Origin: a bacterium
Lineage (GTDB): Bacteria > CSSED10-310 > JAJRTK01
DNA: 46,785 nt
Direction: 5' to 3'
Assembly (NCBI GenBank): GCA_024278345.1
Contig: JAJRTK010000357.1
Span: 1 to 46,785, forward strand
Shown: piece by piece, positions 1 through 46,785 of the stretch
Layout: every line of letters begins with the position of its first letter
How positions within the stretch are numbered: position 1 is the first letter of the stretch
Translations under genes and position numbers: made by a program
Notes under the pieces: generated by a model
The model's database searches: none
Told to the model about the DNA's origin: nothing
What the model saw: only the letters and a program-made list of their open reading frames with translations

Positions 1-133
1 CCGGCGGAGGCTCCGCCTCCGGACCTCCGCTGGGAGCGCCGCTCCCAGACCCACGCCAGGGAGCCAGCTCCCTGGACCCACATCTTTGTGCGCTGCGCGC
101 TTTTTTCGGGTGGCCGGTACCATGACCGAGGCC
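1..133. mobile_element. Family A hairpin-rich MITE-like element (right part, cut by window edge)
   Basis: Matches 20298-20430 at about 130 of 133 positions. It carries a series of short hairpins (GGAGGCTCCGCCTCC, GGGAGCGCCGCTCCC, AGGGAGCCAGCTCCCT), the shared motif TTTGTGCGCTGCGCG, and the outward terminal repeat GGTACCATGACCGAGGCC ending at 133. The left end lies outside the window, so its target duplication (expected CACGATTC, 134-141) cannot be tested. No coding sequence is convincing in it. Confidence 0.8.
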
Positions 134-156
134 CACGATTCGACCAAATCGCGCTC

Positions 157-250
157 TTTTCTTTGGGTTGCATTCCGCTCGCATCGGCACGACCCACGCC
201 TGCGGCGCGAGTTCCCCCCGTCCGCCGCCACTCGCCCTTCATCGCCCACG
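157..250 (+). repeat. Family S intergenic repeat, copy a (long form)
   Basis: T-rich start, then GGGTTGCATTCCGCTCGCAT, a GC-rich hairpin region and GTCCGCCGCCACTCGCC with TCATCGCCC at the right end. It is nearly the same as 35166-35262, and the similarity runs on weakly to about 280. It lies just downstream of serB, which ends at 289. Seven further copies occur in the window. Confidence 0.7.
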
Positions 251-288
251 CAAAGATTACGCCCCAAAAGCCCACCACGACCTCTTGA

Positions 289-1503
289 CTACGTGAAAAC
301 GGGTCCTTCTTTCAGGCTCTTTTCGAGCTCCCTGACCTCGTGGCCTCGGATACCCAGCAAGTGGAGGATGCTCAGCAGGCTTCTCTGGTTGATCGATGTC
401 CGCGCCACGCGCCGAACCGAGGGTTTGGCATTGAAGGCAATCCCCAGCCCCGCAAGGCGAAGCATGGGCAGGTCGTTGGCGCCATCGCCAATGGCGATCA
501 CCTGGTCCAAGCCCACACCTTCTTGCTGGGCCAGGGACTCCAGAAGGTCAGCTTTCCGTTGAGCATCCACAATCGGGCCGTCGATCTGGCCAGTAAGCTT
601 TCCGTCGCGAACCTCGAGGCGGTTCGCGAAACAGTAGTCCAGATCCAGATGCCGTGCGATGGGTTCGACAACTCGATAGAACCCACCGCTGATCACAGCG
701 AGTCGGAATCCGAGTTTTTTTAGCACTCTGCAAAAGCGTCTGGCACCATCATTGAGCTCTAGCCGATTCAAAACGTCGGCCATCACAGAGATCGGTGCTC
801 CCTCCAACAGCGCAACGCGAGCCCGAAGCGACTTTTTGAAGTCGATTTCTCCGGCCATGGCTTTTGCCGTCAGCTCCGAAACCTCTTCCGCGACCCCGTG
901 CAGGCGGGCAAGCTCGTCGATGATCTCCTGGCGGATCAACGTGGAATCCATATCCATGACCACGAGGCGTTTGGCGCGGCGAAGAAGTCCCTCCGCCTGG
1001 AGGGCCACATCCACTCCCAGCCGGTTGGCCAAGGTCACGAGCTCATCACCGACACTTTCGGCCGATTGAGGCGACGGGGCGCTCAAGATGAGCTCCAGGC
1101 AGTTCACCGGGCTCTCGCTCAAACTGGTGATGCGATCGATGTTCCAGCCGCGGCTGGCCAAGAGGGAACTGACCTCGGAAAGCGAAGCCGGTGTCAGTAC
1201 TTCGGACAATAATGTCAAGGCGTAGCGAAGGCCAGGGTGGGACATTGCGGCCTGCTGCGTCGGGAACACCTGGAAATCCAGGTGAATCCCCAGCTCATGA
1301 GCCGTGAAAAGCAGATCTTTCAACACAGGTTTGGTATCGTCGGGAAGCTGGAACAAGAAACTGAGGCTCAGCGCCGATCCCACGACAACCTGTTCCACAT
1401 CCAACATGGTCGCTCCGGCACGAGCAAGGACAGCGGTGATTTCTGCCGTGATCCCCGGACTATCCTTGCCTGTCACGGTAATCAGAATCGGTTTTCCGTT
1501 CAT
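289..1503 (-). CDS. serB: Phosphoserine phosphatase SerB with N-terminal ACT domains
   Basis: Hydrolyses O-phosphoserine to serine, the last step of serine synthesis, in the cytoplasm. The 404-residue protein has two ACT-type regulatory regions (about residues 5-80 and 92-170), then a HAD phosphatase domain. HAD motif I is DMDST (D184 nucleophile, D186), motif II is the SGGF segment, and motif III/IV is GDGANDLPML near residue 340. This ACT-ACT-HAD layout is that of the long SerB type known from mycobacteria and many deltaproteobacteria; the short type has about 225 residues. AGGAAG lies 5 nt before the ATG. The gene stands alone, with repeats on its 3' side and the transglycosylase divergent on its 5' side. 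Confidence 0.95.
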   Translation of the reverse strand: MNGKPILITVTGKDSPGITAEITAVLARAGATMLDVEQVVVGSALSLSFLFQLPDDTKPVLKDLLFTAHELGIHLDFQVFPTQQAAMSHPGLRYALTLLSEVLTPASLSEVSSLLASRGWNIDRITSLSESPVNCLELILSAPSPQSAESVGDELVTLANRLGVDVALQAEGLLRRAKRLVVMDMDSTLIRQEIIDELARLHGVAEEVSELTAKAMAGEIDFKKSLRARVALLEGAPISVMADVLNRLELNDGARRFCRVLKKLGFRLAVISGGFYRVVEPIARHLDLDYCFANRLEVRDGKLTGQIDGPIVDAQRKADLLESLAQQEGVGLDQVIAIGDGANDLPMLRLAGLGIAFNAKPSVRRVARTSINQRSLLSILHLLGIRGHEVRELEKSLKEGPVFT

Positions 1504-1759
1504 TGAATCTTCCTATGTTTGCCTTCCCTTGGAGAACCCGTCGCGCCCGAGCCTAGTATACCTAGATCGAGTGGTGGAAAAGGAGCAAATCCCGTCTTTT
1601 TGATGACGCTTCATGGGAGCTCATCCGGATGAGGCACGAAGCCACTCGAGACCGTGAGTTGCAACTTCTTGGGAAGTCATCGAGACTAAGAGTCCACATC
1701 CGGTTGCATCCCGCGACAGAACCCACTGGTTTCCATCCGTGACGGAGATTACGCCCCCA

Positions 1760-3895
1760 ATGCCCCGACAGATTTTCCAGGTGGCGGTCTGCGCCTCCTG
1801 CTGGGCCGCACTCCTTTATTTCGGCCCACCGCAGGCCACCGGTGCTTCCCCAGCCAACCACTCTCATGACGCAAGGCAACTGGCGGAGGCCATGAAAAAA
1901 CTCGATTCAGGGGAACCGAAAGCAGCTCTGGAGATAATTGGCAAGATCAAGAACGACGCCTTCGCCTGCGAGGCCCGATTCGTCGAGGCGAAATGCTACG
2001 GTTCCCTGGGTCGGTCGGTCCTGGCCTTGGGCGTTCTCGAACCTGTCAAAACACTCCGGTGCCCAACCCCCATCAGGATAGCGACTCTGGAACTTGCCGT
2101 GAGCCTTGCCCGCAGGACCAAGCCACCGAAGCGGCTCGCACTGCTTCTGGAGGAGTGGCTTCAACTCAAGAGCGGCCAATACGACAAGGCTGTCCGCCGC
2201 GCCAGCGAGGGAGTGACTTCCCTTTTCATCCAGAAAGTTCTTCGGGAAGATGGCGAGAAACTCGCGAAAGGACTGAAGGAGATTCTCTCTATCGAGGGCA
2301 CGGGAAAGAAAAGGGCCGAAGAAATTAGGGAGATCCTCTACCTAAGATATCCTCAGACCGAGCCCGGGCGAACCCTTGACCCAAGAAAACTGAAAAAACC
2401 AACAACGGATCGCCAGCTTTACGTCCGAGCTAGGATTCTGGCGGCAATCGGCAACCTTGATGGCGCGACTCGCGCTTTTCAATCTTTGGGCAACAGGGCC
2501 ACTGACAAGGAGGTATGGCAAGAATCCCTTCTCCAGGTGGGCAAGATTATGGAGCGCCGGCGACAGGGGGCGGCGTCCAAGGCGGCTTTGACGACCATTC
2601 TCAAACGGGTGCAGCCCGGAAGTTCCACCGCTGACAAAGCCCGCTATTTACTTTCCCGAACCTACTACAGGCGCATATCTTCGAAGCGCCATTTGGCGCT
2701 GCCGTTGCTAGAGAAACTTGAGGGCAAAGGCGTGGAGCGCCGTCTTCGAGGCGATGCCATGCGTTTTCGGATCGGCATCCTTCTGGAAACCCGTCGTGTA
2801 GAAGAGGCGATAGGACTCCTTCAAGCGGAAGGGGACAACGCGGAGAGTCTTATTCGAACATGGGCCCTGGAAAAGCTCGGATGGCGACAGTACCGAGCTC
2901 GGAATTGGAAGGGTGCCCTGATTACTTACCGAAAACTGCTATCGGCGGCCCGTTCTGACTCCGAAAAAGTTACCGCGATGTTCTGGGCTGGGCGTTCCAT
3001 GGAGAAGCTCAAGCGGAAGAGTGAGGCAATGCGTTTCCTTGCCGCGGCAGCCGCGACTTACCCATTCCATTATTACGGAGCGCTGGCCAAGGCCAGGCTC
3101 CCACCAAAAATGAAGCTGCCGGCCCCGGACGGGCCAAAGCCACGGATCCTTGGCAAATACTCAAGAGAAGAAATCCCCGAATCGAGTGCCAAGAAGCTGA
3201 AAGCACTCCGGCAACAAAATCTTTACCAGTTTGCGGCGTGGGAGCTCCTCGACGTTCTAGAACGGTCTCCCAAAAATCTTGCCGCTCTTTACGAGCTTGC
3301 CAGAATCCGCGCTTTGGAGGGGGAATACGAGAAGAGTCTCTACCGTGCCAACACCGGTTTTGGATCTTTGCGTTATCGGGGCCCCGCGCAGGTTCCCGCC
3401 GCAATCCTACGCCTCCTTTACCCGCTCCCCTACGCGGGGGAACTGAGACGTCTGGCAGCGGAAGCTGGAGTCGATGCACCGCTTGCCGCAGCCTTGATCC
3501 ACCAGGAAAGTGGTTTCTTTGCTCAGGTCGTCTCCGCATCCGGGGCGGTTGGCCTCATGCAATTGATGCCAAAAACGGCTGCGGCGGCTGCAAGGGAGCT
3601 CGGCTATAAATTAGACAAAAACTCACTTTTCGATCCGGTCGTCAACCTTCGGTTGGGGCTCCATGAACTCGCCCGCTCGTTGCGCGCCTTCGGAGGCCAG
3701 GTTGTCCCGGCTATTGCCGGCTACAACGCGGGACCGACAAAAGCGAGGCAGTGGTGGCGAACAATCCCCCACCGCGATATGGATCTATTCATTGAAAGAG
3801 TCCCGTATTCTGAAACTCGGAGCTACATAAAGAAGATCCTTGGCAAAATTGAAGCTTATAAAATGCTTTATCCTACTCTGTCACAACCCCCGTGA
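1760..3895 (+). CDS. Soluble lytic murein transglycosylase (SLT domain), exported
   Basis: Cleaves the MurNAc-GlcNAc bond of peptidoglycan with formation of 1,6-anhydro-MurNAc in the periplasm. The 711-residue protein starts with a signal peptide, followed by about 500 residues of helical superhelix (TPR/Slt70 U-domain-like). The C-terminal SLT domain (about residues 565-690) has the catalytic glutamate in HQESGF (E583), followed by SASGAVGLMQLMP and AGYNAGP, the standard family-1 motifs. Length and layout fit the Slt70 type. I prefer the ATG at 1760 to a GTG at 1739 because GGAG lies 11 nt before it and the signal peptide then starts cleanly. The 3' end overlaps the next gene by 56 nt if that gene starts at 3840. 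Confidence 0.93.
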   Translation: MPRQIFQVAVCASCWAALLYFGPPQATGASPANHSHDARQLAEAMKKLDSGEPKAALEIIGKIKNDAFACEARFVEAKCYGSLGRSVLALGVLEPVKTLRCPTPIRIATLELAVSLARRTKPPKRLALLLEEWLQLKSGQYDKAVRRASEGVTSLFIQKVLREDGEKLAKGLKEILSIEGTGKKRAEEIREILYLRYPQTEPGRTLDPRKLKKPTTDRQLYVRARILAAIGNLDGATRAFQSLGNRATDKEVWQESLLQVGKIMERRRQGAASKAALTTILKRVQPGSSTADKARYLLSRTYYRRISSKRHLALPLLEKLEGKGVERRLRGDAMRFRIGILLETRRVEEAIGLLQAEGDNAESLIRTWALEKLGWRQYRARNWKGALITYRKLLSAARSDSEKVTAMFWAGRSMEKLKRKSEAMRFLAAAAATYPFHYYGALAKARLPPKMKLPAPDGPKPRILGKYSREEIPESSAKKLKALRQQNLYQFAAWELLDVLERSPKNLAALYELARIRALEGEYEKSLYRANTGFGSLRYRGPAQVPAAILRLLYPLPYAGELRRLAAEAGVDAPLAAALIHQESGFFAQVVSASGAVGLMQLMPKTAAAAARELGYKLDKNSLFDPVVNLRLGLHELARSLRAFGGQVVPAIAGYNAGPTKARQWWRTIPHRDMDLFIERVPYSETRSYIKKILGKIEAYKMLYPTLSQPP

Positions 3896-5933
3896 ACAGC
3901 GGGCAACGACCTACTGGCCAGCGGTTCGCGGCGGCGGGAGCCTTGGCTGGCGAGTCTTGTGGGCGAGCCTCCTCCTCGTGGTCATCCTGCCCGGCGGCGG
4001 GCTGGCGGCGACGTTTCCCCTTCGTTGCCGGGTCGATGGCTATCTTCTCGAGCTCAGCAATCCAGTGATTACGGGCTTCGACGGCGATTTTGTGAGGGTC
4101 CGGCTCCAGGGAAAACTGATCTCCAAAGGGAGACCGCGCTCGGGCCACCTGGAGCTCCGAGGACTCGCTCGGTCTCGCTCCGGAGAAGGCAAGGCCGAAC
4201 TACTGAGTATCAAGGTTACGGGTTTTCAGATTTCCGGGGCTTCTAAGCCTTTGTTGGACAAGCTGTTCCAGGCGGCCGAGCAGCAGCTCAGGCGTGGCCT
4301 GATCCTCGATCGCGCAGCTCTTCTCGGCCCCAAAAGCAGACTCATGGGCCAAGTGCCGATACGAGCTGATGGTCTTATGAACATCTGGCCTCGCATCTTG
4401 GTGAGCACTGGTCCCGCGATTCTCATCCGAGTCGATGGCGATCCTATCATGTCTCCGATTCCGGGGACTGAGTTGCAGTTCGTTGCAAATACAGACTGGG
4501 ACATCTTTTTTCACACGACGGTCTATCGATATTTCCTGCGGATTTCGCGAACGTGGTATGAATCGTTCTCTCTCGTTGGACCGTGGACAGAACGGCGCAC
4601 CCCACTACCTCGGGGGTTTGACGCCATTCCCAAGGAGCACCCGAGATCACACGTGCGCCGCTTCCTGAACTCCAGACCCATGCGTGCCGACGAACGACCC
4701 TATGTCTATGTGGCGACGGAGCCAGCGACTCTCATCCTCATCCAGGGTGAGCCACGGCTTCAGGCAATTCCTGGCACTCGGTTTTCATGGGTCACCAATA
4801 CGCAAGCGGATCTTTTCGTCGCACGAGACGGCATCCTCTTGCTGAACGAGGGAAGATGGTTCGCGGCTCGTACCCTGGAAGGGCCATGGGTGGGTCGGGG
4901 ATCCCTGGGCCCAGCCGAGCTGGCAGGCCTTGGGGCCAACCATCCAAAGGGGCACGTCCGGACCCATCTACCCGAAACAAAAGAGCACGAAGAGGCACTC
5001 CGGGATGCAGAGTCCGTTGTCATTTTATCAATGGATCGGCAACACACGTTCACTCTTGCCTTTCCCGAGGCTCCAGAAAAAGTTGCCATCACGCGAAATC
5101 TATCCTATTTGAGAAACGCGCCCCAGGATATTCTAGCTTTCAAGGATAGGTATTACTGCATCCGGGATGGGGCCTGGTTCGTCGCGACCTCACCGAAAGG
5201 ACCGTGGGTCGTCTCCCGGGCCATCCCCGAGGAGATCGCACGCTTGCCGGCGAGTTGTCCAGTCTATCACGTGCGCTTTTGTGCCATCCTGAATTACACG
5301 CCCACGACGGTGACGTTCGCCTATAGCCCGGGCTATGAAGGGCGCTTTTTCGATGGAAGCGGGATAGTCTATGGAACCGGATTTAGCTATCCTGGTAAGA
5401 TGTTAGGCGCGGTTTATTATGGATTTCCCTCACTTTTCGAGCGTAACCGGCGCTACGACCCACGCACGGATTCCTTTGTAGAAACTGCGGGGTTGTTTGG
5501 CCCCTTTGACGCTCTCTCGATGGTGATGCCGCACTTGCCCCCCCTTGACAGAAACGCCATCTGGCCCAAGTGGGGCAGGGTGGGCTTTGGACCGTGGCAG
5601 CGCCGACTCCAAGTTCCCATGCCGCGGCCGGCGGCCTTCGGGTCTGCTTGTGTAGAGTTCTCGGCGCGGCCTTCGACATCGGCAAAACGGAAGCCAGGAT
5701 GGACTGCATCGGTGGCAGTGGAGCGAGTTCCAGAGCTCTTCATTGGCATGGATGGTCAAATATACAAGCGCCAGCCACCAGAAAAGGGGTGGTGGATTCG
5801 TGGCGGCGGCAACCATGAATGGGCCGCTTTGGAGGGCGTTCCACGGGACGTGGAGCTTCAATCGATGCTGACGCTGCGTTTGCAGTCTGGCACCGCCAAA
5901 GAAGGTCCCGACGAGGAGACACCTGGACAGTGA
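3840..5933 (+). CDS. Exported protein with three GPW repeats (carbohydrate-binding family V/XII-like)
   Basis: A 697-residue protein with a hydrophobic export segment near residues 38-57. After a beta-rich region come three related units of about 100 residues. Each has an IPGT/VTNT-type strand, a conserved GPW motif (SLVGPW, TLEGPW, SPKGPW) and a closing HPxxHVR-like stretch. After the third unit the chain turns Gly/Tyr-rich (VTFAYSPGYEGRFF, IVYGTGFSYPG). The same order is seen in proteins often annotated 'carbohydrate-binding family V/XII', whose function is not established. The first ATG is inside the transglycosylase gene; a TTG at 3957 directly before the hydrophobic segment is an alternative start. 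Co-transcription with the transglycosylase suggests an envelope role, which is inference. Confidence 0.75.
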   Translation: MAKLKLIKCFILLCHNPREQRATTYWPAVRGGGSLGWRVLWASLLLVVILPGGGLAATFPLRCRVDGYLLELSNPVITGFDGDFVRVRLQGKLISKGRPRSGHLELRGLARSRSGEGKAELLSIKVTGFQISGASKPLLDKLFQAAEQQLRRGLILDRAALLGPKSRLMGQVPIRADGLMNIWPRILVSTGPAILIRVDGDPIMSPIPGTELQFVANTDWDIFFHTTVYRYFLRISRTWYESFSLVGPWTERRTPLPRGFDAIPKEHPRSHVRRFLNSRPMRADERPYVYVATEPATLILIQGEPRLQAIPGTRFSWVTNTQADLFVARDGILLLNEGRWFAARTLEGPWVGRGSLGPAELAGLGANHPKGHVRTHLPETKEHEEALRDAESVVILSMDRQHTFTLAFPEAPEKVAITRNLSYLRNAPQDILAFKDRYYCIRDGAWFVATSPKGPWVVSRAIPEEIARLPASCPVYHVRFCAILNYTPTTVTFAYSPGYEGRFFDGSGIVYGTGFSYPGKMLGAVYYGFPSLFERNRRYDPRTDSFVETAGLFGPFDALSMVMPHLPPLDRNAIWPKWGRVGFGPWQRRLQVPMPRPAAFGSACVEFSARPSTSAKRKPGWTASVAVERVPELFIGMDGQIYKRQPPEKGWWIRGGGNHEWAALEGVPRDVELQSMLTLRLQSGTAKEGPDEETPGQ

Positions 5934-6141
5934 ACTGGATGACACAATGTGACACACTCGCAGAGCGTGCCCCTCATGGTCACTATTCACGGCCTAACAG
6001 ATTGTTAACTTAACATTTTCCGGATGCGTCACACACTCATTTCCGGCGGAAAACAACATGACACGTGTGAACTTTTCTTCATCACCCGGAATCTCCCCAT
6101 AAATCTACAGTTTGTTTTGATTGAGCTATTTGCGGGAAGTT

Positions 6142-6164
6142 CTGAATCGCGATTCAGTTTTTTT
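6142..6164. promoter_or_regulatory. Perfect 16-bp palindrome followed by T7
   Basis: CTGAATCGCGATTCAG (6142-6157) is a perfect palindrome, followed directly by seven T. It lies just upstream of the proposed sigma-54 promoter of the pilin gene and about 210 nt after the preceding gene. It could be an operator for a dimeric regulator or the end of a terminator; with no loop, an operator is somewhat likelier. Confidence 0.45.
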
Positions 6165-6170
6165 CAGAGT

Positions 6171-6186
6171 CGGCATGGCATTTGCT
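6171..6186 (+). promoter_or_regulatory. Probable sigma-54 (RpoN) promoter of the Flp pilin cluster
   Basis: CGGCATGGCATTTGCT has the invariant GG (6172-6173) and GC (6184-6185) exactly ten bases apart. GGCA and TTGC match the -24 and -12 consensus, with two mismatches around GG. Transcription would begin near 6197, which places the ATG at 6230 about 33 nt into the message and argues against the upstream TTG and ATG codons. Confidence 0.5.
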
Positions 6187-6229
6187 AGAAAAGAAGGGCA
6201 GAATGGGTCGCGTTAAAAGTGGGGTTTGT

Positions 6230-6418
6230 ATGGCTCGGATGGTCCAAAGATGGTTTGAGTTGCTGGAGGATGAAGGGGGCCAAAGCAGCCTTGAGTACGC
6301 GATGTTGCTGATGGCGTCGGCGGTTGTCGGGTTTCTTCTATTGATGGCCATGGGGCAAGTGGTCAATGGTCTTTATGGAGGAGCGGAAACGGAGATCGCC
6401 AAACCGAGCCACCACTGA
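6230..6418 (+). CDS. flp: Flp/Tad-type prepilin (major pilin candidate)
   Basis: A short type IVb prepilin: a hydrophilic leader ending in glycine, the processing site DEGG/QSSLEYAML with Glu at +5 and Tyr at +6, then one long hydrophobic helix. This is the Flp pilin signature: the leader is removed by a TadV/CpaA-type peptidase and the helix packs in the pilus core. The frame is open upstream to a TTG at 6182 and an ATG at 6203, the latter with a good GAAGGG before it. I chose 6230 because of the sigma-54 promoter; 6203 is a real alternative. About 62 residues, normal for the family. It heads a cluster of Tad genes. Confidence 0.85.
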   Translation: MARMVQRWFELLEDEGGQSSLEYAMLLMASAVVGFLLLMAMGQVVNGLYGGAETEIAKPSHH

Positions 6419-6474
6419 TGTCAAGAAAGAGTGACGCGGCAGAGCTTGATCTTTGATGATAAACTGCGGAATAA

Positions 6475-6510
6475 TGTGGGAAGCACGGGTTTCCGCACAA
6501 TTGGATTTTT
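6475..6510 (+). terminator. Imperfect stem-loop with T-run between the two pilin genes
   Basis: TGTGGGAA and TTTCCGCACA pair around a short loop, followed 8 nt later by a run of five T. It may attenuate read-through from the first pilin gene to the second. The stem has mismatches. Confidence 0.3.
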
Positions 6511-6521
6511 AGGAGGCTATG

Positions 6522-6710
6522 ATGTTGGAGAAAGTTCGCAATTTGGTGCAGGATGAATCAGGGCAGACGACCATTGAGTGGATCGTGTTGTCGATCATGA
6601 TTGCTCTTGGTCTCGTGGTGATCGGTCTTGCGATTCAGAATGGTGTAGTTTCGATCATCGATGCTCTCGTGGAGAAGATTATCGGAATCATCGGCTCGAT
6701 CTCCATCTAA
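6522..6710 (+). CDS. Second Flp-type prepilin or pilin-like protein
   Basis: A protein of about 62 residues with the same design as the first pilin: basic leader, processing site ESG/QTTIEWIVL with Glu at +5 but Trp instead of Tyr at +6, then a hydrophobic helix rich in Ile. Two ATG codons follow each other. AGGAGG at 6511-6516 is only 2 nt from the first (6519) and 5 nt from the second (6522), so 6522 is taken as the start. The changed +6 residue and divergent tail suggest a minor pilin or a paralogue. A strong terminator follows at 6757. Confidence 0.83.
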   Translation: MLEKVRNLVQDESGQTTIEWIVLSIMIALGLVVIGLAIQNGVVSIIDALVEKIIGIIGSISI

Positions 6711-6756
6711 CCCGGATGGGCTGAATCGCATCATCCGCTGATTGGGGTGTGCGTTT

Positions 6757-6804
6757 GAAGGCACGGTTCTGCGGTAAGTCCGCCGGGATCGTGCCTTCGG
6801 TTTT
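6757..6804 (+). terminator. Intrinsic terminator after the pilin genes
   Basis: GAAGGCACG (6757-6765) and CGTGCCTTC (6790-6798) form a perfect 9-bp stem. A second internal pairing is GCGG/CCGC, and GGTTTT follows. It would separate high-level pilin transcription from the tadE/tadG genes. Confidence 0.6.
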
Positions 6805-6829
6805 GCAGGTCGGTGGTGGCAGGTCTCCG

Positions 6830-6879
6830 CGACAAGTGGGGGGTTGGCTTGGTGCAAGGGGGCCAACTGGCACTTGTCG
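6830..6879. other. Large two-part stem-loop upstream of the TadE-like gene
   Basis: CGACAAGTG (6830-6838) pairs with CACTTGTCG (6871-6879). Inside, GTTGGC (6843-6848) pairs with GCCAAC (6862-6867). There is no T-run. It may be an RNA structure in the leader of the gene starting at 6910; its function is unknown. Confidence 0.45.
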
Positions 6880-6909
6880 GTTTGACATGATCGTGGCTAG
6901 AGTAGGCAG

Positions 6910-7407
6910 ATGAAAGAATTTCAAAGACAGGGTGGAAAGACGACGTTGAGGGGATTATTCCGAAGCGTGTTGCACCAGCGCCGCCAAAGGAGGACGAAGG
7001 CTGGTCACCGCTGGGTGGAAGCTGGAGCAACGACTATTGATTTTGTCTTCGCTCTTTTTTGGACGTTTGTCGTTCTGTTCGCTTTCGTACAGATCGCGTT
7101 GGTAGGCTATACGTGGCAAGTCACGGGGTACGCGGCCTACGCCTCGGCACGGGCTCGAATCGTTGGGAAGCTTTTCAACGGTGATTACAAGGATGTCGCG
7201 GAGAATGTCATGGAGCGCTCTCTGCCCGACAACTGGGGAAAGACCTGGATCGTGCAGGAGATTCCAATTTTTGGGGTCCAGATCTTCTACGGCAAAAAAA
7301 TCCTTGGGATCCCCGTTCCCGTGTGGGGTAAGTCCCCAGTCCCCTATTCAAAGCTCAACCCCTTCGATCCGGCAAAGCGGGTCTGGAGTATCGGAGACAA
7401 CAACTGA
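6910..7407 (+). CDS. TadE-like minor pseudopilin
   Basis: A 165-residue protein with a basic N-terminal region of about 36 residues, then EAGATTIDFVFALFW. This is the TadE/TadF-type processing region, followed by a single long hydrophobic helix and YAAYASARAR, which recalls the AARAAA block of TadE proteins. The C-terminal 90 residues are hydrophilic. TadE proteins are processed pseudopilins needed for Flp pilus assembly. The TGA stop shares one base with the ATG of the next gene (TGATG), so the two are probably translationally coupled. The ribosome binding site is weak. Confidence 0.75.
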   Translation: MKEFQRQGGKTTLRGLFRSVLHQRRQRRTKAGHRWVEAGATTIDFVFALFWTFVVLFAFVQIALVGYTWQVTGYAAYASARARIVGKLFNGDYKDVAENVMERSLPDNWGKTWIVQEIPIFGVQIFYGKKILGIPVPVWGKSPVPYSKLNPFDPAKRVWSIGDNN

Positions 7408-8378
7408 TGGACGGATACAAACCCGAGGGGTTCGATGTTTCCCATCGTCTGCGCGACGAGAGCGGGCAGGCGATCATGCTCCTGCTTCTTGTTGCGATTT
7501 GCATGTTGCTGTTTGTCTCCCTGATGTACCATACCGGTGCCATCATCCTCGTCAAGATGAAAATGCAGAATACCGCCGATGTGTCGGCGATGACGGGAGC
7601 AGTGGTTCAGGCGCGGGGAATGCAGGCCATCGCCCGTCTTAACAAAGAGATCGTGGGTGTTGCTATCGAAGCGAATGAGGACACCTTCGAAGATCATTCT
7701 CCCTTCCCAAGCGACAGCTCGGCCCGGGCGTACATCCAGACAAACTACCTGACACGGATCGAACAGCTTGTCCGTGCGATTGGCCAACTCCAGCGGGACG
7801 TGCCTTTGGATGCCGAAGCGAAGGCGCGAGAAGTCGCGATAAAAAATCTGGGCTCCGCCGCTGTCCAGGTTTTTTGGCGGGCCCCCAGGTTCCCCGGTAA
7901 TAAGCTCGTGGACCTCAAGAGCCGAAAACGGACGAAGTTCCACTATGTCCGGGAAAGTCCGACGGATCTTTTCAAGATGCACAGGAAATACGAAGCTCCG
8001 ACCTACTACTCAGGAAAGACTGACAAAGTGACATACACTGCGGTGGAGATCCGCGTGCGAGGGCTACTACTGGGCGACGAGCTCTTCACTAGTGGCATCA
8101 CCGAAATGCGAACCTACGCAGCGGCAAAGCCGTTCGGCGGAAAAATTGGTGGCTGCGAGTCAAAGATTTTTCCCACGAAGATCCTTTGGCGAATGGACCT
8201 TCTTCCGTGGCAAGATCCAACAGCGCGCCTTTGGCTATCCAAGTGGGGCCTCATCTGTCAGGGCCTCAACGGTTTCCATAATCCACTTGACTACGATGCT
8301 TGGCTCGTGCGGATTGGCGACAAAAAGCTCAATCCGGCACCAGTCCAGATACCCGACTATTCGAAGTTCCTGCATTAG
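7407..8378 (+). CDS. TadG-like pilus assembly protein
   Basis: A 323-residue protein. The N-terminus RDESGQAIMLLLLVAICM resembles prepilin-like membrane anchors, and the following KMKMQNTADVSAMTGA is the typical QNxADAAALAGA block of TadG-type proteins ('putative Flp pilus-assembly TadE/G-like'). The rest should face the periplasm; no von Willebrand A motif is visible, so it is a short TadG-like form. It is coupled to the preceding TadE-like gene and followed by a second TadE-like gene. Confidence 0.75.
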   Translation: MDGYKPEGFDVSHRLRDESGQAIMLLLLVAICMLLFVSLMYHTGAIILVKMKMQNTADVSAMTGAVVQARGMQAIARLNKEIVGVAIEANEDTFEDHSPFPSDSSARAYIQTNYLTRIEQLVRAIGQLQRDVPLDAEAKAREVAIKNLGSAAVQVFWRAPRFPGNKLVDLKSRKRTKFHYVRESPTDLFKMHRKYEAPTYYSGKTDKVTYTAVEIRVRGLLLGDELFTSGITEMRTYAAAKPFGGKIGGCESKIFPTKILWRMDLLPWQDPTARLWLSKWGLICQGLNGFHNPLDYDAWLVRIGDKKLNPAPVQIPDYSKFLH

Positions 8379-8458
8379 ATTCGGCGACACTCTCCAGAGT
8401 GCGCCGCGGACTGTAGGGATTCTCGGCAACCAGGCCAACGACGTTTAGGAATCAGAAA

Positions 8459-8821
8459 GTGCAAGCCGTGGTAAGCAATCCAAATGTTCAGCCCATCGCC
8501 CGTCGGCGGGTGTTCTCTCGTTGGATTTTTCGCCAGGAAAAAGGGCAATCAATCATCGAGTTCATTTTCCTTTTGCCAATCTTTGTACTCCTGATGATTC
8601 TTGTCGTGCAGTTTACCACTACCTATTTCGGGGTTTTTGGTGACTTTGCAAAGGTGCGCAATGAAGCGCTAAAGAACGCCCGAAAAGCTGAGACAACGCG
8701 GATGGCCTGTTTCGAGGAACGAGACACTCACAGCTTTTTGCTGGGCTTCGGGAACAGCAAGAGTAAGGAAACTCGGGTTCGCCTATGGGCTGTGGCTTCC
8801 GGCTCCAGCACTTGTCGTTAG
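8459..8821 (+). CDS. Second TadE-like pseudopilin
   Basis: A 120-residue protein with GTG start preceded by AGGA. After a basic leader of about 28 residues it has KGQSIIEFIFLLPIFVLLM, a good match to the TadE motif (Glu at +5, Phe at +6), then one transmembrane helix and a short basic tail. It follows the TadG-like gene by 80 nt and precedes cpaB. It is probably a minor pilin of the same Flp system. Confidence 0.78.
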   Translation: MQAVVSNPNVQPIARRRVFSRWIFRQEKGQSIIEFIFLLPIFVLLMILVVQFTTTYFGVFGDFAKVRNEALKNARKAETTRMACFEERDTHSFLLGFGNSKSKETRVRLWAVASGSSTCR

Positions 8822-8918
8822 GACCTGCAAAAAACTACTTCCCGATCTGATTCACCCCGACGCCTTGGCCACCGGGTGGGACGGGTTTTGCTCCAGAATT
8901 TCATGTTTTGCAGGTCCT
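8820..8918. repeat. 13-bp perfect inverted repeat spanning 99 bp
   Basis: AGGACCTGCAAAA (8820-8832) and TTTTGCAGGTCCT (8906-8918) are exact inverted copies, bounding a 73-nt insert with further GC-rich pairing. The left arm begins at the stop codon of the TadE-like gene and the right arm lies shortly before the ribosome binding site of cpaB. TTTTGCAGGTC also occurs at 6801-6811 in the same cluster. It may be a small mobile element or a long-range mRNA stem. Confidence 0.5.
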
Positions 8919-8960
8919 CCGCCCACTCTCCCGCGCCCCCACGCTCCTTGAGGAAAGCTG

Positions 8961-9800
8961 ATGAAGAGCCAAAAAGCGCTTTTTGTATCTCTGTTCATGG
9001 GTCTTTTTGCCGTAATGGTCGTCCATCTTTACGTCAAGAAAAAAGAATCCGACATGCAGGCCAATGCTCAACTCATCATGATCTATACGGCGGCGGAGGA
9101 CATCCCGGAGATGGTCCGGATCAAGGCCGATATGGTGAAGCTCAGGGAAGTCCCCGCGAGCTTCGTCCTGCCGCAAGCAACAACGGATCTCGACCAGATC
9201 ATTGGTGCCGTTGCTAAGATACCGATTTTCGAGGGTTCTCAGATCGCGAAGAACATGCTGATAAGCCGCATCGACACCGATCTTGCCATGCGTGTCGATC
9301 CCCTGCGCCGGGCCATGGCAATTGCCGTGAGTGATGTGACCGGAGTCGCCGGCTTGATCAAGCCTGGGAATAGCGTCGATATCTACGCTACCTTCAAAAT
9401 CAAGAAGAAGGATTATGAGACGATTGAATCTCACTTGCTCCTGACCAACGTGAGAGTGCTGGCGGTGGAACGTAAGGTGGGCGTGGTTTCTCCCGAGGAG
9501 ATCATGACCGCCGAGGAGCACGAGCAACTTGAGTCCGCTGGAGAACTCCCCAGTCAAGGTCGGAAGCAAGAGTACCCCAAGAACATCACGCTGTCGGTAA
9601 CTTCAGAAGAGGCGATTCGGCTCATCACGGCCCAGGAAGCAGGGTTTTTGACTGCGGTTCTCCGCCCGCAGTACGACGAGCCCTCGGAGCAAGAGATCCA
9701 GCCGGTCCGGACCCAAGATCTCATTGGCCAGGAGAAAAAGACCTCGGCTCAAAAAGTCCCTCGTTACGAGCAGATCCGAGGCAGCGAGATCTCCTATTAG
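8961..9800 (+). CDS. cpaB: Flp pilus assembly protein CpaB/RcpC
   Basis: A 279-residue protein with an N-terminal membrane anchor (residues 5-25). A SAF domain follows (about 40-110), with AAEDIPEMVRIKADMVKLREVP and GAVAKIPIFEGSQI, then a RcpC-type domain (AIAVSDVTGVAGLIKPGNSVDI and the ITLSVTSEEAIRLITAQEAG segment). CpaB acts in the periplasm with the outer-membrane secretin in Flp pilus secretion. GAGGAAAG stands 4 nt before the ATG. Normally cpaC (secretin) and the tadA/cpaF ATPase follow; here the next gene is on the other strand, so the cluster stops at cpaB and the rest must be elsewhere or lost. Confidence 0.9.
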   Translation: MKSQKALFVSLFMGLFAVMVVHLYVKKKESDMQANAQLIMIYTAAEDIPEMVRIKADMVKLREVPASFVLPQATTDLDQIIGAVAKIPIFEGSQIAKNMLISRIDTDLAMRVDPLRRAMAIAVSDVTGVAGLIKPGNSVDIYATFKIKKKDYETIESHLLLTNVRVLAVERKVGVVSPEEIMTAEEHEQLESAGELPSQGRKQEYPKNITLSVTSEEAIRLITAQEAGFLTAVLRPQYDEPSEQEIQPVRTQDLIGQEKKTSAQKVPRYEQIRGSEISY

Positions 9801-9857
9801 GCGAGTCCCAGCCAGCGGGTGCTCACGACGGACACGCCGGGGGGAAGGGTTGGGGCT

Positions 9858-9944
9858 TTCTTCCGGGCATCGCGGCTTCAGGAGCATCGATTCAGGCCCT
9901 GCATGGCACGGCAATTTTTTTCCGGACTATCGCGGCTTCAAGGG
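9858..9944. repeat. Direct repeat of about 25 bp between convergent genes
   Basis: TTCCGGGCATCGCGGCTTCA (9861-9880) recurs as TTCCGGACTATCGCGGCTTCA-like sequence at 9920-9940, about 60 bp away. The second copy overlaps the 3' end of glpD. The rest of the 137-nt gap shows no gene. Confidence 0.4.
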
Positions 9945-11683
9945 TGAATTGGGGCCGTTTGGGTCGATTTTTCGGGGCTGGCCCACTGGTTACAGCGCCT
10001 GACTTCCCGCTCAAGGGTCTCCAACTGGCCGTCGATTCCGGGACGATCCCAGCCAAGGATGGATGCAGCTTGCGTGGCCACGGCCTCCGCGACTTCAAGG
10101 CAACGAACTCCTGATTCCAGGTAGAGGTTCGTGCGGCGGAAGAAAAGGTCTTCCAAGCGGCCCACGAATTCGTGGCGGCAGACATGAGCCAGCTCCCCCA
10201 TGGAATAAGGGAGGCCCGGGATCAACGGCTGCATCTCCGCGGCGTCGGCCCGATCCAGGATTGCACGGGCGTGAACGCCGTAGGAACGGGCAAGGTGAAG
10301 CGCCATAGCCTGAGTATTTTCGCTTTTGAGCCGGCCCTTCAATCCGGTCACGAGTTGGGTCAATCCTTCCGTGGCTCCTCCCTCGAATGGGTAGAGATGG
10401 GTGTACGATTTTTTGCGGCGCACCAGGCCAACCCTCTCTTCAAGATGTCGGGCGGCCTTGTTCACGACTTCAATCGCCATGGAGCGAAAGGTGGTCAGTT
10501 TTCCTCCGCCTATCGAGAGCATTCCCCCCGGGGTAGAAAAGATGTGATGCTCTCGAGATATCTCTGATGCCCCTTTTCCCTCCTCCCCGATGAGTGGGCG
10601 AACTCCGGCATAAGTGCTCAGAATATCCTCAAACCTCAAACCGACATTCGGAAAGTCCTGATTGATGGCTCGCAGCAGGTATTGGATGTCCTGCTTGTCA
10701 GCATAGATCTCATCCAAATCGCCATCAAAGAATGTGTCCGTTGTTCCCACGAGAGTCATCCTTTCCCAGGGAACGGCAAACAGGACACGATTGTCGGCAG
10801 GGGAGCGAATCACGACGGCATGCTGGAGCGCAAACCGATTGCGCGGAACCAGGAAGTGGACGCCCTTGGTGGGAGCAATCTGTTTTGGCAAGCCCTGTTG
10901 GTCGAATGCGACGACCCGGTCGAGCCAGGGTCCGGCAGCATTGATCACCAGGCGAGCTTCCACGGCCACATCTCCACCACCCAGCCTGTCAGTGGCCAAG
11001 ACCCCTGTGACGCGATCCCCCTCTTTGAGTAGCGCTCGAACCTCACCGTAGCTCAAGACGTCGGCGCCGTGCCGGACAGCGGAAAGAATCGTCGCCAAAA
11101 CGAGCCGTGCGTCGTTGGTTCGGGCATCGTAGTACCGCGGGCAGGCTCGTAGGCCTTCGCGCCGAAGCTCCGGTTCTAGAGCCTTGACATCCCCTGGCCG
11201 GTGCCATGTGTGTCTCTTTGGCGCGTGGTACAGGGAGAGAACGTCGTACAGCCACATTCCCAGGCGAACAGCGAGTTTGCCATCTGGATCATCGGAAAAA
11301 ACTGGATAGAGAAAGGGAAGCGGTTCCACCAGATGCGGAGCCAATTGCAGCAGAAACCGTCTTTCGCGGAGGGACTCGAAAACCAAGCCGAACTGGAGCT
11401 GGCGAAGATAGCGCATGCCCCCGTGGATCAATTTCGAAGAGCGCGAGCTGGTGCCGGAGGCGAAGTCCCCTTTTTCCAGGAGCAGCACATGATAACCACG
11501 CATGGAGGCTTCATAAGCGATCCCCGCGCCATTAATTCCTCCTCCAACAACAACAATATCGTATCGCTGTTTCCGCGCCTCTTGGATGATCCGCCTACGA
11601 TAGCGATGACCGAGAACAAGCGGAGCAGCGTTCCGAGCCTCCGCACGAACCTGCCTCACAAAGGATTGGGATGAGTTGCGCAT
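9938..11683 (-). CDS. glpD: FAD-dependent glycerol-3-phosphate dehydrogenase, GlpD-like
   Basis: Oxidises sn-glycerol-3-phosphate to dihydroxyacetone phosphate, passing electrons to quinone at the inner membrane. The 581-residue protein has the FAD-binding GGGINGAG (47-54), the family motif FASGTSSRSSKLIHGGMRYL, the INAAGPW segment, GTTDTFFDGD and the GlpD C-terminal helical domain. The ATG overlaps the TAA of the upstream AGPS-like gene (TAATG), showing translational coupling. A longer frame upstream to 12142 lies antiparallel within that neighbour and is not credible. The pairing with an alkyl-DHAP-synthase-like oxidase is also known in Pseudomonas, so the substrate may be a lipid-linked G3P derivative rather than free G3P; that is inference. 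Confidence 0.9.
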   Translation of the reverse strand: MRNSSQSFVRQVRAEARNAAPLVLGHRYRRRIIQEARKQRYDIVVVGGGINGAGIAYEASMRGYHVLLLEKGDFASGTSSRSSKLIHGGMRYLRQLQFGLVFESLRERRFLLQLAPHLVEPLPFLYPVFSDDPDGKLAVRLGMWLYDVLSLYHAPKRHTWHRPGDVKALEPELRREGLRACPRYYDARTNDARLVLATILSAVRHGADVLSYGEVRALLKEGDRVTGVLATDRLGGGDVAVEARLVINAAGPWLDRVVAFDQQGLPKQIAPTKGVHFLVPRNRFALQHAVVIRSPADNRVLFAVPWERMTLVGTTDTFFDGDLDEIYADKQDIQYLLRAINQDFPNVGLRFEDILSTYAGVRPLIGEEGKGASEISREHHIFSTPGGMLSIGGGKLTTFRSMAIEVVNKAARHLEERVGLVRRKKSYTHLYPFEGGATEGLTQLVTGLKGRLKSENTQAMALHLARSYGVHARAILDRADAAEMQPLIPGLPYSMGELAHVCRHEFVGRLEDLFFRRTNLYLESGVRCLEVAEAVATQAASILGWDRPGIDGQLETLEREVRRCNQWASPEKSTQTAPIHP

Positions 11684-13341
11684 TACAGCAGTTTTCCCGG
11701 ATTGAGAATGGAGTGGGGATCGAAGAAACGCTTGAGACCGCGAAGGGCTTCCAGTCCTTGTTTTCCATGTTCTTCCGCGATCCACTTGCGATGATCCGCT
11801 CCGACCCCATGGTGGTGGCTCAGCGTCCCCCCGTGCCGGAGGATGGTCTCCGTCGCGGCGACTTTGATTCGCTTCCACTGCCCCATCTCGTCGCCCTCCA
11901 CCTGTGGAACCATGAAGGTAAAATAGAGGGAAGCCCCATCGGTGTAAGCGTGGGAGAGATGGCAGAGCACGAGACCTCTCACTCCGTCCGCCTCGATGGC
12001 CCGGCGAATTGCCAAACTGACCGCTCCGTAGAGGGCAAGGAGACGGGAGTAGGAGACACATGTTTCCAGGGTCTCCACCAAAATCTGGTGATCGAGGAGC
12101 CGATCCCGGAGATAGGGCATGGTAAACCGCTCTTCGTACCAAGAAGAAACCGGACCGTGGCCGATGTCTAACCCTCCGGCTTTCCGTAAGATTTCAGCAC
12201 CGTTGGCGGCACATCGCTGGACGGTACGGGGCTCTCCCTCGTATCCAACCAACATCAAGCAACTTCGCTGGAGCCCGAGGCCTCTGCGCTCCAGATACCA
12301 TAATCCGACCCGCTTCTTCAGCTCATCAAGGGTGCTTGCCGGCGCCTTCGATAGCGCGGCGAAAGTGCGCGTCTCTTCCTCGTCGCTAAGACGCACCAAA
12401 GCGGGAAACGCCTCCTTCTGCAAGAGCTGCCGAACGGCTGCTTGCCCATCGATAAAGCTCGGAAAGACGAAAGCTCGATAGTCCCGAGCCTCTGGAACAG
12501 GTCGAACGCGAACGCAAATGCGGGTCAAAACCCCAAAAAGCCCCTCGGAGCCCACGAGCATTTGCTTCAAGCTCGGACCGGTAGCTGAAGCAGGGACAGC
12601 GCGTGTTTCCAGGATTCCCGAGGCTGTGGCCATCTTCAGCGAGACGACCATGTCTTCGATTTTCCCATAGCGAATGGACTGCTGCCCGGCGGAGCGAGTC
12701 GCCACCCAGCCGCCCAGGGTCGAAAACTCAAACGACTGTGGAAAATGGCCCAAGGTCAAGCCATGCGCCGTGAGCTTGTCTTCAAGATCCGGTCCCAAGA
12801 TACCGGCTTCGACATCCGCCGTGCGGCTTTCGTGATCGATGTGGAGCAAGCGGTTCATCCGGGCCAAATCACATGTAACGACAGCCCCTTTGCCGCCTCG
12901 GGCAGGCTCAACCCCGCCAACGACACTCGTCCCTCCGCCAAACGGGACAACCGCCAGCCCCAAGTCAGCGGCAGCGCGCAGAAGATCCACGATTTGAGAT
13001 TCTTTTGACGGATAGACGACGACATCCGGAGAAGCCTCGATCTTCCCTTCCCGGACCCGGATTAGGTCGCGGTAACTCTTCCCCGCGGCATGCCGAACGC
13101 GCTCCAGCTTGTCCCAGCGCAGCGCATCATTGGAGAAGATATTCTCCAGCGCCGCCCGTTGCTCCACTGTGATCTTGGAGTCAGGAAGCTCGATGGATTC
13201 AAGGGGTACAGGAGGTTTTCGCCCTTCGAGACTTCTGCCAAAAGCCTGTTCCAGAAAGGGCCAAAATCCAGGCCGGCGCTCCAAGCTATAATGAACACCT
13301 TCCTGCCCCCAGCCCCACCATTTGCTCATCACCATCGCCAC
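11683..13341 (-). CDS. FAD-binding oxidase, alkyldihydroxyacetonephosphate synthase (AGPS) family
   Basis: A 552-residue VAO/PCMH-type flavoprotein. Near the N-terminus SKWWGWG matches the KWNGWG start of AGPS proteins. The FAD-binding loop is PFGGGTSVVGG (133-143), followed by EFSTLGGWVATRSAGQQS, GSEGLFGVLT and, near the end, SHHHGVG (508-514), FFDPHSILNPGKLL. The arginine in ALVRLSDEEE and the tyrosine in YTDGASLYF correspond to residues important in AGPS. Eukaryotic AGPS exchanges acyl for alkyl in acyl-DHAP to start ether-lipid synthesis; the bacterial role is not settled and glycolate/lactate-oxidase-like chemistry is possible. Two genes, this one first, form a coupled unit with the GlpD-like gene. 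Confidence 0.87.
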   Translation of the reverse strand: MAMVMSKWWGWGQEGVHYSLERRPGFWPFLEQAFGRSLEGRKPPVPLESIELPDSKITVEQRAALENIFSNDALRWDKLERVRHAAGKSYRDLIRVREGKIEASPDVVVYPSKESQIVDLLRAAADLGLAVVPFGGGTSVVGGVEPARGGKGAVVTCDLARMNRLLHIDHESRTADVEAGILGPDLEDKLTAHGLTLGHFPQSFEFSTLGGWVATRSAGQQSIRYGKIEDMVVSLKMATASGILETRAVPASATGPSLKQMLVGSEGLFGVLTRICVRVRPVPEARDYRAFVFPSFIDGQAAVRQLLQKEAFPALVRLSDEEETRTFAALSKAPASTLDELKKRVGLWYLERRGLGLQRSCLMLVGYEGEPRTVQRCAANGAEILRKAGGLDIGHGPVSSWYEERFTMPYLRDRLLDHQILVETLETCVSYSRLLALYGAVSLAIRRAIEADGVRGLVLCHLSHAYTDGASLYFTFMVPQVEGDEMGQWKRIKVAATETILRHGGTLSHHHGVGADHRKWIAEEHGKQGLEALRGLKRFFDPHSILNPGKLL

Positions 13342-13444
13342 TCCACCACCCTGCCCTCGCCGAAGAACGGACAGCCCGAGCCGGCCAGAAACCGGAACTC
13401 TCGATAGGTTTCTCCGTTTAGGGCGAGATTCTCGGTAAACTCTT

Positions 13445-13513
13445 TGTTTTCTTTATGTTGCGTTCCGCTCCCATCGGGCGCCGGCCGGCGCCCGCTCCTC
13501 GCCATTTTCGCCC
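13445..13513 (+). repeat. Family S intergenic repeat, copy b
   Basis: TTTTCTTTATGTTGCGTTCC, then CGCTCCCATC and the palindrome GGGCGCCGGCCGGCGCCC, then GCTCCTCGCCATTTTCGCCC. It lies in the 371-nt divergent gap between the AGPS-like gene (-) and the PP2C gene (+), so promoters in this gap must coexist with it. Nothing else was recognised in the gap. Confidence 0.75.
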
Positions 13514-13712
13514 CTTTCTTCCCCTTGCCCTGGGCGCCGAAGCACCACAGGAAACCCAATCACCGCACTGTACTGAACGGAAAGAAGGATAGTTCCAGGA
13601 ATCCCGTTTGTCGAGCCCCGGCAATCGCCAATTGTCATCTTGGCGCAGGCAATGTAGGGTGGGTAGACAAGTCCTCACTGGGCGAACCGACTCCCTCCTC
13701 AAGGATGCCCCG

Positions 13713-14546
13713 ATGCAAACGGCGCCAAGCTTCAATTGTCACGGAACCACCGACGTGGGTCGAGTTCGCCAGACGAATCAGGATCACTTTTTGATCGCCG
13801 ATCTGCAAAAGAATCTGCTCATCCGACAGACGAGCCTTCCCGAATCAGAAAGCTCCCAGCTGAACACGGAAACGTGTGCGAAATTACTTGTCATTGCCGA
13901 CGGAATGGGCGGACACGCGGCAGGGCATCGAGCCAGTTCCATGACGGTCGGCTGCATGACGCGGCGAGTCATCGAAAGGGTTTCGCTTTTTGTCGGCTTG
14001 AGTGAAGAGTCGGAGACTGAATTCGAACGCGACTTGCAGGCGGCCGTCCAAAGCTGCCGACGGATCCTTTTGCACGAAGGAGAGGCCCACCCGGATTGCC
14101 ACGGCATGGGGACTACATTGACCCTTGCCTGTATCCTGTGGCCGCGCCTCTACATCGTTCATGCTGGGGACAGCCGATGCTATTTGCTCCGGGAGGGCCA
14201 ACTTACCCAGGTGACCACGGACCACACGCTGGCACAGCGGATGGTGGATATGGGAGCGCTAAGCCCTGAAGAAGCGGAGAAGTCAGCGCTCTCGAACGTT
14301 CTTTGGAATGCTGTTGTGGCCGATGACAATGCCCCTCTCCAAACCGACATCCACAAGCTGATCCTCGAGGAAGGCGACTGCTTGATGCTCTGCACGGACG
14401 GGCTCATGAAACACGTGGCGGGAAAAGCCATCCAAGAGATTCTGGCCGAGGCGGGCTCCAGTGAAGAGGCCTGTGAGAAGCTCGTGGAAACCGCCAACAG
14501 CAATGGCGGCACGGACAATACCACGGTGATCGTCGCCCGATTTTGA
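13713..14546 (+). CDS. PP2C-type serine/threonine protein phosphatase
   Basis: A 277-residue Stp/PrpC-like phosphatase that removes phosphate from Ser/Thr of target proteins, using two metal ions. Motifs in order: GRVRQTNQDHFL (first metal-binding Asp), IADGMGGHAAG, GMGTTLT, VHAGDSRCYLLR, TTDHTLAQRMV, CTDGL and GGTDNTTVIV; all family metal ligands are present. The frame is open upstream to 13608, but AAGGA 7 nt before the ATG at 13713 and the start of similarity favour this start. No kinase gene is adjacent. Confidence 0.92.
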   Translation: MQTAPSFNCHGTTDVGRVRQTNQDHFLIADLQKNLLIRQTSLPESESSQLNTETCAKLLVIADGMGGHAAGHRASSMTVGCMTRRVIERVSLFVGLSEESETEFERDLQAAVQSCRRILLHEGEAHPDCHGMGTTLTLACILWPRLYIVHAGDSRCYLLREGQLTQVTTDHTLAQRMVDMGALSPEEAEKSALSNVLWNAVVADDNAPLQTDIHKLILEEGDCLMLCTDGLMKHVAGKAIQEILAEAGSSEEACEKLVETANSNGGTDNTTVIVARF

Positions 14547-14584
14547 ACGCCGTTTCCTCCCCCGTAAAGAAGCACTCCTGTTTC

Positions 14585-15127
14585 TCAAACCTCGCGCCGG
14601 TCCTGGAAGAGCTGCTCGGAGCGGTCAATTTCGGACGTCCTGATGTCGTCTTTTTCGGCCTTCTTTCTGGAAAGCTTAGCCTCTTCCCGAATGGCCTTGC
14701 CCCAGTCCTCGATATTCTTGTCGAGTGTTTTTCCCAATTCCTGAACGGCGCCCTGCTCCGCTGCGGACTTGGGGATACTGCCCGCGCCAGAGGCGGCCTG
14801 GCCCCACACGCTCAGGAACCCGCTCAACGCTTCAAAGCTCGGTTTCACCTTCGACTGGATCTCCTGACTCACGTGTTGCTTCGTCGCCAGGCTGAACGGA
14901 TTCGCCGTCAGCATCTTAAACTTGTCAGCGGCGGACGTAAGGCTCTTCGCGATCTCTCCGATCGCCTCCCGCACATCGGATTCAGCGATCTCAGAAACGC
15001 CATCCGCGGCGGTGGAGTCGGAGGTCCGAGCTTCGGTGGCGCCATCCAATCCGGCAGGCTCTACCCGTCGTGAACCCGGCTCCACGGGGCCAGCGTGGAC
15101 GCGACCGGAAGTTACTCTATTGAGCAT
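14585..15127 (-). CDS. Hypothetical helical protein
   Basis: I do not recognise this 180-residue protein. The start ATG at 15127 has a good AGGAGA 7 nt before it; a longer reading to 15193 lacks one. The first 50 residues are low-complexity (Ser/Gly/Pro/Glu); the rest is predicted helical, with KSLTSAADKFKMLTANPFSL and a charged Lys/Glu-rich tail. It has no signal peptide or transmembrane segment. It lies downstream of the UvrC-like gene on the same strand and convergent with the PP2C gene, 38 nt away. Coding status rests on the start signals and even codon use. Confidence 0.6.
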   Translation of the reverse strand: MLNRVTSGRVHAGPVEPGSRRVEPAGLDGATEARTSDSTAADGVSEIAESDVREAIGEIAKSLTSAADKFKMLTANPFSLATKQHVSQEIQSKVKPSFEALSGFLSVWGQAASGAGSIPKSAAEQGAVQELGKTLDKNIEDWGKAIREEAKLSRKKAEKDDIRTSEIDRSEQLFQDRREV

Positions 15128-15286
15128 AGCTGTTTCTCCTGTGTTCAGAATGATCCGTGGCAGTTCAGAGCAGGATTGCCTTGGAACAGCCACCGGTGAT
15201 CGCTACCCGCCCCTGGCTGCCCCCTATTTCCACACTGATCCAACAAGGTCCAGCATAACCTTTGCCTGCCATACTCGCAATGGTTC

Positions 15287-16372
15287 TCAGCTCCAATCAA
15301 GAGCGACCTGGCTATTCTTGATCGCCATCTTGAGGAGGTGGAGAGCGGGCATGCGGCGAGGATGCCGTATCCGAACCCGGCGGCCTGCTTCTCGTCGCAT
15401 GCGCAGCTCCAGATCGGCCTCGTGGGGCAGCAGCCGGTCCACTAGGAGCTCGGCGGGCGGTTTCACACCCTTTTTGATGGAAGCCAACAGGAAATCTTCA
15501 AAGACCCGTGCGTCATTCTTGACATCGTGACTTCGGTGGCGATGAACGCCAATCAGGCGACTCTGGCGAAACGAAAGGAAAACCATTTCCAGTCGGTCTT
15601 CCGCCGCGGCCATTGCGGCAACATCCTGATCCCGGAGCACGAACCGGCGAACCTGCTGACGGCGGAATAGCCGGCGCAGGGCCCCGATCCGATCCCGGTA
15701 TCGGGCCGCCCATTCAAAGTCCAACCTCTCCGCAGCCAGCTCCATTGTCCTCCGAAGCCGCAGCAACAAGAGCTCCTCGTCACCACAAAGAAAATCTTGC
15801 ACCTCCGCAACCAATTCGGCGTATTCCCCGGGTCCGATATGGTGTGCGCAGGGCGCCCGGCAACGACCAATTTGGTGGTTGAGACAGGCCCTTTTGGGAG
15901 TGGCGCCAATGGAACCTGGCCGTTTCCGAAGCTGGAAATGCCGATCCACGAGATCTTGCAGAAGACGAACCTGGGACAAGGAAGAATAGGGCCCGAAATA
16001 GAAGGCTCCATCAGGCAGTTTTTCCCCCGCCATTTCGAGTCTTGGGAATTCCTCCGCCACCGGGATCTTGAGATAGAGCAGCGGCGGCTCCCCCTTGAGG
16101 GCGCGGTTATGGATTGGCTGGTGCTCTCGGATGAGATCGGCTTCGTAAACCAAAGCCTCGACCTCGCTTGAAGTGACTACAGCCTCGATTTCCACGGTCC
16201 CGCGGGCCAGTTGAAGAAGCCGGCTGTCCCGTTGCCCCGGTCGGAAATAAGATCTCACTCTCCGCCGCAAGTTCACGGCCTTACCGACATATAGAAGCTC
16301 CCGCCCCCGGCCAAAAAATAGGTAAATACCTGGATCCTTTGGAAGAACACGAAGATCCCCCGGACTCAACAC
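15287..16372 (-). CDS. Short UvrC-like GIY-YIG protein
   Basis: A 361-residue homologue of the N-terminal half of UvrC. The GIY-YIG nuclease domain (about 10-95) has DPGIYLF and YVGKA, then a UvrC-type cysteine cluster CLNHQIGRCRAPC near 165, and a UVR (UvrB-binding) helical hairpin around 190-230. It ends before the RNase-H-like domain with the DDH active site and before the tandem helix-hairpin-helix domain, so full UvrC (about 600 residues) is halved. It should make at most the 3' incision, as E. coli Cho does, though Cho lacks the same tail. It may be a dedicated paralogue or a truncated gene; nothing downstream restores the missing part. Confidence 0.85.
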   Translation of the reverse strand: MLSPGDLRVLPKDPGIYLFFGRGRELLYVGKAVNLRRRVRSYFRPGQRDSRLLQLARGTVEIEAVVTSSEVEALVYEADLIREHQPIHNRALKGEPPLLYLKIPVAEEFPRLEMAGEKLPDGAFYFGPYSSLSQVRLLQDLVDRHFQLRKRPGSIGATPKRACLNHQIGRCRAPCAHHIGPGEYAELVAEVQDFLCGDEELLLLRLRRTMELAAERLDFEWAARYRDRIGALRRLFRRQQVRRFVLRDQDVAAMAAAEDRLEMVFLSFRQSRLIGVHRHRSHDVKNDARVFEDFLLASIKKGVKPPAELLVDRLLPHEADLELRMRREAGRRVRIRHPRRMPALHLLKMAIKNSQVALDWS

Positions 16373-16431
16373 CTCGGTCCCTCACTCTCATGATTCGGAG
16401 CCTTAACCCCAAGGGTTTTGGGCAATTGCGA

Positions 16432-16502
16432 GTTTTCTTTTGGGTTGCCTTCCGCTCGCATCGGGCGCAGTCCGTCGCCCGCTACTCGCCTTTTTTTTCG
16501 TC
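16432..16502 (+). repeat. Family S intergenic repeat, copy c
   Basis: TTTTCTTTTGGGTTGCCTTC, CGCTCGCATC, hairpin GGGCGCAGTCCGTCGCCC, then GCTACTCGCC and eight T (16491-16498). It lies between two minus-strand genes. Here the hairpin plus T-run would also act as a terminator for plus-strand transcripts. The remaining gap to 16651 shows no gene. Confidence 0.75.
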
Positions 16503-16651
16503 CCCACCGATAGAAACAACTCCGGTGACATTCCACGGAGCCCCTTTCATGACGAACCTTGTCCCACTCCCACCGCGGGAAACGACTCCAGTGGCGATTC
16601 CAAACGTACCATCGGTTCAAGGCCCATCTCGGCGAGCTCAGCGCGACCGTA

Positions 16652-17740
16652 TTACAGCATGAGAAGATCCCGAATCTTGGCGTTGTAGTTCTGGGTGACA
16701 GCCTCGGCCATCGCCTCCACTTCCCAAGGAGTGCCATCCCGTCGGAAACTCTTGCAGGCGCTGGAATAAACAATCGCCTTGAGCTCCGCGTCGAGGCGAT
16801 AGGGAAATCGCCGGCAGCGCAGCGGTCGGATGGCGTAGATGGCACATCGTCCACGGCGGGTCAAAAAAACGCAACTTCCATCTGCTCGTTGACGGAGAAC
16901 CGGAAAACACCGGTAAGTCGTAAGCCTTTCGATTTCACGTAGGGAAGGGTACTTCTGGAGGAGCTCCCGGGAATAGATTGGTTTGTGTCTACTGATGGCC
17001 CACTCCAGATCCGCGTCCAAGAGGCGTGCCAAATCCTCCAAGCGGAGAGAGATCGTGTTCCGTGGCCCGATGCAGCAAAGCTCCTCACAAGCCGCGCAAT
17101 CGGGAATCTGGCCAGCCGAAACCCGAAGATCCAGAGACTCCCTTCGAAGAGGATGAAGCCGAAACCGCCGCCAGAGGCGAAGATTCCTGCCAATATTTCT
17201 TAGCCGCAAGGCGCGGCGGCGAACCCGGCCGACCCAGACCGATTCGAGCCATGCAGCCGAGACAGAAGAGCTTGACACCCGCTCAACCTCACTCTGCAAT
17301 CTCTCTAACAGGGCTGAACTATCGAGCGATCTTTCAGGTTCTGGCGTTTCGAGCAGAATGAATTGCTCGCCGCCTCCATCAGCGGAGGACTCCCTTGGGG
17401 GAATTCCGCGCAAACGCCGGCGAAGAACCACGCCTCCACCGAAGGCGGCGAGGCCAAGAAGAGCCAGCAAACCGTAGACCCCACGCCCTGGCTGGTGATT
17501 CTGTATCACGCGGAAAACCTCAGGACTTTTCTTTTCTGCCTTTGGAGGATGGACAAGGGCCCAATAAACAGGGCCGAACACTAGACAAGCAAGAAGCCCC
17601 AATCCAGCAACGACACCCGCAAAACACCTGATGATTTTGCGAAAGGGCAAGCCGGATTCGGGAGGGCGGTGGCGGCGCTGGAAACGGGCCGAGGCAGAAT
17701 CCAAGCCGCCATTTCCCATGGGGAAAACGGGAATGGGCAT
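16652..17740 (-). CDS. YkgJ-family cysteine cluster membrane protein
   Basis: A 362-residue protein with two hydrophobic segments (about 40-65 and 88-106) and a long linker. The C-terminal domain has the YkgJ/Fe-S-type cysteine pattern CAACEELCC, then GRCAIYAIRPLRCRRFP and a last Cys in SSACKSF. This family ('putative zinc- or iron-chelating') binds metal through these cysteines; its function is not known. Most YkgJ proteins are small and soluble, so the membrane-anchored N-terminal half is unusual. AAGG lies before the ATG. Confidence 0.78.
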   Translation of the reverse strand: MPIPVFPMGNGGLDSASARFQRRHRPPESGLPFRKIIRCFAGVVAGLGLLACLVFGPVYWALVHPPKAEKKSPEVFRVIQNHQPGRGVYGLLALLGLAAFGGGVVLRRRLRGIPPRESSADGGGEQFILLETPEPERSLDSSALLERLQSEVERVSSSSVSAAWLESVWVGRVRRRALRLRNIGRNLRLWRRFRLHPLRRESLDLRVSAGQIPDCAACEELCCIGPRNTISLRLEDLARLLDADLEWAISRHKPIYSRELLQKYPSLREIERLTTYRCFPVLRQRADGSCVFLTRRGRCAIYAIRPLRCRRFPYRLDAELKAIVYSSACKSFRRDGTPWEVEAMAEAVTQNYNAKIRDLLML

Positions 17741-17917
17741 GTGATGGACCTTCGCGGGAGCCGCCTGTTTTCCGGAGTGGTTGAAGCGGTCTTGGCAAAG
17801 ACGGAAAGCGCGGGGGGTATGAAAGAGACAAACGGAGGCGCCGAGAGTGGCCCCAGCCTAAAACAAGGCTCGTTACTCCGTGAGAGGATGCCCCACGAAA
17901 AAAGAAAAGTCCAGGCG

Positions 17918-17947
17918 TTGATAACAAGGGTCAACCCGGTGTATAGA
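17918..17947 (+). promoter_or_regulatory. Candidate sigma-70 promoter of the membrane protein gene
   Basis: TTGATA (17918-17923), an 18-nt spacer and TATAGA (17942-17947), about 100 nt before the start at 18059. It is the only clear signal in the 318-nt divergent gap 17741-18058. Confidence 0.4.
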
Positions 17948-18058
17948 GGCTAGGGGCATCTTCGGGGGTTACTTGTCAAGCGATTTCACCATGTTCCGGG
18001 CATCCCCCACCAACGTCATAACGAGCTGAAAACCCACCCGAGCAACCGAGGAAACGGC

Positions 18059-18733
18059 ATGACCACAGCAGATTCTTCACCCGATGGGCAAGCCAACAAT
18101 CAAAGCAGGCAGGCGGATAGCATCATTGTTCGACCGCTCCCCAGTTTCGTCGTCCTCTACCCGACGATGCTCGTCGCCTTTCTCGCGGGGATCTTGGGCT
18201 TGTGGGGCGGGTACAATCTCTCCTTCGCCTTTCTACTCACAATCTTGATCAACTTCCTGATTCTGGCCTTCGATTTCGACCGAATTACCACGATAGCACT
18301 GGTGGCCATCATCGGGTTCGTCGTCCTGGCCGTGCCCCGACTTAACCTGGACTTGGAACTCATCAAGCATATAGTGGACTTCAAGCCCGAGGTAGAACCG
18401 GCCTTCTACTTAGGTTACGGCGGTATCATGTTTGTCATCTTCATCTGGGTGTTCATCGATACACGGTTCGACTACTGGGAGATCACGCCCAACGAGCTTA
18501 TGCACCACCACGGGTTCATGGGAGACGTGGAGCGATTCCCGGCGCCGAATTTGTCCATGAAGAAGGAGATCCACGACGTCTTCGAGTTTCTGCTCATGGG
18601 ATCGGGCCGGCTGTTGCTCTACCCATCGGGCAAGGACCGCCCCGTGGTCCTCGACAACGTCATGCGGATCAACAAGGTGGAGGATCGGGTCAAAACGATC
18701 CTCGCTAGCCTTCGAGTCAAGATGATCGACTGA
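18059..18733 (+). CDS. Hypothetical membrane protein with C-terminal PH-like domain
   Basis: A 224-residue protein with a polar N-terminal tail of 25 residues and three or four transmembrane helices (about 30-50, 57-72, 75-95, 118-136). A soluble C-terminal part of about 85 residues contains WEITPNELMHHHGFMGDVERF and GRLLLYPS. This beta-rich part resembles bacterial PH domains (bPH2) only in pattern. GAGGAA stands 5 nt before the ATG. The gene is alone, convergent with fur. Function unknown. Confidence 0.75.
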   Translation: MTTADSSPDGQANNQSRQADSIIVRPLPSFVVLYPTMLVAFLAGILGLWGGYNLSFAFLLTILINFLILAFDFDRITTIALVAIIGFVVLAVPRLNLDLELIKHIVDFKPEVEPAFYLGYGGIMFVIFIWVFIDTRFDYWEITPNELMHHHGFMGDVERFPAPNLSMKKEIHDVFEFLLMGSGRLLLYPSGKDRPVVLDNVMRINKVEDRVKTILASLRVKMID

Positions 18734-18780
18734 CGAAAAAAACGCCGTGGGCGGCAGGTTTTCGCAAACGGCTGAGACAG

Positions 18781-18839
18781 AGGCTGGCAGTTTGTGGGAG
18801 CGGATTGGGAGTCCCCAACCATGCATCCGCTGCCAGCCT
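18781..18839. terminator. Large nested stem-loop between convergent genes
   Basis: AGGCTGGCAG (18781-18790) pairs perfectly with CTGCCAGCCT (18830-18839). Inside, CGGAT pairs with ATCCG and TTGGG with CCCAA. It lies between the membrane protein gene and fur and could stop transcription from both sides, though no U-run follows. Confidence 0.4.
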
Positions 18840-18956
18840 TCCGTCGTCTTTGGCGCGAGCAGTCTCAAACCACCGAGAACGGAAAGCCAGCCTGCAAAGA
18901 AAAACGGATTTTCCGGTTTGGGTCCAGGAGGCAAAAAACAGCGAGACTCGGCGCCT

Positions 18957-19409
18957 CTAGTTACTGGTGGAACAGGCCTCGCAGATCCCGTAGAGTTCCA
19001 TCCGGTGGTGGTCAATGGTGAAACCAAAGCTCCTTGCCACTTCCCGTTGGAGTTCTTCGATCCTGGGATCTTCGAACTCCAGGATCGTCCCACAGTCCGT
19101 ACAAACGAGGTGATCGTGGTGCTCCCCCTGCGCGGCGACCTCGAATAGGGCCTGGGCTTCATTGAAATGGCGGGCGTGGGCCAGGTCGCTGTCCACCAGG
19201 AGCTTCATGGTGCGGTAGACCGTGGACTGGCCGATGCTGGAGTCGATGTCGTTCAGTTTCCTATAGAGTTCTTCGAGCGTTGCATGTCCCGACATCATAA
19301 AGAAGGTGCTGACGATGAGCTCTCTCTGACGCGTCAAGCGGAGCCTCTTCTTCTTCAGGAATTCGGTAAACGCTCGAAGATAGCACTCAGTAGACCAATT
19401 CATCGCCAT
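18957..19409 (-). CDS. fur: Fur-family transcriptional regulator
   Basis: A 150-residue metal-dependent repressor. The N-terminal winged helix contains RLTRQRELIVSTF and SIGQSTVYRTMKLL (recognition helix). The C-terminal dimer domain has the Fur pattern GEHHDHLVCTDCG and a closing CEAC, giving two CxxC zinc-binding pairs, plus GFTIDHHRMELYGICEAC. Overall it looks like Fur rather than Zur or PerR, but this cannot be proven from sequence. feoAB, behind a strong Fur box, lies 3 kb away. The gene may be read alone; two ATGs (19409, 19403) are close together. Confidence 0.92.
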   Translation of the reverse strand: MAMNWSTECYLRAFTEFLKKKRLRLTRQRELIVSTFFMMSGHATLEELYRKLNDIDSSIGQSTVYRTMKLLVDSDLAHARHFNEAQALFEVAAQGEHHDHLVCTDCGTILEFEDPRIEELQREVARSFGFTIDHHRMELYGICEACSTSN

Positions 19410-20221
19410 GGTGATCGCAGCTCCCGCGTGATTCCAAACAGCCGATCAACGTCTGACGAACCTCGGGCAAAGCCATCCTTCCGGGCCTCCCACAGTCCGC
19501 AAGCCGAGCGAGATCTCAAACCTCGACGGCTTCCAATAGGTACAAAGTCGGGATTGAAACGTCAAAGAGGGGCGGAGCGCCAGAGCTTGCCATGCTTCAT
19601 TCAACGCTCTTGTGTCCGGACTGGCGGTAGTCACCAAACAGAACAAAGGCGGCCCAATGGAACGGATGGGTAAAGCGACGGCTGCCAGAATCTCCAGCGC
19701 CTCCACGGATGAACCCCAACTGGGCCTCCCTCAAGGCCATATCCGTGGCAAGCCCCTGCCTGAGATGGCGATAGAAGCTTGAGAGCAGGAGGGCTGTCGA
19801 TCGATCAGAAACGCCCCAGAGGCTTGCGACCACCGACCGCGCTCCAGCGTAATGGAACGCTCGCGTCAAACCCATGAGCCCCTCTCCCCGCACCGGCCGG
19901 CCCATTGCGGAACCACAAGAGGATAAAACCACCAAATCGGCGGCCATGCGCAGATTATCGTAGATCTCCCATGCCTGAAGAAGTCCGGATTGCCGGCCAT
20001 TTTTGGGAACGAGGGGGACTGTCAAAGCCAGAGCGGAATTCAGAGGAAAACGGTCGTCCAGAATTGTGTGGCCCGCGAAGTGGAGAATTCTAGCGCGCCG
20101 GGCGACGGATCGCAATTTCTCCTCCGTGGCCTGCTCCCCCAAGTAGGCTTCGGCCCTCGGGCGATAAAGCGCAGTGATCGCTTCCACCTCTACTTGGCTC
20201 CAAGGAAGTTGTCCCAAAGGA

Positions 20222-20438
20222 GAAGGATCGACCTCGGTCATGGTACCAGCCACGGTTCAGATTTCAAACGCCGCCCCAGGGCTTCCAGCCCTGGAACCCG
20301 GCGGAGGCTCTGCCTCCGGACCTCCGCTGGGAGCGCTACTCCCAGACCCACGCCAGGGAGCCAGCTCCCTGGACCCACATCTTTGTGCGCTGCGCGCTTT
20401 TTTCGGGTGGCCGGTACCATGACCGAGGCCGAAGGATC
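20222..20438. repeat. 8-bp target site duplication of the family A element
   Basis: GAAGGATC occurs at 20222-20229 and 20431-20438, directly at both ends of the element. In the CHAT reading frame both copies encode the same Asp-Pro-Ser residues, which confirms duplication of target DNA. Confidence 0.85.
20230..20430. mobile_element. Family A MITE-like element, complete 201-bp copy
   Basis: Terminal inverted repeats of about 24 bp with two mismatches: the left end begins GACCTCGGTCATGGTACC and the right end reads GGTACCATGACCGAGGCC. Between them is a chain of short hairpins: CCAGGGCTTCCAGCCCTGG, GGAGGCTCTGCCTCC, GGGAGCGCTACTCCC, AGGGAGCCAGCTCCCT. Then come TTTGTGCGCTGCGCG and six T. It has no reading frame of its own, so it would need a transposase from elsewhere. 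Confidence 0.85.
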
Positions 20439-20799
20439 CTTGAAGGCGTTCCAAAATTCCGTGGGTCGCGGGGCAGAGGTTTTAGTGGCAATCGTGCGGC
20501 GATAAACGGGATTCCCGAACGCGACGAGATCGAGTAGCGGGGCCGCGGAAGAGGGCTGTTTTCTCTGTTGCCGCAGCTCAGCATAGACTGTGGCAGAAAC
20601 CGCGATGTGGAGGGGTTTCCATTCGATGAACCAAGTGGGCTCCGGGTTGGAGGGCGGGCTCGAAACCAAGGCGGCGAAAGGCAGCGCGTGAAGCGGTCCA
20701 TCGGGAGAGACAACAACACGGGTGGCCGTTTCAATCCAGGGTCTCGCCGGTTCGACAACGGCTTGAAACAGGTTGCGAGAGCGCCGGATAAGGATTTCT

Positions 20800-21037
20800 G
20801 GGTCTCCACGCAAGGCGGGACATTCCCGGGACTGTGGAATTGAAAGCGTCCGGGCAACGCCTCGCTGTCGCTTGGCGGATCACGTTTGCGTGACTCGAAG
20901 GTGGTCCGGGGATTCCATCCCCTGGCAGGGCTTCGCCCCGCACCCACCAGGGAGCTACCTCCCTGGACCCACGTTTTTGTAGGCTCTGCGTCTTTTCTTG
21001 GTTTTGTTGCGTGTCCCGTCTTAACGAGCATGATCCC
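20800..21037. mobile_element. Family B hairpin-rich element between CHAT remnant and sigma gene
   Basis: The left end GGGTCTCCACGCAAGGCGGG matches the element at 46677 in 22 of 23 positions. The right end TGTCCCGTCTTAACGAGC is its inverted form over AAGRCGGGACA. The inside has GGCAGGGCTTCGCCCC and CCAGGGAGCTACCTCCCTGG hairpins and a TTTTTGTAGGCTCTGCGTCTTTT stretch like the core of family A. Exact ends and any target duplication are not clear. Confidence 0.6.
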
Positions 21038-21081
21038 GGCGACCACACCCCGGAAGATGAAAGTGGAAGGCGCGGAGCGCC

Positions 21082-21528
21082 ATGACCACGCCGTCGAAGA
21101 TGGATTCAACCATGTACTTTCATGGTAGGTGGATACCCGTCCGATCCTTGCGGCAGAACGGAAGTTTTTCAAGCTGGTTCTTCCGGCTGACAGCGAACAT
21201 GGCCAACGATCATCTGCGAATGCGGCGGCGAACCCAATCTCTGGAAACGCTGGATGCACAACCCTCAACGGTGGAACTCCTGAACACTGCTATGGCCGAT
21301 CCCCTGAAATTGGCGGAGCTTAGGAACGATCTAGAGCACGTTCAGCGGGCAATCGTCCAACTCCCCGATGGCTACAGGCATGTCCTGGTAAATTACACCA
21401 TGGGCTTTTCCCACCGAGAAATCGCCAGAGATTTGGGTATCCGAGAAGATAGCTCCCGCTCTCAGCTTCACAAGGCCCGGGGAAAGTTCTTTGCAATCTT
21501 CTCCAAATTGCGCGGCAAGAAATCCTGA
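21082..21528 (+). CDS. ECF RNA polymerase sigma factor, 5' part damaged
   Basis: The frame from 21082 encodes SFSSWFFRLTANMANDHLRM (end of sigma region 2) and region 4 with IVQLPDGYRHVLVNYTMGFS, HREIARDLGIREDSSRSQLHKARGKF (helix-turn-helix). An intact ECF factor needs region 2.1-2.2 in front. That similarity (HAVEDGFNHVL, like AEDxVQEVFL) appears in another frame at about 21084-21120, at the exact distance expected if one base were inserted or lost. Upstream of that lies the family B element. It is probably a decaying gene; as written the product could not bind core polymerase normally. A putative anti-sigma gene follows, 203 nt downstream. Confidence 0.6.
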   Translation: MTTPSKMDSTMYFHGRWIPVRSLRQNGSFSSWFFRLTANMANDHLRMRRRTQSLETLDAQPSTVELLNTAMADPLKLAELRNDLEHVQRAIVQLPDGYRHVLVNYTMGFSHREIARDLGIREDSSRSQLHKARGKFFAIFSKLRGKKS

Positions 21529-21588
21529 CATGGGGGCCCGGATTCCACTCTGGTGGTGCTCCAAGACTTCGGGCAGTGGAGAACACCA

Positions 21589-21656
21589 GGGGCGAGAATG
21601 GCGAGCAGCGGGTGCCGGACGGCGCCTGATGGGAGCGGAACGCAACCCCCAAAAGG
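21589..21656 (-). repeat. Family S intergenic repeat, copy d (inverted)
   Basis: Read on the minus strand it is TTTTGGGGGTTGCGTTCCGC, TCCCATCAGGCGCCGTCC, GGCACCCGCTGCTCGCC, TTCTCGCCC. It lies between the sigma and anti-sigma genes. Confidence 0.75.
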
Positions 21657-21730
21657 GGCGTCTCCCCCAAAGCCCACACCCGGATGCCGGATTTGACTGG
21701 CCGCGAAGAGTCTACCCTTGGAACAGGTTC

Positions 21731-22333
21731 ATGGAAAAACAACCAATCCAGAATTCCCGGGAAGACCGGGAAAACGATATTTTGAAGCAAATATCCGAGG
21801 CCTTGCTCTCCCCTGAAGCCGAGGCGTTGCTTCCGCAGCCACCAGAAGACCACTGGCACCGGATTGCGTCCGGGCTGAGGCAACGGCCACCCCGACGACT
21901 GTGGTGTCCTCTTGCAGCATTCTTGGCTGCGGGCACGCTTTCATTTTTTCTGCTCTATACTTCGTCGCCCTCCCCCACGATGAACCCAGAGGTTTCAGAA
22001 CCGAGCCTTCTTCGGGGAAGTGCCTCTACGAAGCGGATTGACAAGGTTTTGAGCTATTTGGCCGATCCAGATGAAGACGTCAGAACGGTTGCGGTCGAAA
22101 AGTTAGGCAAGGAAGCCGGAGAGCCCGACAGAGTCGTGCCTGCATTGGCGAATCTGCTCCGGGATGAAAGTGCCCAGGTTCGAGGAGCCGCGTGTGAAGC
22201 TCTGGGACAATTCGGGCAAGAAGCCAAGGCCACTGCTCCGGCGCTGGAGCAATTGTCCACGGACCCGGACCCTGAAGTCCGTCGATTGGCGCTGGTGGCT
22301 CTTGGGAAGATCGCGCCGGCGCGCAGCTATTGA
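21731..22333 (+). CDS. Membrane-anchored HEAT-repeat protein, putative anti-sigma factor
   Basis: A 200-residue protein with a cytoplasmic N-terminal region of about 55 residues (PEDHWHRIASGLRQ, like zinc-less anti-sigma domains), one transmembrane helix (57-76), and three HEAT-like repeats outside (about 105-195): VLSYLADPDEDVRTVAVEKL, LANLLRDESAQVRGAACEAL, LEQLSTDPDPEVRRLALVAL. Position after an ECF sigma gene and this topology suggest an anti-sigma factor; no direct family match is claimed. Its stop codon lies inside the Fur box of feoAB. Confidence 0.65.
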   Translation: MEKQPIQNSREDRENDILKQISEALLSPEAEALLPQPPEDHWHRIASGLRQRPPRRLWCPLAAFLAAGTLSFFLLYTSSPSPTMNPEVSEPSLLRGSASTKRIDKVLSYLADPDEDVRTVAVEKLGKEAGEPDRVVPALANLLRDESAQVRGAACEALGQFGQEAKATAPALEQLSTDPDPEVRRLALVALGKIAPARSY

Positions 22334-22350
22334 CATTCATTTTCAATAGC
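22326..22350. promoter_or_regulatory. Fur box controlling feoAB
   Basis: TGACATTCATTTTCA (22331-22345) matches the 7-1-7 Fur consensus at 12 of 14 defined positions. It is extended to a 25-bp inverted repeat by GCTAT/ATAGC arms. It lies about 140 nt before feoA and covers the TGA stop (22331-22333) of the HEAT-repeat gene. Confidence 0.7.
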
Positions 22351-22488
22351 GTTACAAAGTAGAATCAGATGAATGACTCTGGAGTTCAGAGTTTTGCGCT
22401 GAATTACTTCCCTTGATCCCCGCCCGATTCGCGTGCCGATGCTCCAATTGCAACTGGATGTTCACGAAGCTGGCTAGAAGGTGACCCC

Positions 22489-22713
22489 ATGCGGCCGTTA
22501 TCCAACATTCCCCTCCACGAATCCGCATTTCTTTCCCGAGTTGGGGGGGAACGCTCTTTTCGACGTCGCCTCATGGAGATGGGTTTCGTTCCCGGAACGG
22601 AAGTGCGTATCGTGAACGTCGCCCCGCTGGGAGACCCTCTGGAGCTGGAAATTCGTCACAGCCGAATCTCCATCCGGCGGCGGGAGGCGGAGCACCTTTT
22701 GGTGAGTCCGTGA
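22489..22713 (+). CDS. feoA: Ferrous iron transport protein FeoA
   Basis: A 74-residue SH3-like cytoplasmic protein that supports FeoB. It has SFRRRLMEMGFVPGTEVRIV and APLGDPLELEI followed by SIRRREAEHLLV, the standard FeoA pattern. GAAGG lies 8 nt before the ATG. Its last four bases, GTGA, contain the start of feoB, so the two are translationally coupled. The Fur box upstream should repress both when iron is plentiful. Confidence 0.93.
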   Translation: MRPLSNIPLHESAFLSRVGGERSFRRRLMEMGFVPGTEVRIVNVAPLGDPLELEIRHSRISIRRREAEHLLVSP

Positions 22714-24872
22714 GCGCAGTGGCCGCCCAGCGAGGTTGTCACGGCGTGGCTTCGCAAGCCATGGTAACGAGCAGGCCCCTGGTAGCGCTGGCCGGAAACC
22801 CGAACACGGGAAAGAGCACACTCTTCAACCGCCTGACGGGAAGCCGTGTGCGGGTGGGAAACTATCCTGGTGTCACGACGGATCGTCGAAGCGGTCTGCT
22901 CCAGATTGAAGTCCGGGAGCCGCTGGAGCTTCTGGACGTTCCGGGGACCTATTCCTTGGTTTCGCGTTCTGCGGAAGAACAGGTGGCCATCGACGCACTC
23001 CTTGGCCTTGGAAAAAACCGGCGCCCCGATTTGGTCATCGTTTGCGTCGATGCGACGCAGCTATTGCGCAACCTGTATCTTGTGTTGCAGCTTCAGGAAA
23101 TGGGATTGCGACTTCTGGTTGCTCTCACGATGGTGGATGAAGCAGGGGATCTGCTGCCTCCTCCGTCCTATCTGGAAGCGGCGCTGGGCTGCCGTGTGAT
23201 TCCGGTGGCGGTTCCCAGAGAAATTGGTGTGAGCGACCTCATCGAAGGGATCGAGACTGAGCTCTCCACGCCATCCCCGGAGCCCCGCTGGTGCTTCGGT
23301 CCCTCCGCAAAGCTCCGGATGGACCTGGATGCCGTGCTTCCGCACCTGCCGGCAGACTGGCCCCAACTGGAGGCACTGGCTCTCTGGGCACTCATGTCCA
23401 TCGATTCGGGTGACGAGCTGGCAAACATTCCAGAGGATCTGCGTCTTAGTGTCCGGAACCGGGAAAGGCCCGGCCTGGAAATTGACGACGAGGTCATCGA
23501 GGCTCGCTATCGTTGGCTTGACCGGGAGATTGGCCCGCTCCTCCGTGGGCATCCGCCGCGGACTTGGACCGGGCGGGTGGATCGGGTGCTGCTCCATCCT
23601 GTATGGGGGTTCGCGGCTTTCATCTTGGTGATGTTCCTCCTATTCCAATCGCTGTTTAGCTGGTCCGACCCTGTGATCACAGGAATTGAGCGGCTTTTCG
23701 CTTCTGGTGGCATGGGATTGGCGGCGGTTCTTGGACCGGGGATTCTTACAGATTTCCTTGTGGATGGTGTCATTGGGGGCGTCGGCAGCGTACTGGTCTT
23801 TTTGCCTCAAATTCTTCTTCTTTTCTTCTTCTTGGGTCTCATGGAAGATTCGGGTTACCTCGCGCGGATCGCCTACTTGATGGACCGGATTATGCGGACG
23901 ATGAAGCTCCACGGGCGAGCCTTCGTTCCGTTGCTTTCCGGATTCGCCTGCGCGATCCCGGCAATCATGGCGACGCGAACCATGGAGCGGCGGCGCGACC
24001 GGCTTCTGACAATGATGGTGGTCCCGCTGATGACCTGTTCCGCCAGGCTGCCAGTCTACACGCTGATCATCGCGTCTCTTTTCCCGCCGACGCTGGTTTG
24101 GGGTTTCATCCCGATACAGCCGGCGCTCATGGTAGGAATGTATCTCTTTTCAGTCACGACAGCGCTTCTTGCTGCGTGGGTTCTATCAAAGACGGTTCTC
24201 CAAGCCGGTGAGAGTGCCCTCATTCTGGAACTCCCTCCTTACCGGCTTCCGCGTATTAAAGACGTGGTGAACATGATGTGGGAGCGAGCCCGCTATTTTC
24301 TGAGCGAAGCTGGAACGATGATCCTTGTTTGCACCATCGTCTTGTGGGCACTCCTCAGCTTTCCCAAGCATCCGTACGTCGATGAGCCGGGACTTGTTGT
24401 TTCCGCGACAAGTGATGTGACGCTCCAACGCCATCGACAAGGTGAGGCACTCAGGCGTAGCTACGGCGGTCAGCTCGGTCGATTTTTGGAACCGGTCATC
24501 GCCCCCTTGGGCTTTGATTGGAAGATCGGAATTGGGCTTATCGGAGCCTTCGCAGCCCGGGAAGTCTTCGTCTCCACCATGGGTATCGTCTACAACGTGG
24601 GCAGCGAAGCAAACGAAAAGAGCACGACTCTGAGAGAAGCAATCCGCGGGGAGACGCGGGCCGACGGAAAACCGCTCTACACCCCCTTGACGGGGCTGTC
24701 GCTGCTGATCTTCTTCGCCCTGGCCTGCCAGTGCCTCAGCACGCTAGCCGTGGTCCGCCGCGAAACCGGGAGCCTCCGCTGGACTGGTTTTCTGCTCTTC
24801 TACATGTCATCTCTTGCCTGGATCTCGAGCTTCGCCGTCTACCAGGGCGGCCGGCTCCTGGGCTTCGGGTGA
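22710..24872 (+). CDS. feoB: Ferrous iron transporter FeoB
   Basis: A 720-residue Fe(II) transporter of the inner membrane with an N-terminal G domain. G1 is GNPNTGKST (29-37), G3 DVPG (76-79); in G4 the usual Asn of NxxD is Thr (TMVD, 140-143). The membrane part has the two Gate-like halves, with GSVLVFLPQILLLFFFLGLM, ARIAYLMDRIM and GRAFVPLLSGFACAIPAIMA containing the conserved cysteine. Its C-terminus is complete for the family. GTG start, overlapping feoA. The 3' end overlaps the convergent UbiA-like gene by 66 nt. Confidence 0.95.
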   Translation: MSAVAAQRGCHGVASQAMVTSRPLVALAGNPNTGKSTLFNRLTGSRVRVGNYPGVTTDRRSGLLQIEVREPLELLDVPGTYSLVSRSAEEQVAIDALLGLGKNRRPDLVIVCVDATQLLRNLYLVLQLQEMGLRLLVALTMVDEAGDLLPPPSYLEAALGCRVIPVAVPREIGVSDLIEGIETELSTPSPEPRWCFGPSAKLRMDLDAVLPHLPADWPQLEALALWALMSIDSGDELANIPEDLRLSVRNRERPGLEIDDEVIEARYRWLDREIGPLLRGHPPRTWTGRVDRVLLHPVWGFAAFILVMFLLFQSLFSWSDPVITGIERLFASGGMGLAAVLGPGILTDFLVDGVIGGVGSVLVFLPQILLLFFFLGLMEDSGYLARIAYLMDRIMRTMKLHGRAFVPLLSGFACAIPAIMATRTMERRRDRLLTMMVVPLMTCSARLPVYTLIIASLFPPTLVWGFIPIQPALMVGMYLFSVTTALLAAWVLSKTVLQAGESALILELPPYRLPRIKDVVNMMWERARYFLSEAGTMILVCTIVLWALLSFPKHPYVDEPGLVVSATSDVTLQRHRQGEALRRSYGGQLGRFLEPVIAPLGFDWKIGIGLIGAFAAREVFVSTMGIVYNVGSEANEKSTTLREAIRGETRADGKPLYTPLTGLSLLIFFALACQCLSTLAVVRRETGSLRWTGFLLFYMSSLAWISSFAVYQGGRLLGFG

Positions 24873-25991
24873 CCGCGCACGAACCCAGGTTTCAACCGCT
24901 GCCAAGCCGAGCGCCAGCAGGCCGGCGAGCCCGGGGGGGAAGGCTGTTTCACCCCCTGCGACCCCAGCCGCCAGCCGGAACCAATAGAGCAAGGCCACTG
25001 CCGCAAAACCGGCAATCGCCAAGGGGCCGACGCCATTTCGTCTCATCAAGGCGTGGCCCATGCCGACGGCGGTAAACCCCGCCAGCAAGGCAACGGCTGG
25101 CCACGGCAGGAGGCAGCTCAACGCCAGTCCGGCAATCCACAGAGTTGGCGCAAGAGCCATGGCGTGAAGAAGAGAAAGTTGGCCCGCCGCAAAGGGGCGG
25201 GTCTTCCTCACCCAATGGCTCCGGTCGATGTCCAAATCCATGAGGTCGTCAAAAACCGAAAGGCCGGTCGAACAAAGGCAGAAGACCGTATAGGTCAGCA
25301 GCGAGCCCACAATCTGCTCCCTGTGCAGCGGAAAAGCGAACAAGACGGGAAAGAGAGCGGCGCCATTCTGGAGCCATTTGCTCGCCCGGCTTCCCCATGC
25401 AAAGGGGCGAAGTCCGTCAGCACCGGCGGAAAACGTGCAATCCAGATCCCACGAACGGCGGACTTGCTCTAGGAAGCGCCGGTGGGAGCTTACGACGATG
25501 GCCTTGCGGGCGGAGGGCCAGACCTTGAGATCTCGATGGTCGTTGCCAGCATAGTCGAAGCCCTTTTCCCCATAGGCAGCCACCAATGCCCTTCGTTTGG
25601 CATCGCCAGCGAGGTTTGTCTCTCCGTCACTTGCCAAGAAATCGTCAAACAGCCCGACATGGCGAACAATGGGCTCCACCAACGCCCGATCCGACGCGGT
25701 GGCCAAGACCAAAGTCCGCCCGGCTTTTCGTGCTTCTCGCAGATAGGCCATCAGCTCTTGATGATAGGGCAAGAGCGCCGGATCCAAGGTTACGCGCTTG
25801 GACAGCTCCCGTTTGAGCCGAGCTTTGCCCGAGGCGAGCCAGATGGGGATCCGCCAAAAGTTCCACGGCTGACAGGCCAGGAATCGGACAAACGACTCGT
25901 AAAGCAAGTCGCCCCTGAGCAGAGTTCCGTCGAGATCGACGCAAAGAACCGCCTCCCGATCCCGGTGGATGCTCGAGTGGATCTCTTTCAT
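24807..25991 (-). CDS. HAD-UbiA fusion prenyltransferase, C-terminally short
   Basis: A 394-residue protein. The N-terminal HAD domain (about 14-185) has DLDGT (19-23), TASD (98-101) and a GND segment. It is followed by a UbiA membrane domain with the prenyl-diphosphate-binding motif in VFDDLMDLDIDR (248-257; Asn of NDxxD is Asp) and KTRPFAAG. Related HAD-UbiA proteins reach 470-500 residues; here the second Asp-rich loop and the last helices are missing, and the gene ends inside the 3' end of feoB. It may be truncated by a deletion or frameshift. Its ATG overlaps the stop of the BtrH-type gene (ATGA), so both are one operon. Confidence 0.8.
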   Translation of the reverse strand: MKEIHSSIHRDREAVLCVDLDGTLLRGDLLYESFVRFLACQPWNFWRIPIWLASGKARLKRELSKRVTLDPALLPYHQELMAYLREARKAGRTLVLATASDRALVEPIVRHVGLFDDFLASDGETNLAGDAKRRALVAAYGEKGFDYAGNDHRDLKVWPSARKAIVVSSHRRFLEQVRRSWDLDCTFSAGADGLRPFAWGSRASKWLQNGAALFPVLFAFPLHREQIVGSLLTYTVFCLCSTGLSVFDDLMDLDIDRSHWVRKTRPFAAGQLSLLHAMALAPTLWIAGLALSCLLPWPAVALLAGFTAVGMGHALMRRNGVGPLAIAGFAAVALLYWFRLAAGVAGGETAFPPGLAGLLALGLAAVETWVRARSPEAQEPAALVDGEARDPGKR

Positions 25992-27202
25992 GCAGCGGCA
26001 TTTTTCAGGGCTTTGAGAGCCAAACGCTCCGCCTGAACAACCTCGATAATCCGCTCTCTAAGGGTTCCGAGGTGGGCTTCGGCATCACCGATGGAAAGAG
26101 GGAAATCTTCGATAATCCGCTGCTCCACGAAGCGGAGCTCTTCCCCTATTTGGCCCAGCTTATCAAACCCTTCAGTCCCCTTCTGCTCAAAGATCTCCAT
26201 GGTTTCCCGATAGAGGTTCTTGGCCACCTGGAACTGGGGAACCCGGCTGGCCAGGGCCGCATCGGCTACACTGGTCCAGAGTTCGCCGACCCGGCGGTAT
26301 TCGTCGGCGCATGCCAGGAATGCCTTTCGTTCGGTCAAGAGGCAGGCTTCCTCCAGAAAATCAGCGTACATTGGACGAAAGAGGCCTCCACCGGTGCCCA
26401 GAGTCTCAATGGAACGAAACACATCCCGCAGCGCGGAATAGAGGCGTCCCGCTGGATAGACATTGAGCCAGCCACGCTTGTTTCTCCTGTTCGCCACAAG
26501 CTTGGCCCACTGCTCGAGCCCCTGAAAACTCAAGGTCTTGACCTTGGGATTCTCGAGGCTTTCGATGCAAGCTTTGATCCCTTCCAGCACCCCGTCTTGA
26601 AGCCGCGGAGTTCCTGAAGGTGGCTCGAAGACAAGCAACCGATTCTTGTGGGGTCCGATCCCGGCCCTTGCCCGTGTCAGTGTGGCAAGGCGGATTTCCA
26701 AGGGGCTCGGGGCACAATCGCCGAGCTGCGCGGTTTTGACCTTTTCGTCGATTCCAACGACGACAACCGTATAGTTTTGCGGTTCCGTGGCTCTGGCCCG
26801 ATGTCGGAAATAGGGCAGATACTCGCGGGTACACCAAGCCAATACGGGCTTTCCTTGGCTGAGAAGCTCTCGAAGGTTCTGATGAGCCAAGTTTTCACTG
26901 GTCGTCTCCGAGACCGTATACGTTGCTTCGATCCGCTTCAGAAATTCAAGGGCAAACTCCGCCCCTGACGCATGGCTGAGATACCGGCCCACAATGGAGA
27001 CTCCGCTCCGGTACTCGTTGATGGAAGATGGGCAAAATGAGTAGCCCGATCCCAGTCCACCGGTGAGCCCCAAGACCATGGCCTCCGAGAGAGGCTCGCC
27101 TGTATGGGGCGCCTTCAACCCCGAGTGGGCGAGCATATTTCTCAAAGCTGCGGTAATGGGGTGTTTCCCCCCGAAATGCTCGTAACCAGCAACCTGCAAC
27201 AT
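25988..27202 (-). CDS. BtrH N-terminal / DUF4872 domain protein
   Basis: A 404-residue protein. The beginning YEHFGGKHPITAALRNMLAH and MVLGLTGGLGSGYSF match the BtrH N-terminal domain, a papain-like fold used in butirosin synthesis as acyltransferase. The middle (EDxx-type TVVVVGIDEKVKTAQLGD) and the helical C-terminal half fit DUF4872, usually fused to it. The second half has long amphipathic helices. It is probably an acyltransferase or peptidase-like enzyme for a small molecule; the substrate is unknown. AAGGTGAGG precedes the ATG, and a strong promoter lies 150 nt upstream. It is coupled to the HAD-UbiA gene. Confidence 0.78.
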   Translation of the reverse strand: MLQVAGYEHFGGKHPITAALRNMLAHSGLKAPHTGEPLSEAMVLGLTGGLGSGYSFCPSSINEYRSGVSIVGRYLSHASGAEFALEFLKRIEATYTVSETTSENLAHQNLRELLSQGKPVLAWCTREYLPYFRHRARATEPQNYTVVVVGIDEKVKTAQLGDCAPSPLEIRLATLTRARAGIGPHKNRLLVFEPPSGTPRLQDGVLEGIKACIESLENPKVKTLSFQGLEQWAKLVANRRNKRGWLNVYPAGRLYSALRDVFRSIETLGTGGGLFRPMYADFLEEACLLTERKAFLACADEYRRVGELWTSVADAALASRVPQFQVAKNLYRETMEIFEQKGTEGFDKLGQIGEELRFVEQRIIEDFPLSIGDAEAHLGTLRERIIEVVQAERLALKALKNAAA

Positions 27203-27309
27203 GAGTCCTCACCTTGCTGTGCGTGAGTTCGTCGGAAAAATTCCGCGCCGGACCTCCCCATCGCCTGGGTCCGATCACGATGCCTCCCTGACCTACGGCT
27301 CCCTGCCGG

Positions 27310-27350
27310 CTGTCTCGGAGCTTACCCAAAGTTGCGTGCGGACAGCCGCC
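27310..27350 (-). other. Stem in the leader of the BtrH-UbiA operon
   Basis: CGGCTGTC and GACAGCCG (27309-27316, 27343-27350) form an 8-bp stem near the start of a leader of about 150 nt. I could not match it to a riboswitch class. Confidence 0.35.
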
Positions 27351-27358
27351 AAAAGTAT

Positions 27359-27387
27359 TATACCTAATAAGTGGTGATAATTCAAAG
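27359..27387 (-). promoter_or_regulatory. Sigma-70 promoter of the BtrH-UbiA operon
   Basis: On the minus strand TTGAAT (27387-27382), a 17-nt spacer and a consensus TATAAT (27364-27359). Transcription would start near 27352, giving a long leader to the ATG at 27202. It is the clearest signal in the 351-nt divergent gap 27203-27553. Confidence 0.65.
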
Positions 27388-27553
27388 AGTTGCCAACATA
27401 GGCCCCACCGCCCGTCGAGCCCCGTGACCATGAAGATTCTGGCACCGACCTTCCTCACTCACTAGAAAGCCTGTCCAACCCACGACAAACAGATCTCCAC
27501 ACTCTCCTCAAGGCGACTGGGGCGCGGCCCAGCGTAGAAAGGCAGAAAGGCAG

Positions 27554-27988
27554 ATGAAAACTTGGATTCTCGTTGCCAACGCAAGCCGAGCTCGGTTGTT
27601 TTTCAGTCCGAAACGATTCAGCGCCTGGTGCTGTATCCAACAGCTAGACCACCCCAAAAGTCGCCTTCCGGACCACGAGCTCACGACTGACCGTCCCGGC
27701 CGGATGGCCGATTCGGGCTCCCCGGGCCACAAGTCAGCTCCAGAGACTCCATCGGCCAAGGCCATGGAAGCTCTCAAGTTCGCCAGCATCCTTGCAAGTC
27801 TCCTCAAGAAAGGACTGAACGAACGGGCTTACGAGCGCCTTGTGCTGGCTGCTCCGCCCCAATTTTTGGGTCTCCTTCGGAAAAAGATCGATCACCAGGT
27901 AGAAAAGAGCCTCTTCAGCACCGTCGCCAGCGATTACACGCTCTTCCCGGAGCGAGACTTGCCGCGCCGGCTGCGACCGCATCTTTAG
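27554..27988 (+). CDS. Host attachment-type protein (baeRF-like)
   Basis: A 144-residue cytoplasmic protein starting MKTWILVANASRARLFF, the typical beta-strand start of the 'protein required for attachment to host cells' family. It continues with FASILASLLKKGLNERAYERLVLAAPP and ending in RDLPRRLRPHL. The family is related to the eRF1-like baeRF fold; its biochemical role is not known despite the name, which comes from a plant-associated strain. AAAGG lies 3-6 nt before the ATG. The gene stands alone, convergent with the nuclease gene. Confidence 0.85.
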   Translation: MKTWILVANASRARLFFSPKRFSAWCCIQQLDHPKSRLPDHELTTDRPGRMADSGSPGHKSAPETPSAKAMEALKFASILASLLKKGLNERAYERLVLAAPPQFLGLLRKKIDHQVEKSLFSTVASDYTLFPERDLPRRLRPHL

Positions 27989-27997
27989 CCGCCTTCC

Positions 27998-28786
27998 CTA
28001 CCACTCCAAGGAGCTTTTGGCGAGGCGGTCCACGAGCTCTTTGTCAACCTGCTGCGCCAAAACCGGCTCTGGCCTGGGCTCCATGCGGGGAAGCAGAAAC
28101 GGGATCCGGGCAATTTCAGTATTGTACAAATGACAGAGAAGCGGCTCCAAATTCAGAACGTCCTCCAAACAATAACGCTCCAAGGTTTGGCAGGCCTTCC
28201 GATGGCCCTGACAGTGGAGCCGCCAAAGGACTACCGCTGCCCATCCATCGAGACCTTCGACCTCGCCGCGACCGATGCCCAGCTTCTGCTCAATCTTCTT
28301 CAGTCCGCCCCGCAGCCCCAGGCGTCCCAAGGCAAACCGCAGGTCAAGATGATGTTGCCCCTCGAAACTGAGGCCCGGAAAAGTACGCGCCAGAATTGGC
28401 AAATCGAATTGTGAGCCGTTGAAAGTCACGATGAGCTCATACCGCTGAATCGCCGCCGGAAACTCTTCCAGATCCCGGCCCCGGACAAAAGTCCTGGCCG
28501 CCTGGCCATCGTAGAGGCCGATGCAGGTTACGCTTCCTGTGAGCCCTGTGGTCTCGATGTCCACGTAGGCCGTAGAATCGCGAAACGTGGGGCAAAGCCG
28601 CCATTTGTCCCGTCCTGGCAACAGCCGGATCACGTCCCCGTGGTTTAGAAAGGGCAAGATCCCCTCGCGCCGCGACCCTCTATAGTCGCGAACGAAGCAC
28701 TCCCAATCAACGATGCCCTGCTCCCACAAGCTCCGCTCGGTTTTGGGACCGACACCGGGCACGTGGATGAAAGTCGATTCCAGCAC
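27998..28786 (-). CDS. YprB-like RNase H-fold exonuclease (DEDD)
   Basis: A 262-residue protein. After a helix-hairpin-helix-like beginning (FIHVPGVGPKTERSLWEQGI) comes a DEDD-type exonuclease core: AYVDIETTG (first Asp/Glu), IVTFNGSQFDLPIL, HHLDLRFALGRLGL, and YCLEDVLNLEPLL (last Asp). This matches the YprB ribonuclease-H-like domain. The GTG start at 28786 is preceded by GGGAGGG at 6 nt, better than the ATG at 28831. Substrate unknown; 3'-5' DNA or RNA exonuclease activity is expected. Confidence 0.83.
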   Translation of the reverse strand: MLESTFIHVPGVGPKTERSLWEQGIVDWECFVRDYRGSRREGILPFLNHGDVIRLLPGRDKWRLCPTFRDSTAYVDIETTGLTGSVTCIGLYDGQAARTFVRGRDLEEFPAAIQRYELIVTFNGSQFDLPILARTFPGLSFEGQHHLDLRFALGRLGLRGGLKKIEQKLGIGRGEVEGLDGWAAVVLWRLHCQGHRKACQTLERYCLEDVLNLEPLLCHLYNTEIARIPFLLPRMEPRPEPVLAQQVDKELVDRLAKSSLEW

Positions 28787-28850
28787 AGCGATCCCTCCCA
28801 TCACACTGCTACAGATCCTAGTCAACGCCATTCAGCAACCGGGAAGCCGC

Positions 28851-30584
28851 CTATTCCAGGTCGATCTCCCGGGAAATTCGCCCGCCTTTCACGCTATCGT
28901 ACTGGAGCCTCACCTGGCCACCTCCTTCCACCAGAAAGAAAAGGGTCACAAATCCTTCACCTGGCACGGCATCGACCAAGAGGCGCTCTGGACGTTTCTT
29001 CTGTAACTCGACCAGGTTCAGCCAAGAGTTCTCCACCATTCCACTGGCCAGAACGACAGCGCCTTGAAGCGTGACAACATCCTTTCGGACGATCTTCAGG
29101 CGCTGGGCTACGGCGGGGCGACTGGCGATGGTGCGCCGGTTGTAAAGAGGAACCTCCAGTCGCCGGATTCCATTGCCAAGATTGCGGATCTTGGGCTCGC
29201 CGAATTCCAAGAAAGGAAGCTGCCTGGCGTGGTATAACACGAAAGCGGCATTCCGATGGCACTCTTCCTCGAGCATCCAACCTTCAGGAATGCGTCCCGT
29301 ATCGCGGCGCCAACCGCCCACCTCAACGGCTCCGTATTGTGGATGCTCCACTTCCTGCCAATCGACGAACATCCTACCCAGAGTCATCAGGTCGTTGAAG
29401 CTCATCCGCTCCTCGTCGGTGACCTTCCCATCACCATCGGCATCTTTGTGCTCCTCTCGATAGAGCTCGTTGGTGATAGCAAAAGCGCCAATGCGGCCAA
29501 AAAAGTGGTCATCGGTGGTACCATAAGCCGTATAGAGGTCTTTCCAAGTGATCATGTAGCCATACCCTGGAAGCATGGTCTCCCCCATTTCTCCGATCTT
29601 GTCATAAACTCGCAGATCCGACATCGGATATCGGGGCTGGGTCTTGGAGCCGGGACCGCGAAGAATCATGCCACCGCTGTTGTGAAAACTCTGGGCAGCG
29701 GCAATGTTCTTGTGGGCTTCAGCCCACAGGGCAATGGCACGGGTTTCCGGGATCTGCAGAGGATAATCCGGAGCCCCCATCTGCACGTAGCGTGGCTGCC
29801 ACTCGTAGCCCCACGTTCTATTGGGATCGACATAACCGATGCCATCTTCATTGATTCTTCCGTCGCCATCGTTGTCGATCCCCTCGAGCCCCAGGAGATT
29901 GTAATCGCCTGGATGGTTCTCATCAGCAGGAATCAGGATGCGCGGATCGTCGGGATCGAGGCGGAAGCGGCCCTGGCCCGGTGGGACTTTGAGCCGCATC
30001 TGCGTGATGAGCCCATCGCCATTGAGATCGTCGTAACCATCTTCGTCAGCGAGGCCATCGCGATCATCGTCGATGGCCACCTGCACGCTTCTTGGCCAAT
30101 CGCGAGTGGAAGGTGCATCGAACCATTGTGCCCGGCTGTCGGGACTGACAACGGGCACGAAATAGAAGGCCGCCCGGTCCATAAGAGTGGTGAGTCGAGG
30201 AAGCTTTCCGTAATTTTTTAGCATGTAGTCAATGAGATAGAAGACTGTCTCCGCACCCTGGACCTCATTGGCGTGGGTCGAACCATCGACGTACATTGCC
30301 GGCTTGTCCAACGCCCTACCGGTGACGGGATTGTTGATGGTAAACAGCCACATATCATTCCCCTGGCTGCTTTTTCCGATGCTCTCCAGGGTCGCCCAGG
30401 CCGGGTAGGCCGCAGCATAACCCCGGAGGGCGTCGAAGATTTCATCGTTGTGGTGAAGCCGATTAAACCTGGGCTCAGGCAGAGGACGTTTCGGCTGGAG
30501 CGGACCGGCCAATGCCAGAGGCGCCAAGGTCAAAACAATCCCGAACAGCATGACAGCAGAGTTCAGTAGAGAGCGGCGCTTCAT
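28851..30584 (-). CDS. Secreted M14 zinc carboxypeptidase
   Basis: A 577-residue exported peptidase with a signal peptide (cleavage near ALAG, 24-27). The zinc site is complete: H104 and E107 in STHANEVQG, H301 in SFHNSGG; E373 in TNELY is the catalytic glutamate. Between them lie Asp-rich loops like EF-hands (DDDRDGLADEDGYDDLNGDG, DNDGDGRINEDG), seen in a subgroup of M14 peptidases and probably binding calcium. A C-terminal beta region (about 470-577) follows. ATG overlaps the stop of the upstream paralogue (TGATG), with GGAGGG before it. It should cleave peptides in the periplasm or outside. Confidence 0.92.
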   Translation of the reverse strand: MKRRSLLNSAVMLFGIVLTLAPLALAGPLQPKRPLPEPRFNRLHHNDEIFDALRGYAAAYPAWATLESIGKSSQGNDMWLFTINNPVTGRALDKPAMYVDGSTHANEVQGAETVFYLIDYMLKNYGKLPRLTTLMDRAAFYFVPVVSPDSRAQWFDAPSTRDWPRSVQVAIDDDRDGLADEDGYDDLNGDGLITQMRLKVPPGQGRFRLDPDDPRILIPADENHPGDYNLLGLEGIDNDGDGRINEDGIGYVDPNRTWGYEWQPRYVQMGAPDYPLQIPETRAIALWAEAHKNIAAAQSFHNSGGMILRGPGSKTQPRYPMSDLRVYDKIGEMGETMLPGYGYMITWKDLYTAYGTTDDHFFGRIGAFAITNELYREEHKDADGDGKVTDEERMSFNDLMTLGRMFVDWQEVEHPQYGAVEVGGWRRDTGRIPEGWMLEEECHRNAAFVLYHARQLPFLEFGEPKIRNLGNGIRRLEVPLYNRRTIASRPAVAQRLKIVRKDVVTLQGAVVLASGMVENSWLNLVELQKKRPERLLVDAVPGEGFVTLFFLVEGGGQVRLQYDSVKGGRISREIDLE

Positions 30585-32752
30585 CAGGAGCCCTCCTTTC
30601 CTACGGGTAACGAGATCTTGCCGGCGGCCAGGTCTCCTAAAAGAGAAGTACTGGTCGTTCCAGCGTTGTCCGACAGGGCACGAACAGTGATCTGGTAGCG
30701 ATGGGGTAACTTGACCAGCCACTCCCCTTTGAGCGCTCCGCCACCTCCCGCCAGGGACTCGGAAATGACGAAGGATCGGCCCGTGACGATGTCGCCATCC
30801 TTGCCAGGATCGAGCTCCAAGCGAATGGGCAGATGGACGCGGGCCCGCTGCGCCATCTTCGTGTGAGTGGGAAACTGGCCAATATTGCGAACAACAGCCT
30901 GGACGCGGCATATTCCCCCGCCCAAGGGTTCGACACTCAAGTCTTGGATCTGGATCTCGGCAAGGCGCCGGGAGATTTCCAAGATGGTTTCCGTGTGAAG
31001 CTCCAGGGCTTTCGCCAAAAACTCCCGCGGTGGAGCGACCTCAATGAAGGGGTCGATTCCACCAACCTCGCCTTTCGTCCCGTCGGGAAGCTCCACGGAA
31101 GTCCAGGGAACGAAAGCCTCCGGCGCATGAGCATCGATCCACGCCATGAGATCCTTTTCACGGCCTTGAAGCTTCTTCTCCTTTTCCTCCTTTTTTCCGT
31201 TCTTACCGCCCCCCATGCTCTTGATCATGTTCGCCATCCGTTGGGGCGTCATCTTCCCCGACTCCACTGCCTGGATCACTCTTGCCGGCGTGAGCTGTGG
31301 CGGAGCCCCCACTTCCTTCATGAATTCCCCGATGGTCTCTTCGCCCAAGGCAACGAACTCTTCCGGCGTCATCTCTTCGAGGCGCTCCAGAGTCAGCGTC
31401 TCTCCTTTGGGGGATCTGCTGTCATCGACCTGCCCGTCCTCCTTGCCAGAGTTTTTCTTCGCCTTGGGAATCCCCCAGACGTCAAGCTCCAGGGCCAAGG
31501 CCCCGTAGTGGTAGTAAAGCCATGCCGTCAAGCTGCCTGGGGCCAGGTCCCGAACCGGCCGCTTTGTGTCGAGCCCCGCATCCTCCAGACGTTTTTTATG
31601 GCTCTTGGCGAGGTTTTCCAAAATTTTCAGATCCTGCTGTTGGGGCTTCATGGCTGGTCCAGCCCCGACGAATTGCAGCAACCGCTCCTTCGTGATGCCC
31701 ATCCTGCGGACGAATGGCATATCTTTCGCCATGTCCCAAACTTCGTCTCCGGTGAATTCTTCTTCCGGATCGACCCCGAAGCGCCGGGCGATCCAGCGGG
31801 GAATTTTAAATTTCAGAGTGCCGAGCTCTTTTGCCTGCCCAAAACCTTCAGGCAACCCGAGGAGGTTGTTGGCAGCACCATAGACAACGGCAACAGCGAT
31901 GTTTCTTCGGCGGAGCAAGAAATCCATGATCGCCTTGGCCTCGGGGGAGTAGCTCGGCCAGGGGCCGGCCTCCGGATCATCGTAGCGAAATGCCTGGGCA
32001 AAGTTCTTGTCCGGCCAAACGCCGCCAGGCCCGTCCTCGTTAAACTCTCCATCGCCATCATCATCAACCCCTTCCATCCGGACAATGTATTTCCCCTTCT
32101 GTCCCTCAAGGGCCTCAGCCTCCACCATAATCCGGGGATCATCGGAATCCGGGATCATCGTTCCGTGGGGATCGATGACGCGCATGAGAGTGATCCGGCC
32201 ATCTCCGTTGAGATCGTTCGGGCCATCCTCGGCTACGAGCCCATCCAGGTCTCGATCCAAGGAGCCCGCGGCTCCTGAAAGACGCTGTTTTGGAACCTGG
32301 AACATTCCATCGTGAGCATCGGGGTTCAAGGCTGGAGCGACATAAAAGGTGCGCCTCTCAAGCAAAAGGTCCAGGGATTCTCCGTCTCCGCCCTTGTCTC
32401 CCTCCAAAAGGCGCTTTGCAAGATCCAAGGCAGCCTCGGTGCCGGCGTTGCGGGCGCCGGCAATATTGGCGCCCACGAAGACCGCTGGCCTGCGGTCAGG
32501 CTCCGTGAGCCCCTTTCGGGCAATTCTCAACACGTATAGACTTCTACCGCCAGACGATTTCCCGATTGTTTCGAGATGGGCGGTGTCTGGGTATTTTCGC
32601 ACCCACCGGGCAAGCTGGCTTTCCACCGCCTGAAAGGTGTGGTAGGCAACGGGAGTGGCTGGCGGCTCTGGCCCCACTGGCTCCGCATCCGCGGCACCCG
32701 CGACCAACGGGCCAGCCAAAGCCAGCATCACCATGAATCCAAGTTTTTTCAC
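30584..32752 (-). CDS. M14-like secreted protein without zinc ligands (pseudopeptidase)
   Basis: A 722-residue paralogue of the downstream peptidase with a signal peptide and the same order of parts, including EF-hand-like loops (DRDLDGLVAEDG, DDDGDGEFNEDG). The zinc site is lost: at the place of HxxE stands A98-G-A-R101 (GANIAGARNAGTEAAL), and the third His is replaced in VVYGAANNLLG; the glutamate of LALELDV remains. A long insertion (about 320-560) with a Lys/Glu-rich charged stretch is not in the partner. GTG start with GAGGAGAAAGAA in front. It is likely a binding or regulatory partner of the active enzyme; this is inference. Confidence 0.85.
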   Translation of the reverse strand: MKKLGFMVMLALAGPLVAGAADAEPVGPEPPATPVAYHTFQAVESQLARWVRKYPDTAHLETIGKSSGGRSLYVLRIARKGLTEPDRRPAVFVGANIAGARNAGTEAALDLAKRLLEGDKGGDGESLDLLLERRTFYVAPALNPDAHDGMFQVPKQRLSGAAGSLDRDLDGLVAEDGPNDLNGDGRITLMRVIDPHGTMIPDSDDPRIMVEAEALEGQKGKYIVRMEGVDDDGDGEFNEDGPGGVWPDKNFAQAFRYDDPEAGPWPSYSPEAKAIMDFLLRRRNIAVAVVYGAANNLLGLPEGFGQAKELGTLKFKIPRWIARRFGVDPEEEFTGDEVWDMAKDMPFVRRMGITKERLLQFVGAGPAMKPQQQDLKILENLAKSHKKRLEDAGLDTKRPVRDLAPGSLTAWLYYHYGALALELDVWGIPKAKKNSGKEDGQVDDSRSPKGETLTLERLEEMTPEEFVALGEETIGEFMKEVGAPPQLTPARVIQAVESGKMTPQRMANMIKSMGGGKNGKKEEKEKKLQGREKDLMAWIDAHAPEAFVPWTSVELPDGTKGEVGGIDPFIEVAPPREFLAKALELHTETILEISRRLAEIQIQDLSVEPLGGGICRVQAVVRNIGQFPTHTKMAQRARVHLPIRLELDPGKDGDIVTGRSFVISESLAGGGGALKGEWLVKLPHRYQITVRALSDNAGTTSTSLLGDLAAGKISLPVGKEGS

Positions 32753-32810
32753 TTCTTTCTCCTCTCAAATGACTCGCAACGCAGAAGGTCTCATCACCAC
32801 CGCCCTTGAT

Positions 32811-32992
32811 CTAACCCGGAAATCGTCGAATCCCTGCTGCGTCAACGCAATCATCGCAGCCAACAGCGCCCTCCCCGGTCAGGCGTCCTCAACGTAGTTC
32901 TACTACGCCTCCGGCGCCTGCCTGTCGTCGGCCTCGCCGGCTGCGCGCCGGCGCCGCCTCGCGACGGGATTTGATGAGAAATCCGGGTCTAA
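32811..32992. mobile_element. Family C MITE-like element with imperfect TIRs
   Basis: The left end CTAACCCGGAAATCGTCGAA and the inverse of the right end (TTAGACCCGGATTTCTCATC) align over about 30 bp with gaps. Inside are GTAGTTCTACTAC, CTCCGGCGCCTG and GGCTGCGCGCCGGCGCC palindromes. No coding capacity and no clear target duplication. It separates the deoxyhypusine-synthase-like gene from the M14 pair and provides the stop codon region of the former (32989-32991). Confidence 0.6.
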
Positions 32993-34050
32993 CGTTCCAG
33001 CCTCTCCCATACAGCCTTGATGAGAATCGGCCACGCGATGGTCGCGTCGGACGGAACTTCGGCGTAGCGTCCGCCTTCAGCGGGCGGCACAAATTTTCCC
33101 CAACTCACTCCTTCCCGGTAGGTGCAACCGCTCAAGCCACCCCAGTGGACCGGTTCCGGGCAAATCCGAACACCGTACTGGAAGCGAACGGGAGTCCCTT
33201 CGACTCCAACACGCTTGCGGGCGATGTCGAGATAGGGGCCCACCTGCTGAGCCCAATTGCGAGGCACTCCCCCGCCAATGGTGAAGATACCGAGCCGTTT
33301 CCGACCCTCCACCAGATCGGTATAGGCTTCCAGATCCACGAAGGGATCGAAACTCCAAGGAGACAGTCCATTTTTGGCTCGAAGCCGATTGGCGATGGCG
33401 AAGTCCAATCCCAGCTCACTGTCGGTGAAGGCTGGAATGAACACGGGAACCTCGCCCTCGTAAGCACTGCCAAGAAAAGACCGACCGGCCCCCTTCTCCG
33501 CCAAATACCGGCCCAGCAAGTGACTGATGACGGAGCTTGAAAAAATGGAGCCCTCCCAGGCGCCAAGCACCTCGTGAACGATTGCTTCGGTGTCATCGAG
33601 GTTCTGTTCGAGCTCGAGCGTATCGTAGACTCGGTTGTAGCCCTTGAGGTATAGCTCCTGATCGGTCAGCTCTGGATCGGCTTTGAAATGGGTCATCCCC
33701 GCTGAATGAATGAAGCCATGGGTCACCAGAGCGCCGGTTGTCACGATGGCCTGAAGCATCCCTTGCTCCACCATGTCGCACAACACAAGGCCCTGTTGAG
33801 CCACGGTCATGGCGCCAGAAAAGGTACCCACGACAAAGCAGTCCGGATCCCGCACCATCGCCTCCAGCACCTCAGCAGCTTCGCCCAACTGGCGACCGCC
33901 AAACGACGTGAGCGCCATCTGCTCCAAAAGATCGGAAAACGACTCCACGGCAGCCAAGTCCAGGGCCGACACGGGCATCAGACCATCCGATCGGCCATCT
34001 CGCAACACGCGACTGGCCGTGGTAGCACCAGATCTAGAAACGGATTTCAC
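32989..34050 (-). CDS. Deoxyhypusine synthase-like protein (bacterial type)
   Basis: A 353-residue NAD-binding-fold protein of the deoxyhypusine/homospermidine synthase family. Recognisable parts are LTSFGGRQLGEAAEVLEAMV, FVVGTFSGAMTVAQQGLVLCDM, TTGALVTHGF, LEQNLDDTEAIVHEVL, and FTIGGGVPRNWAQQVGPY. In the eukaryotic enzyme the lysine that binds the aminobutyl group follows GGGVV; here that site is Arg (GGGVPRNW). Bacteria lack eIF5A, so another polyamine reaction is likely. GTG at 34050 with GAGGAG upstream is the preferred start; the frame is open to 34185 without a start signal. Confidence 0.87.
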   Translation of the reverse strand: MKSVSRSGATTASRVLRDGRSDGLMPVSALDLAAVESFSDLLEQMALTSFGGRQLGEAAEVLEAMVRDPDCFVVGTFSGAMTVAQQGLVLCDMVEQGMLQAIVTTGALVTHGFIHSAGMTHFKADPELTDQELYLKGYNRVYDTLELEQNLDDTEAIVHEVLGAWEGSIFSSSVISHLLGRYLAEKGAGRSFLGSAYEGEVPVFIPAFTDSELGLDFAIANRLRAKNGLSPWSFDPFVDLEAYTDLVEGRKRLGIFTIGGGVPRNWAQQVGPYLDIARKRVGVEGTPVRFQYGVRICPEPVHWGGLSGCTYREGVSWGKFVPPAEGGRYAEVPSDATIAWPILIKAVWERLER

Positions 34051-34252
34051 CAAGAGTCTCCTCACCTGATTTCCCGGTTTCCAGTCGAAAAAGGTTTTAG
34101 GGCAGTGGGCCTGTTCGAAGGGGGTGACTTCCAACGAAAGTAGTTGCGCCCAGATCGCCGGTAGCACAACATCACCGGCAGGCAAGTTCCATGGCGACAG
34201 CAGGAATCTTCGTCCAAGAACAAACAGTTCATCTCATGAAAAGGAGGCAATG

Positions 34253-35077
34253 ATGGCCGAGCCCCGTTCAACGCCACGCCTCGTCGATGTCCATGCCCAC
34301 CTCCATATCGGAGTCTTCGATGAAGACCGGGCCGCGGTGATCCAACGGGCGGAAGAATCCGGCCTTGGCGTCATCCTGGAAAACGGGCTCGACCCGGAAA
34401 GCAATCGTCAAGTTCTTCGCCTGAGCCAGCAGATCTCCATTGTCAAGCCCGCTCTGGGCATTCACCCTCTCAACGCCGTCGCCCACCAACTGCAAACCTG
34501 GGACGCCGCCTTCCGGCCAAGCCCCTTTGATATCGCCGCCGAACTGGCGTTTATCGAGTCCCAGGGAAAAAATCTCCTGGCCATCGGGGAAACAGGCCTC
34601 GACGGACACTGGGCCCCCAAGACCGCCTCTGGTCAAAAGGAGGTTTTCGCGGAGCTTATCCGCATCTCTCACCGCCTCGATCTGCCCATTGTAGTCCATT
34701 CCAGGAAGCTCGAACGCGACTGTGTGGAAATCCTGGAACAAGAAGGTGCGAAACGGGTCTGCCTCCACAGCTTTGGCGGCAAACTGCGCCTGGCACGCCG
34801 AGCTGCTGAAAACGGCTGGTATCTGTCGATCCCCCCTCTCATCGCTCGAAGCACCTCTTTCCAAAGCATCGTCAAAAAAGTCCCTCACACCCAAATCCTC
34901 ACGGAAACTGACTGCCCCTACCAAGGCCCAAGAAAAGGCCAACGGAATGAGCCAGCCTTCATCCTGGACGCCGTAGCCCAGATCGCGGAAATCTGGAGAG
35001 TTCACCCGGACGAAGCAACGGAGCAGATCTGGCGCAATTTCACTCGGCTCTTCGGCCCTGCTCTCTCTTCAACGTGA
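34253..35077 (+). CDS. TatD-family metal-dependent hydrolase
   Basis: A 274-residue TIM-barrel hydrolase. Metal ligands in order: VDVHAHLHIG (H14, H16), AIGETGLDGHW (Glu), IVVHSRK (His), CLHSFGG (His), LTETDCPYQG (Asp). This is the complete TatD set; members act as 3'-5' DNases or on small substrates. AAGGAGG (34241-34247) lies 5 nt before the second of two adjacent ATGs, so 34253 is chosen over 34250. It stands divergent from the deoxyhypusine-synthase-like gene. Confidence 0.9.
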   Translation: MAEPRSTPRLVDVHAHLHIGVFDEDRAAVIQRAEESGLGVILENGLDPESNRQVLRLSQQISIVKPALGIHPLNAVAHQLQTWDAAFRPSPFDIAAELAFIESQGKNLLAIGETGLDGHWAPKTASGQKEVFAELIRISHRLDLPIVVHSRKLERDCVEILEQEGAKRVCLHSFGGKLRLARRAAENGWYLSIPPLIARSTSFQSIVKKVPHTQILTETDCPYQGPRKGQRNEPAFILDAVAQIAEIWRVHPDEATEQIWRNFTRLFGPALSST

Positions 35078-35165
35078 CGGTTCATCAAGAAGGCGACGGA
35101 GGGAAAGCGACGCACGCCGACGGTTCGGTTGCGGGACTCTCACGGGACACAATTCTAGCAACTCG

Positions 35166-35262
35166 TTTTTTTTTTTTGAGTTACGTTCCGCTCGCGTCGG
35201 CACGACCCGCGCCTGCGGCGCGAGTTCCCCCCGTCCGCCGCCACTCGCTTTTGTCGCCCACC
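35166..35262 (+). repeat. Family S intergenic repeat, copy e (long form)
   Basis: Starts with a run of 12 T, then GAGTTACGTTCCGCTCGCGT and the same central GC-rich hairpin region as copy a, ending GTCCGCCGCCACTCGC, TTTTGTCGCCC. It lies in the 363-nt gap after TatD. Confidence 0.75.
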
Positions 35263-35316
35263 GGACAGGGCTTACTGCCCCGAAATCGTACCACCACCGA
35301 AGACTGGACAAGGACA

Positions 35317-35345
35317 TTGACTCCGCACTTCCTGACCGCTATAGC
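35317..35345 (+). promoter_or_regulatory. Sigma-70 promoter of the small secreted protein gene
   Basis: TTGACT (35317-35322), a 17-nt spacer and TATAGC (35340-35345), about 95 nt before the start codon. Confidence 0.55.
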
Positions 35346-35440
35346 TGATAGCTGGAGGAGTGGGATTTCGAAACGAACTGGTGCCGAGTCGATGCTCAGA
35401 CAGCAGGGGATCTCGGCATCTTATAAGGAGTGGCTATTCA

Positions 35441-35836
35441 ATGAAAAAACTGTTTACCGCCGTTGCCGCGATGGTCTTGGGTCTGCTTCTGGTTACGGTG
35501 GAAGCCGAGGCGCAATGTAATGCCCAGTGGGTCATGCGCACCCTTCAGGGGAGCTGGAAGGTCAATAATGCTGGCGGCCAGGGATTTGGAGCAATTTTTG
35601 CCAAGCCTCGTGTATCTATCGGCGTCGTTGCAGGGCGAGCGCTTTCGTTCAATGGAAGCCGCGGCTACAATCTTGGAGGTAACTACTACCCAGAAGCCAA
35701 TCCCAATGGCGGCACGTGGTGCGGGTTTACGGTGGGCGGCAAGCAAGCACGGCTGGGTCGGGCGTCAAACGGTTGGTGGATCTTTGAGATCGGCGCTTAC
35801 CGGGATCGCAACAAGGTTGAGATGATACGGCGCTAG
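35441..35836 (+). CDS. Small secreted protein, unknown
   Basis: A 131-residue protein with a clear signal peptide (MKKLFTAVAAMVLGLLLVTV, cleavage near EAEA-Q, about residue 25). The mature part of about 106 residues has two cysteines that could form a disulfide, is rich in Gly, Trp and Asn (WKVNNAGGQGFGAIF, SRGYNLGGNYYPEANPNGG) and is predicted all-beta. AAGGAG lies 10 nt before the ATG and a good promoter upstream. I recognise no family. It precedes the 35951 gene by 114 nt, possibly a separate unit. Confidence 0.75.
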   Translation: MKKLFTAVAAMVLGLLLVTVEAEAQCNAQWVMRTLQGSWKVNNAGGQGFGAIFAKPRVSIGVVAGRALSFNGSRGYNLGGNYYPEANPNGGTWCGFTVGGKQARLGRASNGWWIFEIGAYRDRNKVEMIRR

Positions 35837-35950
35837 TCTCCGCGAAGCTGTCGCATCGAAGAGGCCGTCGCCTCCCTGGAGATTCGGGAGACGCCGGCCT
35901 TGTCGTTTCGCCGGGCGCCGCGACGCCTCAAGCCGCAAGCAGGGAAGGTC

Positions 35951-37939
35951 ATGACATTTTGGGTCTCTCGCAAGACGAACCACAGCCAAGAGCAAGAATC
36001 GCAGCAAGCGTACCGGGAGATCCTCAACGGCTTAACCCGCGATGACATCGAATTCATCCGTCGGCGTCAAGACTGGCGGCACACGGTTGCGCGGATCTGC
36101 CTTGAGCTCTTCGAAGAACTGGAGGAAGGGTATCTGGAGTCCCTTTTGGAGTCTGGCCGACAGATTGGCCCCCTAAAGAAGACCTTCTTCCCGATGTCGA
36201 ACTACGTGGAAGCGAGTCTCCGGCGGCTTCTGAGATCGAATCCAGGGCTGGAAGATCTCCTTCCGAAAAGCGAACAGGTCAACTTGTTTCTCGAAGAGAT
36301 TATCCACCAGCTCAAGGTTCGGGTCCAGGATAGGGGCAACGACAAGACGCCTCTCCTCACGCTAAAATCCCATCCCAACCAGCTCAAGGCGGAAGTTCAA
36401 TCGACCATCGAAGATATGGCCGAAGAGTTTGTGGATTTCATCGAGAATCTCCTTTCTCTTGGCCAATTCACGGCCGAAGTTCGCAACCAGCAACAGAGGG
36501 TCCGGATCCTTCTGACGGCACAGAGGACGCTGGAAGAGATTTACCCCCCGAAAGACAAAGTCCCCCACTCGAAGATCGATGCCTTTTGGACTGACATCGA
36601 TCTATTCCGGTTTCTTTTGGATTTCCTCTATTCCAGGCTTCGGCCCTTGCTCGATATTCACTCCCCTTATCCCGAGATCCAAGAAGAATTAGTGAGATTG
36701 AAGAACTCGCTTCAGGTGCTCTTTGACTTCGACGTAGAGCCCTTCAAGGCATCGTGCCAAAGTGCTTTCAAAATCGACCACTTCTTCCGCAATCTCCGGG
36801 CCGAGCTTCGCTCCCTACCCCACTCGTTCGAAGATTACCGAGAGAAACTGCTTCCTCCACTGGTGGACTGGGCTGAGTCGCGAAAGCTCGACAGTTTGCA
36901 GCTCTACATGCCCACGCGCTTCTCCGAGCTCTTCGCCCTGCGAAGCAACCTCAATCTGGTGGCGGACAACTTGCGCAACACGCTTCGCTTCCTGGGTAAC
37001 GAGCCCCGCCTCCAGTCTCTCCGCGACAACCAGATCGAAATCGGGGAGCTCGGTATCGATACCGAGGAATCCCTCCGCTACCTCCGCCACGCCATTGGGA
37101 AAATCGAGGACAAGACCAAGAACCGGCTGTCGCCACAAGTCGCACTTCTGGGGAAAATTGTAGAAAACCTGGCAGTCCTCGGCGAACAAGATTTTGACGA
37201 CCTCGGGGAGATCTTAGGTGCGCTTGGAACCTCTTTGGCAGAAATTGCGGCCATCCTCCAGTGTCCCGAAATCAGTAGCGCCCTCCGGACCGCCGAGCTG
37301 ATCAACGTCATTCTTTTCAAAAACAAGTATTTCCCCATGGGCGGGATCGTCCGAGAGCTTCTTCAGACCTCGTTTTCCGAACTCGTGGCCGCCGATCCCC
37401 GGAGCACCCACAACTCGGAGTATTTTTTCAAACGAGAGTTTAGCCGTGGCCTGGAGCGGGATCTCGAACTCAGGGAAGCGGTGGACGAGCTCAAGGCACA
37501 ACTTCGGATCCTCGGAGCATTCGAAATCGGGGCACATCCCGTGGAACCCGGGAACATCGAAACAATTCTCGACGAACTCTTTCCGGCCGACTCGCCACCT
37601 CCAAGTTCTGAAAACTCCCCCTCAATTCTGCAGCTACGAAAATTCTGTGAAAAAATCCGGGATCAGCTTGTGCCGACCATCCACAAAGTCTGTTTCCTTC
37701 AGTCAGTGCGATACGAGGACAAAGTTTCCCTCTACGAAAGAGCCAACTCCCTCCTGATTCACGCCACCATGCTTATCGACCGCTGTAGCTCGGGCGCACC
37801 GGTCACTTCCAGAGGCGTGCTCCGGAGGATCTTCGACGGTTTCCTCGACCTTGGGTCTTTCGTGGAGTTCATGAGCGCAGGTATTCGTAAACGCGCCACG
37901 ATCTACGTCCAAGAAAAATCCTCCGTGGCTATCGAATGA
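35951..37939 (+). CDS. Large helical protein of unknown function
   Basis: I do not recognise this 662-residue protein. It has no signal peptide or membrane segment and is predicted almost wholly helical, with many Leu/Glu/Arg-rich amphipathic stretches (LELFEELEEGYLESLLESGR, LGKIVENLAVLGEQDFDDL), like a scaffold or helical-repeat protein. AGGGAAGG stands before the ATG at 35951; a TTG at 35900 is weaker. The stop overlaps the start of the AsmA-like gene (ATGA), so the two are co-translated. It is presumably a cytoplasmic partner of that envelope protein. Confidence 0.72.
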   Translation: MTFWVSRKTNHSQEQESQQAYREILNGLTRDDIEFIRRRQDWRHTVARICLELFEELEEGYLESLLESGRQIGPLKKTFFPMSNYVEASLRRLLRSNPGLEDLLPKSEQVNLFLEEIIHQLKVRVQDRGNDKTPLLTLKSHPNQLKAEVQSTIEDMAEEFVDFIENLLSLGQFTAEVRNQQQRVRILLTAQRTLEEIYPPKDKVPHSKIDAFWTDIDLFRFLLDFLYSRLRPLLDIHSPYPEIQEELVRLKNSLQVLFDFDVEPFKASCQSAFKIDHFFRNLRAELRSLPHSFEDYREKLLPPLVDWAESRKLDSLQLYMPTRFSELFALRSNLNLVADNLRNTLRFLGNEPRLQSLRDNQIEIGELGIDTEESLRYLRHAIGKIEDKTKNRLSPQVALLGKIVENLAVLGEQDFDDLGEILGALGTSLAEIAAILQCPEISSALRTAELINVILFKNKYFPMGGIVRELLQTSFSELVAADPRSTHNSEYFFKREFSRGLERDLELREAVDELKAQLRILGAFEIGAHPVEPGNIETILDELFPADSPPPSSENSPSILQLRKFCEKIRDQLVPTIHKVCFLQSVRYEDKVSLYERANSLLIHATMLIDRCSSGAPVTSRGVLRRIFDGFLDLGSFVEFMSAGIRKRATIYVQEKSSVAIE

Positions 37940-39852
37940 AGGGGAGAGCTTCGATCCCCGGCCAACCGGAAGAGCCCCCTACCTTGGTTCGTCCCCGGGC
38001 TTCCCGAAAAAGGGTTCATCGCCGGCTGAAGTTGGCGCTGGTCTTGATGCCTGCACTCTACCTGGCCGGCCTCAATGGCCTGTTGAACTCTGGGGCGCTG
38101 CCACGCCTCGTCTCGAAGCGGCCAGAAAAACTCTCCATGAAGTACGCGACGGCTTGGGCCCTCTGGCCCGGTACGCTTTACGTTTACGGGCTCACACTTG
38201 TGGTGCGAAGTCCCAAGGAATCCATGACAATCCAGTTGGCCAGGGCTCGTGTGGAGATCGACTTGGCCTCTCTTGGGCACCGGCACTTTCATGCCCGTAA
38301 CGTGGAGGGAAGCGGTTTCCGGTTCCGGGCTCGGCGCCGACCGAAACCTCCGGCCACGAAGTTAGAAAATGGACAGAAGACGAAGCGTCCCCGAAAGCCT
38401 CCCTGGCGGGTCACCATCGACGAACTTGGGAGCTCGGTAGAAGAAATCGACATCCACCGCGTCCGCTACCATGGGCCTGGGCATCTTTCGGCCAGCTTCG
38501 CGTTGCGAGCTCGCCGCGAAATTCGGGGCCACCTTGAGGTCGAATTCCACGGTGGCGTGGTAGACGTAGGCTCCATCCGCGTGTTGGAGCGGGCCAAGGG
38601 CCGGGCCGACGGCCAGCTTCACCCCCTCATTCCAGAAAAGAACAAGGGCTTCCGAATTCTGAAAAACATCGACCTCGCGATCCAAGGAGGAGCGAAGGTG
38701 AGAGACCTGGCTTTTCTCCGGTACATTCTGAGCCGCGCACCGTGGCTTAGGTTCTCTGGCGGGGAGGGTGGGTTGACTGGAAACGTCACCATCAAAAGGG
38801 GGCTGCTTCGCCTGGGAAGCCGTTTTGAATTCGAGGGAAACCGAATTATTGCACGCTTCTCGAAATACCGTGCCAGCGGCTCTGGCACCATCCGCTGGGC
38901 AGTTCGGGAAAGCAAGAGCGGCCCGGCGGCTGAGCTCGATGTCCGGCTGAAGAGCTACGAGCTTGATTACTCGGAATTCTCCAAACCTCACGTTCGGGGA
39001 AAAAACCTCCGGATCTCCACGAGTACTCCCGACATCGACCTGAGCCAAGGACGCTTCCAACGCCTCTCTGTCAAGATTGACATTCCGGCGGCACGGGTCC
39101 CCGACATGAGTGTTTACAACATCTACATTCCCAAGGAATTGGGCCTCCGGATCCGGTCGGGAGCGGGCCGACTGGACATGTATGCCCGCCTCAACGAGCC
39201 GAGGGTCATCGAAAGATTCGATTCCAAGCTCCAAGGGCGGGATCTTCGCGCCACCTTCGACGGAATCGAGCTCACGGGTCAATTGACCATCGAAACGCGG
39301 CAGGGGACCGGAGATCTGGAAAAAAACGAGTTTCGCCTGGTCGATACGAGAATTGAGATCAGCGACGTGTCAGTGGTGGAAAAGCAAACTGCCCCGAACC
39401 AAAAGGGGAAGGCGAAAAGCCACACTCAAGGTTGGTGGGCGCGATTTCGGTTCCCTGAAACCCTGCTCTCCACCCGAAAAAACCGACTTCTGGCCTCAAG
39501 CCTCCAAGCCGAGATCCGCGACACCAAGCCACTGATCCTCTTCTTGACGCGGCAGCAAAAGTTACCTTCACTCTTGAAAAAAATCCTTCAAAGGAAGAAT
39601 CTCAAGGTGACAGGCCGTATCACAGTCGGTGAAGACCTCCTCGAACTCGATGATCTTGCCATCGACACGAAGTGGCTCAAGATCCTTGCCCGAATCAGGC
39701 TTCTAGGGTCCAAGCAATGGGCTGTCCTCTACGCCAAGTACCTGGGAACGACCGTCGGGATCGAACGGCGGGAGGGTGAAACAAGAATCCGGCCTTTCAA
39801 AACCCGGAAATGGTATCGAGAGTACCCAAGCTTTGGGCCTCTGCCAGATTAG
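37936..39852 (+). CDS. AsmA/YhdP-like membrane-anchored protein
   Basis: A 638-residue protein with one transmembrane helix near 34-52 after a basic N-terminus, then a long extracytoplasmic part of beta strands. Features such as LYVYGLTLVVRSP, ITVGEDLLELDDLAIDTKWLKIL and repeated 'G..L.L...' strands resemble the AsmA/TamB/YhdP class of inner-membrane-anchored beta-groove proteins involved in lipid movement between membranes. The match is by pattern only. It overlaps the preceding gene by 4 nt and is followed 43 nt later by the beta-propeller lipoprotein gene. Confidence 0.6.
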   Translation: MKGRASIPGQPEEPPTLVRPRASRKRVHRRLKLALVLMPALYLAGLNGLLNSGALPRLVSKRPEKLSMKYATAWALWPGTLYVYGLTLVVRSPKESMTIQLARARVEIDLASLGHRHFHARNVEGSGFRFRARRRPKPPATKLENGQKTKRPRKPPWRVTIDELGSSVEEIDIHRVRYHGPGHLSASFALRARREIRGHLEVEFHGGVVDVGSIRVLERAKGRADGQLHPLIPEKNKGFRILKNIDLAIQGGAKVRDLAFLRYILSRAPWLRFSGGEGGLTGNVTIKRGLLRLGSRFEFEGNRIIARFSKYRASGSGTIRWAVRESKSGPAAELDVRLKSYELDYSEFSKPHVRGKNLRISTSTPDIDLSQGRFQRLSVKIDIPAARVPDMSVYNIYIPKELGLRIRSGAGRLDMYARLNEPRVIERFDSKLQGRDLRATFDGIELTGQLTIETRQGTGDLEKNEFRLVDTRIEISDVSVVEKQTAPNQKGKAKSHTQGWWARFRFPETLLSTRKNRLLASSLQAEIRDTKPLILFLTRQQKLPSLLKKILQRKNLKVTGRITVGEDLLELDDLAIDTKWLKILARIRLLGSKQWAVLYAKYLGTTVGIERREGETRIRPFKTRKWYREYPSFGPLPD

Positions 39853-39895
39853 CCTCGCGCCAGCTCTGGCGAAGCTCACCAGGAGAGAAGATCGG

Positions 39896-40906
39896 ATGTT
39901 CATCGTTACCCGTCGGTTTGTTCGGCATCCGGCCACATTGGCCGGAGTTGCCCTGGGCCTGATCTTGGGGGTCCTGAGTTGCGGAAGCGACTCGGGCTCG
40001 GGGAGAGTAGAAATAGAGACCCTTCTCTACGTCGCCAACAGCGACAACACAATCTCCGTCATCGACCTCAAAACCCGTATGGTGACAGAGACCATCACCC
40101 TCGATGCGCCCGTCTCGGCCATACGCCTCCATCCATATCGCAGTAGTTTCTACGTGGTACAACCCGATTTGACGCGTGTGGCAAAGCTCCTGCAACGGAA
40201 TGCCTCGACCTTGGTAAGCATCCCCATGCCCAGTACTCCCACGGATCTTTCATTTGCCACGGGCTCCACTTTCTGGGAACCGGCCTTCGTGACCCTCCGA
40301 GACATCGATTCCGTGGCGGTCCTCCGGCTGGCTGAAGACCGGGTGCAAGAACTCATTGCCGTAGGCGACGGTCCCACCAGCATCCGGAGAGACGACTTTC
40401 GCGCACGGCTCTACGTCATCAACGAACTGGATGCCACCCTCACGGTCCTCAAGTTCGCGAACAATACCGTCTTCAAAACCATCCCCATCGGTGTTGCTCC
40501 GCGACGCCTTGCCTTCGCCGTGGCCGATCCTTCCATTTACATCACTGATATGGCGGCCGGCAAGCTCCTGGAGATTGACCTCACGGAATTGGAACCGGTG
40601 GAAGATGGCGAGATCGATGCTTGCTCGGAACCTTTTGGGGTTGCGCTCCCAGAGAACGGGCAGGAGATCTACGTCACCTGCTCTGGCGAAGACAGTCTTC
40701 TCATCATCAACGTCGCCGATCCCAACATCCGGACGACGGTGCCAACCGGATCGCGACCTACAGAGATTCTTGTACACCCCAAAGACGGCATGCTCTACGT
40801 GGCAAACTCTGGCGAATCGAGCATCTCCGTCGTCAACCCCGTGGCAGGTGCGGTGATCGCCACGATCCCCGTCGGGCCAGGCCCCAGGGATCTGGAGTTC
40901 TATTAA
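39896..40906 (+). CDS. YVTN-type beta-propeller lipoprotein
   Basis: A 336-residue protein with lipoprotein signal peptide; the lipobox is GVLSC (Cys about 33) followed by Gly. The rest shows repeats of the YVTN type: LLYVANSDNTISVIDLKTRM, RLYVINELDATLTVLKF, IYVTCSGEDSLLIINV, LYVANSGESSISVVNPVAGA, giving about seven blades. Such surface propellers bind partners or ligands; the ligand here is unknown. AGGAGA stands 9 nt before the ATG. It is the last gene of the operon with the helical and AsmA-like proteins. Confidence 0.85.
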   Translation: MFIVTRRFVRHPATLAGVALGLILGVLSCGSDSGSGRVEIETLLYVANSDNTISVIDLKTRMVTETITLDAPVSAIRLHPYRSSFYVVQPDLTRVAKLLQRNASTLVSIPMPSTPTDLSFATGSTFWEPAFVTLRDIDSVAVLRLAEDRVQELIAVGDGPTSIRRDDFRARLYVINELDATLTVLKFANNTVFKTIPIGVAPRRLAFAVADPSIYITDMAAGKLLEIDLTELEPVEDGEIDACSEPFGVALPENGQEIYVTCSGEDSLLIINVADPNIRTTVPTGSRPTEILVHPKDGMLYVANSGESSISVVNPVAGAVIATIPVGPGPRDLEFY

Positions 40907-41022
40907 GATTCACTCCGGTGCATCTCTTCGTGCCCAAAAAAGTCTATGACCAGCGCCACCCGACAGATGGATGCTGGAATGCCTGAAGGGAAAAACTCGG
41001 AGAAAATCCCCTGTTTTCATTT

Positions 41023-41092
41023 TTGTTGGAGTCCGCTCCCGGCGGCGGCAATCCGTCCGCCGCCACTCGCCCATCATCGCCCTTCACCTGCG
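41023..41092 (+). repeat. Family S intergenic repeat, copy f
   Basis: TTTTTGTTGGAGTCCGCTCC, hairpin GGCGGCGGCAATCCGTCC/GCCGCC, then ACTCGCCCATCATCGCCC. It lies between the lipoprotein gene and 41139. Confidence 0.72.
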
Positions 41093-41138
41093 CTCAATGC
41101 CCGCAAGACGTCTCAGAATCAACTTTCGAGGGCCGAGT

Positions 41139-42329
41139 ATGACTTCTCAGACTGCTACGAAATCCTCTTCGGAGGATGCGCCGTATGGCCTGGCGCATCT
41201 TGAAGGGTTGCCACGGATCATCTTCCTGGCTTCTCTGGCCGTTGGGCTTCTTCTGTTGTGGGCTATGACAATCGCGCAAGGCCCCTGGCGAGGAGCGGCC
41301 TTGATCGGGGCCATCCTTTTCCTCGACTTTGCCCAAGAAGGGCTTCGCTCCTCTTTTTGGAGCAGGATCAAAAGCTCCTCGCTCCACCGTATCCTCCGCT
41401 TTTGGCCACTCCTAGCCGGGGCATTCTTGGGGCTTTTGGCGGTGATGCCCCTTTGGAGAGATCTCCAACTGGAGTGGGACAAGACCGCTCTCTTGGAGCA
41501 AGCGACCCACGAGGCCGCCATCGAGATTCCGGACACGGCAAAGAGACGCGGAAACCGGCTTGTGGTGGCTCCTCTTGACGGTGGGATCGGGCAATCCGTA
41601 TTCAGCGCGGACGCCGGTCGCTTTGAACGCGGCATGACCGTGTTCTCCGGCGCACAGCTACTGCCCAGCTCAAGAATCGCCCGGGAAAGCGGCGCTTGGC
41701 TGCTCACGAGGATTCCTGGAAACATCTTGTTCAACACTCCTCTCGAGTTCTACGCTGGAACTTTTCAAGGGCGACCCGAGGATGACCCGGAGCTTGGCTG
41801 GAACCTTGATGGAGCCTATCGTCAGGCCGTCCACGATCTACGGTGGGAGGTCAAGGAGGAAACCGAAAAGAACCCCGCTGCCTTCGGCCGCTATTATCTT
41901 CACCTTGAAGTCGATCCGGACCCAGACCTCGCAACAACCTTTGTCTGGGCTACGCTTCCCATCAGCCTGCCCAGGCTGATCACCGCGGATTCGCACCTCG
42001 TCTATGCGGTCCGTCAATCGGCCCTGTCAAACCTGGAATGCGGTGTGCAATTATCCACTTCCCGGGGCGCCACGTGGCAAGCGCCATGGGCCGATCTTCT
42101 TAGCGACCCGAAGCGGCCGAGGGCTCCGGAACAGTGGAGCCTAAGAAGCACCGACCTTTCCAGCTTCGACGGCGCGGCACCCCAGTCCCTTGCCATCGCC
42201 ATCCGCTATCCGGAAGAACGCCAGGGCATCGGGCCACCTACCCCGGTGAAGATTGATTTTGACGCAATCTATCTTGCGGACGGCGGGTTGCTCCGAGGCA
42301 ACCTGACAAAGCTGAGGCCCCGCCAGTGA
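41139..42329 (+). CDS. Hypothetical membrane protein
   Basis: A 396-residue protein with three hydrophobic segments (about 24-45, 49-65, 86-104) and a large soluble C-terminal part (about 110-396). That part is beta-rich, with GNRLVVAPLDGGIGQSVFS and NILFNTPLEFYAGTF, and would lie outside the cytoplasm. No family recognised. GAGGG lies 7 nt before the ATG at 41139; the upstream open frame passes through the family S repeat. Its stop overlaps the GTG of the next gene (GTGA), so both membrane proteins are coupled. Confidence 0.7.
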   Translation: MTSQTATKSSSEDAPYGLAHLEGLPRIIFLASLAVGLLLLWAMTIAQGPWRGAALIGAILFLDFAQEGLRSSFWSRIKSSSLHRILRFWPLLAGAFLGLLAVMPLWRDLQLEWDKTALLEQATHEAAIEIPDTAKRRGNRLVVAPLDGGIGQSVFSADAGRFERGMTVFSGAQLLPSSRIARESGAWLLTRIPGNILFNTPLEFYAGTFQGRPEDDPELGWNLDGAYRQAVHDLRWEVKEETEKNPAAFGRYYLHLEVDPDPDLATTFVWATLPISLPRLITADSHLVYAVRQSALSNLECGVQLSTSRGATWQAPWADLLSDPKRPRAPEQWSLRSTDLSSFDGAAPQSLAIAIRYPEERQGIGPPTPVKIDFDAIYLADGGLLRGNLTKLRPRQ

Positions 42330-43882
42330 AGGAGCGTTCGATCCCGGGCTTCAGCCTTTGGGACCTCGTCTGGATCTTCTTCCTTCTGGGATCTCTCCGG
42401 GCAATTTTTGAGCCGGACGTCTTCCTCCACCTGAGCATCGGTCGGCAAATCTTTGAAACCGGCGCGATCCCCGGCGGCGATCCCTTTTCCTGGTCGGCCT
42501 TGGGAGCCCCCTGGTACGCCCATGAATGGCTGGCGGGCAGTCTCCTGTATCGCCTCTTCCAGGCCGGGGGCTGGCAGGCTCTCATTCTTCTCCGCTCCCT
42601 GCTGGTGGCCCTCCTCTGGTCGTCGTTCTACCTGGTGGCCAGACGGGCGGTCTCACGACCGGCCGCTGCCCTTCTCACCCTGTTCCTGGGTGTAGCTTCA
42701 GGAGGAATGTGGCTGCTCCGTCCCTATCTTTTCAGTCATCTGGGGCTCCTGGCACTTCTAGCCCTCTTGGATCGGACGACAGTCCCCCGGAAATGGTGGC
42801 CTCTCTTCGCGCTCCTCTTTGGCCTCTGGTCAAACCTCCACGGAGGATTCGTCCTGGGACTCGCGGTAACGGCAGCCCATGGGCTGGCCTGTTTCCTGAA
42901 TAGGAGCGCAGCCTGGAGCCAAGGCCGCCAAAACCGTGCAAGCGGCCAGACCCAAGAAAATGGACCGCTCCGGGAAGAGGTGCGGAACCTTCAAAGCCGG
43001 CAGCACGAAAAAAGTGTGCCGCCGCGGAATGAGCCCTCTTCAATCCAACATGCCCTCGCTTCCTTCGGGCCGTTTCTTGCGGGTGTTGCCGGCTCCTGCC
43101 TCAACCCCTACGGCCCGGCGCTTCTTTGGTATCCGCTGGGTTACCTGGGCAATCGGTTCATGAGCAGCCAGATCTCGGAATGGCAATCGACGGCCTTCGC
43201 GGAGGAACCGCTCTTCGAGTTGGTGCTCCTGGGAACGGTTCTGCTCCTTGTCTGGAAGCGCCGAAAACTGGGCCTCTTCCCGGTGTTGCTCCTCTTTGGG
43301 GGCCTTCACCTCTCTCTCACGGTGGTCCGGCACATCCCGATCTTTGCAATCCTTGCGCTGCCAGCCCTGACCCGGCTGCTTCCGGCGGCGTCTCCGGGCT
43401 CCCTCATCTCCCGGCTAGACAAGAACGACCGGCGAATGCGGGGCGGCCCTCTGGCGGCAGTGGCCACGCTCCTTCTTCTGGCGGGACTGACCCTGGGTTG
43501 GCAGCCTCTGCCCGCGGGAATTCGACCTGGGGTCTATCCCGTGGCAGCGGTGGCCAAGCTGGAAGATCTCGGACCCGGCCGGCGGCTCTTCAATTTTGAC
43601 GGTTGGGGGAGCTACCTCATTTTTCGCCGCCAGGTCCCGGTCTTCATCGACGGCCGGTTTGATCTGTACTGGGGCCGTGTCACCGGCCAATACCTCACGG
43701 TGACCCATCCGGGGAGCGGCCGGTGGGCCGAGGTTCTTAGCGACCTTGGTGTCGATACCGTGCTCTATCCGACGCCATCGGCTCTTTCGGAGGTTCTCTC
43801 CCTGGCTCGGGGATGGACACGGATCTACCGGGATCCTCAGGCTTCGCTATTCATCAGGACGGGCGTGGAAGAAAGAGAATAG
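42326..43882 (+). CDS. Multispanning membrane protein, GT-C glycosyltransferase-like
   Basis: A 518-residue protein with about nine to eleven transmembrane helices. The first loop FEPDVFLHLSIGRQIFETGA, IPGGDPFSWSALGAPWYAHEWLAG resembles the acidic first periplasmic loop of GT-C fold transferases and related 'DxxWHLxxGR' proteins. A hydrophilic insert (about 190-235) splits the membrane part. A soluble C-terminal domain (FNFDGWGSYLIFRRQVPVFIDGR) follows, as in O-mannosyl/oligosaccharyl-type proteins. Substrate unknown. Coupled to the preceding membrane protein. Confidence 0.7.
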   Translation: MKERSIPGFSLWDLVWIFFLLGSLRAIFEPDVFLHLSIGRQIFETGAIPGGDPFSWSALGAPWYAHEWLAGSLLYRLFQAGGWQALILLRSLLVALLWSSFYLVARRAVSRPAAALLTLFLGVASGGMWLLRPYLFSHLGLLALLALLDRTTVPRKWWPLFALLFGLWSNLHGGFVLGLAVTAAHGLACFLNRSAAWSQGRQNRASGQTQENGPLREEVRNLQSRQHEKSVPPRNEPSSIQHALASFGPFLAGVAGSCLNPYGPALLWYPLGYLGNRFMSSQISEWQSTAFAEEPLFELVLLGTVLLLVWKRRKLGLFPVLLLFGGLHLSLTVVRHIPIFAILALPALTRLLPAASPGSLISRLDKNDRRMRGGPLAAVATLLLLAGLTLGWQPLPAGIRPGVYPVAAVAKLEDLGPGRRLFNFDGWGSYLIFRRQVPVFIDGRFDLYWGRVTGQYLTVTHPGSGRWAEVLSDLGVDTVLYPTPSALSEVLSLARGWTRIYRDPQASLFIRTGVEERE

Positions 43883-43961
43883 CGGCAATCGCTCCCCTCT
43901 GGTGCGGCTGTGGTTTCGGGGAAAAAAGGTGCGCGGTATCGCGCCCTATCCCGGAGTCACA

Positions 43962-44018
43962 GGCGAGTAGCGGGCGTGGGACCGCGCCCGATGGGAGCGG
44001 AAGGCAACAAAAAAAACG
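43962..44018 (-). repeat. Family S intergenic repeat, copy g (inverted)
   Basis: Read on the minus strand: TTTTTTTTGTTGCCTTCCGC, TCCCATCGGGCGCGGTCCC, ACGCCCGCTACTCGCC. It lies in the 351-nt gap between 43882 and the dksA-like gene. Confidence 0.75.
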
Positions 44019-44095
44019 AGATGCTGGGGAGATACCATCAAAGTCGGCTCGAGTGTTGCGGATCGCTTCCGAATTGAATAGCATGCGATTCTCAG

Positions 44096-44127
44096 AGGGG
44101 GCTTTTCATGGCGATGGGCCCCTTTTT
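44096..44127 (+). terminator. Terminator-like stem-loop upstream of the DksA-like gene
   Basis: AGGGG (44096-44100) and CCCCT (44119-44123) with a further C-G pair around a 14-nt loop, followed by TTTTT. It may end the 41139-43882 transcript or attenuate the next gene. Confidence 0.45.
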
Positions 44128-44233
44128 GTGGGAAGGATGGCGGAGAAGTGGCCCCTTCCTTGCTTCAGGGAAAAACGTCTCCGAACCATGGTCTGGTGTT
44201 AAGCGCTGATTCGGGCAATCCTGAGGAGAAAGC

Positions 44234-44647
44234 ATGAGCCAGTACGACGAATTCGATGAAGAACGCCCTTTCACCGAAGAGGAGCTAATCACTTACAAGC
44301 AACTCCTCTTGAGCAAGAAGGAAGAACTTCTCAACCGTATGCGGCAACGAGGAAAAGATGAGGCGCTCCATCAGGAAGTGGGGCCGGGAGATGCCGGGGA
44401 TGTCGCCGCGGGACACTCGAGGCAAATCTTGCAAGCGCGCCTTGCGGAACGCGATACCAAGCTGCTTCGAGAGGTCAACCACGCCCTTTCCAAGTTTGAA
44501 GACCAGACTTACGGCTATTGCGAGGGAACAGACGAGCCCATTGGGCGCCCGCGCCTGAAAATACGCCCTTGGACGCGGTACAGCGTGGCCTACAAGGAGT
44601 CGGTGGAACAAAGGCGACGGGAACGAAGGCTCGTGCAAGAGTACTGA
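44234..44647 (+). CDS. TraR/DksA-family RNA polymerase-binding protein
   Basis: A 137-residue protein of the DksA family that binds in the secondary channel of RNA polymerase. The N-terminal helices form a coiled coil; the tip motif DAGDVA fits DxxDxA, required for DksA activity. The C-terminal part YGYCEGTDEPIGRPRLKIRPWTRYSVAYKE matches the family but only one of the four zinc cysteines is left, as in DksA2-type proteins that work without zinc. GAGGAG stands before the ATG. The radical SAM gene follows after 97 nt. Confidence 0.88.
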   Translation: MSQYDEFDEERPFTEEELITYKQLLLSKKEELLNRMRQRGKDEALHQEVGPGDAGDVAAGHSRQILQARLAERDTKLLREVNHALSKFEDQTYGYCEGTDEPIGRPRLKIRPWTRYSVAYKESVEQRRRERRLVQEY

Positions 44648-44744
44648 GAAAAGTAACATGAACGCGCCCGAACGGTCTTGTTGCGATCCACGGCAGGAGT
44701 TGGTGGGCGTGGGTCTTTGAACGTCTTGGAAAGGGCGAACGGGC

Positions 44745-45923
44745 ATGTCGATCCTCGCTCCAGCGCGGCAAAAAGTGCGGCTAGCCCGAAACTTGCTGAC
44801 CCGGAAGAATCCGCCCTACCTGATCTTCTTCGTCACCAAGCGCTGTAATCTTGCCTGCGAAATGTGCTTCAACTGGGAGGACATGCGCCGGAAGAGCCAA
44901 GAACTCTCTCTTGACGAGGTGCGGACCATCGCCCGCTCGTTTCGGCGGCTCCTTCAGTTGTCGCTCTCCGGTGGCGAGCCGATCCTGAGACCGGACTTAC
45001 CGAAAGTGGTGGAAGCTTTTTACCGAAGCTCCAGGCTTTCTTTGTGTACCTTGACCACCAACGGTTTTTTCGTGGACCGGACCTCTGACATGGCCGAAGA
45101 GATCCTTCGGCGCTGCCCTCTTCTCCAGCTTCGCGTGTCGGTCTCCATCGACGGACTGGAAGAGGAGCACAACAGAATCCGCCGTCATCCCCAGAGCTTC
45201 CAGCGAGCCGTCCAGACCCTCCACAAGCTGGCTGACCTCTCCAAACGACGCAAGAATCTCGCCCTCCACGTCACCACGGTGGTGGGCCGCTCCAATTACG
45301 ACAAGACGCACGAAATCTACGACTTCGTGCGCAAAGAATTCCAGACACCGGAGCACACCTGGCTCTTCACCCGCGGAAATCCCCCAGACGCCACCACGAA
45401 GGATTTCCCCCTGGAAGCCTACGCCGAGATCATCCGGCGCGTGGAAACCGAAGAGCCCCGAGGCACCTTCTTCGCGGCGGGCCCCATCCGCGCCCTCATG
45501 GCCTCTGTCCGCGAAACCGTCGTCAATACCGCGGCCACCGACGAAATGCAGCTCCCCTGCGTCGCCGGCAGGAAGGTCATCGTCCTCACCGCCGAGGGGG
45601 ACGTAAAAATCTGCGAGCTTTTGGAGGAAAAGGGCCTCGACCCCGTCATCGCCAATCTCCGCGACCATGACTACGACATCGGGAAAGTGCTCCGAACCCC
45701 CCGCGCAAGGGAGATGATCGACTCCATCGCCAAAACCAAGTGCCATTGCACCTGGGAATGCGCAACGGTGGCCAACCACGTCTTCAACCCAAAAACCTAT
45801 CCGGGGATGCTAAAAAAGATGATCGTCCCAGGCGCGGACAGACCGCCTCTGCTCCAGATCAGGGACAGAGCCAAAGCCTCGTGCCAACCCCGGGGACCGG
45901 AAGCGGGCTCACCGATAGATTGA
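44745..45923 (+). CDS. Radical SAM protein with SPASM-like C-terminus
   Basis: A 392-residue enzyme. The 4Fe-4S/SAM site is CNLACEMC (C34, C38, C41), followed by LSLSGGEPILRPDL (GGEP motif) and VSVSIDGLEEEHNRIR. Toward the C-terminus are CVAGRKVIVLTAEGDVKICELL and KCHCTWECAT, a cysteine pattern for an auxiliary cluster as in SPASM/Twitch proteins. Such proteins modify peptides or small molecules by radical chemistry; no precursor peptide was seen next to it. GAAAGGG lies upstream. Confidence 0.88.
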   Translation: MSILAPARQKVRLARNLLTRKNPPYLIFFVTKRCNLACEMCFNWEDMRRKSQELSLDEVRTIARSFRRLLQLSLSGGEPILRPDLPKVVEAFYRSSRLSLCTLTTNGFFVDRTSDMAEEILRRCPLLQLRVSVSIDGLEEEHNRIRRHPQSFQRAVQTLHKLADLSKRRKNLALHVTTVVGRSNYDKTHEIYDFVRKEFQTPEHTWLFTRGNPPDATTKDFPLEAYAEIIRRVETEEPRGTFFAAGPIRALMASVRETVVNTAATDEMQLPCVAGRKVIVLTAEGDVKICELLEEKGLDPVIANLRDHDYDIGKVLRTPRAREMIDSIAKTKCHCTWECATVANHVFNPKTYPGMLKKMIVPGADRPPLLQIRDRAKASCQPRGPEAGSPID

Positions 45924-46126
45924 GGCTTCGCCCTCCATCGCCACCATCGCTCCCCCGTGAGAACCAAGGGAATCCACCGGAACGACTGGAAGGGGAGATC
46001 GTCCAGAAGGTCCATCCCTCCCGCGCCCCCACCCTGACCCGAAAGATTGGCATCGGGCAAGATGATCCACCTCTCCGAGACCCCGTCGGCCAGGCCTTTC
46101 AAGGGCCTTACGATCGGGGAGAGTCT

Positions 46127-46190
46127 GGTTGGGGTCCGGTCGGGTCGGCGGCAATCCGTCCGCCGCCCCTCCCCTCTCATCGCCCGCCAA
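46127..46190 (+). repeat. Family S intergenic repeat, copy h
   Basis: TTGGGGTCCGGTCGGGTCGG, hairpin CGGCGGCAATCCGTCCGCCG, then CTCATCGCCCGCC. It is closest to copy f. It lies in the gene-free stretch 45924-46785. Confidence 0.65.
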
Positions 46191-46337
46191 CCGGTCAACC
46201 TGCCCCCGAGGCGTCTTTCTACCCGAACTCCACTTGCCTTCCACGACCCTTGGCAAGAGAAGATGGCGTTCTTATGGTTCTCTACGATAAGCTACAGGTG
46301 ATTCCACATTTTGTTTCAATCCACTGGAGAGATCAGC

Positions 46338-46524
46338 ATGGCCTGGGCACCAAGGACGGTTCCCATCGGGGGTGACCGGGAATTCGAGGTTCTTGCACAA
46401 GAATTGAATCGAGAGAAACAAAACGATTTTCAAGCTCTGCTACTACGGCCCTAGCGACATTGTCTTCAAACCGGACGCGACCAACAAGGAATTGGACGAC
46501 GAGCTGGATCGGCTTGGATTGTAA
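46338..46524 (+). pseudogene. Degenerate small reading frame
   Basis: ATG at 46338 with GGAGAG 6 nt upstream starts MAWAPRTVPIGGDREFEVLA and ends after 38 codons. The +1 frame then continues with protein-like KTIFKLCYYGPSDIVFKPD and KELDDELDRLGL to the TAA at 46522. One base change would join them into about 60 residues. A weak case; no family is assigned. Confidence 0.25.
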
Positions 46525-46531
46525 CCGCCTG

Positions 46532-46555
46532 GAGCCGCAAGAGGGGTTGCGGCTC
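46532..46555. terminator. Strong hairpin after the degenerate frame
   Basis: GAGCCGCAA (46532-46540) and TTGCGGCTC (46547-46555) form a perfect 9-bp stem with a 6-nt loop, 8 nt after the TAA. No U-run. Confidence 0.4.
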
Positions 46556-46676
46556 ACGGAAGCTCCCATATTTTGACAGGCCCTCGGGTGGATGCCCCAT
46601 CTCGTGGGTTGATCGCCGGAGGCGCCTTCGGCGGCTTGTGGGCTGCCTGTTTTTTTCCAGGTGTCTGGTGCCGATG

Positions 46677-46785
46677 GGGTATCCACGCAAGGCGGGACAA
46701 AGATTGGAAATAAAAGGAAAACGCGCAGCGCACAAAAACGTGGGCTGGGATCCCGTTGCCCTTCGTTGCAACGGGAAGATGAGCG
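46677..46785. mobile_element. Family B element, cut by window end
   Basis: GGGTATCCACGCAAGGCGGG matches the left end of the element at 20800. It is followed by AAAACGCGCAGCGCACAAA, the inverse of the core motif of family A, and a GC-rich hairpin CCCGTTGC/GCAACGGG. The rest is outside the window. Confidence 0.6.

Follow-up and report, generated by a model that had tools for sequence, protein, structure and literature searches.

A 201-bp segment flanked by a perfect 8-bp duplication (GAAGGATC) divides a protease-like CHAT gene in the 46,785-bp stretch of bacterial DNA analyzed here (the window; Table 1). The locus raises the question of whether this segment is a mobile element and, if so, which transposase moved it.

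The interrupted CHAT gene and its insertion

The two pieces of the CHAT gene appear as open reading frames on the minus strand (20238-20813 and 19597-20253), and the net insertion of 209 bp shifts the frame of the CHAT gene and introduces a stop into it. The N-terminal piece matches positions 4-92 of the Pfam profile PF12770 (E 6e-11) and the downstream piece positions 101-289 (E 9e-53). When the pieces are joined, the match is contiguous (4-289, E 6e-67), and the 201-bp segment is thus foreign to the protein. The initial annotation had proposed that the frame is restored once the element is removed, with the catalytic His and Cys downstream; the joined profile match bears this out, and both catalytic-type motifs (HFAGH and SSCGSA) are located in the downstream piece.

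The left and right terminal inverted repeats (TIRs) of the inserted segment are identical at 22 of 24 positions. Both the boundaries and the perfect duplication were as initially described, with the small correction that the left TIR of the window copy carries two mutations and that the family's own end is GGCCTCGGTCATGGTACCGGCCAC. The segment had further been called non-autonomous, which agrees with the lack of a substantial gene of its own in the list of open reading frames and with a family of about 110 genomic copies. Being short, bounded by 24-bp TIRs, devoid of a transposase gene, and present in many copies with duplications, it can be classed as a MITE. Its interior carries an array of hairpins, and the predicted RNA fold of positions 20254-20406 is more stable than that of shuffled sequences (z = -4.2).

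Table 1. Features of the window that bear on the interrupted CHAT gene and on the element families discussed in the text.
Feature	Position	Strand	Basis
Right part of a second element copy, cut by the contig end	1..133		98% identity to 20298-20430; TIR 23/23
Downstream piece of the interrupted CHAT gene, carrying the His and Cys motifs	19597..20229	-	Pfam PF12770, profile 101-289
Target-site duplication, left copy GAAGGATC	20222..20229		Sequence
Non-autonomous element of 201 bp (MITE), assigned to clade I of the proposed DUF6399 transposons	20230..20430		TIRs, duplication, about 110 genomic copies
Left terminal inverted repeat GACCTCGGTCATGGTACCAGCCAC	20230..20253	+	Sequence; family consensus starts GGCC
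Cargo: four short G+C-rich hairpins, then a GCGC hairpin and T run	20270..20404	+	RNA fold
Right terminal inverted repeat, GGCCTCGGTCATGGTACCGGCCAC when read inward	20407..20430	-	Sequence
Target-site duplication, right copy GAAGGATC	20431..20438		Sequence
Upstream (N-terminal) piece of the interrupted CHAT gene	20431..20799	-	Pfam PF12770, profile 4-92
Composite repeat: full clade-II DUF6399 end at 20800-20822 (GGGTCTCCACGCAAGGCGGGACA) and split far end	20800..21138		TIR scan, 23/23
Terminal repeat of the clade-II DUF6399 type close to the contig end, from another small element	46677..46699	+	Exact match to GGGTATCCACGCAAGGCGGGACA

Copies of the element in the genome

The genome assembly (6.06 Mb in 550 contigs, 88% complete) contains 225 TIR sites with at most two mismatches, compared to two for a reversed-pattern control, which corresponds to the above copy number if two sites are assumed per copy. 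Many copies are approximately 95-97% identical to each other, and sister subfamilies with the ends GGCCTTGGTCATCGTNCYGGCCA range from 132 to 260 bp in length and share the hairpin array. Among 28 distinct copies that were readable, i.e., had 12 bp of flanking sequence on both sides, 13 were bordered by duplications of 8 bp and four by duplications of 9 bp, nine had none, and two had 4 or 5 bp. Since about one quarter of true 8-bp duplications would be read as 9 bp by chance, the length of the duplication is 8 bp. Assembly errors or recombination possibly account for the nine copies without duplication. The existence of further genomic copies with 8-bp repeats, which the initial annotation had set as a test, is thus borne out by 17 of the 28 readable copies (8-9 bp).

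Numerous contigs terminate roughly 100-140 bp inside the element, indicating that the family fragments the assembly. Two contigs carry one copy each with identical duplication and flanks (GTTTTCTG; L003 and L013), pointing to a duplicated region or redundant contigs. The ISL3 element resident in this genome is itself split by the same small element, which lies in the transposase gene with the duplication GTTCAAGC(G) (C5:335-535; L017 and L092). Outside this genome, the element had no match in the plasmids searched or, by blastn, in 40 other genomes, none of which was closer than the phylum level, and the exact TIR was absent from the viral contigs searched. A separate dispersed repeat (TTTTCTTTNGGTTGCNTTCCGCTCNCATCGG...) occurs in the window at 147-187, 13437-13477, 16424-16464, 35160-35200, and 41005-41045, with inverted copies at 21588-21646 and 43961-44014.

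DUF6399 genes bordered by closely matching ends

G003, a genome from a different family of the same phylum, contains 18 sites of the end, compared to none for controls, and includes a 127-bp element with an 8-bp duplication (GAGAAAAC). On three of its contigs (C87, C56, and C127) the C-terminus of a protein of the Pfam family DUF6399 is encoded approximately 40 bp inside such an end. A helix-turn-helix reading frame near an end in the same genome (L147) had weak matches and was left aside. DUF6399 was found in two of eight genomes of the phylum, namely the genome studied here and G003, and these same two are rich in such ends.

Scanning 84,980 species genomes for DUF6399 yielded 80 loci. Ends were scored at 79 of them, including that of Thiodictyon, with several loci being truncated or one-ended. 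An exact 8-bp duplication was present at 32 of the 79, and none had a duplication of 4-7 bp or of 9 bp or more. Fifteen of the 32 stem from a single Leptolyngbya strain and thus show mobility without being independent, and clade I (see below) contributed four. Complete single-gene elements of 1.83-1.92 kb with exact 8-bp duplications were found in Chromatiaceae, Magnetococcales, and Chloroflexi. Plasmid pTs417 of Thiodictyon syntrophicum carries one DUF6399 gene (558 amino acids) in an element of 1916 bp with the ends GGCCTTGATCATaaaTCCGGCCA and GGCCTTGATCATCGTTCCGGCCAC and the perfect duplication GTCCAACC. The complete element of Lamprocystis has a length of 1918 bp, that of a member of the Magnetococcales (L184) 1882 bp with the ends GGCCTCGGTCATCGTTTCGGCCA and the duplication CCAATCTT, and that of a member of the Chloroflexi (L183) 1833 bp with the duplication CCGAGCTA.

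The ends fall into two types: clade I (GGCCTYGRTCATCGTTYCGGCC) in the Chromatiaceae, Magnetococcales, and Chloroflexi, and clade II (GGSTAYCNACKTAAGSCGGGACA) in cyanobacteria, methanotrophs, Desulfobacterales, and others. The window family has ends of the clade-I type (GGCCTYGRTCATCGTTYCGGCCA), which are identical to those of the Magnetococcales element at 21 of 24 positions, and a sister subfamily end is identical to that of Thiodictyon at 23 of 24. The nearest complete elements thus match at 21-23 of 24 positions, short of identity, and share the 8-bp duplication with the small elements. The expectation of the initial annotation that the ends would point to the transposase family that moves the element was met by a lead to DUF6399, which is no named transposase family.

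In the genome studied here, an intact DUF6399 gene was not found in the 88%-complete assembly, which contains fragments only. As contigs below approximately 3 kb seem to be missing (the shortest one seen is just over 3 kb), this absence is weak evidence. One contig (C507) carries a clade-I end together with the start of a DUF6399 gene that is interrupted by the small element with the duplication TCGCTTTC, and on another (C80) a DUF6399 C-terminus adjoins a clade-I end. On four further contigs (C188, C36, C438, and C390) DUF6399 pieces adjoin clade-II ends. Beside clade-I ends the fragments reach their highest scores with clade-I proteins, and beside clade-II ends with clade-II proteins, with the assignment on C80 being marginal (37 vs. 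35 bits over 21 residues); the end type agrees with the protein clade in these remnants. A candidate long element on two contigs (C417 and C150) was rejected, as it holds a lipoprotein-like host gene and no transposase. This gene lies beside a clade-I end on both contigs (L107 and L113), which suggests a duplicated segment.

Clade-II ends are represented by 494 sites, compared to none for controls, and small elements with the end GGGTATCCACGCAAGGCGGGACA form a second, larger set, in which eight of ten readable copies have duplications of 8-9 bp. Their hairpin cargo is similar to that of the clade-I elements, and the presence of comparable arrays in small elements of both end types may reflect exchange of the cargo or selection on it. 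The composite repeat in the window immediately precedes the CHAT fragment, whose profile match stops just short of it, and no 8-bp duplication was seen at this repeat. A unit of approximately 105 bp (ACGAGCATGATCCCGG...CTTTCATGGTA) is located inside its clade-II terminal repeat (about 21018-21130) and also occurs at three other loci (L255, L265, and L164), in one of which (L255) it is present twice in tandem; inverted repeats are not obvious in this unit.

A putative transposase and its alternatives

DUF6399 (Pfam PF19936) is annotated as a family of unknown function, and a literature search retrieved no paper that names DUF6399 or PF19936. In an alignment of 21 members, the residues D178, E179, T180, F181, D232, D252, F254, H255, and E505 (L184 numbering) are invariant, which includes a D-D-DxxH-E pattern with DxFH at 252-255. 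The AlphaFold model of the L184 protein (pLDDT 88) has strands at 171-181, 185-191, 196-203, 224-231, and 248-251 and a long helical insertion, and places E505 on a helix at 502-518. This predicted layout is that of an RNase-H-fold DDE transposase with a helical insertion. When aligned with VIA-align, the model matched the core of MMTV integrase with a Z score of 15.1 over 140 residues and the ISCth4 transposase with 13.8 over 259 residues; ISCth4 (6xgx) was also the top Foldseek match, with an E value of only 0.013.

ISCth4, a member of the IS256 family, has the residues D175, D241, C262xxH265, and E348 as well as a helical insertion, and its duplications are 8 bp long (PMC7780238). DUF6399 resembles it in the predicted RNase-H core, the helical insertion, the duplication length, and a C/DxxH motif that follows the second Asp with similar spacing, but it differs by a larger helical insertion, different ends, and the lack of significant sequence or profile similarity. 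Comparisons with IS256, IS66, ISNCY, and ISAs1 proteins revealed no significant sequence similarity, and in Pfam and NCBIfam scans no named transposase model claimed the DUF6399 proteins. One of the 21 members touched an IS256 variant model (E 1e-4), and these scans and hhalign gave no match at the level of IS256 membership, which fold features by themselves do not confer. A profile search of PDB sequences returned nothing convincing, and no match was found in PHROGs. DUF6399 therefore appears to function in the manner of IS256-type DDE transposases, though it is not filed as a member of that family.

These observations suggest that the 201-bp element was very probably inserted by a DUF6399 transposase acting in trans with an 8-bp stagger. 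The small element would bring only its 24-bp ends and the hairpin array. The N-terminal helix-turn-helix region of the protein supplied in trans would bind these ends and the enzyme would synapse them, and a target cut staggered by 8 bp, in either a copy-out or a cut-and-paste pathway, would lead to the duplication upon insertion into the CHAT gene. Catalysis would be carried out by the RNase-H-fold domain with D178, D232, and E505, and the DxxH at 252-255, which is interrupted by a long helical insertion. Decayed DUF6399 copies of two clades in this genome correspond to two matching sets of ends, and hundreds of small elements bear one set or the other.

Three other explanations were weighed against this one. 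A native origin of the segment within the CHAT protein, as a natural insertion or an intein-like part, could be argued from an open frame on the other strand that runs through part of it. However, the insertion causes a frameshift and a stop, and both the unbroken profile across the join and the copies elsewhere with other 8-bp duplications already refute this reading, which has practically no probability left. A transposase of a known family could also move the element, the link to DUF6399 then being a coincidence of nested insertions. The IS1595, ISL3, and ISAs1 families make duplications of about 8 bp, and all three are present in the genome. Their ends, however, differ from the GGCCTCGGTCATGG end: the IS1595 copies end in GGCTCTATATGCGATCC / GGCTCTATATGCG, the ISL3 copy in GGCTCTTCGCCATCTTTGAGG / GGCTCTTCGCC, and three ISAs1 copies at contig ends near CATGGCAATCGCATCA / CATGGCAATCGC. 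A search of the 88%-complete assembly with IS256, IS6, ISAs1, IS66, and IS4 transposases, with one query each for IS6, IS66, and IS4, retrieved hits to ISAs1 only. In addition, closely matching ends occur on complete DUF6399 elements of unrelated bacteria, so that mobilization by one of the three resident families appears very improbable.

It could furthermore be argued that DUF6399 is a passenger or regulator, with another gene, located elsewhere, mobilizing DUF6399 elements and small elements alike. Mobile elements with passenger genes exist, and the function of DUF6399 is a predicted one. On the other hand, the gene fills nearly all of the complete elements of 1.6-1.9 kb, the acidic triad is invariant in a fold predicted to be integrase-like, and the DUF6399 clades track the end types. 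A passenger role is therefore highly unlikely, and catalysis by DUF6399 itself, with mobilization of the small elements in trans, is the preferred reading.

Short, geneless elements with inverted repeats, duplications, and high copy numbers, such as Correia, ERIC, Chunjie, and QMITE, are known from other prokaryotes and thought to be moved in trans (reviewed in PMC10969869), as is proposed here for the window family. The latter differs from them in that the libraries searched do not list its proposed mobilizer as a transposase, PF19936 being annotated as of unknown function, and in that two DUF6399 clades would each serve one of two parallel sets of small elements. As the ends of the element lead to DUF6399, this family looks like an unrecognized class of bacterial transposase. 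It likely represents an insertion-sequence family that is not recognized in the annotation libraries searched and that is distributed from cyanobacteria and Chloroflexi to Chromatiaceae, with a DDE domain, an IS256-like helical insertion, duplications of 8 bp, and two or more end clades. The two clades present in this genome would have driven parallel expansions of hairpin elements (about 350 copies in 6 Mb). A protein family previously without a function would thereby receive a testable one, and a direct assay can draw on the exact ends, the length of the duplication, and the putative catalytic residues given here. Genes currently annotated as "DUF6399 domain-containing protein" would belong to a widespread candidate insertion-sequence family, whose small elements explain many of the repeats at which the assembly of this genome is broken.
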